From the NCBI RefSeq assembly GCF_000270285.1, contig NC_015738.1, positions 2,976,001 through 3,040,000 on the forward strand: DNA of 64,000 nt, read 5' to 3'. Made by a program: the position numbers and the translations under genes. The notes below the pieces were generated by a model. That model saw only the letters and a program-made list of their open reading frames with translations, was not told where the DNA came from and searched no databases. Shown here one piece after another: positions 1 to 64,000 of this stretch (its first letter is position 1; each line of letters begins with the position of its first letter). The DNA comes from Eggerthella sp. YY7918 (lineage in GTDB: Bacteria; Actinomycetota; Coriobacteriia; Coriobacteriales; Eggerthellaceae).

Positions 1-12
1 CTATCTTTTGCT

Positions 13-333
13 ATGGAGGATTGTTTGATTTACGGAGCAGGAAGATACGTCAAGCACTATGTCTCGGTGCTTGCACTGCATCGTCCGGACGGCATGATAA
101 GCCCGGTGACAATCATATGGGACGACGGCAGGCGTTTCGACGTGGACTTACTCAAGGAGGCGCATCACAAGCGCTGTGAAAAAACAGCGGGACACGCGCT
201 TGCTTTTAGTGTGAGCATATATGGCAAGCGTCGCACGCTCTATCATGACAACCAGGGCTGGTTCGTGGAAATATTAGAGGGCGGCACGCCGAGGCGCCGT
301 ACCGATCCCAGGTTGTCCGAGATCCCTAAATAG
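13..333 (+). CDS. Conserved-looking hypothetical protein, start uncertain
   Basis: I do not recognise this protein of about 106 residues. It is soluble and basic, with a Trp-Asp-Asp-Gly-Arg stretch near residue 36 and a basic, proline-containing C-terminus, and has no signal peptide or membrane segment. The reading frame is open to the left window edge, so the 5' end may lie outside. If internal, either the ATG at 13 or the TTG at 25 (with GGAGG about five bases before it) could be the start. A strong hairpin terminator follows directly, so it is the last gene of its transcript. A real gene is likely; its function is unknown. Confidence 0.55.
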   Translation: MEDCLIYGAGRYVKHYVSVLALHRPDGMISPVTIIWDDGRRFDVDLLKEAHHKRCEKTAGHALAFSVSIYGKRRTLYHDNQGWFVEILEGGTPRRRTDPRLSEIPK

Positions 334-343
334 CCAAACTATG

Positions 344-383
344 GCCACCCCGAAAGGGAGCTTTTCCTTCGGAGTGGCTTTTT
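344..383 (+). terminator. Rho-independent terminator after the first gene
   Basis: GCCACCCCGAAAGGGA pairs imperfectly with TTCCTTCGGAGTGGC around a short loop, and a run of five to six T follows on the plus strand. It ends transcription of the gene at 13-333. Confidence 0.8.
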
Positions 384-398
384 GATTCCCTTACATTT

Positions 399-422
399 GC
401 TTGTTTTTGCTTGTTTTTGCTT
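399..422 (+). repeat. Short tandem repeat GCTTGTTTTT
   Basis: Two head-to-tail copies of a 10-base unit (TTGCTTGTTT phase) and a third partial copy sit just upstream of the extended -10 at 442. It is a T-rich tract that may affect the promoter of the adjacent small RNA; nothing more can be said. Confidence 0.5.
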
Positions 423-441
423 TCATTGAAAAGATAAAAGT

Positions 442-450
442 TGCTATAAT
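442..450 (+). promoter_or_regulatory. Extended -10 promoter for a small RNA
   Basis: TGCTATAAT is a perfect TGN plus TATAAT element. No good -35 is present at 17 bases, which extended -10 promoters tolerate. No open reading frame of note follows before a hairpin terminator about 100 bases on, so it appears to drive a short non-coding transcript. Confidence 0.6.
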
Positions 451-456
451 GCGGGT

Positions 457-554
457 GTACCAGCAAAGCCCGTTCTTGCTTAACACTCCACGGGCGGCGC
501 AAGGTACAATCGACTTAGATCGGTGACTAGTTGCTGCTAGCGCCGATCTTTTTT
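457..554 (+). ncRNA. Candidate small RNA, possible antitoxin antisense to the toxin 3' end
   Basis: The transcript is defined by the extended -10 at 442-450 and a terminator hairpin whose arms are at 517-530 (AGATCGGTGACTAG) and 537-549 (CTAGCGCCGATCT), with T at 549-554. The predicted length is about 95-100 nt. It converges on, and overlaps the 3' end of, the minus-strand small hydrophobic ORF at 537-680, the same geometry as the known type I pair RatA/TxpA of Bacillus. The promoter and terminator are visible; the antitoxin role is inference. Confidence 0.5.
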
Positions 555-680
555 GTGCTTAGGCCTAAGCCGTCGCAACCGCCTCCCTCCGTCATCCGCT
601 CGCTTATACTCCTGCCACACATCGAACACAAACCCTCCGATTGTGGCTAACGCCGCTAGGACGTACAGGACTTCAAACAT
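537..680 (-). CDS. Small hydrophobic peptide, candidate type I (holin-like) toxin
   Basis: A 47-residue peptide beginning MFEVLYVLAALATIGGFVFD, one membrane helix followed by a very basic tail (RRLRRLRPKHKKDRR). This matches the architecture of holin-like type I toxins such as TxpA/BsrG: Met, then an acidic/aromatic pair, one helix, then a charged tail. The start at 680 is chosen over 728 because GAGGAG lies nine bases upstream. A TGCTAGAAT promoter at 737-745 would give a leader of about 50 nt. The 3' end overlaps a convergent small-RNA candidate. Toxicity is inferred; it could also be an ordinary small membrane protein. Confidence 0.55.
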   Translation of the reverse strand: MFEVLYVLAALATIGGFVFDVWQEYKRADDGGRRLRRLRPKHKKDRR

Positions 681-736
681 AGGCAACACTCCTCTCGAAG
701 CGCCGCCCGCGTCGGACTCTGCTGGCACGAAAAAGT

Positions 737-745
737 ATTCTAGCA
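737..745 (-). promoter_or_regulatory. Extended -10 promoter of the small hydrophobic peptide
   Basis: Read on the minus strand this is TGCTAGAAT, the same TGC-TANAAT form as at 442-450 and 19287-19295. Transcription would start near 730, about 50 bases before the ATG at 680. Confidence 0.5.
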
Positions 746-807
746 GGTATCGAAGGGGATTATTAAAATGAAGTATGAGTTAAGGAAAGCACAGAAAGGC
801 GCAAAAC

Positions 808-1257
808 TTACTGATCCCCCTGTGCCAAATCAGCTATAAAGCTTTTGTTGTTGAAATAGCCCTGAATCGCATCTTCCATTGAGCTAAATTCCTCGGTCTT
901 TTCTGTGTTGCTATCAATAATAATTAAGAGCCTAAAGCCTTTTTCTGCGCCAAAGGAAAAGGCTTCTATATCGCAATCTCCTGGACGCTCTACGCGCTTT
1001 CCTTGTGAGCGCTGTAGCTGAATGTCCCCTTCTTCCCCACGAGTCATTACAAAGCCTTCTGCAATAAGGATATGATTGGCTAAAAGCATGGCAGTGAAGG
1101 CTGTATTTCCCTCAACCATCGCAGTTCCAATCTCGTTCCTTAAGCTCATGCGGCAGAGTTCGCAGCTATCATCTGGCTTTCCCGCCAGATCAGTGCAACG
1201 AAATTCATTTTGTTCAGTTGCCAAAGGGCAGACGTGACTGGTCGGAAAAATACCCAT
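808..1257 (-). CDS. Hypothetical protein with Cys-rich N-terminus
   Basis: A 149-residue protein I do not recognise. The start at 1257 (MGIFPTSH) is preferred to 1284 because GAGGAGAG precedes it. The first 40 residues hold four cysteines, including a Cys-x-x-Cys, which could bind a metal. The rest looks like a small alpha/beta domain ending in an acidic and amide-rich tail, with no signal peptide or membrane segment. It is transcribed divergently from the XRE regulator at 1345, from a TGCTACAGT promoter at 1302-1310, so that regulator may control it. Confidence 0.6.
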   Translation of the reverse strand: MGIFPTSHVCPLATEQNEFRCTDLAGKPDDSCELCRMSLRNEIGTAMVEGNTAFTAMLLANHILIAEGFVMTRGEEGDIQLQRSQGKRVERPGDCDIEAFSFGAEKGFRLLIIIDSNTEKTEEFSSMEDAIQGYFNNKSFIADLAQGDQ

Positions 1258-1301
1258 GGTTCTCTCCTCGGCATCTTTATGCAAAAAGCTTTGTCTCCAC
1301 T

Positions 1302-1310
1302 ACTGTAGCA
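1302..1310 (-). promoter_or_regulatory. Extended -10 promoter of the 808-1257 gene
   Basis: On the minus strand TGCTACAGT, 45 bases before the chosen ATG. On the plus strand the overlapping TTGTCT (1291-1296) and TAGAAG (1314-1319), 17 bases apart, could serve the divergent XRE gene, so the two promoters would interleave. Confidence 0.4.
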
Positions 1311-1344
1311 CTTTAGAAGAAAAATAGACCCTTATTGTGGACTA

Positions 1345-1599
1345 GTGGTTGTGAGTTCGTACATGAGTATGAGACGCATGCAGACTTCACCGACAACACA
1401 GGTTAAATTGGGATTGAGAATAAAAGACCTTCGCGAAGAACGCGGGCTTTCTCAGTACGCTTGCGCTCCACTCCTAAAGGTATCTCGAACATATCTTGCA
1501 GACCTTGAATGCGGAAGACGAAACGTTAGTCTTGCGAGACTTGCTTCTATCGCTGAGGGATTCGGGATTACGCTTGAGGAGCTTTTTAAAGGGTTATAG
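1345..1599 (+). CDS. XRE-family HTH transcriptional regulator
   Basis: An 84-residue protein made almost entirely of one Cro/C1-type helix-turn-helix: LGLRIKDLREERGLSQYACA, then a recognition helix around SRTYLADLECGRRN and the usual closing LARLASIAEGFGITLEELF. Such proteins bind operators as dimers, usually next to their own gene. The exact start is unclear because no strong ribosome site is seen, and internal ATGs at 1363, 1369 and 1378 are possible. It is divergent from the Cys-rich hypothetical gene, a likely target. A good terminator follows at 1723. Confidence 0.8.
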   Translation: MVVSSYMSMRRMQTSPTTQVKLGLRIKDLREERGLSQYACAPLLKVSRTYLADLECGRRNVSLARLASIAEGFGITLEELFKGL

Positions 1600-1672
1600 G
1601 CATCGATACTTGCCTTGTTTCATAACCCTCATTTGTGCAAAAAATATGGGTTTTGGTTTCAATCGAAATATA

Positions 1673-1694
1673 TTCTACACATTTTTCTACACAT
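1673..1694 (+). repeat. TTCTACACAT direct repeat in an A+T-rich gap
   Basis: Two exact copies of TTCTACACAT, at 1673-1682 and 1685-1694, about one helical turn apart, downstream of the XRE gene in a locally A+T-rich stretch. This spacing suits a protein-binding site; no function is assigned. Confidence 0.4.
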
Positions 1695-1722
1695 TAGAAA
1701 AAACGAGGGCTTGAAAAGCAAA

Positions 1723-1760
1723 CAGGTCAGACAATTTTCGCTGTCTGACCTGCGTTTTTT
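1723..1760 (+). terminator. Terminator after the XRE gene
   Basis: CAGGTCAGACA pairs perfectly with TGTCTGACCTG, followed by GCGTTTTTT. It serves the plus-strand XRE gene and may also end the convergent tRNA-Thr transcript. Confidence 0.85.
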
Positions 1761-1761
1761 C

Positions 1762-1837
1762 TGGAGCCAACGAGCGGATTCGAACCGCTGACCTACGCAT
1801 TACGAGTGCGTTGCTCTACCAGCTGAGCCACGTTGGC
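1762..1837 (-). tRNA. tRNA-Thr (anticodon CGT)
   Basis: A 76-base gene with encoded CCA. The acceptor arms GCCAACG and CGTTGGC pair, the anticodon loop reads CTCGTAA with anticodon CGT, and the T-arm contains GGTTCGAATCC. All arms fold normally. It has its own promoter at 1868-1896. Confidence 0.97.
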
Positions 1838-1867
1838 ATACGGCCTCTTTGCGAAGCGCGAACATGA

Positions 1868-1896
1868 AGTATACCCAAAGGCCGTATGGCCTGCAA
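1868..1896 (-). promoter_or_regulatory. Promoter of tRNA-Thr
   Basis: On the minus strand TTGCAG (1896-1891), a 17-base spacer and TATACT (1873-1868). The first transcribed base would be about 25-30 bases before the tRNA. Confidence 0.65.
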
Positions 1897-2055
1897 GAGT
1901 GCGAAAGGAACGAATTTCGAAAACGCATGGTAACTGCGAAGCTTCGCCAAGATATTGGCCCAAACTTTAGCATCCAAACGCCAACGAGGCTTTGACACTT
2001 CCGCGACCAGGCGAGCGCCGATGTTAGTATCGGTGCCCCAAGGTGAGGAGTGTGC

Positions 2056-2889
2056 ATGAAACCGCAGTACGAAGGCTGGTATATGAAGCAGCAGCAGGGT
2101 GACGACGTGTTCGCGGTCATCGCCGGACGCTCAACAGAAGAAGCTTACCTGCAGATTGTCACTCCAAACGAATCGCATTTCATTCCCTACCCGCTCGCAA
2201 GCTTTCGTCATCACGAGAAAAGTCTTCAGGTCGGCGAAAGCTTCTTCACCCCTGCCGGCATGAATCTTCATGTCCACGAACCCGGCATAGATATTGAAGG
2301 CCGCTTCCAATTCAGCAACCTCACACCCTTGCGCTACGACATTATGGGGCCCTTTGCCCTTCTGCCTATGGAGACGAAACACATTGTGTTCAGCATGCGA
2401 CATCGCGTTGAAGGCACGGTGACGTTCAATGGCAAGACGCACCCGTTTCATAACGCCGTTGGCTATATGGAAGGCGATCAGGGCCACAGCTTCCCGCAAG
2501 GCTACACATGGCTTCAAAGCGTCGACTTGCCACACAACGCTTCAGTCATGCTCGCTATCGCTACAATCCCGTTGGGTCTCATTCACTTCACCGGTTGCAT
2601 CGGTGTAGTTTCTCTCGATGACAAAGAGTATCGTTTTGCCACGTACCTTGGCGTTCATATTGAGCAGTCAAGCGAAACGTACGTCGCCGTATCTCAAGGC
2701 GAACTGCAGCTCCGGGTCGACATTCCAAAAACGCGGGGTCACCGTCTTCAAGCTCCTCTGCAGGGTACCATGCAAAAACCTATCCGCGAAAGCCCCGCCG
2801 TACCTGCCCGCTTTCTGTTCAAGAAGGGCGAGAAGACTCTGCTGGAAAGCGAAGATGCCCTCACCAGTTTTGAATACGTGAAACCTTAA
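2056..2889 (+). CDS. Tocopherol-cyclase-like protein
   Basis: A 278-residue soluble protein with hallmarks of the tocopherol cyclase-like family (Pfam Tocopherol_cycl). It has an N-terminal GWYMKQ followed by a beta-rich FAVIAGR segment, and a central GYMEGDQGHSFPQGYTWLQS block near residue 137, the most conserved part of the family. In plants and cyanobacteria the enzyme closes the chroman ring of vitamin E. In anaerobic bacteria such homologues have no known substrate and probably act on another lipid. The ATG at 2056 is chosen over GTG 2050 because GGTGAGGAG lies just upstream. It stands alone between tRNA-Thr and the stress protein. Confidence 0.75.
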   Translation: MKPQYEGWYMKQQQGDDVFAVIAGRSTEEAYLQIVTPNESHFIPYPLASFRHHEKSLQVGESFFTPAGMNLHVHEPGIDIEGRFQFSNLTPLRYDIMGPFALLPMETKHIVFSMRHRVEGTVTFNGKTHPFHNAVGYMEGDQGHSFPQGYTWLQSVDLPHNASVMLAIATIPLGLIHFTGCIGVVSLDDKEYRFATYLGVHIEQSSETYVAVSQGELQLRVDIPKTRGHRLQAPLQGTMQKPIRESPAVPARFLFKKGEKTLLESEDALTSFEYVKP

Positions 2890-2920
2890 ACTTCTCGCGC
2901 AGTAGCAGCGTCTTTGGGGC

Positions 2921-2929
2921 TGCTATACT
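2921..2929 (+). promoter_or_regulatory. Extended -10 promoter of the universal stress gene
   Basis: TGCTATACT is an extended -10 element 35 bases before the ATG at 2964, with a GAGAGAGG ribosome site between. Confidence 0.5.
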
Positions 2930-2963
2930 AAAAGAAGTCATACTTCGCGAGAGAGGACTTCAC

Positions 2964-3437
2964 ATGCTCTATGACAACATCATGGTGCCTTTTGACGGCT
3001 CGGATTCAGCTGCAGCGGCGCTTGCCGAGGCTATCCGCTTTGCGAAGGACGACCCCGGCCTCACATTGCGCATTGTGCAGATCATCAACACCGAAGACAT
3101 GGTTATCGCGAAACTGAAATCTGAAGGCCCTGTTGACACGGCTGTTCCTGAAGGCATGCGCGAGGCATTCGAGGAAGTAACCGCCCTGGCGAGCGAGCGT
3201 TTGCACGAGCAAATTGACGAGATGCTGGCCGGCCTCATGAACAAAATCGTCATTGAACTTCTGGAAGAAACGAATCCCGGAAGCCAAATTGTCTCCTATG
3301 CGCACGAGAACAACTGCGACCTCATTATCATGGGATCGCGCGGTCTTGGTGCTCTGCGCGGCATCCTTGGCAGCGTGAGTAACTATGTGCTGCGAGAGGC
3401 CAATGTGCCCGTATTAGTAGTGAAAGCTGCCGAGTAG
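2964..3437 (+). CDS. Universal stress protein (UspA family)
   Basis: A 157-residue single Usp domain. It opens with the strand-loop MVPFDGSDSA typical of the nucleotide-binding fold and ends with GSRGLGALRGILGSVS at residues 124-139 followed by a VPVLVV strand. The glycine loop resembles the ATP-binding G-x2-G-x9-G(S/T) motif but with eight spacer residues, so ATP binding is likely rather than certain. It would act in the cytoplasm as a dimer under stress or in stationary phase. It has its own promoter; the next gene starts 220 bases on under a metal-type operator. Confidence 0.9.
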   Translation: MLYDNIMVPFDGSDSAAAALAEAIRFAKDDPGLTLRIVQIINTEDMVIAKLKSEGPVDTAVPEGMREAFEEVTALASERLHEQIDEMLAGLMNKIVIELLEETNPGSQIVSYAHENNCDLIIMGSRGLGALRGILGSVSNYVLREANVPVLVVKAAE

Positions 3438-3498
3438 GAGCGCGTCCCGCTTCTCCTTCTCGTCGTCTTCTCAATGCCGTGACAATCTTAAGATGTAT

Positions 3499-3521
3499 TT
3501 ATTGAGAATTGTTCTCAATAA
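3499..3521. promoter_or_regulatory. Fur-type palindrome upstream of the encapsulin genes
   Basis: A perfect 10-3-10 inverted repeat, TTATTGAGAA and TTCTCAATAA around TTG. Its core closely resembles Fur boxes of the TGAGAAT/ATTCTCA type. It overlaps the -35 and spacer of a promoter with TTGAGA at 3502-3507 and TTATAT at 3525-3530 (17-base spacer), so a bound repressor would block polymerase. This fits iron or peroxide control (Fur or PerR) of iron storage. The identity of the regulator is inferred. Confidence 0.7.
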
Positions 3522-3530
3522 GCTTTATAT
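3502..3530 (+). promoter_or_regulatory. Promoter of the encapsulin cargo gene
   Basis: TTGAGA, 17 bases, TTATAT. The leader to the ATG at 3658 would be about 120 nt, long enough for further control, though I see no recognised riboswitch in it. Confidence 0.5.
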
Positions 3531-3657
3531 TGCCTTCGATTCAATGACAAAAAGGCGTATGATAGCGACAAGATATACGGGCGACGGCTACGGCATCAAC
3601 CCGCATAGAAAGAGCGTCCGCACAAAAACGGATGTCACACTGAAAGAGAGGGACCTT

Positions 3658-4032
3658 ATGCCTAGTTTTGCTAATCCGTTCTCCGGCAATGTTGAGCGCA
3701 AGATGACCAACGCTGAACTTATGCAGGCTCTGCGTCTTGATATCGCAGGCGAGCTTGAAGCCATCTATCTCTATGAATCTCACTATCTGGCCACCGACGA
3801 TCCGGTAGCCAAGGCCGTGTTGGCCGATATTCGCGACGAGGAAAAGGCCCACATGGGCGAGCTTGTTACCCTCATGCGCTATCTGGATCCCAAGGAGACG
3901 GAGTTCTTCTTGGAAGGCGAAGGCGAAGTGATGGAAGAGCTTGAGGAGCTGGGCATCAAGACCGATGGCACCATTGCAGCCGCACCTTCCGAGCCCGCTG
4001 CCGCGCCTACCGTGGGCGACCTGTCGGAATAA
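3658..4032 (+). CDS. Encapsulated ferritin-like protein (encapsulin cargo)
   Basis: A 124-residue protein of the EncFtn family, the ferroxidase packaged inside encapsulin shells to oxidise and store iron. The two-helix core carries GELEAIYLYE around residue 31 and RDEEKAHMGEL around residue 59. E32, E62 and H65 match the metal ligands of the Rhodospirillum rubrum protein in residue type and number. The Ala/Pro/Glu-rich tail ends PTVGDLSE, which resembles the cargo-loading peptides that dock on the shell wall. The start at 3658 is set by AGAGAGGG six bases upstream; the frame is open to 3493 but without a ribosome site. The shell gene follows. Confidence 0.93.
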   Translation: MPSFANPFSGNVERKMTNAELMQALRLDIAGELEAIYLYESHYLATDDPVAKAVLADIRDEEKAHMGELVTLMRYLDPKETEFFLEGEGEVMEELEELGIKTDGTIAAAPSEPAAAPTVGDLSE

Positions 4033-4099
4033 CGCCCAAGATTCCTGCGTTTCGCTTTTCGCGCTTGCAGTTTTGTCGTTTTAGCTGGTAGACGAAGAA

Positions 4100-4115
4100 T
4101 GTTTCACGTGAAACA
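4100..4115. promoter_or_regulatory. parS: parS site 1
   Basis: TGTTTCACGTGAAACA, a perfect palindrome equal to the widely conserved chromosomal ParB/Spo0J binding site, extended by GAA/TTC flanks. It lies between the EncFtn and encapsulin genes. Confidence 0.93.
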
Positions 4116-4209
4116 TTCTTAGGACGAAGGTGACCGGCAAGTAGTGCATCAATCTGCGAAGCAAGGGTGCCAACGGTCACTTGTACGTACCATTGAAAGG
4201 AGTCCTGTC

Positions 4210-5022
4210 ATGGACTATCTCGCTCGCGAATCGGCCGATCTGTCGGTCGAACTTTGGAATCGAATTGACGACGCGGTTGTTGGTACCGCGCGTAAGCATC
4301 TGACCGCCCGCCGTTTCCTCAAGGTGTATGGGCCGCTGGGTCCCGGAGCCACCACTGTTTCGATGGATGGCGTAGCCAAGGACGAGGTGCTTGAGAATGG
4401 CATCGGCCGTATTGTCGGCCGCACGCAGCTTGAGCTTCCGCTGTTCTACGAGGACTTCACGCTTCTTGGTCGCGACCTTGAGCTGGCTGCGCAGACGGGT
4501 ATGCCGCTTGATATGGCCCCCGCCATCGCCGCTGCGAAAAAGGCAGCTCGCCGCGAAGATGATCTCATCCTTAACGGCAACAAGGCGCTTGGCACGGAAG
4601 GCCTGCTGACGGCGAAAGGTTCCGTCAAGATAAAGCGAAACGACTGGAGCAAGGGCGAAAACGGTTTCGCCGACGTAGCCAATGCCGTGTCGCAGCTCGC
4701 CAAGAACGGCTATCTGGGCCGCTACGCACTGGTCGTGGCACCGGATTTGTATCTGGCCCTGCAGCGCCTGCAGCCCAACACGGGCATGCTGGAAATCGAT
4801 CGCGTCCAGAAGCTCATTGGGGACAACGTGTACATGACCAGCTCGCTTGAAGCTGGCAAGGCCGTGCTCGTTTGCGCTGAACCGGAATATATGGATCTGG
4901 CGCTTGGCCTGGATCTTTCGGTTGGCTATCTGGAGTTCGCGGATTTCAATCACACGTTCCGCATCATGGAGACAGCCGCCCTGCGCGTGAAGGATCCCGC
5001 CGCCATCGTCGTGCTCGCATAA
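4210..5022 (+). CDS. Encapsulin shell protein, family 1
   Basis: A 270-residue HK97-fold shell protein (linocin-M18/encapsulin family), the usual family length. Recognisable blocks are the N-terminal helix ending in LWNRIDDAVVGTARKHLTAR, FLKVYGPLG, LELPLFYEDFTL in the extended loop, AARREDDLILNG and the C-terminal FADFNHTFRIMETAALRV. Subunits assemble into an icosahedral protein compartment holding the EncFtn cargo from the gene upstream. The start is the ATG at 4210 after AAGGAG. The 177-base gap to the cargo gene contains parS site 1. A strong terminator follows. Confidence 0.95.
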   Translation: MDYLARESADLSVELWNRIDDAVVGTARKHLTARRFLKVYGPLGPGATTVSMDGVAKDEVLENGIGRIVGRTQLELPLFYEDFTLLGRDLELAAQTGMPLDMAPAIAAAKKAARREDDLILNGNKALGTEGLLTAKGSVKIKRNDWSKGENGFADVANAVSQLAKNGYLGRYALVVAPDLYLALQRLQPNTGMLEIDRVQKLIGDNVYMTSSLEAGKAVLVCAEPEYMDLALGLDLSVGYLEFADFNHTFRIMETAALRVKDPAAIVVLA

Positions 5023-5053
5023 AGCGCCCCCGCACGATCACAATCGAACGCCA

Positions 5054-5085
5054 AAGAGCCAGCTCACCAGCTGGCTCTTTTGTTT
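5054..5085 (+). terminator. Terminator of the encapsulin operon
   Basis: AAGAGCCAGCT pairs with AGCTGGCTCTT around a 4-6 base loop, followed by TTTGTTTCTG. Confidence 0.85.
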
Positions 5086-5113
5086 CTGTTACGCATAGCA
5101 GACGTTTCACGCT

Positions 5114-6838
5114 TTACAAGCGCTCGTCGTTTTTTTGGCGGTGGCGGATGACGATATTGCGCCATACCACGTAGGCGCCCAAAACAAAGGCACCGACGTA
5201 GCCGACCACTCCCAGCAGGGGAACCCCGAGCAACTGAGGATGCATGTTCGTTTGCGCGAGCAGGCTTGACCCCACAAAGAGGCCGGCGGAAATAAGCGCC
5301 ATGGCTACCGTTCCGCTCACGGAATAGAGTGCCGCCAGTGCGTCGACGGGAATTCCCAGGTCGGCATTTACTTTCACGTGTCCACGGTTGATCATGTCAA
5401 GCGTATGCGAAGCCTGGGTGGGCAGCCGCACCGCCGCCTCGACCGACGAAAGCGTTGTCGAGGCGAACTCGCGAGCCTTCGTTTCTAGGGCTGGCCAGGT
5501 GCGCTCGCGGCGCTTCATATGATCGGAAACGATGTCGATAACGCTTTCTTGAGGTGCAATATCCACCAGCACGCCTTCAATGGTAACCAACCCGCGAGCA
5601 AGCAGAGTAAACGATGGAGGTAAGACGAGATTTTGCGTTCGCAGAACCTCAAGCACGTCGAGCAGCGCCGAACCCACATTGATTGCCGCCACGTCAACAC
5701 TCGCATATAAGGAGACGATCCTCCCTAGCTGATCAAGCAGGCTTCCATAATCGACCGGACCGTCAATGCGCGCAGCGGTAAGCAGTGCCTGCATAAGCGC
5801 ATAGGGATCGTTTTCGGCCGAGGCGCGAAGCATGCGTCCGACGAGCGTCCGTTCGGTCATCGTCAACTCGCCCACCATACCCAAATCGATCCACACGATA
5901 TCGCCGTCGCGCACCAGGATATTGCCCGGATGCGGGTCGGCGTGGAAGAAACCGTCATCAACAATCTGCGTTACATAGCTTTCGGCCAGTCGATGCCCCA
6001 GCTGCGCCGGATCAAGACCAAGCGCACGCAGAGCATACTCATCGTTGATCATGGGGCCTTCCACGAAGTCCATCACCAAAACATCGTCCGAGCTTATTCC
6101 GACATACGCAGCAGGGCATTCCACTTTGGGCTGGCTGTCCATATAGTGGCGAAACTGCCGCAGATTCTGCAACTCCACACGAAAGTCGAGTTCTTGACGC
6201 GTTGTCCGATCAAGCTCGGTAATCAGATCGTCAAGTGAAAGCTTGATGCCATCAGCCGCACGCGTCAGTCCCATAAGCGCCACAGCCTGACGAATGAGCG
6301 CCAAATCCTGTGTCATCTGCTCAACAACACCAGGGCGGCGCACCTTTATAGCCACCCACGTATGAGCGAGGGGCATATCATCAGAACGAGAATCCGGCAC
6401 GGCAAAAGAATTTGCAAGCGTATTTCTTGCGGCATGCGGTGCAATACGCGCGCGATGCACCTGCGCGATAGAGGCAGACCCGAGCGGCTTTTCTTCAATA
6501 CAGGCGAACGTCTGCTGCCACGAATGCCCCAGCGAAGCCTCGATGACCGTAAGTACCGCAGCAAACGGCATGGGCGGTACATCGGCGCGCAACTGCTTGA
6601 AAGCATCGGCGTAGGCGGGTGGAATGATATCGCTGCGATTCGCTGCGATCTGCCCCATCTTCACGAATGTGGGACCCAAATCCTCCAACAAGCTCGTAGC
6701 TTCTTCAGGCGTGAGGCCCGACAGCGCATGATGCCGCCTGAGGATTCGCACGATTTCGCGCAACCGCCGACCCGACCCCACGCCCTTGGTGTGGCGCGCC
6801 TCCGCAGCAACTTGCGCAACGTCTTTTATCGTAGCCAT
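5114..6838 (-). CDS. ABC1/UbiB-family atypical protein kinase-like protein
   Basis: A 574-residue UbiB/ADCK protein. It has the family KxGQ motif at residues 60-63 in FVKMGQ, the Ala-rich loop GSASIAQVHRA near 120, VAIKVRRPG near 165, HADPHPGN at 299-306 and the DLG metal motif at 318-320. Two hydrophobic helices near residues 505-560 anchor it in the membrane. In aerobes these ATPases support ubiquinone synthesis or lipid handling; in a menaquinone-using anaerobe a role in quinone or isoprenoid-lipid extraction is only inferred. The start is ATG 6838 after GAGGAA; upstream codons to 6928 have no ribosome site. It converges on the encapsulin operon. Confidence 0.9.
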   Translation of the reverse strand: MATIKDVAQVAAEARHTKGVGSGRRLREIVRILRRHHALSGLTPEEATSLLEDLGPTFVKMGQIAANRSDIIPPAYADAFKQLRADVPPMPFAAVLTVIEASLGHSWQQTFACIEEKPLGSASIAQVHRARIAPHAARNTLANSFAVPDSRSDDMPLAHTWVAIKVRRPGVVEQMTQDLALIRQAVALMGLTRAADGIKLSLDDLITELDRTTRQELDFRVELQNLRQFRHYMDSQPKVECPAAYVGISSDDVLVMDFVEGPMINDEYALRALGLDPAQLGHRLAESYVTQIVDDGFFHADPHPGNILVRDGDIVWIDLGMVGELTMTERTLVGRMLRASAENDPYALMQALLTAARIDGPVDYGSLLDQLGRIVSLYASVDVAAINVGSALLDVLEVLRTQNLVLPPSFTLLARGLVTIEGVLVDIAPQESVIDIVSDHMKRRERTWPALETKAREFASTTLSSVEAAVRLPTQASHTLDMINRGHVKVNADLGIPVDALAALYSVSGTVAMALISAGLFVGSSLLAQTNMHPQLLGVPLLGVVGYVGAFVLGAYVVWRNIVIRHRQKNDERL

Positions 6839-7019
6839 GCACGTTTCCTCGCTTCGTTTTGGATTTGCTGTTGCTACCAAAGACCCACCGTAGCATGGCC
6901 CCGCCATGACAAAGCACGCGCGACTCAACAGTCACCAAGAGGAGGCCAAGCTGAGAAAAGCACGAGCAATTGCACCTTGGCTTCAAGAAACAACCAGGAT
7001 ATCCCCCTCGAAACGCATC

Positions 7020-7048
7020 ACGCCCCAGCCTTATACAGGCCGGGGCGT
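7020..7048 (-). terminator. G+C-rich hairpin after flavin reductase 1
   Basis: CGCCCCAGCC pairs with GGCCGGGGCG about 60 bases beyond the stop at 7109. No T tract follows on either strand, so it could be a weak or Rho-assisted terminator. The 270 bases between the two minus-strand genes show nothing else. Confidence 0.35.
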
Positions 7049-7108
7049 GAGCAACAAGCGCAGGACAAAGAGAGGGGGAACTGTCCGCGCTTTTTCGAAT
7101 TGGAAACC

Positions 7109-8764
7109 TTATGCGCCAATCGCTGCAGAGGCGTACTGACCGGCCAAGCGACCGCCGCAATACGCGCACATGAGCGAATATCCTTCGTAGTCGCAGTACG
7201 GAGCACTCATCAGCGTACCGTTGTCGGCGCCGGCCACATACAAACCAGGGATGGCGATGCCTTCAGCGTCGATGGCCTGCAAATGATCGTTCGTGCGAAT
7301 GCCACCGATGGTCACCCACGCGCTTGGCTCGTACGTGAAAGCGTAGAACGGACCGGTCGCAACGGGCTGCAGGAAGCATGCCGGCTTGTAGAACTGCTCA
7401 TCCTTGCCCGCGGTGCAATAGCCGTTGTACTCATCGAGCGTCGCCACCAAATCGGGAGCACCGATGGCCTCGGCCAGAGCCTCAATAGTGTCTGCTTTGT
7501 AAGCCCAACCAGCCTCAACCGCTGTATCAATGTCGGCTTGTACGTTCTCAAGCGGCTTGCCCTTAAGCGTCATGGCACCGGTACGCCAGTTCACGTCGTC
7601 TTCGCCGCACAGCGTCCAAGGATCTATGCCGCTATTGAGTCCATCGACGTACGCCTGGTCAACCACAGCGTAATACTGACCACCGACCAGAGAGATAGCT
7701 CCGCCCAAAGCAAGCGGCAGGTTGGCAAACTTGCCCTCGTTCGAGAAACGACGACCCTGGTTGTTCACCAGAAGCGTACCGTAGATGCCGATAGCGAAGG
7801 CGGCGTTGTTGCGTCCCCACACGCCCTCGGCCTCTTTGTTCGAGCCGGAGAATTCGTTGCCCGCAATACCCCACTGCGTGGACACCTGACCGCCAGCAGC
7901 CTGCACCATGTCGATACCTTCACCGACGGAAAGCACGTTACCAAGCGGGTTGACGAACGTACCGAATTTCTCGGTCATCATCTCGCTGTTGCCAAGGAAG
8001 CCGCCGGTGGCCACGATGACAGCCTTCGCCTTTACATCAACAATCTTGCTTCCCTCACACTGAACACCCGTGCAGACGCCGTCTTCCATGATGAGGCGCT
8101 TGCCCGCCATCTCAAACAGGAACTCGCCACCCTCGGCTTCGACAAACTTCTGCAAGGGGCCCATGCGATCTTCGCCCTTGGCCTGCGTCTTACCATCCTT
8201 AGGATCAGACTGGAAGTTTGCGCGCACCGATGCGTGACCGGCTCCATAGTTGTCGGGACGCATGCCGGTCGGCACACCGAAATCCTCGGTAAACTGATCG
8301 ACCGTTTCGCCCGAAATGGAAACGGCAGCCTTGATGGCAGCAGCATTTGTAGACCAGTGCGCATATTCCATGATGTGGTTGAATGCCTCTTCAACCGAGA
8401 AGGTGATGCCAGCTTCCTGCTGAAGCTTCGAGCCAACCATGAACGGACCGCCCGCCAAAGAGCCGTTGGCCACACCAACATTGGGGCCCTTCTCAATGAC
8501 AACCACGCTCTTGCCTGCGCGCACAGCCTCAACCGCAGCCCACAGACCCGCACCGCCGGCACCCACAATGGCGATGTCGCACTCTTTGGTCTCTTCGGCC
8601 TGCTGCATTGCAGCGGCATCGGACTTCGCGTCGGTTGCCTCTGCTTTTGTATCTGACGCGGCCTGCGGGGCACAACCGGCCAGCGCTGCGGCACCACCAA
8701 GCGCGGCAACGCCACCAAGCGTCAGAAAACTACGACGGGACAGACCTTTGCTGACCTCTTCCAT
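7109..8764 (-). CDS. Secreted FAD-dependent respiratory reductase 1 (fumarate-reductase-like), Tat lipoprotein
   Basis: A 551-residue flavoprotein of the fumarate reductase/succinate dehydrogenase (FAD_binding_2) family. The N-terminus carries a twin-arginine signal, SRRSFLTLGG, and a lipobox LAGC, so it should be folded inside, exported by Tat and lipid-anchored outside. A charged linker leads to the dinucleotide fold IVGAGGAGLWAAVEA. The C-terminal segment includes GGIRTNDHLQAI and GLYVAGADNG, typical of the FAD fold. No heme-binding or FMN-binding domain is present, so electrons must come from a separate partner. The substrate cannot be read from sequence. It is divergent from the LuxR-type regulator at 9013, its probable controller. 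RBS GGAGGG precedes the ATG. Confidence 0.9.
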   Translation of the reverse strand: MEEVSKGLSRRSFLTLGGVAALGGAAALAGCAPQAASDTKAEATDAKSDAAAMQQAEETKECDIAIVGAGGAGLWAAVEAVRAGKSVVVIEKGPNVGVANGSLAGGPFMVGSKLQQEAGITFSVEEAFNHIMEYAHWSTNAAAIKAAVSISGETVDQFTEDFGVPTGMRPDNYGAGHASVRANFQSDPKDGKTQAKGEDRMGPLQKFVEAEGGEFLFEMAGKRLIMEDGVCTGVQCEGSKIVDVKAKAVIVATGGFLGNSEMMTEKFGTFVNPLGNVLSVGEGIDMVQAAGGQVSTQWGIAGNEFSGSNKEAEGVWGRNNAAFAIGIYGTLLVNNQGRRFSNEGKFANLPLALGGAISLVGGQYYAVVDQAYVDGLNSGIDPWTLCGEDDVNWRTGAMTLKGKPLENVQADIDTAVEAGWAYKADTIEALAEAIGAPDLVATLDEYNGYCTAGKDEQFYKPACFLQPVATGPFYAFTYEPSAWVTIGGIRTNDHLQAIDAEGIAIPGLYVAGADNGTLMSAPYCDYEGYSLMCAYCGGRLAGQYASAAIGA

Positions 8765-8893
8765 ACAAACTCCCTCCTAAGAAGTTACTGGATACTCAAC
8801 GGCTCCACCACGTTACACGTGCACGGGAAGATAGCCCGTTGAGCTGCTCTTTGAGCATGGCCTCTATAGTGCCCGGTTGACGCCGCCCTGTCG

Positions 8894-8949
8894 CGGGTGA
8901 ACCTCTTGGACAAGGGGTGAAACCTTTATCACCCCTGCATTCACCCCTG
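8894..8949. promoter_or_regulatory. Four GGGTGAA/TTCACCC half-sites between reductase 1 and LuxR genes
   Basis: Within 56 bases there are GGGTGAACC (8895), GGGGTGAAACC (8915), ATCACCCCT (8928) and TTCACCCCT (8940). The middle pair forms an inverted repeat AGGGGTG/CACCCCT. Placed between divergent genes and upstream of the -10 at 8988, they are good candidates for the LuxR-type regulator's operators. Confidence 0.5.
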
Positions 8950-8984
8950 CTTTTATCTATCACCATGCAAGAATCAATACCTGC

Positions 8985-8993
8985 TGATACAAT
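8985..8993 (+). promoter_or_regulatory. Extended -10 promoter of the LuxR gene
   Basis: TGATACAAT, an extended -10 element about 20 bases before the ATG at 9013. Confidence 0.5.
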
Positions 8994-9012
8994 GGCGCCA
9001 ATGGGAGGTGTT

Positions 9013-10470
9013 ATGAAATCAAGTGATGTGATGCGTGCGCTCGCGCCCGATGATCAGACGGCCGACGAAGAGCCGCTTACAGCAACGCTTTTCCCCTTGC
9101 GGTTTTTGGGCATGGGACTTCTTATTGCCTGGCTGTGCTGCACGCATGTGGTGTCTATTTTTCCCGGTCTTGCATCGGATGTTAGTTTGCGCACTGTATT
9201 TGACAATGGCATGCGGTTTGGCGATGTGGGAACTTTTATTGTGCTTGCAGTGCTTGCGTCCCGCATTGGACGCCTCAGCCGATTTGTCAAAACGAGTACT
9301 TGCTTTGTCGGCCTTACGATGCTGGGAACCGCCAGCATCGGTCTCATCCTTATTCCCGCCGAAGCGTCTGCCACTCTTATATTCTGCTTATCAATTCTTA
9401 CAGCCATTGGTGGCGCCTTTTTGTTTTGCTTATGGGCCGAGGCGTACAGCCAAATGGGCATGACGCAAACACTTATGTATGGCGCAGGATCATGCATTGT
9501 TGCCGGACTTATATCGTTTATTGTCTCGACCATGCAGCCACCTTTCGCCATTCTTGCAACCACACTGCTTCCGGTCTTCTCTCTTGCCTGCGCATTGTTA
9601 AGCTTCCGTATCTTACCCGCTGAACGCCCTTGCTCTGCCGATATGCGCTATCCGCTTCCTTGGAAACTTTTGGGCATTATGGCCGTTGCCGGGCTGTTGT
9701 CGGGCACCGCAGGGGCAGGAATGCCTGGCGCGATTTGGATAGGAGCAATCCATCGTGTTGTGGCAACGGGACTTGCAGGACTTGTCATTATCGTTATGAC
9801 GTTAACCCTCAAAAGCTCTGTTGACGTGCGCTTTCTTGCAAAAGTTACCCTCCCGTTATCCGTTATCGCCCTGGCACTTATTCCCCTCTCGGGGCCTGAG
9901 TGGGGATTTATAGTCTCCTTTCTTATCAAGTTGGCCTACGTCTGGTTTACCATTTTCGTTCTACTCATGCTTGCAAACATTGCATACCGCTTTGAGGTGC
10001 CCTCTCTGAGGCTGTTTGCGACAGCGCGCGCCATCAGCGAAGCGGCCATATTTATCGGAATAACCTTTCGAAGCACGCTCGTTCAAGAAGGTTTCTTATC
10101 CAACCCCACCCTAACTGTTGGAATAACACTCGGTGGGATTGTGCTCATTTTGGTGTGCGTCGTCATATGGATGAGCGAAAAAACAGTCAATAGCGATTGG
10201 GGTGCATCGGGCATTTCGCTGTCTGACAAATTGCACGTGCCCGGTCCTCGGGAGCGTTTTATGGCTCGCTGCGACGCTATCGCGGCGCAGTACGGCCTCA
10301 CCCCGCGCGAGCAAGAAATCATGGCGCTCATTGCACAGCGCAAAAGCCGAGCCGAAATTGAACAAGAACTCTTTTTGTCGCAGAATACCGTCAAAACCCA
10401 CGTGCGTCATCTGTATGCCAAGCTGGGAGTCGGCTCAAAAGCCGATGTCATCGAACTGCTCGAGGCATAA
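9013..10470 (+). CDS. LuxR-family regulator with multi-pass membrane domain (1)
   Basis: A 485-residue protein. Residues 25-395 form about twelve hydrophobic helices resembling an MFS-type or sensory membrane bundle, and residues 415-485 form a LuxR/GerE helix-turn-helix (GLTPREQEIMALIAQ, then LSQNTVKTHVRHLYAKLGV). This architecture is common in Eggerthellaceae beside secreted flavin reductases and suggests a membrane sensor of the reductase's substrate. The start is ATG 9013 after GGGAGGTG; the upstream GTG at 8917 has no ribosome site. It is divergent from reductase 1, with shared half-sites between them, and followed four bases later by a DMT permease. It is the same length as the second member at 43540. 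Confidence 0.9.
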   Translation: MKSSDVMRALAPDDQTADEEPLTATLFPLRFLGMGLLIAWLCCTHVVSIFPGLASDVSLRTVFDNGMRFGDVGTFIVLAVLASRIGRLSRFVKTSTCFVGLTMLGTASIGLILIPAEASATLIFCLSILTAIGGAFLFCLWAEAYSQMGMTQTLMYGAGSCIVAGLISFIVSTMQPPFAILATTLLPVFSLACALLSFRILPAERPCSADMRYPLPWKLLGIMAVAGLLSGTAGAGMPGAIWIGAIHRVVATGLAGLVIIVMTLTLKSSVDVRFLAKVTLPLSVIALALIPLSGPEWGFIVSFLIKLAYVWFTIFVLLMLANIAYRFEVPSLRLFATARAISEAAIFIGITFRSTLVQEGFLSNPTLTVGITLGGIVLILVCVVIWMSEKTVNSDWGASGISLSDKLHVPGPRERFMARCDAIAAQYGLTPREQEIMALIAQRKSRAEIEQELFLSQNTVKTHVRHLYAKLGVGSKADVIELLEA

Positions 10471-10473
10471 TCT

Positions 10474-11448
10474 ATGGCCCGCCTTCGCTTACATACCGAT
10501 CGCCCTCTGTGGATGTATAAGGCTCTTTTGCTCCTTGCGGCCGCCATTTGGGGACTGGGAACGGTCGTCATCAAATCAACCGTCGATGCTTTTCCTCCTG
10601 CTTGGATTGTCGGCGTACGCTTTACCGCGGCAGGCATCCTTTTGGGCATCGTCATGCTTCCGCGTTTTCGCCGCACACTTGATGCTGACCATGTGCGCAA
10701 GGGAGCACTCCTTGGCGTATGGCTGTTTTTAGCGTACTGGGCGAACACGACAGGGCTTACCGATACAACCGCAGCCAATAGCTCGTTTCTCACCTCGCTC
10801 TACTGCGTGATCATTCCCTTTCTGGGGTGGGCTTTGCGGGGCAGGCGTCCGACCGTTTTCAATGTGGCGGCCGCCCTCGTATGCGTTGCAGGCGTGGGCT
10901 GCGTTTCGTTTGCGGGTTCGTCGGGCTTTTCGCTTCGATTCGGCGATCTCATCACCTTGCTGTCGGCTTTGTTTTTAAGCTTCCATGTGCTCTACACCGC
11001 AAAATACGCGCGTGGACGCGACATGACCCTGCTCACGGTTATCCAATTCCTTGTTGCCGGCCTTCTCGGCTTTGTCGCAGGCTTCGCGTTCGAGCCCTTG
11101 CCAAATTTTGCAGCGCTCGAGCCAAGCACGTGGGTAAGTCTTATCTACTTGGCCGTGTTTGCCTCGTGTATCGCACTTTTGCTGCAGAATATCGCGGTAG
11201 CGCACGTCGATCCTGCTCCGGCATCGCTTTTCCTAGCCACCGAATCAATCTTCGGCGTAACGTTTTCCATTCTGCTTTTAGGTGAACTGTTGACCGCTCC
11301 CCTCTTTGCCGGATTCGCCCTCATCTTTGCCGGTATCGTGATAAGCGAATATCTCCCTTTGCGCGCCGAAAAGAAGCGCGAGCGCCTTGAGTTGAATGAC
11401 GATCGCCGCGAAACAGCGGATCCGGAGCTTCCCCGCCCTCTTCAATAA
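10474..11448 (+). CDS. DMT-superfamily (EamA) permease
   Basis: A 324-residue protein with ten predicted helices arranged as two EamA repeats, each beginning with the usual AAAIWGLGTVVIK-like helix. The C-terminus is a charged cytoplasmic tail. Family members export or exchange amino acids, nucleotides or other small metabolites; the substrate is unknown here. It starts three bases after the LuxR gene ends, so the two are probably cotranscribed, and it could move a compound related to the adjacent reductase. The 178-base gap after it has no clear terminator hairpin. Confidence 0.85.
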   Translation: MARLRLHTDRPLWMYKALLLLAAAIWGLGTVVIKSTVDAFPPAWIVGVRFTAAGILLGIVMLPRFRRTLDADHVRKGALLGVWLFLAYWANTTGLTDTTAANSSFLTSLYCVIIPFLGWALRGRRPTVFNVAAALVCVAGVGCVSFAGSSGFSLRFGDLITLLSALFLSFHVLYTAKYARGRDMTLLTVIQFLVAGLLGFVAGFAFEPLPNFAALEPSTWVSLIYLAVFASCIALLLQNIAVAHVDPAPASLFLATESIFGVTFSILLLGELLTAPLFAGFALIFAGIVISEYLPLRAEKKRERLELNDDRRETADPELPRPLQ

Positions 11449-11626
11449 TGACGATTGCGTAAAAGATGGCGTGTGAGCAACAGGTTTATGGCAAGATGGA
11501 ACATTGCATAGTCATATGCAGGGACACACAAAACGAACCGACGCGGCGGAACTCCACTGAACGCCGCAAAGCGCGAGAACTTGCGATAACGAGCCAAGAT
11601 TCCCCTGGCGCTTGTAAGGAGACACA

Positions 11627-12853
11627 ATGGGCTTTCTTTCGAGATTCGAAGGCAAGATGGAAGACACCTTCGAGGGCGCTGCCGACAAAATGTTTGACGC
11701 CCCCATCTCGCCGGTGCAGATAGCAAAAAAGGCCGAGAAGCAGATGCGTCGCGAGAAGATGGTGGGTGCCGGCAAGCAGTATGCGCCCACCCTGTACACG
11801 GTGCTCGTCAATCCCGACGACGACAACCGCCTGTTTGGCTACTATCCCACTCTCGCGGGCGAAACGGAAACCTACTTGGCTGCGAAGGCCTCGGAGCAGG
11901 GTCTTGTTATGGACGGTCAGCCTCTTGTGCGCTTTATTGTCGATGACGGCCTTCGGCACGGCAAGTTCGACATCATCGCCGAAGCGGTGGCTGCCCCTAT
12001 CATCGCCCAGCTGCGTGCTGAAGAGATGGAGCGCTACGGTTTGGCTGCCCCGGGAATGCGCGGTGGCTATGGCGCCGCTGCGGCCCCCCGCCCGGCTGCC
12101 CCGGCTCCTGTTGGGCGACCGCAAGCCTATGGCGGATACAACGCCGGCATGGCTCCGGCCCCGGCGCCTGCTCCCATGGCGGCTCCAACTCCTGCCCCCG
12201 CCCCGGCCCCTGCGGGATACGACGGATTCGACCCCTTCGAACCGGGCATGCCCGCTCAGGGAGGCAAGCCGCCTCTACCCTATGTTCCTGAAGACGAGCT
12301 GGACTACTCCATCGACTACGGCGAGTTCACCTTTAACAGCCAGGACTTTGAAGACTATCGCGAAAACGGCCCTTCGCAGGGTGCGCCCATTCCCGGCGCT
12401 TTCCCCGACGAGGCTTCCGACTACGTCGCACCTGCCGCTCTGGGCGCCGCAGCGGGCATAGGCGCAGCAGCCGCTGGTATGGCCGCAGCTCAGCCCGCAG
12501 TTGCTGCCGACACCGTCGTGTTCGCAGCGGGAGCGCAAGGTGCAACGCCCGTACCCACCCAGGGAGCCGTCCGTGCGCGACTTATCGACACCACCAGCAA
12601 TCGCACGTACGATTTGGCCACGTCGCGCCTTCTTATGGGCCGCGAGTCGAAAAACGACATCGTCATTCAAGACATCAACGCCAGCCGCACTCATGCGGAA
12701 TTACGTTTGGAACCCCAGGGAGTCTGGACCATCACCGACCTGGGATCGACGAACGGCACGCTCGTGAATGATCGCGAGATCACGTCGCAACCGTTGTACG
12801 AGGGCGATCGCATCACCATCGGCATGACCGTCTTCGTATTCACGCAAGCCTAA
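11627..12853 (+). CDS. fhaA: FhaA-like protein (DUF3662 plus FHA domain)
   Basis: A 408-residue cytoplasmic protein. Residues 1-125 form the FhaA N-terminal domain (MGFLSRFEGKMEDTFEGA opening), residues 145-310 are a low-complexity Pro/Ala linker, and residues 320-408 are an FHA phosphothreonine-binding domain with MGRESKNDIVI, SRTHAEL and DLGSTNGT. In Mycobacterium FhaA binds phosphorylated partners of PknB, such as the lipid II flippase scaffold, and tunes peptidoglycan synthesis. It heads the conserved actinobacterial order fhaA-fhaB-pstP-ftsW/pbp-pknB. GGAG ribosome site before ATG 11627. Confidence 0.95.
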   Translation: MGFLSRFEGKMEDTFEGAADKMFDAPISPVQIAKKAEKQMRREKMVGAGKQYAPTLYTVLVNPDDDNRLFGYYPTLAGETETYLAAKASEQGLVMDGQPLVRFIVDDGLRHGKFDIIAEAVAAPIIAQLRAEEMERYGLAAPGMRGGYGAAAAPRPAAPAPVGRPQAYGGYNAGMAPAPAPAPMAAPTPAPAPAPAGYDGFDPFEPGMPAQGGKPPLPYVPEDELDYSIDYGEFTFNSQDFEDYRENGPSQGAPIPGAFPDEASDYVAPAALGAAAGIGAAAAGMAAAQPAVAADTVVFAAGAQGATPVPTQGAVRARLIDTTSNRTYDLATSRLLMGRESKNDIVIQDINASRTHAELRLEPQGVWTITDLGSTNGTLVNDREITSQPLYEGDRITIGMTVFVFTQA

Positions 12854-12873
12854 GCGTAGCGGAAGGATAGACC

Positions 12874-13287
12874 GTGATCGACGTCGTGCTCCTCATCGTC
12901 CGCCTGCTGTTTGTTGCCCTTCTGTATCTGTTCTTGTTTGCCATCATGAAGACGGGCATCGGCCTTGTGCGCGGACAACGCAAGAAGGAGCGTACCTGGA
13001 ATTTATCGGTCGAACGCGGCCCCAAAGAGCTTCGGGGCGTGTCCATCGTGGTCCGCGGCCCCGTTATCGTCGGCCGTAGTCCGGGTGCCGATATTGTTGT
13101 GGGAGCAGGCTATGTATCGGGCCGTCATGCCCGGTTTTCGCTCATGGGTCAAAATCTGTTCGTTGAAGATTTGGGATCAACTAACGGCACTGCAGTAAAT
13201 GGCCAGCTCATTGGAGAGCCCGTCGCCCTCAAGAACAACGACGTTGTCAATGTGGGCGATGTCGCCATTCGAGTGAGGTTTGCCTGA
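12874..13287 (+). CDS. fhaB: FhaB-like FHA-domain membrane protein
   Basis: A 137-residue protein with one N-terminal membrane helix (residues 3-28) and a C-terminal FHA domain containing VGRSPGADIVV, SGRHARF and DLGSTNGT. It should place a phosphothreonine reader at the membrane near the kinase and division machinery. The start is GTG at 12874 after GGAAGG. Its stop overlaps the first base of the phosphatase start, indicating coupled translation. Confidence 0.93.
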   Translation: MIDVVLLIVRLLFVALLYLFLFAIMKTGIGLVRGQRKKERTWNLSVERGPKELRGVSIVVRGPVIVGRSPGADIVVGAGYVSGRHARFSLMGQNLFVEDLGSTNGTAVNGQLIGEPVALKNNDVVNVGDVAIRVRFA

Positions 13288-14486
13288 TGGCCGCAGAACG
13301 TTCCTACAAATCAACGCCACACACGCGGCGCGGCGCGGTCACTACCTTTGGCAGCCGTACCGATGTCGGCTGTCTGCGCGATCATAACGAGGACAGCCTT
13401 GTTGTTGCGCCGCCGCTGTTTGCTGTCGCGGACGGTATGGGCGGACATGCCGCCGGCGAAGTCGCGTCTGAAATAGCCGTTACCGTGCTGGCTGAACGTG
13501 CACCCGAGCATCCCGACGGCGAAGCGCTTGCACATGCGGTCGAAGAGGCCAATCGCGCGGTTATTCGCGGCGTGTATGAAGGTCGCGGCCGCGAAGGCAT
13601 GGGCACCACCATGACGGCAGCTATGTTGGAAGGCGAGCGCCTTGTTATTGCGCAGGTGGGTGATTCGCGTGCCTATCTGCTGCATCAGGGCAAGCTGCAG
13701 CAGCTCACACGCGACCACAGCCTTATGGCCGATATGATCGAAGCCGGTCAGCTTACACCCGAAGAGGCACGTACGCATCCCAACCGTTCGGTGATCACAC
13801 GCGCGCTGGGCAGCGATGCAAACCTACAGCCTGACATTTACGAGATCAATGTCGAAACAGGCGATCGACTTCTTGTCTGCTCCGACGGTCTTTCAACCAT
13901 GTTGCGCGACGAAGACATCGAGCGCACGCTGTGTCGCGTGCAGGATCCGCAACGTTGCGCATCGCAGCTGGTGAACGAAGCGGTTGCAGCTGGCGGACAT
14001 GACAACGTGACCGTTATCGTGTCTGATGTGACGGGATTCGCCGAAGTGCGCCGTAAAAAGATGGCACGCAAAACAAAGATTTCCATAGCCATCGTGCTCG
14101 TGCTGTTTGCCGCTATTGTTGCCGGAACAGCATGGGGAGCATCCAGCTACCTCAACACAACCGCTTATCTTGCCAACGACAATGGCAAAGTGGCCATCTA
14201 TCGAGGTGTTCCCGGTACCGTGCTGGGCATGTCGTTCTCCCATCTGGAAAAAACCACCGATGTTTCGGTCGATGATTTGCAGCCGGGTACCGCAAACCGC
14301 CTGAATGAAGGCATACGAGTGGACACCATCGAAGCCGCTGAGTCCTTGGTCAAAGAATACGAGGCGGAAATCGCTGCTCGGACCGATACGACAGACAACG
14401 CATCGTCGGCGGCAAACGAATCTTCGCCTACTGACGCGAAAAAGCCCGATGCTTCCTCGACCCAAAATCAGGAGCCGCGCGCATGA
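13287..14486 (+). CDS. pstP: PP2C-family Ser/Thr phosphatase (PstP-like)
   Basis: A 399-residue protein. Residues 10-250 form a metal-dependent PP2C domain with RDHNEDS, ADGMGGHAAGE, GTTMTAAML, VGDSRAYL, SDGLSTML and GGHDNVTVIV, which supply the Asp ligands for two Mn/Mg ions. One membrane helix follows near residues 258-280, then an extracellular tail of about 110 residues ending in a Ser/Asp-rich stretch. It removes phosphate from PknB and its substrates. It overlaps fhaB by one base and the FtsW-PBP gene by four (ATGA), so the whole cluster is translationally coupled. Confidence 0.95.
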   Translation: MAAERSYKSTPHTRRGAVTTFGSRTDVGCLRDHNEDSLVVAPPLFAVADGMGGHAAGEVASEIAVTVLAERAPEHPDGEALAHAVEEANRAVIRGVYEGRGREGMGTTMTAAMLEGERLVIAQVGDSRAYLLHQGKLQQLTRDHSLMADMIEAGQLTPEEARTHPNRSVITRALGSDANLQPDIYEINVETGDRLLVCSDGLSTMLRDEDIERTLCRVQDPQRCASQLVNEAVAAGGHDNVTVIVSDVTGFAEVRRKKMARKTKISIAIVLVLFAAIVAGTAWGASSYLNTTAYLANDNGKVAIYRGVPGTVLGMSFSHLEKTTDVSVDDLQPGTANRLNEGIRVDTIEAAESLVKEYEAEIAARTDTTDNASSAANESSPTDAKKPDASSTQNQEPRA

Positions 14487-17230
14487 CCCGTCGCAACATA
14501 GAACTCGTTTTGCTCTGCGTCGCCGCGCCGCTTGTGGTGCTGCTGTTCGCCATGATTGCTCTCAATCAGGGGCAAGCCCTTAACATCAACACGCTCGGCG
14601 TGCCGGTGGGTATCTTTGTTGCGTTCGTGATTGCCCACATTGCTATCCGCAAATTCGCCCCCGGGGCTGATCCCGCCATCTTGCCGTTGGCGTTCGCGCT
14701 TTCCGGCATCGGTATTGCCTTCGTCACGCGCCTTGCCCCCAATCTGGCGGTTAACCAGGTAATGTGGTTGTTTTTGGGCGTGGCCTGTATGGTGGTGGTG
14801 CTTGTTGTAATTCGCAATCTCGACAAGATAGCGAATTACAAGTACACGCTTATGATCGTGGGCTTTTTACTGCTTTTGTCACCTCTGGTCCCGGGCTTGG
14901 GCGACGAGATTCTCGGCAGCCGCATTTGGATATCGATCGGAAGCTACTCGTTTCAACCGGGCGAGATTGCAAAGATCATCATCGTATTGTTCTTGGCGGG
15001 CTATCTGGCGCAAAATCGCGAAATGCTTTCGGTGTTCACCTGGCGCGTTGGTCCCTTCCGCCTCCCCGACATTCGTACGTTGCTGCCCCTTTTGCTTATG
15101 TGGGGCATCGCCCTTGTCATCGTGGTGTTCGAGAAGGACCTGGGAAGCGCCCTTGTATTCTTCTTCGTATTCCTGATCATGCTCTACGTGGCCACCGGTA
15201 AAAAGTTCTACCTTATTATCGGTCTGGGACTCATTGCCATCGGCGCAGTGGGCGCCTATATGTTCTTCGGCCATGTGCAAGTGCGTGTCGAAACGTGGCT
15301 TAACCCCTTTGCCGATGCGCAGAACACAGGCTTTCAGCTGACGCAGGCCATCTATTCCATTGCCGACGGCGATTTGTTTGGCGTGGGACTCGGTCGTGGC
15401 CTTGCAGAACAGATTCCCATTGTCGAAAGCGACTTCATCTTTGCCGCCATCGCTGAAGAGATTGGCCTTCTGGGTGCGGCCGGTGTGTTGCTGCTGTACC
15501 TGTGCTTCGCCATTCGCGGCTTCGTGACCGCCGCACGTGCAAAAAGCGACGTGAGCTCCTTTATGGCAGTGGGTCTGACTTCCCTGATCGTGCTGCAGGC
15601 GTTCATCATCGTCGGCGGCGTGACGCGTCTCATTCCCCTAACCGGCATTACCTTGCCCTTCATCAGCCAAGGTGGCTCGTCGCTTCTGGCCAGCTTCATT
15701 ATTGTCGGCTTCCTTTTGCGCTGCGGCGACGAGGGAACCGGCGTGGGCGAAGAGGTGGCCAGCGCCACCGGTTCACTGCACGCCAACAGCGTGCTCGGCC
15801 GCGTTTCGCTTGGCAAACGTCTGACGCACAGCATGCTGCTCTGTTCGCTCCTGTTTGCGGCGCTGGTGGCTAACCTCACCCTTATCATGGTGGTGCAAGC
15901 CGACTACTACCAGAACATGCCGGGCAACAACCACACTATGGCTAAGGAAGCGCGAAACGAGCGCGGCACCATTTCCACGTATGACGGCACCATACTAGCT
16001 CAAAGTGTTAAGCAGGAAGACGGCACCTATGAGCGCGTCTATCCTGCGGGCGATTTGGCAAGCCATGTGATTGGCTATGCATCTGAGCGCTTTGGGAATG
16101 CCGGCATCGAAAAGTCCTACAACGACACGCTCAAAGGCCAGAAGAATTTTGCGTCGTGGACCGACGTGCTTAATTCGCTTGCCGGTACCGGCATGGTGGG
16201 CAACGACATCACGCTCACCTTGAATAGCACCATTCAACAAGCGGCGCAGGATGCACTTGCCGGTCAAAAGGGTGCGTGCGTCGTCATGGATCCTGACACG
16301 GGCGCCATTTTGGCCCTGGCTTCATCGCCCACCTATGATGCAGGAGACATCGAAGCCTTGCTTGAACAGGCAGGATCAGGCGGAAGCGAAGGCGACAGCT
16401 CGCTGGTGAACCGCGCAACTGGCGCACTGTATGCCCCGGGTTCCACCTTCAAGATAGTGTCGCTGGCAACCGCGCTCGAGAACAACGTGGCTTCGGAAGA
16501 CACCGTCTTCTCTTCGCCCGGCACGATGGAAATAGGAAACGCACCCGTGTCGAACTTCGACGACATCAACTATGGCGACATCACGCTCGCTCGCGCTACC
16601 GAGCTGTCTTCGAACACCGTGTTCGGCCAGCTGGGCGTCAAGATGGGTGCCGACATGCTCGTGAACGGCGCCAACAAATTCGGCTTCGACACCGAGATCA
16701 AATTCCCGCTCACCCTCAGCACGTCGCTCATGCCCGATCCCGACGACATGAGCGAGTGGGGCACTGCCTGGGCCGCTGCCGGCGAGCCCGTAGGCCAAGC
16801 GGGACCAAATGTCACGGTGCTTGAAATGGCATTGGTCGGTTCCGCGATCGCCAATGATGGCGTTCTCATGCAGCCCTATTTGGTTGATGGCATATATGGC
16901 GCAACGGGCGAGCGCAGCTTCACCGCCGAACCTTCCAAGCTCATGCAGGCTGTAAGCGAAACAACAGCAAAGCGCGTGCGCGACGTTTTGGTGGGCGTGG
17001 TGAATAACGGCACCGGTACGGCGGCGGCCATTGAGGGCGTACAGGTGGCCGGCAAGACGGGTACGGCCGAAAACCCCAACGGCGATGACAGTTGGTTTGT
17101 TGGTATGGCGCCGGCGGACAACCCCCGCGTGGTCGTTTCCATCATTATCGAAAACGGCAATTCGGGAATTGCGACTGAAAAAGCGCAGAATGTGTTGAAA
17201 ACAGCCTTGAGTCTGCAAGGGCTTTTGTAA
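14483..17230 (+). CDS. FtsW/RodA-penicillin-binding-protein fusion
   Basis: A 915-residue single reading frame joining two enzymes that are usually separate. Residues 1-420 are a SEDS glycosyltransferase (about ten helices, FtsW signature TLPFISQGGSSLL near 388), which polymerises lipid II. A linker and second membrane anchor near residues 450-475 lead to a class B transpeptidase with SxxK at S654-K657 (PGSTFKIV), SxN at 709-711 and KTG at 858-860. In other actinobacteria rodA and pbpA are adjacent genes at this place. The fusion fixes a 1:1 polymerase-crosslinker pair. I see no frameshift or internal stop in the join. Four-base overlap with pstP. Confidence 0.95.
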   Translation: MTRRNIELVLLCVAAPLVVLLFAMIALNQGQALNINTLGVPVGIFVAFVIAHIAIRKFAPGADPAILPLAFALSGIGIAFVTRLAPNLAVNQVMWLFLGVACMVVVLVVIRNLDKIANYKYTLMIVGFLLLLSPLVPGLGDEILGSRIWISIGSYSFQPGEIAKIIIVLFLAGYLAQNREMLSVFTWRVGPFRLPDIRTLLPLLLMWGIALVIVVFEKDLGSALVFFFVFLIMLYVATGKKFYLIIGLGLIAIGAVGAYMFFGHVQVRVETWLNPFADAQNTGFQLTQAIYSIADGDLFGVGLGRGLAEQIPIVESDFIFAAIAEEIGLLGAAGVLLLYLCFAIRGFVTAARAKSDVSSFMAVGLTSLIVLQAFIIVGGVTRLIPLTGITLPFISQGGSSLLASFIIVGFLLRCGDEGTGVGEEVASATGSLHANSVLGRVSLGKRLTHSMLLCSLLFAALVANLTLIMVVQADYYQNMPGNNHTMAKEARNERGTISTYDGTILAQSVKQEDGTYERVYPAGDLASHVIGYASERFGNAGIEKSYNDTLKGQKNFASWTDVLNSLAGTGMVGNDITLTLNSTIQQAAQDALAGQKGACVVMDPDTGAILALASSPTYDAGDIEALLEQAGSGGSEGDSSLVNRATGALYAPGSTFKIVSLATALENNVASEDTVFSSPGTMEIGNAPVSNFDDINYGDITLARATELSSNTVFGQLGVKMGADMLVNGANKFGFDTEIKFPLTLSTSLMPDPDDMSEWGTAWAAAGEPVGQAGPNVTVLEMALVGSAIANDGVLMQPYLVDGIYGATGERSFTAEPSKLMQAVSETTAKRVRDVLVGVVNNGTGTAAAIEGVQVAGKTGTAENPNGDDSWFVGMAPADNPRVVVSIIIENGNSGIATEKAQNVLKTALSLQGLL

Positions 17231-17302
17231 ATACGGTATGCTGAGGATTCGTGGATAGTTTCATTTTCTACGGCCCCACATGTAACCTAAAGGAGCTAAA
17301 AC

Positions 17303-19270
17303 GTGACCGGAAGCATGATAGGTAGAGTGTTCAACAACCGCTACGAAATTACCGAGCGCATCGGAATCGGCGGCATGGCCGAAGTATACCGAGCACAGGA
17401 TAATGTCCTCGGTCGTCTGGTTGCCGTAAAGGTTATGTTGCCGCAGTATGCCGCTGACCCCAATTTTACCCAGCGCTTCAAACAAGAAGCTGCTGCCGCG
17501 GCCAACCTGCAAAGCCCCTATATTGTGAACGTCTACGACTGGGGGCAAGACGAAGGCACGTACTACATTGTCATGGAGTTCGTTCGCGGAAGCGACCTTA
17601 AAACCGCCATCATCGAGCGCGGTGCCATCAACCAGCGCAAGGTAGCGGAAATTGGCTCTCAGGTTTGCCAGGCTCTTTCGGTGGCGCATGGCCTTGACAT
17701 CATTCACCGCGACATCAAGCCGCAAAACATCATGGTGCAGCCCGATGGCAACGTGAAGGTCATGGACTTTGGTATCGCCCGCGCCAAAAACTCGGTTAAA
17801 ACCCAAACCTCTTCGGTGCTGGGTACCGCCCACTATATCTCACCTGAACAGGCGCAGGGTAAAGATCTGACCGCCGCAAGCGACATCTACTCGCTTGGCG
17901 TGGTGCTCTACGAATCCGCAACTGGGCAGCTGCCTTTCGATGCGCCCGATGCGGTAAGTGTCGCCATGAAGCAGGTGAACGAGCTGCCGGTATACCCGCG
18001 CGAGATCAACCCCGATATCGATCCTTCGCTTGAGGCCATCATCATGAAGGCCCTTGCCAAGAACCCGACCGATCGTTTCGCCACCGCAAAAGACATGCGC
18101 CTGGCTCTCAACGATTATTTGGCCGGTCGCCCTGTTAACTTGGGCGATGGGTTTACCAGTGCTGAAACGGCCGTGCTTGGCGGCGGCGTGGTTGCTCCCA
18201 TTGCCGACGGCACCGCGGTAATGCCGGTTACGCCGAGTTCTTCACCGGCATCCACGACAACCCAGCGTTCGTATCGCAGCGACGATGCGGCGAAGTCACG
18301 CGACAAAAAGAAAACGATCGCCATCGTCGTAGGCATTATCGCTGCGCTCGCCATCATAGGCGGCATAACCTTTGCGCTTTTGAATGCACCGAGCGAAAAT
18401 TCCGTTCCCGTTCCCAATGTGGTGGGAATGACCCGCGAAGAAGCAATTGCCAAAATTGAAGGCGAGGGCTTCCAGGTAGGTAGCGTTACCGAAGAAAACA
18501 GCGATACGGTGGAATCCGGCAAGGTCATTAAGCAAGATCCGAATTCTGACGTGAGGCGCGATAAGGGTTCCGCTATTAACTTCACGGTATCCATCGGAGC
18601 AAAAGAGATTGTTGTACCCGATCTTACCAACAAAACAGCCGATGAGGCGCGCAAAGAGCTGACCGCCAACGGGTTGAAGTCCGCACCCGGAGCGGCGGAG
18701 TATTCTGACACCATCGAAAAAGATCGCGTGGCTCGCCAAGATATAGCGCCCGGTACTAAGGTGGCTAAGGATACGACCATCACCTACTATCTGTCGTTGG
18801 GAAGCGAAGGCAAAGAAGTCCCCAACGTAGTTGGTCAGCGTGAAGGCGCTGCCACTGCGGCGCTTGAAAATGCCGGGTTCAATGTTGCCGTTGACTACGC
18901 CTCCAGCGACACCGTTGAAAGCGGGCTCGTTATCAGCCAGTCACCCAGCAGCGGTAAGCTGAAAGAAGGCGAAACGGTCAGCATTGTAATAAGCACCGGC
19001 AAGGAGCTTAAAACCTATAGCATTAGCGTTAATTCAAACGGTGGAGGTACGGTAACGCCGAGTGCGACTTCAGTGAATGAAGGCGACAGCGTTTTGATCA
19101 CCATCACCCCAAACAGCGGGTATGAGGTCAAGGCTGTTTCGGGTCTGGAAGGCGTGCCTTCCAGCGGCGGTACGTTCACCATCAACAATGTGACTTCAAA
19201 CATATCGGTGTCGGTCGAATTCCAGCAGACCACACAGCCGGACCCTCCGAAGGATGGCGGTAGTGCCTAA
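17303..19270 (+). CDS. pknB: PknB-like Ser/Thr kinase with PASTA repeats and an extra C-terminal repeat domain
   Basis: A 655-residue membrane kinase. Residues 13-275 are the kinase: glycine loop GIGGMAEVY at 21, Lys43, HRDIKPQN with D137, DFG at 155-157. A membrane helix lies near residues 335-357. The outside carries three PASTA domains (about 367-435, 437-505, 507-571), which sense muropeptides or lipid II. Residues 573-645 add a beta-rich domain of the bacterial-repeat/InlB-B type (NSNGGGTVTPSATSVNEGDS), unusual after PASTA repeats. The start is GTG 17303, chosen for AAGGAG upstream. It ends the cell-envelope cluster and is followed by tRNA-Arg. Confidence 0.96.
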   Translation: MTGSMIGRVFNNRYEITERIGIGGMAEVYRAQDNVLGRLVAVKVMLPQYAADPNFTQRFKQEAAAAANLQSPYIVNVYDWGQDEGTYYIVMEFVRGSDLKTAIIERGAINQRKVAEIGSQVCQALSVAHGLDIIHRDIKPQNIMVQPDGNVKVMDFGIARAKNSVKTQTSSVLGTAHYISPEQAQGKDLTAASDIYSLGVVLYESATGQLPFDAPDAVSVAMKQVNELPVYPREINPDIDPSLEAIIMKALAKNPTDRFATAKDMRLALNDYLAGRPVNLGDGFTSAETAVLGGGVVAPIADGTAVMPVTPSSSPASTTTQRSYRSDDAAKSRDKKKTIAIVVGIIAALAIIGGITFALLNAPSENSVPVPNVVGMTREEAIAKIEGEGFQVGSVTEENSDTVESGKVIKQDPNSDVRRDKGSAINFTVSIGAKEIVVPDLTNKTADEARKELTANGLKSAPGAAEYSDTIEKDRVARQDIAPGTKVAKDTTITYYLSLGSEGKEVPNVVGQREGAATAALENAGFNVAVDYASSDTVESGLVISQSPSSGKLKEGETVSIVISTGKELKTYSISVNSNGGGTVTPSATSVNEGDSVLITITPNSGYEVKAVSGLEGVPSSGGTFTINNVTSNISVSVEFQQTTQPDPPKDGGSA

Positions 19271-19286
19271 ACGCCCGTGCGTTTAA

Positions 19287-19295
19287 TGCTACAAT
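19287..19295 (+). promoter_or_regulatory. Extended -10 promoter of tRNA-Arg
   Basis: TGCTACAAT lies ten bases before the mature tRNA. No clear -35 is seen. Confidence 0.5.
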
Positions 19296-19304
19296 ACCAA
19301 CCAC

Positions 19305-19380
19305 GCCTCCGTAGCTCAGGGGACAGAGCACCGCTCTCCTAAAGCGGGTGTCACGCGTTCGAATCGCGTCGGGGGCACCA
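19305..19380 (+). tRNA. tRNA-Arg (anticodon CCT)
   Basis: A 76-base gene with encoded CCA. Acceptor arms GCCTCCG and CGGGGGC pair with one G-U; the anticodon loop CTCCTAA is closed by CCGCT/AGCGG; the T-arm contains CGTTCGAATCG. Confidence 0.97.
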
Positions 19381-19431
19381 CGTAAACTTGCAGGTCATCG
19401 GTCGTTTTTGTGTCGGTGGCCTGCTGTGGTT

Positions 19432-20754
19432 TTACTGGTTGTCGCTCGGCACGGCCCCTCCGGCAAGAACCAACTTCACGCAGGTTCCCTTCCCCAGCTC
19501 GCTCTGTACATCCATACGAGAGTCCGAGCCGAAATATCCGTGAATACGATCGTGCACGTTTTTGACCGCGATGCCCATTCCCGTAGACGATTCGGGATGC
19601 AAAATATTTTGGCACGCTTCTTCGGTCATGCCCATTCCGTTGTCGGTCACGCTTACCACGATGTCGTCACCAACAATCTCACCTTTAACGGTGACTGTGA
19701 GCTTGCCCTCGGAAGGCATGGCGTGGCGCACGGCGTTTTCCACAAGAGGCTGAATCAAAAATGAAGGCACCATCATCTCCGCCACCTGCGGGTCAACGTC
19801 CACTTCCATCGCCACGCGCTCGGCACCGAAACGTGCCACTTCAAACGTGAAATAGCGTTGCGTCTGCTCAATCTCGCGCGCAAATACAATCAGATCAGCC
19901 GAATCTTCAAGGGTCCGCCGGTAGAACACGGCAAACTCGCGCAGCAGTTTGCGCGCCGTTTCGGGATCGGTTCGAATGAGCGAGGCGATGGTGTTGATGG
20001 TATTGAACAAGAAGTGCGGGTTGATCTGGCTTTGCAGCATCTTGAGCTCCATGCTGGTGGCCAGTTTAGTCTGCTCCTCCAAGGCCGAAGCAGCCATCTG
20101 CGTTGACAGCAGTTTTCCAAATCCTTCTGCAATAGACTTCTGCGTTTCGCTGATGTGCTTAGGCTTGCGATAGTAGAACTTGAGCGTACCCTCAACGGCA
20201 CGTCCCACGGTGATCGGCACGATAATGGCAGCCTTGATGCCGGTTGAATTGGTGGTAAACCCAATCTCTTGCGGCGTGAGCAGAATGCGCATCTTACCGT
20301 CGGCAAGCGTCGCGTGCGTTGCATGCGTCCTTATAATGCTGCCGGAAGGATTCTCTTCCGCCTCGTATCCCACATAGGCAAGGATGTGTTCCTTGTCCGT
20401 AATGGCAACCGCAATGGCGGCAGTCGACGGCAACAGCAGATTACATATGCGCTGAGCAGCACTTTGGTCAAGTCCCTCGCTCATGCAAGACAGCGTCTGG
20501 CTTGCAAGCTTGAGCATGGCGTCTGATTGCCGTGCCCGTACAGAATCGGGATCGAGCAGCAGGCGAATAACCAAAACGATGGATAGCGTGAACACGCCGC
20601 CCGCAACGAAAAGCACCGCAATGCTTCGATCGGGTGCCGCAATGCTGTACAGCAAGACCATCCCCGACATAACAGCAATCGTGAACATGAACATTTCGAG
20701 GGTAAAGAACCGAGGTAGCGACGAATTCGGATCGGCCTCTTCTTCTCTTTTCAT
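19432..20754 (-). CDS. LytS-like sensor histidine kinase, orphan
   Basis: A 440-residue sensor. Two membrane helices (about residues 20-65) are followed by a GAF-like sensory domain (about 80-220) and a His_kinase/HATPase pair. The phospho-acceptor box is SQINPHFLFNTINTIASL near residue 240, characteristic of the LytS/YehU group, with an ATP site including NAVRHA and DNGMGM. Such kinases usually pair with a LytTR-type response regulator, but none is encoded nearby. The signal is unknown. GGAGG precedes the ATG. It converges on tRNA-Arg. Confidence 0.92.
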   Translation of the reverse strand: MKREEEADPNSSLPRFFTLEMFMFTIAVMSGMVLLYSIAAPDRSIAVLFVAGGVFTLSIVLVIRLLLDPDSVRARQSDAMLKLASQTLSCMSEGLDQSAAQRICNLLLPSTAAIAVAITDKEHILAYVGYEAEENPSGSIIRTHATHATLADGKMRILLTPQEIGFTTNSTGIKAAIIVPITVGRAVEGTLKFYYRKPKHISETQKSIAEGFGKLLSTQMAASALEEQTKLATSMELKMLQSQINPHFLFNTINTIASLIRTDPETARKLLREFAVFYRRTLEDSADLIVFAREIEQTQRYFTFEVARFGAERVAMEVDVDPQVAEMMVPSFLIQPLVENAVRHAMPSEGKLTVTVKGEIVGDDIVVSVTDNGMGMTEEACQNILHPESSTGMGIAVKNVHDRIHGYFGSDSRMDVQSELGKGTCVKLVLAGGAVPSDNQ

Positions 20755-20857
20755 ACGACCTCCTGCTTATAGGGCGCACCATACTTTGCTATTTTACCGA
20801 GTTGCTGAGGACAATCCTCTCCGCACAGGGTGAGAGAGCTATTCTATCGTCTGCGCA

Positions 20858-21715
20858 TTAGCCCAGTATACCGAATTCGTTGATAGCAAGCAGAACTGCC
20901 GCTACGATCAAAAAGCCTCCGAAGATGAATCGGAGTACGCGCTCGGGCACAAACCGCACGAGCTGTGCGCCAATCAAAGCCCCGGGAATGGTGCCAATGG
21001 ATATCGCAATACCTGCCATATAGTCGATATTGCCAAGCAACGCCTGCTCAACGACACCGGGAACAGCCAAAATCATCACTGCGATAAGCGAGGTGCCGGA
21101 CGCTTGTCGCATGCCAATGCCCACCAACGACAGCATCAGCGGCACCATGAGAAATCCGCCGCCCACACCCACATAACCCGAAGCAACGCCAGCCAGCAAG
21201 CCGATGCCCGCGCCCATAAGCAGTTGTCTACGCGAGAACGTAGCGGGAGTACCCGTGTCGGCTTCAGGTGTCTTTTTGGCGACATCCGCCCCCGAGCCAT
21301 CAACGCATTCCGAAGTGTCGGGCTTCGTTTTGGTGGGCTTCATCTTGATGGCCTTGCTGATCATGTTGATCGCCGACCAACCAATGATGAGCGCCGCGGC
21401 CACCATGATCATCCAGGGCTCAGATATCTGCGCCAGCCACACACCCAAAGGCGAGGTAAGCGCACCCCCCAATCCAGCCGCAATACCAAGCGAAGGAATG
21501 CATGTTTTATGCCGAACGTGAGTAACCGCGCCCGAAATGGACGTGGGAATAATAGCGAACAGCGACGTAGCCGTGGAAACGACCGGGCTCATGTCGAAAA
21601 CCAGGCGAAACACCGGCACCATAACCGTTCCGCCGCCAATGCCCAGCAGCCCCGACAAAATGCCAATGCCAACGCCAACGATGGCCGGCAGAATGAACAG
21701 CGTCACATCCATCAT
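20858..21715 (-). CDS. TauE/SafE (TSUP) family anion permease
   Basis: A 285-residue membrane protein with about eight helices in two repeats, each starting with a glycine-rich segment: GILSGLLGIGGGTVMVPVF near residue 17 and GVASGYVGVGGGFLMVPL in the second half. TSUP proteins move sulfite, sulfonates or other organosulfur or carboxylate anions, usually outward. A hydrophilic loop of about 40 residues joins the repeats. Its start overlaps the glycosyltransferase stop by four bases (ATGA), so the two are coupled, although a shared function is not obvious. Confidence 0.9.
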   Translation of the reverse strand: MMDVTLFILPAIVGVGIGILSGLLGIGGGTVMVPVFRLVFDMSPVVSTATSLFAIIPTSISGAVTHVRHKTCIPSLGIAAGLGGALTSPLGVWLAQISEPWMIMVAAALIIGWSAINMISKAIKMKPTKTKPDTSECVDGSGADVAKKTPEADTGTPATFSRRQLLMGAGIGLLAGVASGYVGVGGGFLMVPLMLSLVGIGMRQASGTSLIAVMILAVPGVVEQALLGNIDYMAGIAISIGTIPGALIGAQLVRFVPERVLRFIFGGFLIVAAVLLAINEFGILG

Positions 21716-23010
21716 TCAGCGATGTTCAATCGAATTTCGCTCGTCATTCCGGGGTCGATGCCTGGCGCGGCTGATGGCTGCGCTTGTGCAGCGCGAGCGC
21801 CGCCTGCCTCAGCCTGGCGTTGCGCAGCCGAGCGCATAAGCGCGGTGCTCAGAATCTGATCGTTTTCCATACGTGCCATGAGTTCAGGCCACGCAAATTG
21901 GAATTCGAAGTACTTTGAACAATTGCGCTCGGCATAGGTGGTTGCCTCGCCCGTCGCGGCTTTCGCCGCCTTACGATATGCCCGCTTGTCGGGGCGCGCA
22001 AGGCTGCGCAAAAACGCCGTCGTACGGATACGTCGGGTAATGCCCGGCTCCAAGAATGGCCCCGGATAGGGCTCGAGCGACGAAGGTCGCACCTGCATGA
22101 GGTCGATCTGCGTACGGCTGTATTCCATCTTACGGAATTCGTAGAGCCACCGGAAAATATCCTGACGGAAACGCGTGCCTTCGCTTTCGGTTTCCGGCGG
22201 AAGATGGCGCAGACTCCACTGGTTGTCGAACCAAATGTCAGATCCGTACATACGCAAATCCAGCATGTAGTCTAAGTCTTCGCCGCGTGCAATCCACGGA
22301 TCGAACGACAACCGCTTAAATGCTTCCTTATGCAGCGCAAGGCAGCCGCCACACACGTGGTTCGAGCGGGACAAACGAGGTCCCCGCATAGCCTTTGCAA
22401 TCCACTTATTGAAAGCTTTCCCTTGCTGCCAGAAATGGTTATACCATTTGTCCTGACTCTTCGAAAGATACGACCCTTCGGAGTTGAAATAGAAACCGGT
22501 CTTAGCAAGAATGGGAATGCCCTTTTTGGTGAGTTTTCCCAGGCCATATACCGCTTTCTGGAGAAAATCGGGGTCGTCGACAATCTCGTCGTCATCAAGG
22601 AATACCACCGAATCGAAGCCGAGCACATCAGCCACAACCAAACCGAGGTTACGCATGGCGCCGTATCCGGCAAGACCAATTTCTTTCGACAGCTTCCCAA
22701 GCCCCAGCTGTTCCATGCGCTGCTGAATAAGAGCGAGTTCTGGCGCACCGACAACAATCGTATTAAGCGTGGGAAAGCGCGAAACGACCGATTGTATTTT
22801 CTCGGCAGCCTGGATTTCAAGAGACGGCTCGCTGATCACAAGGACGACAATCTGCCCGACACCGCGCACTTTCTGCAAAGAGGTGAGCAACCGAGGCAGC
22901 TCGCCGGGTTGCGAGATAGGTGTAGCATGATCATACGTCGTAAGGACGCTGCCACCTTCTCGGCGGCGACGCGCCGACACGAATGTCGGGATGATGATAA
23001 CAGGGTTCAT
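21712..23010 (-). CDS. Family 2-type glycosyltransferase
   Basis: A 432-residue GT-A fold enzyme. The N-terminus MNPVIIIPTFVSARRR, the metal-binding VVFLDDDEIVDDP near residue 150 and the acceptor-region RGEDLDYMLD near 240 are typical of inverting family 2-like transferases. The C-terminal 60 residues are Ala/Gln-rich and probably disordered. No signal peptide, so it acts on the cytoplasmic face, probably in surface glycan synthesis. The start is ATG 23010 after AAAGGAT; codons to 23076 lack a ribosome site. Coupled to the TSUP permease downstream. Confidence 0.85.
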   Translation of the reverse strand: MNPVIIIPTFVSARRRREGGSVLTTYDHATPISQPGELPRLLTSLQKVRGVGQIVVLVISEPSLEIQAAEKIQSVVSRFPTLNTIVVGAPELALIQQRMEQLGLGKLSKEIGLAGYGAMRNLGLVVADVLGFDSVVFLDDDEIVDDPDFLQKAVYGLGKLTKKGIPILAKTGFYFNSEGSYLSKSQDKWYNHFWQQGKAFNKWIAKAMRGPRLSRSNHVCGGCLALHKEAFKRLSFDPWIARGEDLDYMLDLRMYGSDIWFDNQWSLRHLPPETESEGTRFRQDIFRWLYEFRKMEYSRTQIDLMQVRPSSLEPYPGPFLEPGITRRIRTTAFLRSLARPDKRAYRKAAKAATGEATTYAERNCSKYFEFQFAWPELMARMENDQILSTALMRSAAQRQAEAGGARAAQAQPSAAPGIDPGMTSEIRLNIAE

Positions 23011-23178
23011 GCATATCCTTTGAATCGACCAACAGACATGCAGGGCTTTGCGTTTTTCCAGCAACCCGATTCTCAAGCTGCTTTATATAGGGCCCAGCCT
23101 TTGCATTGTAGCGTTTTTCCCTATCCGCATCACACGTTTCACCGAATCAATGAAGCAGCGTCCTCTGTGCAGCAGCTT

Positions 23179-23772
23179 TTAGGCTTGAGAACGGGAGTCC
23201 GCCTTACTTGCAGCCCCCTTCAACACCCCGGAGCGCTTGAGCGCATACAGAAGCGGGAGCCCCAGCACATACATAACCAACGCCTCGCCGATACCGGTCG
23301 CCACAACGCCGAACAGATACATGGGAAGGTAGAGACCATCGAGTGCGATCGAGGTGAACGGAATGGTGTAATAGCCCAGGCCCTGCAGCAAAATAGGCAG
23401 ATAAGCCGGAACGATAAGCGCATTCGCAATCACGGGACCAAGAAGCGCCAACTTTGGCCGCTCGCGCATCTTCCAGCACCAGAACGCCCCTACAAAGGTT
23501 GCGAGACTTCCGAACACCACATCGAGCAGCCCTAATGCACCGGTGCCGTTGATGGCCATAGCAATGAGATTGGCGATGGCGCATCCCACGGTAAGCCCCG
23601 GCACTGCCGCAGGCGTGAGCACTGCCAGCACACACACCGCTTCCGAAATGCGGAACTGCACCGGCCCCCAGGCCAGCCCCTGCAGCACCATAAGCGCAAC
23701 GAGCGTTGCTGCTGCGTACACCGCAGCAATCATGCCCGCTTGGGCGACGTACGCCGTCTTCTTGTTGTACAT
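23179..23772 (-). CDS. queT: QueT-family queuosine-precursor transporter
   Basis: A 197-residue membrane protein with about six helices matching the QueT family, the substrate-binding S component of an ECF transporter for queuosine precursors. Typical features are the opening VAQAGMIAAVYAAATLV, WGPVQFRISEAVCVLA and a terminal cytoplasmic Lys/Ser tail. The ECF energising module is not in this window, so it likely shares a common one. The start is ATG 23772 with AAGGAGAAG upstream; the longer frame to 24003 has no ribosome site and weak protein character. Confidence 0.85.
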   Translation of the reverse strand: MYNKKTAYVAQAGMIAAVYAAATLVALMVLQGLAWGPVQFRISEAVCVLAVLTPAAVPGLTVGCAIANLIAMAINGTGALGLLDVVFGSLATFVGAFWCWKMRERPKLALLGPVIANALIVPAYLPILLQGLGYYTIPFTSIALDGLYLPMYLFGVVATGIGEALVMYVLGLPLLYALKRSGVLKGAASKADSRSQA

Positions 23773-24141
23773 GGATTCTTCTCCTTGTCTCCACACGACG
23801 AGGCAATGCGGAGCAGGTGGACGCGCCTCGCCGGACAAAACGAGACACGAGCAGCGGTTCCGCACGGCTATGCCGCGGGCTTTGGGCAACTGATAATCCG
23901 CGAGTGCAGGGCCCAACGATGCAAACGCGCAGCCAAGACAACCCACCAAGGCCGTAGCGCAGTATAGCAGAATGCTGCCCAAACAGCAGCAAAGACTCGT
24001 CAAGAAGAATCGTCAAGGCTCACGTGCACGATGTCATTCCGTACGATAACTGGCCCGAGAAAGCACCTACTTTGAGTAGTAAACGACGATTGAGGATTCC
24101 CGACCAGACTGCGCAATTGCCTTTCTCGAAGTCGGAGCGAA
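23773..24141 (-). other. QueT leader and gap, possible structured RNA
   Basis: No gene is seen in this stretch. On the minus strand the last 70 bases before queT can fold: CTCC...GGAG just upstream of the ribosome site, and GCGAGGCGCG with CGCATTGCCTCG-type pairing. queT genes are often preceded by preQ1 riboswitches, but I could not match class I (A-rich tail) or class II signatures. A noncanonical leader is possible. Confidence 0.3.
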
Positions 24142-24157
24142 TGTTTCACGTGAAACA
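24142..24157. promoter_or_regulatory. parS: parS site 2
   Basis: TGTTTCACGTGAAACA, identical to site 1, with GAA/TTC flanks, in the gap between queT and rsgA. Confidence 0.93.
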
Positions 24158-24205
24158 TTCTGTGGACGAGGGGGCGGGATTTAAGGTTCGGATCGGGGTT
24201 CGCGT

Positions 24206-25240
24206 TTACCGTTTGCGCTTTTTGGGCTTGCGAGAGGAAGGCTTGCGCGCGTCGCTGGCTTTTTCGCCGCGCATGCGGCGGGCTTCTTCGCGGCGGTCGC
24301 GCAATTCGACGGTTTCCTGCTTGAGAGCCTGATAGGATGCATAGCGCTCCGGGGAAAGCTCGCCGGATTCGACGGCCGCCCGCACAGCGCAACCCGGCTC
24401 GTCCGCATGGCGGCAATCGCGAAAGCGACAGTGCTCGGCCAGTGTTTCAATGTCGGAAAACGCTGCGCCAATGCCCGCATCGGCTTCCCACAGCCCCAAA
24501 CCGCGCACCCCGGGCATGTCCACGATAAAGCCGCCGCCGGGCACCGCTACCATCTCGCGGCTTACTGTGGTGTGGCGGCCCTTGCCGTCTTCGCGCACGG
24601 GCGTCGTTTCTTGAATCTCAGATCCCACCAGCATGTTCACCATGCTCGACTTTCCCACGCCGCTCTTACCAATAAGCACGGCAGTCGCACCCGCCGGAAC
24701 AAGTGCACGCACGGCTTCGATGCTGGCCGGATCGTTCTCCGATACCACAAGGGTCCGCACATCCGGGCCGACAAGCGCCTTTACGCGATCGCGGACCTCG
24801 GTTACGTGCTCCTCGCTTTCGGCCAAATCGGCCTTGGTCAGCACCACGGTTACATCCGCGCCCGTCTCATACGCCAAAACCAATTCGCGCTCAAGACGGC
24901 GCACGTTCACATCCGCAAGCGGCTGGGCCACAAACACGCGGTCGAAGTTGGCGGCAAGCACCTGAGGAAGCGCCCGCTCGGTAGGATCTTTGCGCACGAA
25001 CGCGCGGGACCGCGGCTCAATGGCTTCGATGATGCCTTTGTCGTGACCTTCTGGAATGGAGATTTCGACGAAGTCCCCCACAACAGCGCGCAGGTCTGCC
25101 CCCTTCACAAGCGAGGTGGCATGTTCACAACGCACCAAATTGCCCTGCGCAAGACGCACGAGAGGATACCCCCGGTCAAGCTTCACAACTTGGCCTTTCA
25201 GCAAGCGGCCTCCTTCGTTCATCTCTTCGGCAATTGCCAT
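24206..25240 (-). CDS. rsgA: Ribosome small-subunit-dependent GTPase RsgA
   Basis: A 344-residue circularly permuted GTPase that matures and checks the 30S subunit. An OB-fold (residues 15-85) is followed by the permuted GTPase motifs: G4-like VVLTKADL near 133, G1 GKSGVGKSS near 190, then G3 DMPGV. A zinc-binding segment follows, CRFRDCRHADEPGC near 270. The C-terminus ends in an unusually basic tail (SSRKPKKRKR), plausible for rRNA contact. AGAAGG precedes the ATG. It stands between parS site 2 and the TrkH group. Confidence 0.95.
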   Translation of the reverse strand: MAIAEEMNEGGRLLKGQVVKLDRGYPLVRLAQGNLVRCEHATSLVKGADLRAVVGDFVEISIPEGHDKGIIEAIEPRSRAFVRKDPTERALPQVLAANFDRVFVAQPLADVNVRRLERELVLAYETGADVTVVLTKADLAESEEHVTEVRDRVKALVGPDVRTLVVSENDPASIEAVRALVPAGATAVLIGKSGVGKSSMVNMLVGSEIQETTPVREDGKGRHTTVSREMVAVPGGGFIVDMPGVRGLGLWEADAGIGAAFSDIETLAEHCRFRDCRHADEPGCAVRAAVESGELSPERYASYQALKQETVELRDRREEARRMRGEKASDARKPSSRKPKKRKR

Positions 25241-25269
25241 GCAGTCCTAGCCTTCTGTTGCCGCCACCA

Positions 25270-25866
25270 TTACCGCTGGCGCTCCCGCAACCAGTAATAT
25301 ACAAGCATCATCACAAGCCCGATCGCCGTCACCACCGCGCCGGGGATATATTTTGTCAGATCAAACGTATCAGGGTGATCTCGCCCCTGCTTTACAACAG
25401 ATACGACCTCGGCGTGGAGGTCGGTTGCGCCGTCGTGATCGTCGCACACCAAATGAAACGTTCCGCGTACCTGCAATGTCGTTCCTGTTACGCCATAGCG
25501 CCCGTATCGGTCAATTTTAGCCGCCGATTCGCTGGACATGTACGTGGCAATGCGTGCGGAGCCGTCCTCTGAAGACAGGGTGATCCAGCGATGCCGCCCA
25601 TCGGTCGAAGCGCTGATGCTATCCCCCGTCACTTCGCCCACCACTTGAACCGTCTGGTTGTCGTAGTAGGTGTCGGCAGTTGACAGATCGACAATGGAGG
25701 TGTCATAGATAAACGAGCTGTCGGGAAGCTGCTGGGTATTGACGGCGTTTTCCTCATCGTCGGCAAAGGCGACAGCACCTCCGGCGAAGCAAAGCGCCAA
25801 AACTGCCGCTATGGCAACAATGAATAGGTACGTTGTTCGCCGTATGGCACGTCCGTTGAGCTTCAT
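25270..25866 (-). CDS. Membrane-anchored exported protein, OB-fold-like, coupled to trkH
   Basis: A 198-residue protein I cannot assign to a named family. It has an N-terminal signal or anchor (residues 10-35), an extracytoplasmic beta-rich domain (about 60-165) with QVVGEVTGDS and LQVRGTFHLV strands reminiscent of OB-fold (tRNA_anti-like) domains, and a C-terminal membrane helix followed by RERQR. Its start overlaps the trkH stop by four bases (ATGA), so it is made together with the potassium channel subunit. A role in K+ uptake or envelope stress is inferred from position only. Confidence 0.65.
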   Translation of the reverse strand: MKLNGRAIRRTTYLFIVAIAAVLALCFAGGAVAFADDEENAVNTQQLPDSSFIYDTSIVDLSTADTYYDNQTVQVVGEVTGDSISASTDGRHRWITLSSEDGSARIATYMSSESAAKIDRYGRYGVTGTTLQVRGTFHLVCDDHDGATDLHAEVVSVVKQGRDHPDTFDLTKYIPGAVVTAIGLVMMLVYYWLRERQR

Positions 25867-27383
25867 GAACGCGTCACCAACCTTCGGGGATCAAGCGACA
25901 CGATGATTTCAACGATAAGCGCAATCAGCGTCACAAACTCAAGACGACCGGCCCACATTTCGATGATATAGAATATTTCAAGGGTTGCAGGCATATCCGG
26001 CGACGCGAGTCCCGATGACAACCCGCCGTTGCTGGCCATGGCCACCGATTCGAAAATGGCCTGCGTCGCATCGTAGCCGTGCGCGATGCCCACAAGGGCG
26101 CCGACCGCGTACGTTACGACGTACAGGATGAACACCATCATGGCTTCTTTTACGATTTCGGGCGAAAGAATGCGCCGACCCACATGGTTGTAAGCAACCA
26201 CCACGCGCGCCGAATCGGGCGCCAGCGCTTCTTTGATAGCGGCAACCAGCGATTTCAAGATGATGCCGATTCGATTGAACTTGATACCGCCCGCCGTGGA
26301 TCCACCGCTACCGCCCACGGCCATAAGCACGGCAATCACCAGGAAGGCGCCCGAAGAAAACACCGTCGTCAGCTGATTTGAAGTGACATTTTGAAAGCCC
26401 GTTGTCGTCATAGCCGATATCATCATGAACAGACCGCGGCGCAACATGGCGGGCAGGTCGGAAAACTCAGCGCTCGCCGTCAGCGATGCCGCAAGCACAC
26501 ACGCCATAATCCCGAGCCACAACACAAGCGTGCGTATTTCCAGGTCACGGAAGAACACCTCGACGCGTCCCTTCCACACCTCGGAGTGCAGCATAAAGTT
26601 GATGGAACCCAGCAACATGAGCAGCATGAGTACCACTTCGACAGGAAGCGAATGATAATACATGACGCTTTGGCTCATAGGAGTAAAGCCTGCGGTCATG
26701 AAACCCGAAATGGAAAGCCAAAGCGCTTGCAAAAACGCACGCAGCGGCTCCATGCCCAAGAATACGCACATCACCGTTAGAATGCACGTCGCGATGAAGA
26801 TGAGGATGACCGAAATCTTCGCAATGAGGCGCGTGGTTTGCACGATGTTGGGCACCACGTGCTCGCTGCGACCTTCAGACATATATAAACTTGCGCCGGC
26901 ACGCTTTCCGAACAGGCCGAACGAAAGGGCCACTACGATGAGTCCCAAACCTCCAAGGAAGTGCATCATGAAGCGCCACATGTTGTCGGCATACGACAGA
27001 TGATCGAGGTCGAGTATGAGGCTTGCCCCGGTCGTGGTTAACCCCGAAACGCCGTCGAAAAGGGCATCGAGATAGCTCGCGTAATGGCCCGAAAGGTGCA
27101 GCGGAACGGTCGCGATAAACGCAAGCACTATCCATGCAAACCCAGTAACAACAAGTGCTTGCTGACGGTTAAGACGACCCGGTTCAATGCGCAGAAAGCG
27201 CAAGGCCGACCCTACGATGAGCGAAATTCCGATGGTGAGCAGATAGCGAGTCGCTGGCTCCCACTCCCCGCAAGCGAGTGCTGTTATGAGCGGCGCCAGC
27301 AAAGCCATCGACGAAAATAAGACAAGCACGCCCAGGTAGTGGCCAATGACGCGAACGTCATACCATGTGAATCGTTGCCACAT
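25863..27383 (-). CDS. trkH: Potassium uptake protein TrkH
   Basis: A 506-residue channel-type transporter of the TrkH/KtrB superfamily. Four pore-loop filters are visible: GLTTTGAS near 113, SGFMTAGF near 225, SAMTTTGF near 325 and ASNGGLSSG near 450. Between them lie paired membrane helices, and the third repeat carries the glycine-rich gating loop AVGGSGGSTAGGIKF. It needs a cytoplasmic NAD/ATP-binding TrkA-type regulator, which is not encoded here. AGGTAGG precedes the ATG. It is flanked by a 45-residue membrane peptide upstream and the OB-like protein downstream. Confidence 0.95.
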   Translation of the reverse strand: MWQRFTWYDVRVIGHYLGVLVLFSSMALLAPLITALACGEWEPATRYLLTIGISLIVGSALRFLRIEPGRLNRQQALVVTGFAWIVLAFIATVPLHLSGHYASYLDALFDGVSGLTTTGASLILDLDHLSYADNMWRFMMHFLGGLGLIVVALSFGLFGKRAGASLYMSEGRSEHVVPNIVQTTRLIAKISVILIFIATCILTVMCVFLGMEPLRAFLQALWLSISGFMTAGFTPMSQSVMYYHSLPVEVVLMLLMLLGSINFMLHSEVWKGRVEVFFRDLEIRTLVLWLGIMACVLAASLTASAEFSDLPAMLRRGLFMMISAMTTTGFQNVTSNQLTTVFSSGAFLVIAVLMAVGGSGGSTAGGIKFNRIGIILKSLVAAIKEALAPDSARVVVAYNHVGRRILSPEIVKEAMMVFILYVVTYAVGALVGIAHGYDATQAIFESVAMASNGGLSSGLASPDMPATLEIFYIIEMWAGRLEFVTLIALIVEIIVSLDPRRLVTRS

Positions 27384-27436
27384 ACGTGCCTACCTGCGAC
27401 TCGGGTCACAAGGACCGGACATGTTCACATCTTTTA

Positions 27437-27574
27437 TCAACCCATCACAACCCTGACAGCAACAATAAGGCCCGCCAACAACAGCAGCAGACACATAAGC
27501 GCAAGAATAATGACGATAAACCCCAAAAGGGGTGTCTCGATAGCTTGTCGGATGTTCTGCTTCCTTTTCGGCAT
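27437..27574 (-). CDS. Small membrane protein upstream of trkH
   Basis: A 45-residue reading frame: MPKRKQNIRQ basic head, one hydrophobic helix (LLGFIVIILALMCLLLLLAG) and a short tail ending RVVMG. A stop codon lies four codons upstream, so the ATG at 27574 is the only good start. A TAGAAT element ends only seven bases before it and no ribosome site is seen, suggesting a leaderless message. It lies 54 bases before trkH in the same direction, recalling KdpF-like peptides that stabilise K+ transporters. The frame is clear; function is inference. Confidence 0.5.
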   Translation of the reverse strand: MPKRKQNIRQAIETPLLGFIVIILALMCLLLLLAGLIVAVRVVMG

Positions 27575-27670
27575 GCAGGTATTCTAGTACAAATGCACGG
27601 TTTACAACACAACCCGTTATCCAGCAACACAAACCACGCGCGGCAAGCGGTGCTTTGCGCACAAGCGAAC

Positions 27671-28609
27671 TCAGCCGTATAGGTGTTTTAAGTCGGCGTA
27701 GGCTTCATCGGCCTGCGCCATAATGTCTTTAATGATGACCGCAGCGGGCTTCTTTTCCTTGACCAGACCAGAAATCATTCCGGCCGAAAAGGCACCGCGC
27801 TCCCTATCGCCCGCCTGAGCACGACCGATTGAACCGGTGCAATACGCATCAAGCTCTTCGCTTGATGCACCGCGGTCATACAGCTCCCAATAACCACGCG
27901 TGAAGGGGTTCTCTAAACAGCGAACTTGCTTTTTTCCTGGTTCACCCGTCAGCGTCGTGGAAGTATCCGTTGCCTCGATAATCATCTGCTTGTAGACATC
28001 GTCGACCGGGCATTCCTCAGCTACAAGAAACGCGGTTCCCATCTGTACGCCCACCGCGCCAAGCGCGAGCGCGGCCAAAAACCCTTTTCCATCTGCAATA
28101 CCGCCTGCGGCGATAACAGGAATATCCACCGCTTCGACGATTTGGCGAACCATGGGCAGCGTCGTGAGTTTACCGATATGCCCGCCACCTTCCATACCCT
28201 CGGCGACAATGGCGGAAGCTCCCAGATCTTGCATTTTCTTGGCCGCCCGCGCATGCGGCACGAGGCACAAGGTTGTCACGCCCGCCTCGACCAACGGCGG
28301 AACGATCTTTGCCGGATTGCCCGCGCTCACGGTAACGGCAGGCACCTTTTCTTCAATGACAACGCGCGCCACCTCTTCGACGCACGAGGACTCCATAATG
28401 AGATTCACCGCAAACGGCTTGCTTGTTTTGCTTCGCGCAATGGCTATTTGTTCGCGCACGACCTCAGGCGCATCAAACCCCGACTGGATAACGCCGAGTG
28501 CACCCGCTTCGCTGACCGTGCCCGCAAAAGCTCCATCGGTGATGTGAGCCATTGCTCCCTGAATAATGGGGTACTCAATACCAAGAAGATCACATAGAGC
28601 GGTTTTCAT
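27671..28609 (-). CDS. FabK-like / nitronate-monooxygenase-family flavoprotein
   Basis: A 312-residue FMN-dependent TIM-barrel enzyme. It shows YPIIQGAMAHIT at the start, AEGMEGGGHIG near 135 and the phosphate-binding AAGGIADGKG near 175 followed by GAVGVQMGTAF. This superfamily includes the enoyl-ACP reductase FabK and nitronate monooxygenases. In an anaerobe FabK is the more likely function, completing fatty-acid elongation with NAD(P)H, but no other fab genes are adjacent. The start is ATG 28609 after GGAAAGGTGG rather than 28639. Confidence 0.8.
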   Translation of the reverse strand: MKTALCDLLGIEYPIIQGAMAHITDGAFAGTVSEAGALGVIQSGFDAPEVVREQIAIARSKTSKPFAVNLIMESSCVEEVARVVIEEKVPAVTVSAGNPAKIVPPLVEAGVTTLCLVPHARAAKKMQDLGASAIVAEGMEGGGHIGKLTTLPMVRQIVEAVDIPVIAAGGIADGKGFLAALALGAVGVQMGTAFLVAEECPVDDVYKQMIIEATDTSTTLTGEPGKKQVRCLENPFTRGYWELYDRGASSEELDAYCTGSIGRAQAGDRERGAFSAGMISGLVKEKKPAAVIIKDIMAQADEAYADLKHLYG

Positions 28610-28739
28610 AGAGCCACCTTTCCCGAGCAGACAAGCCAAGTCTTTTCTCCATCATAGCGTACGGCGCACACGAAAACGCCCATCGAAATTCGATGGGCGT
28701 TACGTTTTTCGCTCAGATGCAAAATACTATGTTGGCGTT

Positions 28740-31463
28740 TTACTTCACCGGCTCGGCATCGAGGGTGAGCGTGTCAAAATCGAGCGGCTCTTCCACCTTG
28801 CATTCGTAATTGCCGTCGGCATCGAGGTCGATCAGCACGTGGCTGCGATCACGCATTTTACCTTCGACCACCTTCTGGGCGATGCGGTCAACCACTTCGC
28901 GCTGAATGAGACGACGCAACGGACGGGCGCCAAAGACCGGATCATAGCCGTCAATGGAGAGATGCTCCATTGCAGCAGGCGTCACATCAAGCGTAATGCG
29001 ACGATCGGCCAAACGATCGCGAACATCGTTCAGCTGCAATTCCACGATGGGCTCCATAGCCTCGATGGAAAGCGCGTTGAAGGTGATGATATCGTCGATA
29101 CGGTTCAGGAATTCCGGCCTGAACGTGGCCCGCAGCGCGTCGTTTATCTGCGTTTGCAACTCGGCCAGACGCTTAGCGGTTGATGCGATGTCGCCCGACA
29201 TCATATCTTCCATCATCTGACCCATCGATCCGCTGCCACCCTGGTTGGAGAATTCGCGAATGGACTGCGAACCCACGTTTGACGTCATGATGATGATGGC
29301 GTTTTTGAACGACACCACGCGACCCTGACCATCGGTCAAACGCCCGTCGTCAAGCACCTGAAGCAAGATGTTGAACACATCCGGATGCGCTTTCTCAATC
29401 TCGTCGAGCAGGATCACACTGTAGGGTTTGCGGCGTACGGCCTCGGTCAACTGACCGCCCTCGTCGTAACCGACGTATCCCGGAGGCGCGCCGATCAGGC
29501 GCTGTACGCTGAACTTTTCCATGTATTCGGACATGTCGATGCGCACCATCGACTTTTCGCTATCGAACAGGTACTCCGCAAGCGCTTTGGCAAGCTCGGT
29601 TTTGCCTACGCCTGTCGGACCCAAGAATAAAAACGAGCCGATAGGACGATCAGGGTCGGAAAGCCCTGCGCGATTGCGGCGAATGGCGCCCGCCACGGCG
29701 GACACGGCTTCATCCTGACCCACCACGCGCTCATGCAGCTTTTCTTCCAAGTCGATGAGCTTCGCCATTTCACCCTGCATCATCTTTTGCACCGGGATGC
29801 CGGTCCACGTGGACACAACCTCGGCAATTTCGTCGTCAGACACTTCCTCTTTGAGGATGGCACCGTCCTGCTGCTTCACATTGAGCGTTTCTTCGGCTTC
29901 ATGCAGGCGGCGCTGCAATTCGGGAATGCGCGCATAGCGCAGCTCGGAGGCTTTCGACAGATCGCCTTCGCGGGTGGCGCGCTCCTCTTCCATCTGGGCG
30001 CCTTCCAGCTCGCCCTTCAGAAGTTGCACGCTTTCGATAACGTCTTTCTCGTTTTGCCACTCAGCCTTGCGCTTGTCCAAATCTTCCCGCGCAGCAGCAA
30101 TATCACGTCGCAGCGCTTCCAGGCGCTCCTTGGAGGCGTCGTCGCTCTCCTTCATGAGAGCCTGCTCCTCAATCTGCATCTGCGTAAGCTTGCGCTCGGC
30201 AGCATCCACCTCTTCGGGCATCGAATCGATTTCGATGCGCAGGCGGCTGGCCGCTTCGTCCATGAGATCGATGGCCTTGTCGGGCAGGAATCGATCGGAA
30301 ATGTAGCGGTTCGATAATTCCGCGGCGGCCACGATGGCAGCGTCGGTGATACGCACGCCGTGGTGAATCTCATATTTTTCTTTAAGTCCGCGCAGGATGG
30401 CAATGGTGTCCTCCACCGTAGGCTCGGTAACGAGCACCGGTTGGAAACGTCGCTCGAGTGCGGCATCTTTTTCCACATACTTGCGATATTCGTCGAGCGT
30501 CGTTGCGCCGATGGCGTGCAGTTCGCCGCGCGCAAGAGCCGGCTTGAGCATGTTGCCCGCATCCATGGAGCTATCGCCGGTGGATCCCGCACCCACGATG
30601 GTGTGCAACTCGTCGATGAACAGGATGATCTGACCCTCGCTCTGCTTCACCTCGCGCAGCACCGCCTTCAAGCGGTCCTCGAATTCGCCGCGGTACTTCG
30701 CACCAGCAATCATCGACGGCAAGTCGAGCGCGATAATATCACGATCTCTCAGCGACGAGGGAACGTCGCCCGCTACGATACGCTGTGCCAGCCCTTCCAC
30801 GATGGCGGTCTTGCCGGTGCCCGGCTCGCCGATAAGTACCGGGTTGTTCTTTGTGCGGCGCGAAAGCACCTGGATGGTGCGGCGAATTTCTTCCGCACGG
30901 CCGATGACGGGGTCCAGCTTGCCCTCGCGCGCTTGCTGCGTCAGGTTCTGACCGTACTGCTCCAGCGCTTCGAACTGGGCCTTATTTTGCGGATCGGTCA
31001 CGCGCGTATCGCCGCGCAGCTCGTCGTAGGCCGCTTCGATGGTCTTGCGCGTCACGCCTGCCACCGACAAAATTTTGCCCGCAGCACCCTTGTCTTCCGA
31101 CAACGCGATGAGCAAATGCTCGCTTGTCGCGTAGCTATCGCCCAGCTTCTCGGCAATCTTTACCGCGTTGTCGATCACGTTCATAAGTGCAGGACCCGGC
31201 ACGCCACTCATCATCATGCCGCCGCTGCTGCTCACCTTCGGCATACGATCGATTTCAGCGTCGACGTTAACCTGTAGCTGGAAGGGATCGGCGCCGATGC
31301 GCTTGATGATGGCCGAGAGGTTGTTTTCTTTCGATTCAAGCAACGCCTTCAACATATGGATAGGCTCTGCCTGGGAGGCCTCTTTTTCAGAAGCGATGGT
31401 AATCGTCTGCTGAAGCGCTTCTTGCGCGGTGAGGGCTAATTTGTTCAAGTTGCCCATGTTCAT
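28740..31463 (-). CDS. clpB: ATP-dependent disaggregase ClpB
   Basis: A 907-residue class 1 Hsp100. It comprises an N-domain (1-145), a first AAA module with GEPGTGKT near 208, a coiled-coil middle domain (about 400-530) rich in Glu, Arg and Lys, a second AAA module with GPTGVGKT near 610 and a C-terminal domain. A Gly/Met insertion ([14 protein letters not shown]) lies in the second module. With DnaK-DnaJ-GrpE it pulls proteins out of aggregates. It is the last gene of the heat-shock operon, 66 bases after hspR, and that gap carries parS site 3 and a separate palindrome. AAAGGAGG precedes the ATG. Confidence 0.97.
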
Positions 31464-31478
31464 AGGTCGTTCCTCCTT

Positions 31479-31492
31479 TATATGATCATATA
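31479..31492. promoter_or_regulatory. Palindrome TATATGATCATATA before clpB
   Basis: A perfect 14-base palindrome just upstream of the clpB ribosome site, partly repeated as ATGATC on its far side. It may be an operator, a -10 region for a clpB-specific promoter, or an RNA hairpin. Not a CIRCE element. Confidence 0.4.
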
Positions 31493-31502
31493 GATCATTA
31501 AA

Positions 31503-31518
31503 TGTTTCACGTGAAACA
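31503..31518. promoter_or_regulatory. parS: parS site 3
   Basis: TGTTTCACGTGAAACA, identical to sites 1 and 2, placed inside the heat-shock operon between hspR and clpB. Confidence 0.93.
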
Positions 31519-31529
31519 TTGTGTTGCGA

Positions 31530-31922
31530 TTAAGGTAGTCGCCGCAGCACCGAGGGCATGTCACGCACGCGGACGAGCGCGTTCACGCTTTCACGCGTTT
31601 CCAGCTCGTGGACGCGGTCGGCCAAACGGCGCACTTTCTTGTGCAGATCGTCCAATTCGTTATCTCGTTCGTCAAGCCTTCCCTGCAAATCAAGGATACG
31701 AATGACACCCGCCAGGTTGATCCCTTCGCTTGTGAGCTCATTGATGAGCTCCAAGCGTTCGATATCGGCCTGCGAGTACATACGCGTGTTGCCGCTGGTG
31801 CGCTGCGGCGAAACAAGGCCTTTTTGCTCATAGGCGCGCAGCGTTTGGGGGTGCACCCCCGCCAACTCCGCGGCCACGCTGATCATGTACAGCGGGCGGT
31901 TGCGGTCCGTGCGATCACTCAT
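31530..31922 (-). CDS. hspR: HspR, MerR-family heat-shock repressor
   Basis: A 130-residue MerR-type regulator. The helix-turn-helix and wing ([20 protein letters not shown], then [17 protein letters not shown]) match HspR, and a dimerisation coiled coil follows (residues 70-115). HspR represses dnaK and clpB operons of actinobacteria and uses DnaK as corepressor, so it feeds back on this operon. It overlaps dnaJ by four bases. DNA targets would be CTTG/CAAG-type repeats such as those at the dnaK promoter. Confidence 0.95.
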
Positions 31923-32878
31923 GACCAGCTCCTTACGTTCTCAGTCGTGGCTGCTAAGAAGTCTTCCATGGCCTTCTTTTGGCCTTCGTTCATCTGCTCG
32001 GGCACGACCACCTTGATGGTAATTTTAAGATCGCCCGAGCCCGAACCTTTCACCTTAGCGGCGCCTTTGCCCTTCACGGACAAGGTGGTGTCATCCTGCG
32101 TACCCTTCGGCACCTTGACACGCACTTTTGTGCCGTCGGGAGCAGGTACCACCACGCTTGCGCCAAGTGCCGCTTCGGCCACGCTCACCGGCACATCCAT
32201 GAGCACATCGGCACCCTTGCGCGTATAGTACGGATGCGGCTCGATCTTCGTCGTGATGAGCAAATCACCCGCCGCACCACCGTTCTCGCCAGGACCGCCC
32301 TTGCCTTTGAAACGCAGACGGCCACCATCCACTGCGCCGGCAGGAATTTTCACCGTCAGCGTTTCGGATTCGCCACGCCCGGGGACACGCACGGTCACGC
32401 GCTTTTCCGCACCTTTGAAAGCCTCATCGAAGGTCACGTTAAGCGTCACGTTCATATCCTGACCTTGACGCGGCCGCGGCTGGCGCGCACCGCCGCCAAA
32501 GCCGCCGCCCGCACCGCCGAAGTCCCATTCCGTGCCGAAGGCGCCTTCGCCACGGCGAATACTCTCAAGGATATCAGCCCAGCTGCCAAAACCACCGGCA
32601 CCGCCACCACCGAAAATGTCGTTGATGTTGACCGCACCGCCGCCCCATCCTTGGGGAATTTGGTTTTCGTTGGCCGTACCGTACTGGTCGTAAAGCTTTC
32701 GCTTCTTGTCATCCGAAAGCACTTCGTACGCTTCGTTGATTTCTTTGAACTTCGCTTCGTCGCCACCAGTATCCGGATGGTGCGTGCGCGCTAGCTTGCG
32801 GTACGCCTTCTTTATCTCATCGGCTGTCGCTGTGCGCGGAACGCCGAGCGTCTTGTAGTAGTCCGGAGTAGCTGCCAT
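31919..32878 (-). CDS. dnaJ: DnaJ-type cochaperone lacking the zinc-finger domain
   Basis: A 319-residue protein. The J domain (residues 6-70) has the HPD triad at 34-36, followed by a Gly/Phe-rich region (about 75-135) and two C-terminal beta domains. The four CxxCxGxG repeats of class I DnaJ are absent, so it is a class II (CbpA/DnaJ2-like) protein, as is common for the copy in actinobacterial dnaK operons. It delivers clients to DnaK and triggers ATP hydrolysis. AGGTGAAG precedes the ATG. Operon position: after grpE, overlapping hspR. Confidence 0.95.
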
Positions 32879-32957
32879 GCGCGCTTCACCTGCCTCTCAT
32901 GCTTCTATACCAAAAGCGGGCTACCGTGTGGTTGTGCCCGCTCGTAGTCCGTTACTT

Positions 32958-33767
32958 CTACTCCGCTTCATCCTGCGGCTTTTCCCGCTTGGGCCCGCCA
33001 GTCGTTACGGTTACCATAGCCGGTCGCAAAACCTTTGGCCCCATTTTGTAACCCTTTTGGTAAACCTCGGCCACCGTTTCATCGGGAACGCTTGCGTCGT
33101 CGACCGTGGCTACGGCCTGCGCCTCAAGGGCATCGAAGGCCTCGCCTTTCGGATCGATCACTTCCACGCCGCCGGAGGTAAGCGTGTTCACAAGCTTTGT
33201 ATGCACAGCCTTCACGCCGTCGAACAGGCCGCCTTCGCCATTCTTCGTCGCGTAGTCGATAGTGCGTTCGAAGTCGTCGATCACAGGAATTAAGCTGGTA
33301 ACCAGCTTCTCAGCTGCACGTGCTTTTTCGACTTCACGCTGCTCGGCCGTGCGACGGCGATACGTATCCCATTCGGCATGCAGGCGCAAATACTTGTCCT
33401 GCCACTCTTTGGCCTCGGCCTTCGCCTGAGCCACCTGCTCGTCTGTGGACGACGCAGCATTGGCTTCTTCGGGCTCGCCTTCAAGCGCCGCTTCGGCTTC
33501 GGCAACAATGCGCTCGGCGTCGCTTTGGTTCGCAGCATCGCCAGCGGACGCCCCGCCCGCGGCCGACTGCTCAGAGTCGGCCGGAGCGGATTGGGCGGGC
33601 TGGGCGGCAGCTTCAGGGGAGGGGGAGGTTGTGCTGCCGTCCGTGCCGGAGTCGGAATCCTGCGGTTGAGCTTGCGCATTCGCAGAACGTGAATCTTCGA
33701 TAGGGATCTTTTTACCTTCGCCTTGCGCCGCGCGCTCCGGCGAGGGTGTGCTCGGCTGCTTGGCCAT
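32958..33767 (-). CDS. grpE: Nucleotide exchange factor GrpE
   Basis: A 269-residue protein, longer than the usual 180-200. The first 110 residues are a low-complexity Ala/Glu/Ser/Gln stretch, probably disordered. A long coiled coil (about 110-170) and the beta-wing domain (about 180-255, with GEAFDALEAQAV) are typical GrpE. It releases ADP from DnaK. It starts five bases after the dnaK stop, with GAAGGGAAG inside the dnaK end as ribosome site. Confidence 0.95.
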   Translation of the reverse strand: MAKQPSTPSPERAAQGEGKKIPIEDSRSANAQAQPQDSDSGTDGSTTSPSPEAAAQPAQSAPADSEQSAAGGASAGDAANQSDAERIVAEAEAALEGEPEEANAASSTDEQVAQAKAEAKEWQDKYLRLHAEWDTYRRRTAEQREVEKARAAEKLVTSLIPVIDDFERTIDYATKNGEGGLFDGVKAVHTKLVNTLTSGGVEVIDPKGEAFDALEAQAVATVDDASVPDETVAEVYQKGYKMGPKVLRPAMVTVTTGGPKREKPQDEAE

Positions 33768-33772
33768 GGCGC

Positions 33773-35683
33773 TTACTTCCCTTCCTTGGTCTCGTCGTCG
33801 TCAACCACTTCGTAATCGGCTTCGATAGTGTCGTCAGCCGGCGTCGATTCAGCGGTTGCAGCCTGAGAAGCGGCATCCGGACCCTGCGTGGAGTACACGA
33901 CCTCGGCCAACTTATAACCCGCCTGCTGCATCTTCTCGGTCGCAGCCTTGATGGCGTCCATATCGGTGCCCTCAAGAGCGCTCTTGGCTTCGGCGATAGC
34001 TTCCTCAGCCTGCGTCTTCACATCGGCCGGAGCCTTGTCGCCCACCTCGGCAAGCGTCTGCTCGGTCGCATTCACCAACGCATCGGCATTGTTGCGAATT
34101 TCAATTTCTTCCTTGCGACGCGCGTCTTCCTCGGCGTGCTGCTCGGCATCCTTCACCATGCGCTCGACTTCGTCGTCATTGAGCGCCGTAGAGCCGGAAA
34201 TGGTGATCTGCTGCTGCTTGCCGGTGCCCAGATCCTTCGCCGATACGTTCACGATGCCATTGGCGTCGATGTCGAACGTAACTTCGATTTGCGGCACGCC
34301 ACGACGCGCAGCCGGAATGCCGGAGAGCTGGAACTTGCCGAGCGTCTTGTTGTCCGCCGCCATCTGGCGCTCGCCCTGCAGCACGTGCACCTCGACCGAC
34401 GTCTGGTTATCGGCAGCCGTGGAGTAAATCTCCGTCTTGCGCGTGGGGATGGTGGTGTTGCGGTCAATCATCTTAGTCATAACGCCACCCATGGTCTCAA
34501 CGCCCAGCGACAGCGGCGTCACGTCGAGCAGCAGAATGCCCTCGACATCGCCCGCCAACACGCCGCCCTGAACAGCTGCGCCCATAGCCACAACCTCGTC
34601 GGGGTTCACCGACATGTTCGGGTCCTTGCCGGTCAGCTTCTTCACGAGGTCCTGTACGGCGGGCATACGGGTGGAGCCACCCACGAGGATAACTTCGTCG
34701 ATATCGCCCGTCTTGAGGCCTGCGTCTTTCAGCGCCTGCTCAACAGGCTTCTTCACGCGGTCGAGCAGATCCTTCGTGATGCGCTCGAACTCGGCGCGCG
34801 TCAACGTGTAGTCGAGGTGCTTCGGGCCGGAAGCGTCAGCCGTGATGAACGGCAGGTTGATGTTGGCCTGCGTGGTGGAAGAAAGCTCCATTTTTGCCTT
34901 TTCGGCCGCTTCCTTCAAACGCTGCAGAGCCATCTTGTCCTGACGCAGATCGATGCCGTTGTCGTTCTGGAATTTGTCGGCCAGCCAGTCGATGATGCGC
35001 TGATCCCAGTCGTCACCGCCCAGGTGGTTGTCGCCTGCGGTGGAGGCAACCTCAAACACGCCGTCGCCAAGCTCCAGAATGGACACGTCGAAGGTGCCGC
35101 CGCCCAGGTCGAACACGAGGATTTTCTGATCCTTGTTCGTCTTGTCCAAGCCGTAAGCAAGCGCTGCCGCCGTAGGCTCGTTGATAATGCGCAGCACCTC
35201 AAGACCTGCGATCTTGCCAGCGTCTTTGGTAGCCTGACGTTGCGAGTCGTTGAAGTATGCCGGAACCGTAATGACAGCCTGCGTCACCGGGCTACCCAGC
35301 TGCTTTTCGGCATCGTTCTTCAGCTTCTGCAACACCATGGCCGAAATTTCCTCGGGAGTGTAGTCCTTGCCGTCGATGTCGACAACCGCGCGGCCGTCCT
35401 TGCCCTTCTTCAGCTTGTAGCTGACAGTTTTGCGCTCTTCCGGCGTCTCGTCATAGGAGCGGCCGATGAAGCGCTTGACGGACGACACGGTGTTCTCGGG
35501 ATTGGTGACCGCCTGGTTCTTTGCAGCCTTGCCCACCACGCGCTCGCCGTCCTTGCGGAAACCTTCGACGGAAGGCGTGGTGCGATCGCCCTCGGCGTTT
35601 ACGAGAATTTCAGGCTCGGAACCCTCCATGACAGCCATGGCGGAATTCGTCGTACCCAAGTCGATGCCCAGAATCTTGCCCAT
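33773..35683 (-). CDS. dnaK: Chaperone DnaK (Hsp70)
   Basis: A 636-residue Hsp70. The nucleotide-binding domain opens [14 protein letters not shown]-like with phosphate loops [10 protein letters not shown] near 172 and VGGSTRMP near 315. The substrate domain and helical lid follow, and the C-terminus is acidic, ending in [12 protein letters not shown]. It is the first gene of dnaK-grpE-dnaJ-hspR-clpB. GAGAGGAAC precedes the ATG. The promoter at 35763-35791 and overlapping CTTG/CAAG repeats imply HspR control. Confidence 0.98.
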
Positions 35684-35762
35684 TATCTGTTCCTCTCTTT
35701 CGGAGTTAGTACCTCGTTCGGTGCGTCACGGTATGGCGCGCACGTTTATTTCGCTGTTTTGG

Positions 35763-35804
35763 AATATATAATCTAAGTGTCTTGTTGTCAAGTTAGTTAC
35801 CAAG
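35763..35804 (-). promoter_or_regulatory. dnaK promoter with CTTG/CAAG repeats (HspR-type operator)
   Basis: On the minus strand TTGACA (35791-35786), a 17-base spacer and TATATT (35768-35763) form a near-consensus promoter about 70 bases before dnaK. Over the -35 lies CTTGTTGTCAAG (35781-35792), and another CAAG is at 35801-35804. These repeats resemble the CTTGAGT/ACTCAAG arms of the HspR element HAIR, though the spacing is not the classic seven bases. Confidence 0.6.
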
Positions 35805-35930
35805 TTGTTATATAAGTATCTTTAACGAGCACAACTATACCCACGCGCTCACCGCCTCACCCACAACAAAGCGACTGTTACGCGCTGTCCACACGATTGT
35901 TTTCGAGATGCAAGCTTCGTCTAAACGCAC

Positions 35931-35966
35931 GAAGGCCCCGGTTCCACAAAGGGAGCCGGGGCCTTC
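35931..35966 (-). terminator. Terminator hairpin after the ferredoxin gene
   Basis: GAAGGCCCCGG pairs with CCGGGGCCTTC about 20 bases beyond the ferredoxin stop. The T tract is poor, so termination may be partial. The gap up to the dnaK promoter shows nothing else. Confidence 0.55.
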
Positions 35967-35985
35967 GAACTATATATGATGCTGG

Positions 35986-36174
35986 TTAGTCTTCCACGAC
36001 CTCGGGGATCGCGCCCATGGGGCATTCCTCGACGCAATCGCCACAAGCGATGCAGGCATCCTCGTTCACAACTTCTGCGACGCCGCCAACAACCTCAAGA
36101 ACTTCCTGGGGGCACGCATCAACGCAGATACCACAACCGATGCACTCATCGGCTTCGATAACCGGATGGGACAT
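35986..36174 (-). CDS. Ferredoxin with two [4Fe-4S] clusters
   Basis: A 62-residue clostridial-type ferredoxin. Two Cys motifs are complete: CIGCGICVDACP near residue 11 and CIACGDCVEECP near 41. It carries low-potential electrons in the cytoplasm, for example to or from hydrogenase or pyruvate:ferredoxin oxidoreductase. The start is ATG 36174 after AAGGAG. It is a single-gene unit. Hydrogenase maturation genes lie just upstream, but no direct link is shown. Confidence 0.95.
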   Translation of the reverse strand: MSHPVIEADECIGCGICVDACPQEVLEVVGGVAEVVNEDACIACGDCVEECPMGAIPEVVED

Positions 36175-36347
36175 AGCTAACTCCTTCTCATCAAAAGTCC
36201 CGACGAAAAACGCGTCGGTCAATTTTCCTCAAAAACGGTATGCCCGCAAGATACCATTGTTCCCCATAATTGCAACAAGAAACGGCGAATTTCTCAGGAT
36301 GCGGCAAAAATAGGCTTGTGTTCTGCCCTGTTCGTTCGTCGCGTCCG

Positions 36348-37370
36348 CTAACAAATGCGCGGCAGCTGCTCTCCCACCAGCATATCGAGAATGCGCGTGC
36401 CGCCGAATCCCGTACGCAAAAATACCTTGGGACCGCGCTCGGGCTGGGCCGCGCTCACCTCTCCGATAATCGCCGCATCGGTGCCATAGCAATTCGCCCG
36501 CATGGCCGCAAGCGCCGCTTCGGCTTCGTCGGCTGCAACAACGCACACCATCTTGCCCTCGTTTGCCACCTGCAGCACGTCGTAGCCCAACATGTCGCAC
36601 GCGCCCTGCACAGCAGGCTTCACCGGAATGGCTTCTTCTTCGATAGCGATATCGGTGTTTGACTGCGCGGCCAGTTCGTTGAGCGTGGAGGCAAGGCCAC
36701 CGCGCGTAGGATCGCGGAAGCAGCGTGTATGCGGAGCCGCTGCCAACACCTCGGCAATGAGGTGATTGAGCGGCGCGGCGTCGCTTTCGAGGTCCGCCGA
36801 GAACGACAGCGACTCACGGCAGCTCATAATGGTGATGCCGTGATCGCCCAATGTACCGGTGACGAGCACCTTGTCGCCCGGCTTGATTTGCGCACCGCCC
36901 AGGTTTACACCTTCGGCAAGCGTACCAATGCCCGACGTATTGATGAACACGCCGTCACCATGACCACGGTTCACCACCTTAGTGTCGCCCGTGACCAGTT
37001 TGACACCCGCCTCGCGCGCGCATTCGGCCATCGAGGCGCAGATACGTTTGAGATCGTCGACGGGATAACCCTCTTCCAAAATGAATCCCACGCTCAAGTA
37101 TCGCGGCGTGGCGCCGCTCGTCGCCACATCGTTCACCGTTCCGCACACGGCCAAACGACCGATGTCTCCGCCTGGAAAAAAATGCGGCGTCACCACAAAG
37201 CTGTCGGTGGAAAACGCCAGTCGCTCACCCGGCGTGAGCGTCGGTAGCACCGCCGCGTCATCGCCCCGCAACAGTTCGTCGCCCGCATAGGCGGCGAAAA
37301 ACACCTCGTCGATGATGCGTTTCATCATGGTGCCACCACTACCGTGTCCCAACATGACCGTCGTATCCAT
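36348..37370 (-). CDS. hypE: Hydrogenase maturation protein HypE
   Basis: A 340-residue AIR-synthase-type ATPase. It begins MLGHGSGGTMMKRIIDEVF and contains RGDDAAVL and GDTKVV nucleotide loops. It ends LPRIC, with the invariant C-terminal cysteine that is carbamoylated by HypF and dehydrated to thiocyanate to supply CN ligands for [NiFe]-hydrogenase. Start ATG 37370 after GAGGAG. The longer frame to 37451 reads through parS site 4 (which translates as FHVKH) and is not coding. It follows nikR in the same direction, tying it to nickel supply. HypF, C and D are not in the window. Confidence 0.96.
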   Translation of the reverse strand: MDTTVMLGHGSGGTMMKRIIDEVFFAAYAGDELLRGDDAAVLPTLTPGERLAFSTDSFVVTPHFFPGGDIGRLAVCGTVNDVATSGATPRYLSVGFILEEGYPVDDLKRICASMAECAREAGVKLVTGDTKVVNRGHGDGVFINTSGIGTLAEGVNLGGAQIKPGDKVLVTGTLGDHGITIMSCRESLSFSADLESDAAPLNHLIAEVLAAAPHTRCFRDPTRGGLASTLNELAAQSNTDIAIEEEAIPVKPAVQGACDMLGYDVLQVANEGKMVCVVAADEAEAALAAMRANCYGTDAAIIGEVSAAQPERGPKVFLRTGFGGTRILDMLVGEQLPRIC

Positions 37371-37419
37371 ACGTCTCCTCAAAGCCTGTCCGTAACCCAC
37401 AGTTTTACTCTGATCCGAA

Positions 37420-37435
37420 TGTTTCACGTGAAACA
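37420..37435. promoter_or_regulatory. parS: parS site 4
   Basis: TGTTTCACGTGAAACA, in the gap between nikR and hypE. Confidence 0.93.
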
Positions 37436-37494
37436 TTTTGTAGAAGCCCACCGCGTCGTCCCATCACGCCGGTCGACAGGTCGGGGACTTCGTT

Positions 37495-37917
37495 CTATAT
37501 AAACTGCCCGGTTGTCGTAACCACCAAGCGGCCGTTCTTGACCCCTTTTGTTCCCAAAATGAGGTTCGCAATATCCTGCACAAGCTCCGTTTCTCCCCGC
37601 AGCACGATGACTTCCAAGCAGGCATGCGCGTCAAGATGCACGTGCATAGACGAAACGATGGATTGATAGTAGTCGTGCTGAATGGCGTGCAGTTTCTCTT
37701 GCAGGTCGTTCGCATGATGGTCAAACACGATGGTGAGCGTGCCCACCACCTCGGCTCCGGGCGTGGTGCATTCATCCTCTACGAGCGCATCACGCACCAG
37801 GTCGCGCACCACTTCGCTACGATTTTTCGCAAGGCCTCGCCGCGCTACCAGCCGATCGAATCGTACGAGCAGCTCCTCCGGCATAGCGACCGAAAAGCGC
37901 ATCAGGTCGTTGCTCAT
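37495..37917 (-). CDS. nikR: Nickel-responsive regulator NikR
   Basis: A 140-residue ribbon-helix-helix regulator. The N-terminal DNA-binding part (residues 5-48: RFSVAMPEELLVRFDRLV, then NRSEVVRDLVRDAL) joins an ACT-like domain holding the Ni ligands H81, H92, H94 and C100 in HVHLDAHAC, equivalent to H76, H87, H89 and C95 of the E. coli protein. With nickel bound it represses nickel import. It sits between an 84-residue unknown gene (nine-base gap) and hypE, so the operon senses nickel and uses it for hydrogenase. Confidence 0.95.
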   Translation of the reverse strand: MSNDLMRFSVAMPEELLVRFDRLVARRGLAKNRSEVVRDLVRDALVEDECTTPGAEVVGTLTIVFDHHANDLQEKLHAIQHDYYQSIVSSMHVHLDAHACLEVIVLRGETELVQDIANLILGTKGVKNGRLVVTTTGQFI

Positions 37918-37926
37918 CGGTTCCGC

Positions 37927-38181
37927 CTAGACGAGGTTAACGGTAACGTTGCTTGAGACTTCCGCGTCGTCCTCAAGCGCGTCTTTCGCCTCGTCAAGCA
38001 TGGCGCGCACATCGTCGAGCAGCGCCTGTGCCGCATGCATTTTCTCGGACACGGTTGCGAATCCGGCATCGCCTGCCATATGCCCCAGCGTGTGCGCCCA
38101 GCGACGCTCCAGTTTCACATGATCGTCAATCTGCTCAATCATCTGCTCGAATTGACCGGTGTTAACTCCGTTTGTGCACAT
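37927..38181 (-). CDS. Small hypothetical protein upstream of nikR
   Basis: An 84-residue, mostly helical acidic protein with no recognised domain. It has His and Met residues in its middle (HTLGHMAGDAGF, KMHAAQ) and begins MCTNGVN, which could allow metal contact. The tail is acidic (DALEDDAEV). GAGGAGG precedes the ATG. As first gene of the nikR-hypE unit it may be a nickel-handling or hydrogenase accessory protein, but this rests on position only. Confidence 0.6.
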   Translation of the reverse strand: MCTNGVNTGQFEQMIEQIDDHVKLERRWAHTLGHMAGDAGFATVSEKMHAAQALLDDVRAMLDEAKDALEDDAEVSSNVTVNLV

Positions 38182-38243
38182 AGGGTGCCTCCTCTATTCA
38201 TGCGGCCACCGTTCTTGCGAACGAATTCAACCTTTAATGCGAG

Positions 38244-38278
38244 CGATCATAACCGCCCGTTTGTTGCTATTATGATCG
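38244..38278. promoter_or_regulatory. Inverted repeat CGATCATAA / TTATGATCG in a divergent promoter region
   Basis: Two perfect 9-base arms separated by 17 bases, between the divergent genes at 38181 (minus) and 38315 (plus). The long spacing resembles NikR operators, which bind two separated half-sites, but the half-site orientation is opposite to the E. coli GTATGA-N16-TCATAC. NikR or another dimeric regulator may bind here. Confidence 0.45.
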
Positions 38279-38314
38279 TTATACGGCGAACAAACCCCAA
38301 CCGCAAGGGATCGT

Positions 38315-38776
38315 GTGAAAAAATCTGCGAATGGTAACATGTACGAGATCGCGCTCGATGAGGCGTGGGAATTGTTCAGTGCGCAGCTTGATGGCGCGCG
38401 CTCGGCACTCGTATGCGTTGTGAGCACACATTCCCTCGACGAGCGAAGCCGCACAGCTCTCAACAAGTCTGCCGAAGCGCTCGGATACGGCAAGGAAGGC
38501 TGTACATTTGCGACCGTTGAAGACCTTGATGGACCGGCGCTCTTTCTCATGCTGGAAGGACTCGATCCCTTGTGTCTTGTCGCCACTGACCAAGCGGCTG
38601 TCGCCGCGCTGCAAAGCGCGTATCGTCGCGACATCCCCTTAAACGAAGCGGGCCGTGTGCTCGGCCGCACGGTAGTCACCTTCACTTCGTTTTCGAAGAT
38701 GCTCGACGATGGACAAGACAAGCAGATCGCCTGGGCGCTGCTGAAACGTCTCCCCCGGCTTGGCGCAACCTCATAG
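38315..38776 (+). CDS. Hypothetical protein
   Basis: A 153-residue cytoplasmic protein that I cannot assign to a family. The middle reads as an alternating alpha/beta fold (ALVCVVSTHSLDERSR, FATVEDLDGPALFLMLEGLD, CLVATDQAAVAAL). The start is GTG 38315 with AAGGGA upstream; ATG 38339 is an alternative without a ribosome site. It is divergent from the nikR operon and shares the inverted repeat at 38244-38278, so nickel control is possible. parS site 5 lies 18 bases beyond its stop. Confidence 0.6.
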   Translation: MKKSANGNMYEIALDEAWELFSAQLDGARSALVCVVSTHSLDERSRTALNKSAEALGYGKEGCTFATVEDLDGPALFLMLEGLDPLCLVATDQAAVAALQSAYRRDIPLNEAGRVLGRTVVTFTSFSKMLDDGQDKQIAWALLKRLPRLGATS

Positions 38777-38793
38777 AAACACGAGCCCCCGAA

Positions 38794-38809
38794 TGTTTCA
38801 CGTGAAACA
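38794..38809. promoter_or_regulatory. parS: parS site 5
   Basis: TGTTTCACGTGAAACA, 1.4 kb from site 4. Confidence 0.93.
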
Positions 38810-38939
38810 TTTCCATCGGCTTAACGTTTGAGCGCAAGCCCGCATGATCAATTCGATCAAAAGGTGCAGCGCCCTGTTCACAAGACGCTACACCCGAGGA
38901 GGGATATTTACCTGTCCTGAAAAGGGCGAGGAAGCAAAG

Positions 38940-40550
38940 CTACCTGCCCAAGTATTCCTTGGCATGCTTGGCGGCAAGGCGTCCGGAATTGATGGCGAAG
39001 CCTGCTCCGGTTCCCGGGCAGATCAACACGTCGTACGAGTCTCCGAACAGTCCGCCTGCATCCTTACCCCCGGCATACAGACCCGGAATCACCTCGCCCG
39101 CTTCGGTCTTCACCTCGAAATCGGGCGAAATGAACAGGCCGCCGTCGGTGCAGTAGTACCCGCAAGAGATCTGCGCCACGTAGTAGGGAGGATCCATCCG
39201 ACGCAGGTTTTCGGGCTTCTTGCCAAACAGGGCGTCGACGCCCGCATCGCAGCTAGCGTTGTACTCGCGCAACGTCGTTTCCAGCTTGTCGGCATCAAGA
39301 CCGAAGGCCTCGGCAGCTTCGGCCAAGGATTCCACCTTGAGCACGTCAGGAAGCGCATCGAACTGCTTGCGTGCTTCGGGAATGGGCGTCCCCACCGTCT
39401 TCCAGGTGAATACGTCCACATACGGGCCGTTCTCCTCGAAATACGTCAGATCGGCATCGGAAATAATGGTGTATGTTCTCTGCTGGCGTGCCTGCGCGAT
39501 GCCTGCAGCGGCGAAGTTGTCGATCCATAGATCTTCCGGGCAGAAACGCTCGGCGTTCTCGTTCACCCACAGCGTCGGCTGCACGGCCGCCGCATAGCCG
39601 TCCGAGGTCCATCCGCAGCCTTCGACCACCGGGCCACACCACTGCACGGTGCCGGGGAATGGCGCGAAGGATCCTCCTGCGTCTAACGCCATCTTAAAGC
39701 CATCGCCGTTGCGCGGCTCGGCACCAAGCGAGAATATCTTCTCGTTCTGCACGATTTCGCTCAGTTCGCGCAGCAGGGACTCGTTCGTGGAGTACCCGCC
39801 GGTAGCAATGATGACCACGGGCGCATCGATCTGCAAGACGGACTTGTCGTTGCGTTCGGCCAGCAACCCGGCCACTTTGCCGTCCTCCATGATGAGCTTG
39901 CGCCCCCAGGTTTCGAAATAGGACTGGACGCCGGCGGCATCGGCCGCTTCTCCCAGATGGTCCATGAACACCTGCCCGGGAAGATCGCCTTCTTGATCTT
40001 CCGAGTGGTCGAATATGTGCACGTACGACGTGGATGTAGGCGTCTTCGCCGCGACGGAAAACTTGGCCCCGTGAGCTTCGCACCAGTCGATAGTCTCGCC
40101 CGATTCGTTGTAGAAGTTCATGTACAGCTGATGGTTGGGCACCCAATGATGGTAGTTCATACAGTCGGCGACCACAGTCTCGACATCGGGGTCGTAGTCG
40201 AACTGAGCGGTGTAGGATGTTTTCACGCCCGACATCCCCTCGGTGTTCACGAACGACCCACCGTAGCGTTTGCCCGGGTCTACCACGATGACGCTCATGC
40301 CCAGTTCCGCGGCTTCGATGGCGGCCGCCGTGCCGGTTCCGCCGGCTCCGACCACGCACACGTCGGCCGAAACGGTCTCGGATGGCTCGGCCAGTTCGCC
40401 AATCGCCCAAAGCGAATCGGTTTCGCCCGGATCGGCCGAGGTCGACGTCTTGTCGGTTCCCGACGAACAGCCCACGAGTCCTGCGAGCGCAGCACCCGCG
40501 CCGAGAATCCCGGCACCCTGCAAAAACGACCTGCGAGAAATCTCTGCCAT
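38940..40550 (-). CDS. Secreted FAD-dependent respiratory reductase 2, Tat lipoprotein
   Basis: A 536-residue FAD_binding_2 flavoprotein. It has the twin-arginine signal SRRSFLQGAG and lipobox LVGC, then an FAD fold beginning VCVVGAGGTGTAAAIEAAE. Downstream blocks include GGSFVNTEGMSG and the C-terminal GLYAGGKDAGGLFGDSYDVL and GTGAGFAINSGRLAA. It lacks heme and FMN-binding domains. It shares only the general architecture with reductase 1, so the substrate probably differs. It is transcribed divergently from the LysR gene at 40739, its likely controller. Confidence 0.9.
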   Translation of the reverse strand: MAEISRRSFLQGAGILGAGAALAGLVGCSSGTDKTSTSADPGETDSLWAIGELAEPSETVSADVCVVGAGGTGTAAAIEAAELGMSVIVVDPGKRYGGSFVNTEGMSGVKTSYTAQFDYDPDVETVVADCMNYHHWVPNHQLYMNFYNESGETIDWCEAHGAKFSVAAKTPTSTSYVHIFDHSEDQEGDLPGQVFMDHLGEAADAAGVQSYFETWGRKLIMEDGKVAGLLAERNDKSVLQIDAPVVIIATGGYSTNESLLRELSEIVQNEKIFSLGAEPRNGDGFKMALDAGGSFAPFPGTVQWCGPVVEGCGWTSDGYAAAVQPTLWVNENAERFCPEDLWIDNFAAAGIAQARQQRTYTIISDADLTYFEENGPYVDVFTWKTVGTPIPEARKQFDALPDVLKVESLAEAAEAFGLDADKLETTLREYNASCDAGVDALFGKKPENLRRMDPPYYVAQISCGYYCTDGGLFISPDFEVKTEAGEVIPGLYAGGKDAGGLFGDSYDVLICPGTGAGFAINSGRLAAKHAKEYLGR

Positions 40551-40738
40551 GATGCATCCCTTCCCTCGATTGTTTGAGATCTCCTCTTTCTCCTATTGTG
40601 ACCCCTACCGCTTACGCTCTCGCTCGCGAATCGTGTCACGAACAGTTGCCGCAGGAAACCGATTGTTCCGAATTCAGGAGGCGTGTTTAACCAAAATGTG
40701 AGATGCTTGGAGCATGTACAGCGACAAGGAGGGACGCT

Positions 40739-41656
40739 ATGCATACAGAACAGCTCCGGTATTTTATTCTGGCCTATGAACGCAAAAGCTATTCCCAGGC
40801 CGGCAGGGAGATTCCACTCACACCGAAAGGAGTGGCAAAGGCTGTTCACTCGCTCGAGAACGAACTCGGAGCCACACTGTTCGAAGCGGGTCCGCGCGGC
40901 ATGCTCAACCCCACCGCACAAGCAGATCGTCTCTATGTGTACGCAGTGAACGTGCTGAAGCGTTACGATCAACTTGAAAAGGATCTGATCCAAATTGGGC
41001 GCGCACACAAAGAAACGGTGAAGGTGGGCTTGGCAAATGGAGCGCTCGGTCTTTTAGGCTACTCGTTCTGGGAGCGCTTCGAAAAGCGTGAGCCGTACCT
41101 ATCTTGCGAGCTCGAGGAGGTGCCGGACCTCATCGTGGACGAGCGTTTGGAATCGGGATTCTACGATGTGGCATTCACAACAGCGCCGTATTCACCCGCA
41201 TTTGAAACAGTCGAACTGTATCGTACGCCCTTGTCCATGTGGGTGAACCAATCGGACCCGCTCAGCAAAAAACCGCTCGTAGCCATTGAGGATCTTGAGG
41301 ATCACGTACTGGCCACACCAGGCCAAGGATACAAGGCGTACGAACGCATCAGGGCACTCTGCGTTGAACGAGATGTGACTCCAAGAAAGATGTTCAACTC
41401 AAGCCAGATGTACTGGATATTCGAGTTCGTTCGCCAAGGGCAAGGAATCGGCACTAACGTGGGACCGCTCGTAGGAGAACCGTTGTTCTCGGATCCGTCG
41501 GTGGTCAGCTTGCCCTTTGAAGACTTCACCCTGCGCGTAGGTGTGTCGTGGAAACAAGGCAAGCTGCTGCGCACTTGCGAACGAAAGCTCATCGATTATG
41601 CCTGCAGCAACGTGAGTGTTGCCGGCATCAGTGCGCGCCCTATCACGAGCGCATGA
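40739..41656 (+). CDS. LysR-family transcriptional regulator
   Basis: A 305-residue LTTR. The N-terminal helix-turn-helix (TEQLRYFILAYERKSYSQAG, then TPKGVAKAVHSLENELGATL) is followed by a substrate-binding domain (about 90-300) that would recognise a small coinducer. ATG 40739 follows AAGGAGGG; the upstream start at 40703 is not supported. It is divergent from reductase 2 with 188 bases between, the classic arrangement for LTTR control of the neighbour in response to its substrate. I see no obvious strong T-N11-A repeat in that gap. Confidence 0.93.
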   Translation: MHTEQLRYFILAYERKSYSQAGREIPLTPKGVAKAVHSLENELGATLFEAGPRGMLNPTAQADRLYVYAVNVLKRYDQLEKDLIQIGRAHKETVKVGLANGALGLLGYSFWERFEKREPYLSCELEEVPDLIVDERLESGFYDVAFTTAPYSPAFETVELYRTPLSMWVNQSDPLSKKPLVAIEDLEDHVLATPGQGYKAYERIRALCVERDVTPRKMFNSSQMYWIFEFVRQGQGIGTNVGPLVGEPLFSDPSVVSLPFEDFTLRVGVSWKQGKLLRTCERKLIDYACSNVSVAGISARPITSA

Positions 41657-41776
41657 CGAAACGCGATCCAAGCAGCAGGCAGGCGTGGCTCGCATAGCGA
41701 CAAACTCGACCATGATGTCTGCATCCGCAAGCCTGATCGATTAGCCATACATACACCTTTGCAGAAAAAGTGCGAC

Positions 41777-41808
41777 ACCCGAATGTTTCACATGAAACAT
41801 TCGGGTGC
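41777..41808. promoter_or_regulatory. parS: parS-like site 6 within a longer palindrome
   Basis: The 16-base core at 41784-41799 is TGTTTCACATGAAACA, one change from the other five sites. It sits in a 15-2-15 perfect palindrome with arms CACCCGAATGTTTCA and TGAAACATTCGGGTG. It could be a slightly degenerate parS, or a hairpin using parS-like sequence. The rest of the 41657-41949 gap holds only a weak hairpin near 41905. Confidence 0.7.
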
Positions 41809-41949
41809 TCTCATGAAAAACAGCGGGATGCGTTTCTGGTTTGCGGAGCCAAGGCTTCATCTTGCTGCTCGGCAAGAATCCCTAGGCAGGTCGGCCGCAC
41901 TTGTCAGCAAGGGCGGAACCCTTGCCCTGCCGTTACGCTGCAACTGAAG

Positions 41950-43362
41950 TTAGGCTACGACAACCGCTTCGGCTGCTTCAAGCAGAGCGTGCACCTCATC
42001 CACCGTTTCCGCTTCGGCATAGATGCGTACCAGCGGTTCGGTGCCAGAGGGGCGCATCATCACCCAGGCGTCGCCTTCCAGATAGAACTTCACGCCGTCG
42101 CGGCGATCGACATCCACCACCTGCTTGCCGCATATCTCGGTCGGCGCGTAGGTGGGCACAATGTTCGCGCGGAAGTTCGTCATCTGCTCCTCGGTGATGG
42201 TCAGTCCACGACGCTCAAACTCAAGCTTGCCCACCTTATCGAACATGTCATCCACCAACTGGCCTAAACTCATGCCGCGCTGCGCCATCGTCTCGGCCAA
42301 CAGCAGCGCCATCAGAAGACCATCGCGTTCCATAACATGGGTGGGGATACCAATGCCGCCGGACTCTTCGCCGCCAAGCATGACGTCGCCCTTTTCCATT
42401 TCGGCGTAGATCCACTTGAAGCCAACCGGCGTACTCGTAAGCTCAAGTCCCAGGCGCTTACACTGACGCGCGAGCATGGCCGATGCCGTGATGGTCGACA
42501 CAACACGGCCGTGTTCGCCCTTGTCTTCAGCCAAATGGGATACCAATAGCGTGATGATGCGATGCGGATTCACGAAGTTACCGTGCTCGTCCACCGCTCC
42601 GATGCGGTCGGCATCGCCATCGTTGATGAAGCCCGCGTCGTATCCCAATTCGGGGACCTTCGCGATGCAGCGATCAACCCAAGGCGGAATGGGCTCGGGA
42701 TGCAGACCGTCGAACGTCGGATCCTCGTCATTGTTGATCTCGCAGACCTCCACGCCCAAATCGCGCAGCAAATCCGCCAAATGATGGCGGCCCGCACCAT
42801 ACAGCGGATCCACCACCACGCGCAGATGCGCGTTGCGAATGGCCTCTGCATCCACGCGCTCTTTGAGCGTGGCGAGATACGGGGTCATAAGATCGACTTC
42901 CTCATACGTGCCTCGCGCATCGGTCGCCTCATCGGGCAACACCGCCTCCACACGGTCGGTGAATTCCTTGCCCGCCGCACCGCCGTCGGCCATGCGCAGC
43001 TTCACGCCCAAATACTCCGCTGGATTATGACTGCTCGTGAGCATAATGCCGCCCACTGCGTCCGCATCCTGCGCCACCGACCAGCACAACGTCGGCGTGG
43101 GGCAGTAGTCCTGCGTAAGTTTTACGGTAAAGCCATGCGCCGCCGCAACTTCAGCCGCAAGGCGGGAGTAGGCGTGCGCATCCTGCCGGCAATCGTGGCC
43201 GACGATAAGCGTGCCAGGCGCGTCGGCCGCACGTCCGCTTGCAACCGCATCCGCTTTGAAGATGCGTGCGGCTGCGTCTATCACACGCACCAAATTGTCG
43301 TTCGTGAAATCCTCGCCGATGATGGCGCGCCACCCATCAGTCCCGAAGTGTATGTTTGCCAC
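41950..43362 (-). CDS. Phosphoglucomutase/phosphomannomutase family protein
   Basis: A 470-residue alpha-D-phosphohexomutase. The four active-site loops are present: catalytic serine S111 in TSSHNPAEY, metal loop DGDADR, sugar loop GGEESGG and phosphate loop RPSGTEPLVRIY. It interconverts glucose- or mannose-1- and 6-phosphate for glycogen or cell-wall sugar nucleotides, fitting galE nearby. The start is GTG 43362 after GGAAGGAACC; the longer frame to 43449 lacks a ribosome site. Whether Glc or Man is preferred cannot be read from sequence. Confidence 0.92.
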   Translation of the reverse strand: MANIHFGTDGWRAIIGEDFTNDNLVRVIDAAARIFKADAVASGRAADAPGTLIVGHDCRQDAHAYSRLAAEVAAAHGFTVKLTQDYCPTPTLCWSVAQDADAVGGIMLTSSHNPAEYLGVKLRMADGGAAGKEFTDRVEAVLPDEATDARGTYEEVDLMTPYLATLKERVDAEAIRNAHLRVVVDPLYGAGRHHLADLLRDLGVEVCEINNDEDPTFDGLHPEPIPPWVDRCIAKVPELGYDAGFINDGDADRIGAVDEHGNFVNPHRIITLLVSHLAEDKGEHGRVVSTITASAMLARQCKRLGLELTSTPVGFKWIYAEMEKGDVMLGGEESGGIGIPTHVMERDGLLMALLLAETMAQRGMSLGQLVDDMFDKVGKLEFERRGLTITEEQMTNFRANIVPTYAPTEICGKQVVDVDRRDGVKFYLEGDAWVMMRPSGTEPLVRIYAEAETVDEVHALLEAAEAVVVA

Positions 43363-43539
43363 AAAGGTTCCTTCCCGGATAAGGGGCCGGCGCACACGCA
43401 GGTGCCCGGCGTTTCCAACTATCATGCTCGCCATTATAGTCAAACTCAAAACCGAATGTCATCTTACGTATCCCCCTCAAAACGACATCATGCTATTCTG
43501 TGAACACTTTTGCGCGAGGGGCAAACCCAGGGAGGGGCC

Positions 43540-44997
43540 ATGGGAACCGCGTTTAATCAAATAGAAGATCAACGACGCCATATGCGCCAATGGAAAGACA
43601 GCATTGCCGCCCATCCATTTCTGAGCATCAGCTTCGGACTGTACTGGATGCAGACTATTTTGCTGTTCCAAAGTCCTTATCTCTTCCTTGATCCTTCACC
43701 GCTCGGCGATCTTTCGGCATTGCCAAAGGGTACCGTGCTCCTGGTGGCAAGCGTGCTCACCTATTTGTTGTGGAGCCTGGGTTTTCGCCGCGCAAACCGC
43801 TTCAGCGAAGCGCGCTGGTTCCCCTTTGGCCTGTGCACCATATTGGTGCTAGGAGCGGTGCTGTACTGCGTCTATCCCGCGCTCATGCAGGGGCATTCCG
43901 ATCTTGCGGTGGTCACCTATCTTGCGGGATCCGTCCTCATAGGATGCGGCACCGCCAATATCTGTTTGGAAACGGGCCGCGTATTCGGCTACCTCGGGCC
44001 GCTTCAGGTGCTCTTTCACGGCATTGCCGCCATCTTTCTGGGGACCATCGGCGCTTTGGCGCTTTCCCTGTTCCCTGCCGACATTGGCCGCATCGTCCTT
44101 ATACTCATGCCCATTCCCATGGTGGCCTGCCTCTGGAAAACCATTGCCGGCTTTCCGCAACGCGAACTCTACAATCAGGGCCTTCGCACGACGGTTCATA
44201 TTCCGACCAAGTTCCTCGTGACCTCGCTGTTCCAAGGGCTTGCCCTCGGCGTGATGCACAGCATTCTTATCGCCAACGCGGGCAATTCCTCGCTCGTGAT
44301 CAGTGCGGGGTATATTGTCGCCGTCGCCTTACTGTTCTTCTGCGCCATCGCGGTGAAGAACAACTTCGACGTGCTTATCTATCGCATTGGCTTTCCGCTT
44401 ATGGCGGGAGGCTTTTTTGCGGTGGGTATGTTTGAGCCGGCGCTGCTTCCCGGTGCTCTTTGCCTGGATGCCGGATACAGCTTTCAGTATTTGATGACCT
44501 GTTCGTTGTGCGCCTATCTGGCAAAGGGCCTTGGTCAGCCGCCTATCTGGATCATCGGAACAGGAACGGCATGCTTGCTTGCGGGACAGTTTGTGGGCAG
44601 CGTGCTGGATATGCTCATTGCCGACTGGCACGTGTTGGCCATATTCATCGCCTTCGTGCTGCTGTTGGCCGCTCTGTTCATGACCAGCAGTCGCAATATC
44701 CGTCTGGGATGGGGCGCCGTCAGCCCCGGCGAAGGAGAACCCGCCGCGAGCGCTGGAGATAACCTTGCCGTAGCCCGCCAGTTGTTGGCAACCGAGCATC
44801 AGCTGTCGAAGCGCGAAACCGAGGTGTTCGATCTCATCGTGCGCGGATACAGCCGCAAAGCCATCGGACGCGAGCTCGTTCTATCCGAGGAAACGGTCAA
44901 AACGCATACGGGTCGCATCTATCAGAAATTCCTCGTGCATTCGAAACAGGAGCTGATCGAACTGACCACGCAACGAGCACGTACGATCGAGCAATAA
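43540..44997 (+). CDS. LuxR-family regulator with multi-pass membrane domain (2)
   Basis: A 485-residue protein with the same plan and length as the one at 9013: about twelve hydrophobic helices (residues 28-395) and a C-terminal LuxR/GerE helix-turn-helix (LSKRETEVFDLIVRGYSRKA, then LSEETVKTHTGRIYQKFLV). AGGGAGGGG precedes the ATG at 43540. It converges on reductase 3, which is the likely target, with a terminator between. The inverted repeats upstream of reductase 3 are candidate sites for it. Confidence 0.9.
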   Translation: MGTAFNQIEDQRRHMRQWKDSIAAHPFLSISFGLYWMQTILLFQSPYLFLDPSPLGDLSALPKGTVLLVASVLTYLLWSLGFRRANRFSEARWFPFGLCTILVLGAVLYCVYPALMQGHSDLAVVTYLAGSVLIGCGTANICLETGRVFGYLGPLQVLFHGIAAIFLGTIGALALSLFPADIGRIVLILMPIPMVACLWKTIAGFPQRELYNQGLRTTVHIPTKFLVTSLFQGLALGVMHSILIANAGNSSLVISAGYIVAVALLFFCAIAVKNNFDVLIYRIGFPLMAGGFFAVGMFEPALLPGALCLDAGYSFQYLMTCSLCAYLAKGLGQPPIWIIGTGTACLLAGQFVGSVLDMLIADWHVLAIFIAFVLLLAALFMTSSRNIRLGWGAVSPGEGEPAASAGDNLAVARQLLATEHQLSKRETEVFDLIVRGYSRKAIGRELVLSEETVKTHTGRIYQKFLVHSKQELIELTTQRARTIEQ

Positions 44998-45136
44998 CGC
45001 TCTGGATCGCATTTTTCGTACACGCTGCGCGTCCCTCCGCCGTGTCGCATCCCCCGCACCCCCGGGGGCTGCAGAGCGGAGCACCGACGCACGCGAAAAT
45101 CTTTCTCTGCGAGAAAGCAAGCACGTGTTCGGCACG

Positions 45137-45172
45137 AAAAAAAGTCTGAGCCCCGCGAACGGGACTCAGACT
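45137..45172 (-). terminator. Terminator of reductase 3
   Basis: On the minus strand AGTCTGAG(TCCCG)...(CGGGG)CTCAGACT followed by seven T. It ends the minus-strand reductase message and may also stop the LuxR transcript. Confidence 0.88.
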
Positions 45173-45225
45173 GGGGAGGGAAATCCTACCGCATATGCGG
45201 TTTCAGCAAAATGCTACTGCGTGCG

Positions 45226-46983
45226 CTACTCGTTTTCGGCGATGTACTTGCCGGTAAGGTAGCCGAAGGTCACACAGGTCATGCCGTAGTTTGCACCCTC
45301 GATCATGAACGAGTAGGTGCCGGAGAACATGTCGCCCACCATGGTGCCTACGTTGTACAGGCCCGGAATCGGCTTATCGTCGGCATCGCATACCTGCATA
45401 TGCACGTTGGTGTTCAGGCCGCCGAGCACCGTCAGGAAGCCAAAGTTGTCGACCACTTCGCCGTAGAAGGGGCCTTCTTCGATGGCGTGCAGATGCTTGG
45501 GGTCTTTGTGGAAGTCTTCGTCGACACCCTTCGCAGCCAGCTCGTTGTAGCGCTTGACCGTTTCAACCGCTTCCTTCGGCAGGCCGAGCTTTTCCACCAC
45601 TTCTTCGATGGTGTCGCCCTTCACGAAGTTCGGGTTCTTGCCCGACGCGCTCTCGTCCCACGAGGCCACGGCTGCCGTGATGGCTTCCTCGCCCGTCATC
45701 ATGGAGTCGTTTGTCCAGTCGCCAGAAATGGGCTCGTGCTTCGCATAACCGGCATCCCAAATAGCGTAGGCCTTACGCTCGGGCAGCATCATGATGTGCT
45801 GGCTGGCAACAGGTACGTCGCAATCCTCGTTCATGTAGCGCTGACCGTCGCGGTCAACTAACAGACCCATGTGGTTGGAATACAGGTTGCGCGGGCCGGG
45901 ACCCCAATACGCGCCCATCGTGCAGTTCGGGAAGCTCTTCTGCCAGGCAGCGCCAACCCACAGGCCCATCTTCTGACCCTGGCCTTTGTAGATGCCGCCG
46001 TATTTGAAGCCCTGATCCCAGTCGGGTTCCTTGTCGTACACATCATCCATAACATACTGAGCGGTCTCGGGGCAGAAGCACTGCATCATATCGCGGTCGC
46101 CCGAGAAGTCGCCGGTAGCCAGCACAATTGCCTTTTTGCCAACATACTTGGCATAGCTGCCGTCCTCGCGCTTGCAGATAACTGCGGTCACACGACCGGT
46201 GTTGTCATCTTCGCGGATGAGCTGTTCGGCGATGTTCTTGTAGTAGATCTTACCGCCCAAATCTTCCTCAAGATGGCGTGCGAGCTCCCACACGAACAGG
46301 GGCTGCATCTTGCCGGTTACCACCTCAAGACCTTCCTCGGGAGGCGTCTGGCCGTTGAGGTTCCAGCCCACCGCGGCCGTGCGCTGCAGGTACAGGCTGT
46401 CCTCGTCGTCAGGCGTGCCAATTTCGATGGTGATGCCGTAGCCAGCCTTCTCCATAAGATCGATGGCCCAGTTCATGGCCGTTTCGGAGTTGTTGTAATG
46501 CAGATACCATTTGCGCTGGTCCACCTTGTGCGTCTGGAAGAAAATTTCCTTCTGATACTGCTCGACCGGCACGCGCGGATAGCCCTGCTCCTCGAATGCC
46601 TTGCAGTACACGGCGTTGTTAGAACCGCCGCGTGACACTGGCTTGGTGGAGGCGGAAACGATGATGGTGTCCACGCCGGCTTCGGCGGCACTGTTGGCGG
46701 TCATAAGACCCGAGGTGCCGCAACCCACAACCACAAGGTCAGCCTCAATGGTCTCTTTGATATCGGAATCCGCGATGGGCTCGGGCGGAATCTCGAACGA
46801 CCACTTGCGCTGCGCTGCGGCAGCAGTGTTGTAGGCCTCGCCATCCGGCGTACCCGCGGACTGCTTGGCGGCATCCGCATCTTCCTTTGACGTCGGAGCG
46901 CAACCGGCAAGCGCCGTCGCGCCCACGGCACCTACTGCCGTCAGTGCTGCTCCTTTAAGAAAGTTTCTGCGATCAAGTTCCAT
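45226..46983 (-). CDS. Secreted FAD-dependent respiratory reductase 3, Tat lipoprotein
   Basis: A 585-residue FAD_binding_2 flavoprotein with a twin-arginine signal (LDRRNFLKGAA), lipobox LAGC and a linker of about 50 residues before the FAD fold LVVVGCGTSGLMTANSAAE. It is larger than reductases 1 and 2 and has extra Trp/Tyr-rich segments (GAYWGPGPRNLYSNHMG), so a different substrate is likely. The C-terminus GLYNVGTMVGDMFSG is typical of the FAD domain. No heme or FMN-binding domain. Upstream on its own strand are two G/C-rich palindromes at 47078-47128; downstream and convergent is the membrane LuxR regulator. Confidence 0.9.
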   Translation of the reverse strand: MELDRRNFLKGAALTAVGAVGATALAGCAPTSKEDADAAKQSAGTPDGEAYNTAAAAQRKWSFEIPPEPIADSDIKETIEADLVVVGCGTSGLMTANSAAEAGVDTIIVSASTKPVSRGGSNNAVYCKAFEEQGYPRVPVEQYQKEIFFQTHKVDQRKWYLHYNNSETAMNWAIDLMEKAGYGITIEIGTPDDEDSLYLQRTAAVGWNLNGQTPPEEGLEVVTGKMQPLFVWELARHLEEDLGGKIYYKNIAEQLIREDDNTGRVTAVICKREDGSYAKYVGKKAIVLATGDFSGDRDMMQCFCPETAQYVMDDVYDKEPDWDQGFKYGGIYKGQGQKMGLWVGAAWQKSFPNCTMGAYWGPGPRNLYSNHMGLLVDRDGQRYMNEDCDVPVASQHIMMLPERKAYAIWDAGYAKHEPISGDWTNDSMMTGEEAITAAVASWDESASGKNPNFVKGDTIEEVVEKLGLPKEAVETVKRYNELAAKGVDEDFHKDPKHLHAIEEGPFYGEVVDNFGFLTVLGGLNTNVHMQVCDADDKPIPGLYNVGTMVGDMFSGTYSFMIEGANYGMTCVTFGYLTGKYIAENE

Positions 46984-47077
46984 GGTGCTTCTCCCTTCCT
47001 GTGCGAAGATCGTGCCTGTTTTGGCACCCCTCCTCTTCGCTTGGTAAAACCCTAATCAGCTGCGTGCAGCCGCACAT

Positions 47078-47128
47078 CCCCCGCAAAGGGGGCACCTGGG
47101 AAAATGCTCGATTGGCCCCTTTCGGGGG
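47078..47128. promoter_or_regulatory. Paired palindromes upstream of reductase 3
   Basis: CCCCCGCAAAGGGGG (47078-47092) and CCCCTTTCGGGGG (47116-47128) are each inverted repeats and are also roughly complementary to one another, separated by 23 bases, about 100 bases before the reductase start. They could be operators for the adjacent LuxR protein. The divergent galE starts at 47285. Confidence 0.5.
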
Positions 47129-47284
47129 ACATGCGCGCGTGTGGCTTTGGCGAGTTTGTTCGCGCTTACTGGTTCGTCCTGATACCATTATGTTGCACAA
47201 CTGCTCAACGTAAAAAACGTGGAGCATAGAGGGAAGCCCCAAGGATCCCGCGGGAAACATTTTGTTTCTGGAGAGGAGCCAGCA

Positions 47285-48421
47285 ATGGCGAATAAGAGTC
47301 TAGCCAAGAACCACGCTGATACGTGCGTACTGGTAACCGGAGGAGCAGGGTTTATCGGCAGCCACACCTGCGTAGAGCTTTTGAATGCCGGATACGCTGT
47401 TGTTATCGTTGATGACTTGAGCAACTCAAGCGAGGTTGCGGTCAATCGGGTACGCCAAATCGCGGGCCTCGTCCCAGACGATCCCCGCCTCGCATTCTAC
47501 AAAGCGAACATCCTGGATCGGGAAGCGCTCGACCGCATCTTTTCGGAACACGATGTTGACGCCATCATCCACTTTGCTGGCTTCAAAGCCGTGGGTGAAA
47601 GCGTGCAGAAACCGCTTGAGTACTACTGGAACAACGTTGCAGGTACGCTCGTGCTGTGCGAAGTTGCGCGCGACCATGACGTGAAAAATCTTGTGTTCTC
47701 ATCAAGCGCCACTGTGTACGGTGAACCCGAGTTCATCCCCATTACTGAAGATTGTCCCAAGCATGATGCCACCAACCCCTATGGCTGGACTAAAAGCATG
47801 CTCGAACAGGTGCTGAGCGACCTGTATGTGGGCGATAACGAGTGGAACGTGGTACTTTTGCGCTACTTCAACCCCATCGGCGCGCATGAAAGCGGTTTGA
47901 TCGGCGAGGACCCGAAGGGCATTCCCAATAATTTGCTGCCCTATGTGGCACAGGTGGCCGTTGGAAAACTTGCCTGCGTGGGCGTTTTCGGCGATGACTA
48001 CGATACGCCCGACGGCACGGGCGTGCGCGACTATATTCACGTGGTGGACCTCGCACGAGGTCATGTGGCTGCCCTCGATTGGATGGCCGGCAAGGTGGGC
48101 ACCGGCGAACCTCGTGGGCTGGGTTCGGTCGCTGGCGAGCCTGCTGCCGATGGCACTCGGCGCGGTGTCGGCATTTTCAATCTTGGTACCGGCACGGGTT
48201 CTAGTGTACTTGACGTTGTGCACGCTTTCGAGCGTGCGTGCGGCAAAACGCTCCCCTACGAAATTAAGCCCCGTCGCGCGGGAGACGTCGCGATTAACTA
48301 CGCCGCCTGCGATAAAGCCCGTGAAGAATTGGGCTGGGTTGCCGAATACGATCTTGATCGCATGTGTGCCGACAGCTGGCGCTGGCAGTCGATGAATCCC
48401 GACGGCTACGCAAGCGCATAG
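47285..48421 (+). CDS. galE: UDP-glucose 4-epimerase
   Basis: A 378-residue short-chain dehydrogenase-type epimerase. It has the NAD motif VTGGAGFIGSH near the N-terminus, the catalytic Ser region VFSSSATVYG and Tyr-Lys in YGWTK, and the substrate loop NPIGAHESG. It interconverts UDP-glucose and UDP-galactose for surface glycans. A short insertion near residue 275 (GKVGTGEPRGLGSVAGEP) is not usual and probably a loop. Start ATG 47285 after GAGAGGAG, not 47219. A strong bidirectional terminator follows. Confidence 0.95.
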   Translation: MANKSLAKNHADTCVLVTGGAGFIGSHTCVELLNAGYAVVIVDDLSNSSEVAVNRVRQIAGLVPDDPRLAFYKANILDREALDRIFSEHDVDAIIHFAGFKAVGESVQKPLEYYWNNVAGTLVLCEVARDHDVKNLVFSSSATVYGEPEFIPITEDCPKHDATNPYGWTKSMLEQVLSDLYVGDNEWNVVLLRYFNPIGAHESGLIGEDPKGIPNNLLPYVAQVAVGKLACVGVFGDDYDTPDGTGVRDYIHVVDLARGHVAALDWMAGKVGTGEPRGLGSVAGEPAADGTRRGVGIFNLGTGTGSSVLDVVHAFERACGKTLPYEIKPRRAGDVAINYAACDKAREELGWVAEYDLDRMCADSWRWQSMNPDGYASA

Positions 48422-48438
48422 GACCTACGTAGAACGAC

Positions 48439-48470
48439 AAAGCGCCCCGATCCAAACAATCGGGGCGCTT
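48439..48470. terminator. Bidirectional terminator between galE and the LCP gene
   Basis: AAGCGCCCCGAT pairs with ATCGGGGCGCTT, flanked by TTTG on the plus side and a short T run on the minus side. It serves both converging genes. Confidence 0.8.
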
Positions 48471-48512
48471 TGTTATGAAATCGACTTTGCGTGCGCTGCC
48501 GAAATACTTTAG

Positions 48513-49985
48513 TTACGCTGCCTCTTCAGAATACGGAGCTGTCTCGGTTCCGCCACCGCTCACGGTACCTGGATCGGTGCCGTCCAAAGTCCCCGAGTCT
48601 ATTCCCTGATTGCCTGAGCCGTCGTCAACGTAACCGCCACTGGTATCGTACCCGCTTCCCTGCGCGGATGCGCTGGAGCCATCATCGTACCACGTACTAT
48701 CACTGTATCCCGAAGATCCCACGGAACTCGGGCCGCTTGTCGCCCCTTCGGGTATATAGCCCGACGCTTCGACCGTACTCGGGTCGCCTCCTTCTTCGAC
48801 AACCCTCATCATCTGCCTGAGTGCGGTTTCGTCAGTAAACACATACGAGGTCTCTCCGACATAGCCCGTTGTTGAGGGAACCATACCCGAATATATAGTG
48901 AGGTCGCCCTTTTCCTTAAACTGCTGGGCGAGCGAAACAATGTCGCTGACCGACATGTCAGTCGTCACACATTGGGCCGCTTTCTGAATAACCCCCGGGA
49001 GTTCGGTCACCGGCAGGGCAAGCACCTTTTCCACCAGAGCGCTTATCAGTTTTCGCTGGTTGGCAGTACGCGTAAAGTCGCCATCGGCATAGGCGCGACT
49101 ACGCGAAAACACGAGCGCCGCTTCGCCATCGAGGTGCTGTTCGCCCTCAGGGATAACAATATTACCGGCATCGGGGTCGTCGATATATTCATCCACCACA
49201 ACATCAACACCGCCCACTGCGTCGACCAGAGCAACAAGTTCCTCAAAGTTGACTTCGGCGTAATGGGATATCTCTATGCCGAGTAACTGATTCGCTTCTC
49301 TGATTGTTGCCGGGGCGCCACCGTAGTTGTACACGGCATTGAACTTCTGCGTGCCATACCCGTCGACATCAGTCATCGTGTCACGAGGGATAGAAACAAG
49401 GGTGATAAGCCCGTTGGAGGGATCGACTCGTACAGCGATATTCGTGTCTGAACGGGCACCCATTTCATCGGAGTTTTCTCGCTTATCAGACCCGATAAGC
49501 ATCATATAGAACGGCTCAGAGTAGCTCGTAGGCGGGGCCAGCACGTCTTGCAACGCGGTGAGTTCCTCTTCGGTCTTTGTGCCGCGATTAAGCTGGTCAT
49601 TGATGGAGTTGATCCACAGAGCAAAAGCCGATCCGCCTCCGACGACCGCAATAAGAACAGCCGCGAACACTCCGATGGCAATCTTCTTGCCGCGTCCCAT
49701 CTTTTTTGCTTTTTTGGAATAGGCAGGATTGTTGCGCGAGTATTGGCCCACGGCGCTCTGACGACCGAACGCGTTGTTGGCGCTGCGGCCTTGGCTTCCA
49801 GGCTTGAAGGCTGACCGATAAGCGCCCGATGAAGCGCTGCCATTGCGAGAAAATGACGAAACCTCGCTGCGCGAAGCGATGCGACCCGATTGTGCTGCCC
49901 GTGCCGAGCGAATAGCCCGAGCCGATTGGGGAACCCGGGACGAACGCGCCGTAGGGCGATTAGTGCGAGAATTTCTCGAAGTCAT
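48513..49985 (-). CDS. LytR-CpsA-Psr (LCP) family glycopolymer ligase
   Basis: A 490-residue membrane-attached enzyme. A basic, Ser/Arg-rich cytoplasmic head (about 95 residues) precedes one membrane helix (about 102-122). The LCP domain (about 160-370) has LIGSDKREN, RSDTNIAVR, LVSIPRDTM and FSRSRAYADGDFTRT-type blocks, whose Asp/Arg residues bind polyprenyl pyrophosphate and Mg. It moves glycopolymers from lipid carriers to peptidoglycan. The last 85 residues are a Ser/Gly/Asp-rich disordered tail. GAGGAG precedes the ATG. Confidence 0.94.
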   Translation of the reverse strand: MTSRNSRTNRPTARSSRVPQSARAIRSARAAQSGRIASRSEVSSFSRNGSASSGAYRSAFKPGSQGRSANNAFGRQSAVGQYSRNNPAYSKKAKKMGRGKKIAIGVFAAVLIAVVGGGSAFALWINSINDQLNRGTKTEEELTALQDVLAPPTSYSEPFYMMLIGSDKRENSDEMGARSDTNIAVRVDPSNGLITLVSIPRDTMTDVDGYGTQKFNAVYNYGGAPATIREANQLLGIEISHYAEVNFEELVALVDAVGGVDVVVDEYIDDPDAGNIVIPEGEQHLDGEAALVFSRSRAYADGDFTRTANQRKLISALVEKVLALPVTELPGVIQKAAQCVTTDMSVSDIVSLAQQFKEKGDLTIYSGMVPSTTGYVGETSYVFTDETALRQMMRVVEEGGDPSTVEASGYIPEGATSGPSSVGSSGYSDSTWYDDGSSASAQGSGYDTSGGYVDDGSGNQGIDSGTLDGTDPGTVSGGGTETAPYSEEAA

Positions 49986-50282
49986 ACACTCTCCTCACGG
50001 CACCACGAGCACCTGCCGCATGCGCCTTGCCGAAAGGCCTTATCCCCGCAGTCAAGGTCTTTCTACTGCCGCCAATGGCGATTTCCCAATTTTGCATCGG
50101 GCCTTTAACACAACACCGCTGGTCGACACCCATAGATTACATATAAAGTAGATTGTACCATCGATCGTGCAACACCATAAAATGGTCATCCTCCGAAGAT
50201 AAAGCGCACATTTTACCTAATTGCACCAAAACGTATTCGCACGGTTACATCGCATACGACGGATGGCAGTAGGCTGTACAGC

Positions 50283-50606
50283 ATGCAGCAAACGGCCACA
50301 CATAGCAGCTTGATCGACGGCGATCCCGATGCCACACGTTTCGCTCCCATTTTGGCGGAAAACGTGGTCTATCTGCGTAAACAGGCGAAGATCAACAAGA
50401 AGACGTTTGCCCTCATGGTGGGAATCGGGCGACCCTTCCTCAACAAGATTGAGAATGGCACCGCAAACGCACGTCTGTCCGTCATTGTCAAAATGGCTGA
50501 CGCTCTAGGGACGACACCCGATTATCTTCTGACTGCCCACCCGACCCCGCCGGCAACCAATGATCGTATGCCATCGCGAGCGATACGACATGCACGGTTG
50601 GCATAA
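50283..50606 (+). CDS. XRE-family HTH regulator
   Basis: A 107-residue protein with a Cro/C1-type helix-turn-helix in its centre (ENVVYLRKQAKINKKTFALM, then RPFLNKIENGTANARL, closing VKMADALGTTPDYLL). The tail is short and basic. It converges on the VanZ gene with only six bases between stops. No strong ribosome site is seen, so the start is provisional. The target is unknown. The 297-base gap before it is A+T-richer and shows no clear feature. Confidence 0.75.
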   Translation: MQQTATHSSLIDGDPDATRFAPILAENVVYLRKQAKINKKTFALMVGIGRPFLNKIENGTANARLSVIVKMADALGTTPDYLLTAHPTPPATNDRMPSRAIRHARLA

Positions 50607-50612
50607 TTCCGT

Positions 50613-51086
50613 TTACGACCACGAGCTTTTTCGAACTGCATAGAAGAGTCCCGAGCCGAGCGCTCCTCCTGCAGTATCAACAATCCAATCAATGGGATCG
50701 CACATGCGATCAGGAACAAACAGTTGATGAATCTCGTCGGTCACGCCGTAAAGGCTTGCACAAACAAAGGCTATGAGGCAGGCACGACGCAGCGTCATGT
50801 GATGTCGAAGCGCGTTGGCCAACACCAGACCAAACACCGTGTACTCGCAGAAATGTGCCACCGACGAGATAACGTCGGCATCCGGGCCCAGAAGGCGCTC
50901 CTGCATACCTTGAAGCGCGCGATATATGCCTGAAAACACACCCAATCCCTCATTGAGTCCGGTTCCCGTATTCGACGACATAAAGAAAATGAAACCCGCC
51001 CATACGACGACCAGCGCCCAGCTGACAACAACAAACACGCGCGGCTGCTTGCGAGACGAGATATCTTTTGCTTGAGTCTGTTTCAT
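50613..51086 (-). CDS. VanZ-like family membrane protein
   Basis: A 157-residue protein with four helices and the family's signature ending: SSVAHFCEYTVFGLVLANAL, then DEIHQLFVPDRMCDPIDWIVDTAGGALG, where the Asp/Glu/His residues are conserved. VanZ-like proteins are widespread; one confers low-level teicoplanin resistance, but most have unknown envelope roles. It begins 13 bases after the HAD gene, in the same direction, so they form an operon. The ribosome site is weak. Confidence 0.85.
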   Translation of the reverse strand: MKQTQAKDISSRKQPRVFVVVSWALVVVWAGFIFFMSSNTGTGLNEGLGVFSGIYRALQGMQERLLGPDADVISSVAHFCEYTVFGLVLANALRHHMTLRRACLIAFVCASLYGVTDEIHQLFVPDRMCDPIDWIVDTAGGALGSGLFYAVRKSSWS

Positions 51087-51099
51087 CTGTCTGTTTCAT

Positions 51100-51768
51100 C
51101 TAAACGTGTGCAAACCGGAGCAGTTCCTGGGCATCCGCTATCACCACATCAGCCTCTTTTTCTTTTAGCTGCTCGGCATCGTGATAGCCCCATGAAACAC
51201 CAATGGAAAAAACTCCCGCATTGCGCGCAACGGCCACATCAACGCCCGAATCCCCTACATAGGCCGTCCGGGCAGGCGTTGAACCGAGTTCTTCTATGGT
51301 GCGCAACAGCCCCGTGGGATCGGGCTTACGCGGGATGGTTTCGCTCTCGCCATGAATGACTTCGAAGAAGTCGGGCAAGTAAAGGTTGATGACATCCTGA
51401 ACGCCCTGGTCAAACTTGTTGGACAACACCCCCAAATGCACGCCCTGTTCCTTGAGCTTGGCAAGAACCTCAGGTATATGAGGGTACGGCACGGTCAGCT
51501 TGTTGCCGATGATGGGGTACAGTTCTTTCCAGCGGCGCATCGCCGTTTCGGCCTGCTCGGGTGTGGCGGTTGAAGGGACCGCCTGATACATGAGCGCCTG
51601 CACGCCATTGCCCACAAAGCTGTGTATCTCTTCCTCGGTCCGCGCAGGAAATCCCTGGTCTTGCAATGCGGCGTTGGTAAGAACGACAAGATCGGGCAAC
51701 GTATGCAGAAGCGTTCCGTCAAGGTCGAAGATAAGCGTGTCGAAACAAGGAGATATCTGGGTGTCCAT
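51100..51768 (-). CDS. HAD-superfamily phosphatase (phosphoglycolate phosphatase-like)
   Basis: A 222-residue HAD hydrolase. Motif I FDLDGTLLHT holds the nucleophile Asp, motif II is VLSNK, motif III the Lys in RKPDP, and motif IV YVGDSGVDVAVARNAG. The helical cap lies between motifs I and II (type C1), as in Gph and PpaX. It probably removes phosphate from a small metabolite, perhaps 2-phosphoglycolate. The start is ATG 51768 after GGGAG rather than 51798. It is cotranscribed with the VanZ gene. Confidence 0.9.
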   Translation of the reverse strand: MDTQISPCFDTLIFDLDGTLLHTLPDLVVLTNAALQDQGFPARTEEEIHSFVGNGVQALMYQAVPSTATPEQAETAMRRWKELYPIIGNKLTVPYPHIPEVLAKLKEQGVHLGVLSNKFDQGVQDVINLYLPDFFEVIHGESETIPRKPDPTGLLRTIEELGSTPARTAYVGDSGVDVAVARNAGVFSIGVSWGYHDAEQLKEKEADVVIADAQELLRFAHV

Positions 51769-51842
51769 AGGTGTTGCTCCCAATCGTCGATATCGCATCG
51801 AATAGCGCGAAACCCGCCGCAGCGGGTTTCGGTTGTATGCTC

Positions 51843-51890
51843 TGGAGCGGGTGACGGGACTCGAACCCGCGAATACAAGCTTGGGAAGCT
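51843..51890 (-). pseudogene. Diverged 3'-half copy of tRNA-Gly (possible attachment-site remnant)
   Basis: These 48 bases match the 3' half of the intact tRNA-Gly at 52074: the anticodon loop TTCCCAA, T-arm GGGTTCGAGTCCCGT and CGCTCCA end, with a few substitutions and one extra base. The 5' part does not fold: the anticodon stem is broken and no GCGGGTG exists to pair with the acceptor. A duplicated tRNA 3' half is what integration by a tyrosine recombinase leaves. tRNA finders may call a poor tRNA here. Confidence 0.7.
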
Positions 51891-51968
51891 ATTTCCATCC
51901 CGAGCTCCATTTCCGAGAAAACCGCTCGTCACCTGCAAAATCGCTTTTAGAGTTTAGCGCATGGCGAG

Positions 51969-51992
51969 AAGTTCGTCAAAAAGTTCGTCAAA
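51969..51992. repeat. Tandem 12-base repeat AAGTTCGTCAAA
   Basis: Two exact head-to-tail copies lie between the tRNA-Gly fragment and the intact tRNA-Gly. Short direct repeats in this position resemble arm-type binding sites of tyrosine integrases. Their use by the integrase at 52228 is inferred. Confidence 0.5.
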
Positions 51993-52025
51993 TTTCAACT
52001 GTTTTCAAAACTGGACATCTGCAAG

Positions 52026-52065
52026 AGAAAAATCGAAGGGCACCGACAAACGCCGATGCCCTTCG
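52026..52065 (-). terminator. Terminator of tRNA-Gly
   Basis: On the minus strand CGAAGGGCATCGG pairs with CCGGTGCCCTTCG-type sequence, followed by ATTTTTCTCTT. It lies directly downstream of tRNA-Gly. Confidence 0.75.
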
Positions 52066-52073
52066 TTGATTGC

Positions 52074-52147
52074 TGGAGCGGGCGACGGGACTCGAACCCG
52101 CGGTACAGGCTTGGGAAGCCTGGGCCTTACCACTTGGCGACGCCCGC
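52074..52147 (-). tRNA. tRNA-Gly (anticodon CCC)
   Basis: A 74-base gene with encoded CCA. Acceptor arms GCGGGCG and CGCCCGC pair fully; the anticodon loop TTCCCAA is closed by CAGGC/GCCTG; the T-arm contains GGGTTCGAGTCCC. It lies next to an integrase and near a diverged copy of its own 3' half. Confidence 0.97.
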
Positions 52148-52227
52148 AATTCATTCGCTGACTAAACGCAGCGCTTGAATTATAACGCATCCCAAGCAAA
52201 ACGCAGCGGAATACAAAAGTTCCAAAA

Positions 52228-53598
52228 CTATGCGGCCTGCGGCAGCGATTCGAGCCGTGAGACGTACCTGTTGGATAGCTCCCTGCTTGTCGAGGGGATG
52301 TAGCCCACATAGAGGTCGAGCGTATAGGACGGCGACGCGTGTCCGAGGATGACGGAGATGGTCTTGATGTTCTCGCCGCGAGCGAGGTTGATGGTGGCGA
52401 ACGTATGCCGCAGCGCGTAGGGGCGCACGCCCTCGAACCCCACCTTCTCCACGAACCTTTGCCACTGCTTCTTGAGCACGTTGTAGGTGAGGGGCTTGTC
52501 AAGTTCTCCCACGAGAGGCGTGCTTGGGCCGGGCCTGATGCCCATGGCGCGCAGGCGTCTGCTCTTCTCCTCTATCCATCTGCCTATCTCGCGGGAGGTG
52601 TAATCGTCGATAGGAACCGTGCGGTACGACGAATCGGACTTCGTATACTCAACGATTTCCGCCGTCCCGTGTTCGAGCGACCCGGTGATTCTCGCCGAAG
52701 GGACGCCGCCGACGTTGACGCCGCCCATCTTCAAAGCGAGTGCTTCCTCGGGGCGCATCCCGCTGGAGAAAAGGGCGAGGCACGCCACCTTGAAAGGCGA
52801 CAGGGGAAGCGCCTTCACTTCGTGGAGGAACCGCGCCGCATCCTCCTCCATGAGAGGGTCGATGAGCGGGCGGCTCTTCTTGAAGTTCTTGGAGAGGAAG
52901 CGCGCCTTCGCCACGTTCTTCTGCACGAGCTCCCTATCCAGCGCGTCGTTGAGGATCTCGCGGCAGAATTTGAGGATTTTGTGCTGCATATCGGGCCCGG
53001 CAACGCGCGGGGAGCCGAGCGGCTTCTTCTTCCGTCGATTCCCCTCGCGCACCGCCTGCTCGCGTTTCCTTTTCCATTCCTCCACGCGCTCGTTTGCCCA
53101 CCGCCGCGAAATCTCGGGCACCTGAAGCAGGCATCGCTCCACGTCCATCGCCGTCAAATCGCGAAGGGGGATAAGCCCTATTACCTCACGCAGGTACTCG
53201 GCGTATCGCCGCTCGTTGGCTAGGGTTTGCCTTCCTATGGCCCCATTGCTGCGGAGCGCAATGTAACGCTCAACGTACTCTCCGAAAGGCGTTGCGGGAC
53301 TCAGCGGTGAAACGTCTTGCGCCCCAATGCCCACCCCCGTCGTCCTATCTTCAAGCATTCTGTTGGCATCTTCCTCGAACTCGGCGATGCGCGCCCTGAG
53401 TTCTTCGCGCTTGTTGCGGGCGAACACCGTCCGCGACAGCTTCTTGCGCCCCATGACCCCCTGGAACTCGGCGGGCACCCTGATGCGCAGTTCGTAGGCG
53501 GTCGCTTTCGGGTCGTCGCGCTTCCTGCGGGGAAGCCCCTTCGCCTTCCTCGCCTCATCGAGATCCACGGGCTTGTCGCATTTGAGCGTCTTCGTCAT
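52228..53598 (-). CDS. int: Site-specific tyrosine recombinase (integrase)
   Basis: A 456-residue phage/ICE-type integrase: arm-binding and SAM-like core-binding domains, then a catalytic domain. The first catalytic Arg lies in SSGMRPEEALALKMG, the second in RPYALRHTFATINL (the usual His before Leu-Arg is Tyr here), followed by LGHASPSYT and the nucleophile Tyr near DLYVGY. The start is ATG 53598 after GGAGGAGA. It overlaps the HTH gene upstream by 44 bases, so they are coupled. Its stop lies 80 bases from tRNA-Gly, a preferred target of such enzymes. Confidence 0.95.
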   Translation of the reverse strand: MTKTLKCDKPVDLDEARKAKGLPRRKRDDPKATAYELRIRVPAEFQGVMGRKKLSRTVFARNKREELRARIAEFEEDANRMLEDRTTGVGIGAQDVSPLSPATPFGEYVERYIALRSNGAIGRQTLANERRYAEYLREVIGLIPLRDLTAMDVERCLLQVPEISRRWANERVEEWKRKREQAVREGNRRKKKPLGSPRVAGPDMQHKILKFCREILNDALDRELVQKNVAKARFLSKNFKKSRPLIDPLMEEDAARFLHEVKALPLSPFKVACLALFSSGMRPEEALALKMGGVNVGGVPSARITGSLEHGTAEIVEYTKSDSSYRTVPIDDYTSREIGRWIEEKSRRLRAMGIRPGPSTPLVGELDKPLTYNVLKKQWQRFVEKVGFEGVRPYALRHTFATINLARGENIKTISVILGHASPSYTLDLYVGYIPSTSRELSNRYVSRLESLPQAA

Positions 53599-53941
53599 TC
53601 TCTCCTCCATCTTCGCGCCTGTTCAGATAGCGTAGGAGGCAGAGCTTGGGAACCAGCCACTTCGACCCGAACTTGACCCCGCGCATCTCGCCCGCCGCCA
53701 ACAGCTTCCTCACGCCCTGCGACGTGAGGCCCGTGAACTCGGCTATCTGGCAGGGGGTCATCATGTAGGGGTACGGTTCGAGCGCGGGCAGGAACAGCCC
53801 GCCAGGGTCGGCCCCGCAAAGCGCCTCGTCGTCAAACGCCGCCTCCGCGCGACGCTCATAATGAGCCATTTCGGCAGAGCGCGAAACGATGCGATTTTCC
53901 GCATCGCATGCTTGACAAGGGACGAAAGGCCGCGCGGTCAT
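53555..53941 (-). CDS. HTH protein, excisionase-like
   Basis: A 128-residue protein. The N-terminal 55 residues have a Cys pair (CQACD) and no known fold. The C-terminal half is a MerR/Xis-type helix-turn-helix (MMTPCQIAEFTGLTSQGVRK, then GEMRGVKFGSKWLVPK), as in excisionases and small element regulators. It starts with a four-base overlap (ATGA) to the MazF-like toxin and overlaps the integrase start, so the three genes form a coupled unit. It may direct excision, regulate the unit, or take the place of an antitoxin. Confidence 0.7.
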   Translation of the reverse strand: MTARPFVPCQACDAENRIVSRSAEMAHYERRAEAAFDDEALCGADPGGLFLPALEPYPYMMTPCQIAEFTGLTSQGVRKLLAAGEMRGVKFGSKWLVPKLCLLRYLNRREDGGENDEDAQMRQARGSR

Positions 53942-54450
53942 CTCCTCACGACCTTGTAGTCGTAGCCCGTGCGGGTATTGCAGATGGTGCAGGGCTCGCG
54001 TTGCTCCTGCTCGAAGTCCGCGCGCCACACCAGGTAGTCGTCCGAGTCGCAGAACGTCTGATGGCACTTCCTGCACAGCGTGAGCAGCATGAAGTCGTCT
54101 CCCGGCCCTTTGAGCCCCAGGCTCACGGCGAGTGCAGCGTCCACAAGCCTCATCTGCTCGGCGCCGATGTGCCCCGCCCTCCCGCGCAGGCGCAGCTTGT
54201 CGATGGTGCGCAGCTGCTCCAGGAGGGCGACCGAGCCCTCCCTGAGCCCGGCCGACGCGGGCACGGGTACGTGCACGGGGAGGTTCGCCTTGGGCTTGCC
54301 GGTTATGGCGGCGACGATGATAGTTTTGCTGCGCCTGTTGCCCGCATCGTTTTGCACGACGAGGACGGGACGCGTGCCTCCCTGCTCGCATCCCAGAACG
54401 GGGTCGAGGAAAGCGAAAAACACATCGCCCCTGCGCGGATGGTCGTCCAT
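53938..54450 (-). CDS. MazF/PemK-family protein with C-terminal zinc ribbon
   Basis: A 170-residue protein. Residues 5-115 are a MazF/PemK toxin fold (RRGDVFFAFLDPVLGCEQGG, RPVLVVQND, TIIVAAITGK, then LLEQLRTIDKLRLRG), a family of mRNA- or tRNA-cleaving endoribonucleases. Residues 120-170 add a treble-clef-like segment with two Cys pairs (CRKCHQTFCDSDD and CTICNTRTGYDYK). No MazE/PemI antitoxin precedes it; instead an excisionase-like gene follows with a four-base overlap. AAGGAGGTG before the ATG at 54450 is strong. RNase activity is inferred. Confidence 0.8.
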   Translation of the reverse strand: MDDHPRRGDVFFAFLDPVLGCEQGGTRPVLVVQNDAGNRRSKTIIVAAITGKPKANLPVHVPVPASAGLREGSVALLEQLRTIDKLRLRGRAGHIGAEQMRLVDAALAVSLGLKGPGDDFMLLTLCRKCHQTFCDSDDYLVWRADFEQEQREPCTICNTRTGYDYKVVRR

Positions 54451-54692
54451 GAGGCACCTCCTTCGTTTCAATATGTAACTGCGGCCGAGAGTCGGGGTCG
54501 TCCGACCCGCGGCCGCCTGAAACGCCGCTTCCGCGGCTCCCGCTCGCCCACGAGGCCCCTCATGGCGTGGCGCGCTCTTGACCTTGCAAGGGCGGGCGGG
54601 TATGGGGCTGTCAAGGTTCCATCGAGGGATTTCCTCCCTCATAGAGACGGACAGCTAGGTGGGCGAAACGGAACCCCGCACGGAGAAAAACA

Positions 54693-55145
54693 CTAGAAAC
54701 CGGAAGAGAGAATCTCTTTCAGGTTCTCTCGCGCAAGACTGATGCTGCGTCTCACTGCGCGATCGGAGCACCTCTCTACTTCGGCTATCTTCGCCGTGGG
54801 CATACCAAGCAAGTGCCTCATCAGAAAACGCCTGCGTTGTGCGGCGGGTATCTGCTGGAACGCTTGAAACAGCGCTTCGGATTCCAGCTTCTCCATAAAG
54901 ATTAACTCTGGGTCTTTTTCGGGATTGTTGGGGGCAAGAGAGGCTTCGTCCATCGACGCCAAGTGTAGTGAGTGTCTTGTCTCGCGGCGCTCCGTTCGCC
55001 AGAACTCACGCTGAAGTTCCTCTATGCCCTCGAATACTTGCCTGGGCAGATTTATCTCGGTTCGTTTGCCGTCAGGCGTCCTCACCACAATGCGATATTG
55101 GGCTTGGGAGTCGTCAATGTTCCTGCTTTCGTAAAATCGGGCCAT
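54693..55145 (-). CDS. Sigma-70 region 4-like protein of a mobile element
   Basis: A 150-residue protein. The N-terminal third (RIVVRTPDGKRTEINLPRQV) resembles small element proteins. The C-terminal 80 residues are a sigma region 4-type helix-turn-helix (ALFQAFQQIPAAQRRRFLMR, then MPTAKIAEVERCSDRAVRRS). Such proteins in Clostridia and Coriobacteria conjugative elements act as element-specific transcription factors. No region 2 is present, so it is not a complete sigma factor. It precedes the mazF-HTH-int unit by 242 bases, which hold no recognised gene. Confidence 0.75.
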   Translation of the reverse strand: MARFYESRNIDDSQAQYRIVVRTPDGKRTEINLPRQVFEGIEELQREFWRTERRETRHSLHLASMDEASLAPNNPEKDPELIFMEKLESEALFQAFQQIPAAQRRRFLMRHLLGMPTAKIAEVERCSDRAVRRSISLARENLKEILSSGF

Positions 55146-55271
55146 ATATTGCTCCTTCGGTTCAGACCCGCAGGAGCAACCGGCCGAAAGCGCAAAAAAG
55201 GACGGGCAGGACGTTTGGCTCCTGTCCGTCTGGCGGATCGGCGGGTATTTATTTACATCCTCAAGGATGTG

Positions 55272-55421
55272 CTACGTTTTGGGCAAATTCGTTATGCGCA
55301 TAGTCCCATTGCTCTCGAACGTAAGCACGGTAAGCTGGCCCTTGCGTACTATTTCTACGCGACGCAGCTTTCTATCTGCCCGACAGACGAGCTTGCCGAG
55401 CGCATTCCTTACGTCTTGCAT
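55272..55421 (-). CDS. Small element-associated protein
   Basis: A 49-residue basic protein beginning MQDVRNALGKLVCRADRKLR and ending in a beta hairpin (QLTVLTFESNGTMRITNLP). I do not know its family, but small proteins of this kind often sit upstream of sigma-like genes in integrative elements. GAGGAGGTGG before the ATG at 55421 is a very strong ribosome site, which supports translation. No function is assigned. Confidence 0.55.
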   Translation of the reverse strand: MQDVRNALGKLVCRADRKLRRVEIVRKGQLTVLTFESNGTMRITNLPKT

Positions 55422-55968
55422 ACAGCCACCTCCTCTCTGACGGAGCATGATGTCATGTTTGACCACATAGCGTCCCGACTTGAAAAGTCAAAATTCTGTC
55501 TGGTTCGACAATGGTGCTCCGCAGACTGTCGATCTTGGGGTGCTCTACGAGACGGATGGGTAATGCATCGTCACCGCTAAACTGACGGAAGATTCTCGCT
55601 CGGTCTATCGGTTCGCAAGTGTTTAGGGTTGTTGCGGGAGATTTTGCTTACGCCACAACAACCCCTTGGGCGTCATGCTGCAGCACAATGCATAAATATC
55701 CAATATTTTGTCTTAAAGGTTGTTGGAGCGATTCTGCTACTTTTCGGTCTTTGGCATGAAGCTGGAACGGAATATCGAGCGGGAGTTTAACTCGATATCC
55801 TTTTCGACAAGCTTTAACAAGAAAGAAATGAATTGCATTATGATGCAAAGAGCCAAGCGATAGTCCTGATGAACGAAGTACAAAGCGCGACTTTAATCTG
55901 AGGGTGAAATCTGCGACTTGCGCTAAACTGCGAATGTCGACAGTTATAATACGGAGTGACGTATCGAA
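55422..55968. other. A+T-richer gap with three hairpins, no gene seen
   Basis: This 547-base stretch has no convincing reading frame. It holds an inverted repeat GGGTTGTTG/CAACAACCC near 55626-55663, a terminator-like hairpin (GGATATCGAG-type arms near 55772-55801) and a TTATAATACGG element near 55944. It probably marks the junction between the integrase module and the operon to the right, and may contain remnants of lost genes. Confidence 0.5.
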
Positions 55969-56688
55969 TCAAGATTCCGTCAAAGAGCCTGCTGTTGTCG
56001 TTATGAGGAGATTGAAAAATGGCACAAATGCCCATTGTCCGTTGCAGGAATATGATCTTTTTGATTTAAGCAGTTGGGCATGGTAGCGCCCAACAACCAG
56101 TTCTTTGGGTTGGTTGTTGGGACGATGTGAATCCAGATAAAACATGACCTCGCAATCAGTGAAATCGAGCCACTTCCCATACGTTGGAAACCATGCCTTG
56201 TAGACAGATTCTTTCGCGCTGAAAGTCAGCCTATCCCAAGATATATTTGGCTGACTGCAGGTAAGCTCACCCATCTGTTTTATCTCCTTCTTGCTCATTA
56301 TCAAACTGTATATCTCTGATTCAATGGGGTTATTCGGCTCGGCGTCAATCCCGATAGTTCGAAATCGGTAATCTGAGGTGACTGCGGCAGCGGCATATCC
56401 TCTGCAATGCGTAATGCTCCCGCATATGTTTTTGGGCCAAATCGGTTCTCGGTTGGTACCGATGAGGATAGGAGGGTCATTGAAGCCCAGATGCGAGAGA
56501 GCGTTGCGAGCACATTTGCGCCCAACGGAAAACTCTTTCAGGCGTTTAGAAGAAAAACTTCGTGATATTTCCTTTTCTTTCCCAATAAGAGGAAAACCGT
56601 AAAAAGACCCCAGGTATTCTGAAGAAAACACTTCCTCTGGTAGTAAGGAGGCTAAAAAACCGGAATTGAATTTAGGAAAGCCAATCAC
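55969..56688 (-). CDS. 4'-phosphopantetheinyl transferase (Sfp/EntD type)
   Basis: A 239-residue transferase that moves phosphopantetheine from CoA to a serine of acyl- or peptidyl-carrier proteins. The conserved blocks are CGSITHCRGYAAAAV, TIGIDAEPN with the Mg-binding Asp, and WDRLTFSAKESVYKAWFP, the hallmark of the Sfp/EntD class that serves NRPS, PKS and siderophore systems (not the short AcpS class). The start is GTG 56688 with AGGGGTGGT upstream. It ends the metK-cysK-ahcY operon, 41 bases after ahcY. Two sampled 60-base lines are 48% and 40% G+C, far below ahcY. No carrier protein is encoded in the window. Confidence 0.9.
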   Translation of the reverse strand: MIGFPKFNSGFLASLLPEEVFSSEYLGSFYGFPLIGKEKEISRSFSSKRLKEFSVGRKCARNALSHLGFNDPPILIGTNREPIWPKNICGSITHCRGYAAAAVTSDYRFRTIGIDAEPNNPIESEIYSLIMSKKEIKQMGELTCSQPNISWDRLTFSAKESVYKAWFPTYGKWLDFTDCEVMFYLDSHRPNNQPKELVVGRYHAQLLKSKRSYSCNGQWAFVPFFNLLITTTAGSLTES

Positions 56689-56729
56689 AGCACCACCCCT
56701 AGTATGAACTATACACCCTTGTATACACT

Positions 56730-57986
56730 TTAAAAGTTCCAGCTGTTCATGTAGGCGATCTGCTCCTCGGTGAGGGTGTCTATCTTCACGCCCAGAGTCT
56801 CCAGCTTCACGCGCGCCACGCCGTCGTCGATGGCGGCGGGCACGTCGTACACCTTGTTCTCCAGCTCGCCCGCATGCTGGAAGAGGTACTCGGCCGCGAG
56901 CGCCTGGTTCGCGAAGCTCATGTCCATGACGGACGCCGGGTGCCCCTCGGCGCAGCTCAGGTTCACGAGGCGCCCCTGCGCCAGGACGATGACCGTGCGC
57001 CCGTCGGCAAGCGTGTACTCCTCCACGAGCGGCTTGATCTCCTCCACCTTCACGGCGTGCTCGCGCAGCCACTCCAGGTTGATCTCGCTGTCGAAGTGCC
57101 CGGAGTTGCACACGATGGCGCCGTCCTTCATGTTCTCGAACGCGGGCGCGTCCACCACCTTGCAGTTGCCGGTGACCGTCACCCACACGTCGGCGAAGCG
57201 CGCCGCCTCGGCGGCGGGCATGACCTCGTAGCCCTCCATGTGCGCCTCCAGCGCCTTCAGCGGGTCCACCTCGCACACGATCACGCGCATGCCCATGCCC
57301 TTGGCGCGCAGGGCGAGCCCGCTGCCGCAGTAGCCGTAGCCCGAGATCACGATGGTGCGCCCGCACAAAAGGCGGTTCGTGGCGCGCACGATGCCGTCGA
57401 GCGTGGACTGGCCCGTGCCGTAGTGGTTGTCGAAGCAGTGCTTCGTGTTCGCGTCGTTGACGTTGAACACGGGGTAGCCCAGCGTGCCCTCCTTCGCCAT
57501 GGACACAAGGCGCACCACGCCCGTGGTGGTTTCCTCGGTGCCGCCGATGACGCCTTCCAGCTTGTCAATGTGGGTGGTGTGCAGCGCGGTGTCCAGGTCG
57601 GCGCCGTCGTCCATGATGATCTGCGGGTTCGTGGCGATGACCGCGTCGATGTGGCGGCGGTAGGTGTCCATGTCCTCGCCGGTGACGGCGAACACCTTGA
57701 TGCCGAAGTCGCGCACGAGCGAGGCGGCGGTGTCGTCTTGGGTGGAAAGCGGGTTGCTGGCGCACAGCGCCACCTCGGCGCCCGAGGCCGCCAGCGCGCG
57801 CATGAGGTTCGCCGTCTCGGTGGTCACGTGCATGCACGCGCCGATGCGCACGCCCTCAAGCGGGCGCTCCTTCGCGAAGCGCTCGCGGATGGACGCCAGC
57901 ACGGGCATGTCGCGCGCCGCCCACTCGATGCGGGCAAGCCCTGCGTCGGCAAGGTCGATGTCTTTGATGTCGTAGCTCTCGGTCAT
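56730..57986 (-). CDS. ahcY: Adenosylhomocysteinase
   Basis: A 418-residue SAH hydrolase that splits S-adenosylhomocysteine to adenosine and homocysteine, removing the inhibitor of methyltransferases. It has CMHVTTETANLMRAL, NVNDANTKHCFDNHYGTGQS (substrate and NAD sites), the Rossmann loop GYGYCGSGLALRAKGMG and the C-terminal FQHAGELENKVYDVP. Length and motifs are normal. It is very G+C-rich and has long antisense open frames as a result. It lies in an operon between the cysK-like gene and the phosphopantetheinyl transferase. Confidence 0.97.
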   Translation of the reverse strand: MTESYDIKDIDLADAGLARIEWAARDMPVLASIRERFAKERPLEGVRIGACMHVTTETANLMRALAASGAEVALCASNPLSTQDDTAASLVRDFGIKVFAVTGEDMDTYRRHIDAVIATNPQIIMDDGADLDTALHTTHIDKLEGVIGGTEETTTGVVRLVSMAKEGTLGYPVFNVNDANTKHCFDNHYGTGQSTLDGIVRATNRLLCGRTIVISGYGYCGSGLALRAKGMGMRVIVCEVDPLKALEAHMEGYEVMPAAEAARFADVWVTVTGNCKVVDAPAFENMKDGAIVCNSGHFDSEINLEWLREHAVKVEEIKPLVEEYTLADGRTVIVLAQGRLVNLSCAEGHPASVMDMSFANQALAAEYLFQHAGELENKVYDVPAAIDDGVARVKLETLGVKIDTLTEEQIAYMNSWNF

Positions 57987-58037
57987 GGCGCTTCTTTCTT
58001 ATGTTATCGACTGATCCTATGTCTGGTTTGGCGTCGA

Positions 58038-58967
58038 TTAATCCTCAAACAATTCAGTGGAAAAATATCGTTCGCCCGTATCGGGCAGTAAAGTAACCAC
58101 TGTCTTGCCCGAACCAAGTTGCCGAGCAAGCTGACGTGCGGCAACCACATTTGTACCGCCCGATACGCCGCAAAGCAAACCCTCCTCACGAGCAAGCGCG
58201 CGAGCCTCGTTGATAGCTTCCTCATCGGAAACCACGCAGATATCGTCATAGATGCCCTGATCAAGGATATCGGGAATAAGCCCATCGCCGATACCCATCT
58301 GCAAATGCGTTCCGACGCTTCCTCCCGAAAGAATCGCTGCGCTCTCCGGCTCAACGGCCCAAATGCATACATCAGGAAAAAGACGTTTGAGTGCCTGCCC
58401 TATACCGGAAATAGTACCACCTGTACCAATGCCCGAGCAGAATCCATGTATGGGCCCCTTCACGTCCTCTAAGATCTCAAGTGCTGTATGATAGCGATGC
58501 GCTAGTAAATTATCCCTGTTCTCGAACTGCTGTGGCACGTAAACACGAGGATCCTCGCTAGCCATACGCTTAGCCAGAGCGATGCATTTGGATATGCACT
58601 CTCCAATATCGCCAGCATCATGTACGACAATTACCTCAGCACCATAGTGGCGAACAAGCTTACGACGCTCTTCCGACACGCTGTCTGGCATAATGATGCG
58701 CGCACGATAACCGCGCACAGCACACACAAGCGCGAGCCCTATACCTTGATTGCCGCTTGTAGGTTCAACGATAATACTATCTGGCCCAATTTCGCCGCGG
58801 CGTTCGGCGGATTCAATCATCTGTAATGCCGTGCGCGTTTTAATGGAGCCTCCTACATTAACGCCCTCAAACTTAACGAGTATCTGTGCGGCATTCGCTT
58901 CAGATAACCGATTGAGACGAACGAGAGGTGTATGCCCCATGGCTTGCAGCACATTATCGTAAATCAT
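58038..58967 (-). CDS. cysK: Cysteine synthase-like PLP enzyme
   Basis: A 309-residue fold-type II PLP enzyme. The Schiff-base lysine is in VGGSIKTRTA near residue 43, the substrate loop is EPTSGNQGIGLAL (Gln where classic CysK has Thr), the phosphate loop GTGGTISG and the ring-nitrogen Ser in GVSGGTN. It most likely makes cysteine from O-acetylserine and sulfide. Related enzymes make diaminopropionate precursors or cystathionine, and the altered loop leaves this open. GGAAGGAG precedes the ATG, 29 bases after metK. Sampled lines are about 48-58% G+C, between its neighbours. Confidence 0.88.
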   Translation of the reverse strand: MIYDNVLQAMGHTPLVRLNRLSEANAAQILVKFEGVNVGGSIKTRTALQMIESAERRGEIGPDSIIVEPTSGNQGIGLALVCAVRGYRARIIMPDSVSEERRKLVRHYGAEVIVVHDAGDIGECISKCIALAKRMASEDPRVYVPQQFENRDNLLAHRYHTALEILEDVKGPIHGFCSGIGTGGTISGIGQALKRLFPDVCIWAVEPESAAILSGGSVGTHLQMGIGDGLIPDILDQGIYDDICVVSDEEAINEARALAREEGLLCGVSGGTNVVAARQLARQLGSGKTVVTLLPDTGERYFSTELFED

Positions 58968-58996
58968 GGAACTCCTTCCAAGGGGGTGCTAGCCCC

Positions 58997-60289
58997 TTAT
59001 GCTAGCCTGCAGGTCTTTCGCAGATCCTCGGCGCGGTCGGTGCGCTCCCAGGTGAACTCGGGCAGCTCGCGGCCGAAGTGGCCGTAGGCGGCCGTCTTGC
59101 GGTAGATGGGGCGGCGCAAATCCAGCGCGTCGATGATGGCGCCGGGGCGCAGGTCGAACACCTCGGCCACCGCGCGCTCGATGGCCCCCACCGCCGCCTT
59201 CTCGGTGCCGAACGTCTCCACCATGAGCGACACGGGGCGCGCCACGCCGATGGCGTAGGCCACCTGCACCTCGCAGCGCGCGGCCAGGCCCGCGGCAACC
59301 ACGTTCTTCGCCACCCAGCGCGCCGCGTAGGCCGCCGAGCGGTCCACCTTCGTGCAGTCCTTGCCGGAGAAGGCCCCGCCGCCGTGCCGTCCCATGCCGC
59401 CGTAGGTGTCCACGATGACCTTGCGGCCCGTGAGGCCGCAGTCGCCCATCGGCCCGCCGATGACGAAGCGGCCCGTGGGGTTCACGTGGATCTCCGCGTC
59501 GGGCGAGAGCGCCACGCCCTCGCCGGCCAGCACCGGGCGCACCACCTGCTCCACCACGTCGGCGCGCAGCCGCTCGTAGGGCGCCTCCTCGGCGTGCTGC
59601 GTGGACACGACCACCTTCTCCACCCACTTCGGCGCGCCGTCCTCGTAGCGCACGCTCACCTGGGTCTTGCCGTCGGGGCGCAGGTAGTCGAGCGTGCCGT
59701 CCTTGCGCACGGCGGCGAGGCGCTCGCTCATGCGCTGGGCCAGGTAGATGGGCATGGGCATGAGGGTGCTCGTCTCGTCGCAGGCGTAGCCGAACATCAT
59801 GCCCTGGTCGCCCGCGCCGATGCGCTCGTAGGGGTCGTCCGCGGCCCCGCCGTGGGCCGCCTCCCAGCTCTCGTCCACGCCCTGCGCGATGTCGGGGCTC
59901 TGCTCGTGGATGGCGTTCACCACGCCGCAGGTGGTGCCGTCGAAGCCGTACTTGGCGCGGTCGTAGCCGATGCCGCACACCACCTCGCGCACGATGGCCG
60001 GCACGTCCACGTACGCCTGCGTGCGGATCTCGCCCGCCACGGCCACGAGCCCCGTGGTCGCAAGCGTCTCGCACGCGCAGCGCATCCGCGACACGTCGGC
60101 GGGCTGCCCGCTGGGGGCGATGTAGCCCTCGCGCTCGAGCTCTATCTCCTTGGAGATGATGGCGTCCAAGATGGCGTCCGATATCTGGTCGCACATCTTG
60201 TCGGGATGCCCCTCGGTGACGGATTCGGACGTGAACAGGTAGGATTTTGGCAAAGCGATCGATAAGCTTGGCCTTTGCTCTATCGTCAT
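58997..60289 (-). CDS. metK: S-adenosylmethionine synthetase
   Basis: A 430-residue enzyme that makes SAM from methionine and ATP. Motifs are complete: [32 protein letters not shown], the phosphate loop [19 protein letters not shown] and the closing [14 protein letters not shown]. Two sampled 60-base lines are 68% and 72% G+C, well above most of the window, suggesting a foreign source. It starts 58 bases after the DtxR-type gene and leads the metK-cysK-ahcY-PPTase run. I see no SAM riboswitch in the short leader. The ribosome site is weak (AGAGAG). Confidence 0.97.
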
Positions 60290-60332
60290 TTCAATTCTCT
60301 CTATACTTTAGATTGCCCATTATCCAGCTTAT

Positions 60333-60350
60333 TTAGGTTGATGACCCTTA
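60333..60350. promoter_or_regulatory. Imperfect metal-box-like repeat before metK
   Basis: TTAGGTT, four bases, ACCCTTA. The left half equals the DtxR/IdeR consensus half-site; the right half matches five of seven. The spacing is one base shorter than the 7-5-7 consensus. Lying between the repressor stop and metK, it may allow metal control within the operon. Confidence 0.35.
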
Positions 60351-60728
60351 TTGGACGTCCATCTTGCTCGACAGCTCCTTTTTTAAAGCCTGATATGACT
60401 CTTCGCTCATTGCGTGCTCCATGCGACAGGCATCCCTTTGTGCAATTTCAGTCGGAATGCCAAGGTTGGTAAGAACCTTGAAGAAGAAGCAATGGCGGTC
60501 GTAAACTCTTTCAGCGATTTTGCGTCCCCCATTTGAAAGGCGAACCAAACCTCGAGGCCTAAATTCAACATATCCTTCCGCGCTCAAGGAGGACATAGCT
60601 TTTGATATGCTCGCCTTGGAAAAACCCATTCTACTGGCCATATCCACTTGCCTTACAAAACCACCAGAACGAGTTTCGAGAATAAGCAGGTTTTCTAGAT
60701 AGTCTTCCCTTGACTCACTCAAAGTCAT
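60348..60728 (-). CDS. DtxR/MntR-family metal-dependent repressor
   Basis: A 126-residue regulator. The N-terminal winged helix (SREDYLENLLILE, VRQVDMASRMGFSKASISKA, LSAEGYVEFRP) is followed by the dimerisation and metal domain with DRHCFFFKVLTNLGI and DACRMEHAMSEE, which supply the Glu, Cys/Asp and His ligands. It lacks the SH3-like third domain, as in MntR. It lies 14 bases after the ABC genes and 58 before metK, so metal status (Fe or Mn) probably controls the operon. ATG 60728 is preferred over GTG 60737 because GAGGTGG precedes it. Confidence 0.92.
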   Translation of the reverse strand: MTLSESREDYLENLLILETRSGGFVRQVDMASRMGFSKASISKAMSSLSAEGYVEFRPRGLVRLSNGGRKIAERVYDRHCFFFKVLTNLGIPTEIAQRDACRMEHAMSEESYQALKKELSSKMDVQ

Positions 60729-60742
60729 CAGTTCCACCTCAC

Positions 60743-62479
60743 TTAATTCAAAATCCGACCCGTCGACGACTGAAGCTCCACCATTTTCTTGAACAGGCTG
60801 TCTTCGCGCTCCATGAGCTCCGACGGCTTTCCTTGCTCGGCAACGCGGCCTCCATCCAGCACCACGATTTTGTCGGCGCTCATCACGGTTCTCATCCGGT
60901 GCGCGATGACCAGCACGGTTTTGCGTTCAAGGAGACACGATAGCGCCTCCTGCACCTTCGTCTCATTTTCAACGTCAAGTGAAGCGGTCGCCTCATCCAG
61001 AAGAACAATGGGGGCGTTTTTGAGGATCGCCCGGGCAATCGATATGCGCTGGCGCTCGCCTCCGGACAAAAGCGCGCCGTTCTCGCCTATCCTCGTTTCA
61101 TAGCCCTTCGGCATGCGGGAGACAAAATCATCGCAGTTCGCCGCCCGAGCCGCCGCAAACACCTCCTCATCCGTGGCATCTGGCCTACCGAGTCGGATGT
61201 TCTGCATGATCGTGTCGTCGAACAGAACCACATCCTGGAACACTTGGGCGAAATCGACGAGAAGGGCCTCGGGGTCGACGGTCGAAACGTCCACGCCTCC
61301 GATGCTCACAACGCCATCGTCGGCATCCCAGAAACGGGCAGCCAGCTTGGCCGCGGTGGACTTGCCGCCCCCGCTCGGACCGACCAAGGCGGTCACCTCG
61401 CCCTCCTTCGCAACAAATGAGACGTTCGAGAGAACCTTCTCGCCTCCTTCGTACGAAAAAGTCACGTTGTCGAAAGAAATGTCGTGATTCGCCGGCTCGA
61501 ATTCCATCGACCCGGTTTGAGGCCGCTCGTGCTCGATGGAGTGCATGCGCTTGATTCCGAGCTTGAGATTGAGAAGCTCCGTCACAACTTCAAGCACGGT
61601 GTTGATCGGATCGTAGAATCTCGTCACCACGAGAAGGAAGCAGAAGTACACCATGAACTCTAGTTCCCCCGATGCCAAAAGCAGGGCTCCGACGAGGACG
61701 GTCGAAGCTATTCCGAGCTTGAGGAACGCTTGCGCGGCCGACACGGGAACGGCACTCGAAAGCTCCGAGACGATCTGGGCCTTCTCCGCGCGATCGATCT
61801 TCTGATCCAGTTGCTCGAGATACGTTTCCGATTGGTTCGCCGCCGTGATCTCTTGGGCGCATTCGAGGTACTCCTGCAAGCCGTCCGCAACGTCAAGCTG
61901 GCGGTCGATGAGAAACTGCCCCTTCGCATCTTGGCTCTTCCGAGAGAAGGCGATGATGAGCAAGGCGATGGGAAGAACCCAGAGGGCGGCGATGGCCATC
62001 TTCCAGTTGAAGAGCAGAAGCATGATCGAGATCAATATGGTCGACGCGCCGGTTCCGAACAAAAGGGGCATGATATGGGAGAACATGCGCTCCTGATCGG
62101 CGCAGTCCTTCATGATGGTGGTGGTGAGGTCCGAGAGGTCGCGCCTTCCGAAAAAGGAAAGGGGCAATCTGCGCAGCACCTCGGCAAGCTCGATCCGCTT
62201 TCTGGCACTCTCGCCGTACACGACATTGTAGGTGAAATGGTATTCGAGCCATTGGGTCAGCAGCATGAGCAGGAGTATGACGACGATGGCTGCAAGATAG
62301 CCACCAAGAGCAGGGAGGGGCTTCGAGGGGTCGAGCAGATGATCCAGGTAGTCGTTGGTCGCCATGCACAGCACGCCAATGGGTGCCATCATGACGAGGT
62401 TGGCGAGAGCGCAGAAGAACGCGCCTCTCTTGAACTCGAAAGCACCCCGCTCGGTCAAAGCGAACTTCTCACGCAGCAT
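60743..62479 (-). CDS. ABC half-transporter (permease-ATPase), second of a pair
   Basis: A 578-residue type IV (exporter-fold) ABC half-transporter. Six membrane helices span residues 20-310, with the ATPase after 345: Walker A GPSGGGKST, signature LSGGERQRISIARA and Walker B IVLLDEATASLD. Such heterodimers with two different halves include drug exporters and the siderophore importers IrtAB and YbtPQ. The position next to a DtxR-type repressor favours metal or siderophore traffic. The start is ATG 62479 after GGAGGGGG; it overlaps the previous half-transporter by 11 bases. Confidence 0.92.
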   Translation of the reverse strand: MLREKFALTERGAFEFKRGAFFCALANLVMMAPIGVLCMATNDYLDHLLDPSKPLPALGGYLAAIVVILLLMLLTQWLEYHFTYNVVYGESARKRIELAEVLRRLPLSFFGRRDLSDLTTTIMKDCADQERMFSHIMPLLFGTGASTILISIMLLLFNWKMAIAALWVLPIALLIIAFSRKSQDAKGQFLIDRQLDVADGLQEYLECAQEITAANQSETYLEQLDQKIDRAEKAQIVSELSSAVPVSAAQAFLKLGIASTVLVGALLLASGELEFMVYFCFLLVVTRFYDPINTVLEVVTELLNLKLGIKRMHSIEHERPQTGSMEFEPANHDISFDNVTFSYEGGEKVLSNVSFVAKEGEVTALVGPSGGGKSTAAKLAARFWDADDGVVSIGGVDVSTVDPEALLVDFAQVFQDVVLFDDTIMQNIRLGRPDATDEEVFAAARAANCDDFVSRMPKGYETRIGENGALLSGGERQRISIARAILKNAPIVLLDEATASLDVENETKVQEALSCLLERKTVLVIAHRMRTVMSADKIVVLDGGRVAEQGKPSELMEREDSLFKKMVELQSSTGRILN

Positions 62480-64000
62480 CGTTGGCACCCCCTCCGATTC
62501 TCCAAGAGACTGATTTCTGATAGTCCTCCCACATCCGGCGATACACTCCCTTGCTTTCGACAAGATCCCCGTGGGATCCCGATTCCGAGATGGCCCCGTT
62601 CTCCACGACGCAGATCCTGTCCGCGCCCACCACGGTCGATAGCCGGTGTGCAATCATGAGAACGGTCTTGCCGTGCGTAAGACGCGCGAGCGCACGTTGG
62701 ATAAGGGCTTCGTTTTCCGGATCGGCGAACGCTGTGGCCTCGTCCAAGACCACGATAGGCGCATCTTTCAGAATGGCCCGGGCAAGCGCGATACGCTGGC
62801 ATTCGCCGCCCGACAGGTAGACGCCCTTCGCGCCGACCACCGTGTCCAAGCCCTCGGGCAGCTTCGCGATGATGTCGTCGCATTGCGCCGCGTGCGCGGC
62901 CGCCTCCACCTCCGCGCGCGTAGCCGACGGGCGCGCGAATCTGATGTTGTCAATGAGGCTGCGCTTGAAAAGCCGTGTGTTTTGGAAGACGAAGGAAACG
63001 GAATCCATCAGTTCCGAACGGGGAACATCCCGCACATCAACACCGCCGACAAGCACCCGTCCTTCATCGACGTCCCAGAACCTCGGAACAAGGCTTGCAA
63101 TGGTGCTCTTGCCTCCTCCCGACGGCCCGACGAGCGCCATCGTTTCTCCTTCGGGAATCGCAAAGCTCACGTTCTTGACGGCAGGTGCGTCAGCGCCCGG
63201 ATACGTGAAAGACACCCCTTCAAAAACGATATCGCACGTCCCGCTCGCCCTCCCGCCTTTCGCAGAACAGCAAGGCATCTCCGGCGTGGATAGGATCCCC
63301 TCGATTCGCATCACGGCATCTTGGGCCATCGCCGCAGCTTCAGAGGCGTACAGTATCTTGGTCATCATCGATGTCGTCACCGCGCTGAACACCACGTAGA
63401 AGAGGAAGTCCGTGAAGAACGACGCGAAGTCCCCTGCTGCCCCCGCAAGCAGGATGCTGGCGGGAACCAGCACAGCAAAGGTCGAGTTGATCGCCACGAT
63501 CTGCACGACCTGCGGTTTTTCGCACAACTTCGAATAGCCATGGGCCATATCCCGGTACTGCAGGATGGCCTCCTTGAATGCGTTGAACGAATCGACCGTT
63601 TGCTGGAACACTTTGACGACGGGCATGCCTCGAACATATTCGGTCGCAGCGGCGTTCATTCGGTTCAATGCCTGCTGGTAGTTCGACACGAAAGTCAGAT
63701 AGCTTGAGTTCTCATCGCTGCCTCCCCCTCCCATCATCCTCCAAATGCACGCGAAGGACACCGCGATGGGAACCAGGCACGCCAAACCCATGGCCCAGTC
63801 GAAGATGAACATCACGACGACAAACACAACGGGGGTGATGAGGGCTCCCACGAAATCAGGGAACTTATGGGCAAGCACGGACTCGGTCTGGCCGGCGCAG
63901 CCGTCGATCACCCTCCTTAGTTCGCCGGTCGAATGCTCGTCGTAGTAGCCAAGGGGAACCTTGGAGAGATGGTGGGTCGCGGCCTTCCTCATGTTGTTGC
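62469..64000 (-). CDS. ABC half-transporter (permease-ATPase), first of a pair, 5' end outside window
   Basis: At least 507 residues are visible; the frame continues past 64000, so the N-terminus is missing. What remains covers most of the six-helix membrane domain and the ATPase with Walker A GPSGGGKST, signature LSGGECQRIALARA and Walker B IVVLDEATAFADPENEAL. In its Walker B extension the usual Ser-Leu-Asp after ATA is Phe-Ala-Asp, a feature seen in YbtP/YbtQ- and IrtAB-like transporters. Together with the gene after it (11-base overlap) it would form a heterodimer. Confidence 0.92.
   Translation of the reverse strand, partial: NNMRKAATHHLSKVPLGYYDEHSTGELRRVIDGCAGQTESVLAHKFPDFVGALITPVVFVVVMFIFDWAMGLACLVPIAVSFACIWRMMGGGGSDENSSYLTFVSNYQQALNRMNAAATEYVRGMPVVKVFQQTVDSFNAFKEAILQYRDMAHGYSKLCEKPQVVQIVAINSTFAVLVPASILLAGAAGDFASFFTDFLFYVVFSAVTTSMMTKILYASEAAAMAQDAVMRIEGILSTPEMPCCSAKGGRASGTCDIVFEGVSFTYPGADAPAVKNVSFAIPEGETMALVGPSGGGKSTIASLVPRFWDVDEGRVLVGGVDVRDVPRSELMDSVSFVFQNTRLFKRSLIDNIRFARPSATRAEVEAAAHAAQCDDIIAKLPEGLDTVVGAKGVYLSGGECQRIALARAILKDAPIVVLDEATAFADPENEALIQRALARLTHGKTVLMIAHRLSTVVGADRICVVENGAISESGSHGDLVESKGVYRRMWEDYQKSVSWRIGGGANDAA

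Follow-up and report, generated by a model that had tools for sequence, protein, structure and literature searches.

The seven minus-strand genes at the right end of the window (the whole analysed stretch of 64,000 nucleotides from Eggerthella sp. YY7918) constitute, with high probability, an arm for supply, transport and control within a salicyl-thiazoline metallophore cluster carried on an integrative conjugative element (ICE), whose product is very probably a pyochelin-like metal-binding compound made in gut bacteria. A pyochelin-type pathway is hence placed in gut Eggerthellaceae, with near-identical copies in three genera. Searches of an open-licence literature library listed, by title or abstract, no paper on such an Eggerthellaceae cluster, and a report elsewhere is possible.

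The seven-gene arm and the adjoining assembly genes

The annotated stretch spans 55969..64000, and the numbering of the cluster is continued past 64000 on the same contig. The set proposed by the sequence-only reading, namely two ABC half-transporters, a DtxR/MntR-type repressor, metK, a cysK-like gene, ahcY and a phosphopantetheinyl transferase (PPTase), is borne out, as all seven match their families by Pfam domains or by TIGR models against curated cut-offs (Table 1). At finer levels, the PPTase reaches 134 bits with NF042923, below the cut-off of 370, and the repressor, whose top solved relative is 2h09, an MntR (62 bits), stays below the curated MntR cut-off (NF008273, 85 bits vs 153). 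The PPTase start is probably near 56688 and not at 57366 as in the ORF list, because the listed ORF passes out of frame through ahcY. The suggested likeness of the ABC pair to YbtPQ or IrtAB holds in that, among the 60 matches listed, YbtPQ chains are the first bacterial relatives, with eukaryotic ABCB proteins scoring above them for both half-transporters; 6p6i_A is the partner chain of YbtQ, presumably YbtP. Neighbouring genes are spaced by 41, 51, 29, 58 and 5 bp, one further pair overlapping by 11 bp, and since terminator-like sites in 55000-63990 are no commoner than in shuffles (7 vs mean 8.1), the seven genes likely form one transcript; promoter-like sites in the same interval are somewhat above shuffles (7 vs 3.1, sd 1.9).

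Table 1. Features of the arm and of the element ends
Feature	Position	Strand	Evidence
Left attachment core TTGGGAAGCT	51881..51890	.	joined flanks restore intact tRNA-Gly(CCC), single junctions do not
tRNA-Gly(CCC) of the element, substitutes for the split host gene	52074..52147	-	ARAGORN
Tyrosine integrase	52228..53598	-	PF00589, 51 bits
Small HTH_17 protein, possibly excisionase	53555..53869	-	PF12728
Sfp/EntD-type PPTase, ~239 aa	55969..56688	-	PF17837 and PF01648 above cut-off
ahcY, S-adenosylhomocysteine hydrolase, second copy in genome	56730..57986	-	TIGR00936, 608.7 bits (cut-off 498)
cysK-like cysteine synthase, second copy	58038..58967	-	TIGR01139, 352.6 bits (cut-off 350.95, barely above)
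metK, methionine adenosyltransferase, second copy	58997..60289	-	TIGR01034, 555 bits (cut-off 309)
DtxR/MntR-family repressor, 129 aa	60348..60737	-	PF02742 and PF01325 above cut-off
ABC half-transporter, YbtQ-like	60743..62479	-	first bacterial match YbtQ, 283 bits
ABC half-transporter, YbtP/IrtA-like	62469..64000, truncated by window edge; true start 64319 (continued numbering)	-	6p6i_A, 323.5 bits; IrtA, 281.5 bits
Right attachment core	114010-114019 (continued numbering)		

The assembly genes expected beyond 64 kb are found on the same contig, from the AMP ligase at 65134 to 79.8 kb, and because they start 1.1 kb past the window, an absence of any assembly-line gene within about 40 kb is refuted. 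They comprise an aryl-AMP ligase, two NRPS genes, a thiazolinyl imide reductase, an EqbM-like oxidoreductase, a type II thioesterase and an Opp/Nik-type importer, with a DASS symporter also in the cluster. Domains and substrate codes are read directly from the sequence: NRPS1 is ArCP-Cy-A-PCP and NRPS2 is Cy-A[MT]-PCP-TE, with one A domain per module, so that the ArCP, heterocyclization domains and A domains with cysteine codes are all present. The solved relatives of NRPS2 include the heterocyclization domain of Irp2/HMWP2, and the reductase (TIGR01761, 270.8 bits, cut-off 188.8) has YbtU/Irp3 as its sole solved relatives at E<=0.001.

At DhbE positions 240/337 the aryl-AMP ligase carries Cys/Leu, a salicylate-type pocket: salicylate ligases have Cys/Leu (5wm2) or Cys/Ile (PchD), the DHB ligases 1md9 and 6e8o Ser/Val, and 5kei, labelled a DHB ligase and presumably MbtA, Cys/Leu. 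The ligase scores below the curated DHB-ligase cut-off, and its pocket holds two uncommon residues, Leu at 236 and Ser at 329, against Phe or Tyr and against Val, respectively, in the five aligned ligases. The significance of positions 240 and 337 for the substrate is treated in passages of PMC3672683. A salicylate synthase is neither present in the element nor recognised in the genome, whose only chorismate-binding match is an isochorismate synthase (259.8 bits, with 86.6 bits for the salicylate synthase model, cut-off 325) and whose one CM_2 match, with possible isochorismate pyruvate lyase activity, lies in a 97-codon frame next to one resembling DAHP synthase. As no such synthase is recognised, salicylate may come from outside the cell, as for equibactin, which excerpts of a 2026 survey (PMC12971057) cite as an example of dependence on external precursors, adding that clusters without salicylate genes are missed by chelator-gene-based finders.

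In the proposed pathway, the PPTase would prime the carrier domains, the AMP ligase would load salicylate, probably imported, onto the ArCP of NRPS1, and NRPS1 and NRPS2 would each add and cyclise one cysteine, supplied by CysK. The reductase would convert the second ring to a thiazolidine, which the embedded methyltransferase would N-methylate with SAM (supplied by MetK, with AhcY clearing the by-product) before release of a pyochelin-type acid by the thioesterase. The first ring is predicted to be L-configured, because NRPS1 contains no epimerization insert (for the rule linking this insert to ring configuration, see passages of PMC6604713). Compound or metal complex would be carried by the YbtPQ/IrtAB-like pair and the Opp/Nik-type importer, putative import of the complex by the ABC pair being inferred from nearness to YbtPQ among the bacterial matches listed, and the MntR-like repressor would sense the metal. 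Whether that metal is iron bears on an alternative with somewhat less than even chances, in which the compound, instead of being an iron siderophore, would carry another metal (Ni, Zn, Cu or Mn) or else serve as a signal or an antibiotic: the repressor is MntR-like, the importer binding protein is nearest to NikA-type models (below the curated NikA cut-off, and CntA matches too), and in an anaerobic setting ferrous iron is soluble. Equibactin, from the closest characterised cluster, serves however iron uptake according to passages of PMC3672683.

A shared operator motif was rejected, as the palindrome at 66762 has no second copy at <=3 mismatches within 50001-116000 and the stretches read of three other Eggerthellaceae thiazoline clusters. 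Also rejected was the presence of Opp/Nik-type importers in all four clusters, the ATPase matches of the others being weak; those of G264 and of the second G000 cluster adjoin membrane proteins resembling parts of ECF transporters.

The integrative conjugative element and its copies

The whole cluster lies inside a 62,129-bp element with defined ends and conjugation genes, integrated within the tRNA-Gly(CCC) anticodon loop and possessing the ICE hallmarks of integrase, attachment repeats, relaxase, coupling protein and VirB4-type ATPase. Adlercreutzia hattorii carries the same element, as does Gordonibacter sp. An230, with 99.2-100% identity, reaching 99.8-100% in blocks spanning 51878-78103, and the three hosts, placed in one family by the kinship listing, represent three genera. 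From this near-identity across genera we infer excision and transfer, and the element appears therefore to have moved recently among them. Among the loci whose surroundings were read, the seven-gene order is seen in three Eggerthellaceae genomes with the NRPS cluster present every time, in agreement with the linkage of arm and assembly line proposed earlier.

The copies differ in that NRPS1 has one module here and three in A. hattorii, whose NRPS1 adenylation domains have identical DNA in common. Loss of the extra modules from An230 with small contigs was rejected, the smallest of its 18 contigs examined having 573 bases; neither A. hattorii-specific segment was found in the An230 assembly beyond a 48-base weak match. 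The long and short forms offer a natural experiment on module number.

Degradation and silence of the cluster in this host would fit the terminal Cy domain, which has NxxxxD where DxxxxD is expected, the absence here of two A. hattorii modules and the splitting of the A. hattorii DASS gene by a 1.5-kb insertion, but is improbable: the scanned core genes are full-length open frames in this strain, the identity over 51878-78103 is as given above, and the Cys replacing Ser in the TE motif is common to two of the three other clusters.

Origin and role of metK, cysK and ahcY

MetK, CysK and AhcY are each additional to a host copy elsewhere in the genome (metK at C1:1378279, 79% identical to the element copy; ahcY at C1:1255611, 89%; cysK at C1:458951, 43%). 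Since metK and ahcY have a GC3 of 0.95 between neighbours at 0.47, both were probably gained separately; the element MetK nests in the tree within An230's genus, to a chromosome of which the gene is traced, and the AhcY tree does not place the element copy within the family. An AhcY match at E<=1e-50 is absent in 44 of 99 family genomes, some of them incomplete, and no metK, ahcY or cysK match occurs in the neighbouring stretches read for the other three Eggerthellaceae clusters, so that a pathway of this type can do without the cassette. The GC3 contrast, the MetK placement, the genomes without an AhcY match and the clusters without the cassette would suit a passenger methyl/sulfur-cycle cassette, aiding the element or new hosts (e.g. 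those without AhcY) and unrelated to the NRPS product. Such a role is nevertheless rather unlikely, as the genes are flanked by those for repressor and PPTase at spacings of 29-58 bp, SAM and cysteine are both consumed by the pathway, and the order is the same in all three known element copies. The unrelated methyl-cycle cassette raised as an alternative by the sequence-only reading is weakened, although separate acquisition of metK and ahcY is indeed suggested.

If the three genes serve the pathway as its supply arm, the element could, as a doubtful extension, be a self-sufficient travelling metallophore factory with its own SAM supply, by-product removal and cysteine synthesis, taken partly from Eggerthellaceae chromosomes and running in any host of the family, in which the identical adenylation-domain DNA would also act as a recombination switch of module number. 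Copies would then make different compounds (with two cysteines here and four in A. hattorii), acting as private or shared metal carriers among gut neighbours. The SAM-cycle genes offer a means to test whether siderophore production following transfer is limited by the supply of cofactors.

Relation to known systems

The genes for pyochelin and enantio-pyochelin are laid out as PchD-PchE-PchF-PchG. The present cluster has in common with pyochelin the ArCP-Cy-A-PCP and Cy-A[MT]-PCP-TE order, cysteine codes, a PchD-like ligase and a thiazolinyl imide reductase, and differs by an NRPS1 without epimerization insert, lack of salicylate genes, other transporters and ICE carriage. With yersiniabactin (HMWP1/2, YbtE, YbtU, YbtPQ) it shares the YbtU/Irp3 reductase, the YbtPQ-like pair and the Irp2/HMWP2 heterocyclization relative, whereas no polyketide part is seen and no salicylate synthase.

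The closest characterised cluster, by family models and not by eqb sequences, is the equibactin locus eqbA-N on ICESe2 of Streptococcus equi, as described in parts of PMC3672683. Common to both are a DtxR-like repressor, type II thioesterase, PPTase, salicylate-AMP ligase, two NRPS, thiazoline reductase, saccharopine-dehydrogenase-like EqbM, an exporter-fold ABC pair (EqbKL), lack of a salicylate synthase and ICE carriage. In contrast, equibactin uses one A domain for its PCPs plus an E domain, where one A domain per module occurs here; the Opp/Nik-type importer and DASS symporter stand in place of EqbHIJ, for which, as for the hydrolase EqbN (judged from annotated genes only), no counterpart is recognised; and integration relies on a tyrosine integrase at tRNA-Gly rather than on the serine recombinase of ICESe2. 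Neither "adenosyl" nor "cysteine synthase" occurs in the text of that paper. By description only, the cluster also resembles 023_CTn1 (the putative siderophore island of C. difficile RT023) and NRPS cluster 1 of C. kluyveri (passages of PMC6814731), both equibactin-like, linked to mobile elements and found in anaerobes. New with respect to these known relatives are the metK-cysK-ahcY cassette, the Opp/Nik-type importer and the one- versus three-module NRPS1.

Assembly genes and the element that holds them

The genome of Eggerthella sp. YY7918 (G000) is a single contig of 3,123,671 bases, of which the window covers C1:2976001-3040000; positions above 64000 carry the window numbering on into the same contig. 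The sequence-only reading had described seven minus-strand genes with short gaps, encoding a phosphopantetheinyl transferase (PPTase), AhcY, CysK, MetK, a DtxR/MntR-type repressor and two ABC half-transporters, and had predicted assembly genes of a metallophore-like product past 64 kb. Family matches confirmed this arrangement and the named families, with the extents amended in that the PPTase starts at about 56688 and the distal ABC gene at 64319, beyond the window. The main prediction was right, the assembly genes being found past 64 kb on the same contig. In the equibactin study, EqbM is described with the same Pfam family (saccharopine-dehydrogenase type) as the oxidoreductase that follows NRPS2 (PMC3672683).

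Features of the element and of other thiazoline NRPS clusters (continued window numbering unless a contig is named)
Feature	Position	Strand	Details
tRNA-Gly(CCC) of the element	52074-52147		adjoins tyrosine integrase
Sigma-70 region 4 protein	54693-55145		between integrase and cargo
TetR-like regulator	64456-65133	+	NCBIfam MftR2 42 bits, TetR 33 bits, both below cut-off; Pfam scan gave no match
Aryl-AMP ligase	65134-66675	-	TIGR02275 466 bits, below cut-off 723.55
Palindrome CTAACATTATGTTAG	66762-66776		exact; divergent ligase/NRPS1 promoter region
NRPS1	66821-70165	+	1114 aa; ArCP-Cy-A-PCP
NRPS2	70162-75555	+	1797 aa; TubC-type docking domain, Cy, A containing methyltransferase, PCP, TE
Saccharopine-dehydrogenase/epimerase-like oxidoreductase	75552-76574	+	PF03435 26.5 bits (cut-off 25.1), PF01370 31.2 bits (cut-off 20.9)
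Thiazolinyl imide reductase	76571-77554	+	270.8 bits (cut-off 188.8)
DASS-type symporter	77560-78966	+	PF00939 98 bits; TIGR00785 107 bits, below cut-off
Type II thioesterase (TEII)	78995-79750	+	PF00975 140 bits
Opp/Nik-type importer (double ATPase, permeases, binding protein)	79760-84525	-	PF00005 twice, PF00528, PF00496; NikA and CntA models both below cut-off; scan left out permease at 82037-83014
Conjugation genes	87295-96326	-	four scanned
NlpC/P60 protein with SpaA-type repeats	108637-110928		in conjugation module
Second G000 cluster (L061, L062)	C1:28659-58942 (28.7-58.9 kb)		PPTase, EqbM-like, ligase, ABC pair, multi-module NRPS, reductase, TEII, DtxR-type gene
Cluster of G264	C12:34527-52486		divergent
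Cluster of G134	C1:922476-944896		divergent

The element is bounded by a 10-base core, TTGGGAAGCT, at 51881 and 114010, a spacing of 62,129 bp, and joining of the G000 flanks yields a complete tRNA-Gly(CCC), which neither junction alone does (ARAGORN). It encodes relaxase, MobC, VirD4-type coupling protein, TraG/VirB4-type ATPase, ParA and ParB. The copy in Adlercreutzia hattorii has, in successive blocks, 0/4,099, 3/14,055, 15/9,744 and 264/35,957 mismatches per aligned bases, and that of Gordonibacter sp. An230, lying in two contigs, 2/16,594 and 7/45,687. The left flank of An230 retains the 3' half of tRNA-Gly, which that of A. hattorii lacks, and the joined A. hattorii flanks give no tRNA; the complete empty-site proof is confined to G000. 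The A. hattorii copy carries two insertions, each about 1.5 kb long and accompanied by an 8-base repeat, at the equivalents of 55969-55976 and 78096-78103, one at the PPTase gene end and the other splitting the DASS gene.

Assembly line and NRPS1 module number

The A domain of NRPS1 is uninterrupted and hence without the epimerization insert present in PchE of the pyochelin system. Its closest solved structure is 7emy, dihydroaeruginoic acid synthetase (335 bits), which we take to be PchE, and at the positions we assume to form the specificity code, the alignment gives DLFNLSMIW versus DLFNLSLIW of PchE; the code of NRPS2, read by eye, is DLYNLSLIW. Pfam labels the domain only 'Condensation'; it is called Cy from its motifs and from the heterocyclization domains among the solved relatives that NRPS2 matches. 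The NRPS2 Cy motif is NxxxxD and its TE motif GYCMG, with Cys in place of Ser; this Cys-type motif is common to NRPS2, the second G000 cluster and that of G264, and not found in that of G134 (both Eggerthellaceae genomes). Cys and Leu occupy the two ligase positions by which salicylate and dihydroxybenzoate enzymes differ, and two other residues of the pocket, a Leu and a Ser, are unusual; the only two solved relatives of the reductase at E<=0.001 are both YbtU/Irp3.

In A. hattorii (G210 C1:261353-271999, locus L051), the NRPS1 open frame spans 3548 codons from the first possible start and has three modules (ArCP-Cy-A-PCP, Cy-A[MT]-PCP and Cy-A-PCP) versus one in G000. Its adenylation domains are GC-richer than the adjoining NRPS DNA, with 1,333 bases identical among all three and 1,664 between copies one and three, and an in-frame deletion of 7,056 bases from between these last two copies would convert the A. 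hattorii form into that of G000. The short NRPS1 of G000 might be a collapse of this repeat in assembly. The first A. hattorii-specific segment had no match in G000 or An230, and the second one weak match in each (35 and 48 bases, respectively); the An230 assembly retains small contigs. The break between the An230 contigs (G266 C1:1 and C73:1) falls at 68360/68436, where they overlap by 77 bases, and coincides exactly with the A-domain repeat start. On a literal reading, the short form would give a compound of pyochelin size, and the long form a compound containing four cysteines and carrying two methylations.

Precursor supply, transport and regulation

The element has no gene recognised as a salicylate synthase, and the one chorismate-binding gene found in the whole G000 genome is assigned by TIGR00543 (259.8 bits, cut-off 224.75) to isochorismate synthase, scoring far below the salicylate synthase cut-off. 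The one CM_2 match in G000 lies near a DAHP-synthase-like reading frame (read by eye), a placement that would suit an ordinary chorismate mutase. Equibactin production in defined medium depended on salicylate being added, and a synthase for it was not identified in the genome of origin, S. equi 4047 (PMC3672683). Given this precedent and the lack of a recognised synthase in element and genome, salicylate for the pathway is expected to be external. That the DASS symporter carries it is a guess, because its gene is split in A. hattorii.

The element's metK, ahcY and cysK are extra to host copies at C1:1378279 (79% identical), C1:1255611 (89%) and C1:458951 (43%), and probably feed the pathway, as their place in the operon and the chemistry suggest. 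Along the operon, GC at third positions switches between low and high values (PPTase 0.467, AhcY 0.957, CysK 0.471, MetK 0.954, DtxR 0.477), with 0.75 and 0.73 for the ABC pair. In a tree of 32 rows (30 loci and two host copies, one from G000 and one from An230, of which the An230 copy is a 293-aa fragment at a contig end), element MetK groups with the two rows that belong to An230's genus (support 100/99); in a tree of the same make-up, AhcY sits among Eggerthellaceae sequences at a position that is not firm. From this alternation and these trees, a lower-GC metallophore operon seems to have been patched with family chromosome genes; MetK is present in 98/99 and AhcY in 55/99 family genomes (E<=1e-50).

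Within the best 60 matches for each ABC half, the solved bacterial relatives begin with 6p6i_A, presumably YbtP, followed by IrtA in one case and with YbtQ in the other, and eukaryotic ABCB proteins score above them. Among solved structures the repressor is nearest an MntR (2h09, 62 bits), and against curated MntR models it stays below cut-off. The promoter palindrome is a candidate only, because 94 similar ones occur in the element.

Distribution and relation to known systems

The reductase exceeds its cut-off in 5 of 396 Coriobacteriia genomes (5/138 within the family), and at E<=0.001 it is matched in 49, the 44 others being weak and below cut-off; of the 14 control genomes, E. coli alone exceeds it. 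Three of the five positive genomes hold the element, G264 and G134 holding other clusters. The second, divergent G000 cluster adjoins a second element, which shares the conjugation backbone of the first (about 74-84% identical in blocks >700 bases) and whose ends may be marked by frames read by eye as recombinase-like at 20-24 kb and by tRNA-Ala(CGC) at 87155. No match to metK, ahcY or cysK was found near the G264, G134 and second G000 clusters (stretches of 27.6, 40 and 80 kb read). A genome-contig search located ligase relatives at 14 loci, two of them 100% identical (A. hattorii and An230) and 12 at 23-31%. From sequence we infer the product, its metal, an outside source of the salicylate and the part played by the SAM-cycle genes; the system itself is a relative of the pyochelin, yersiniabactin and equibactin systems, and a differing variant of them.
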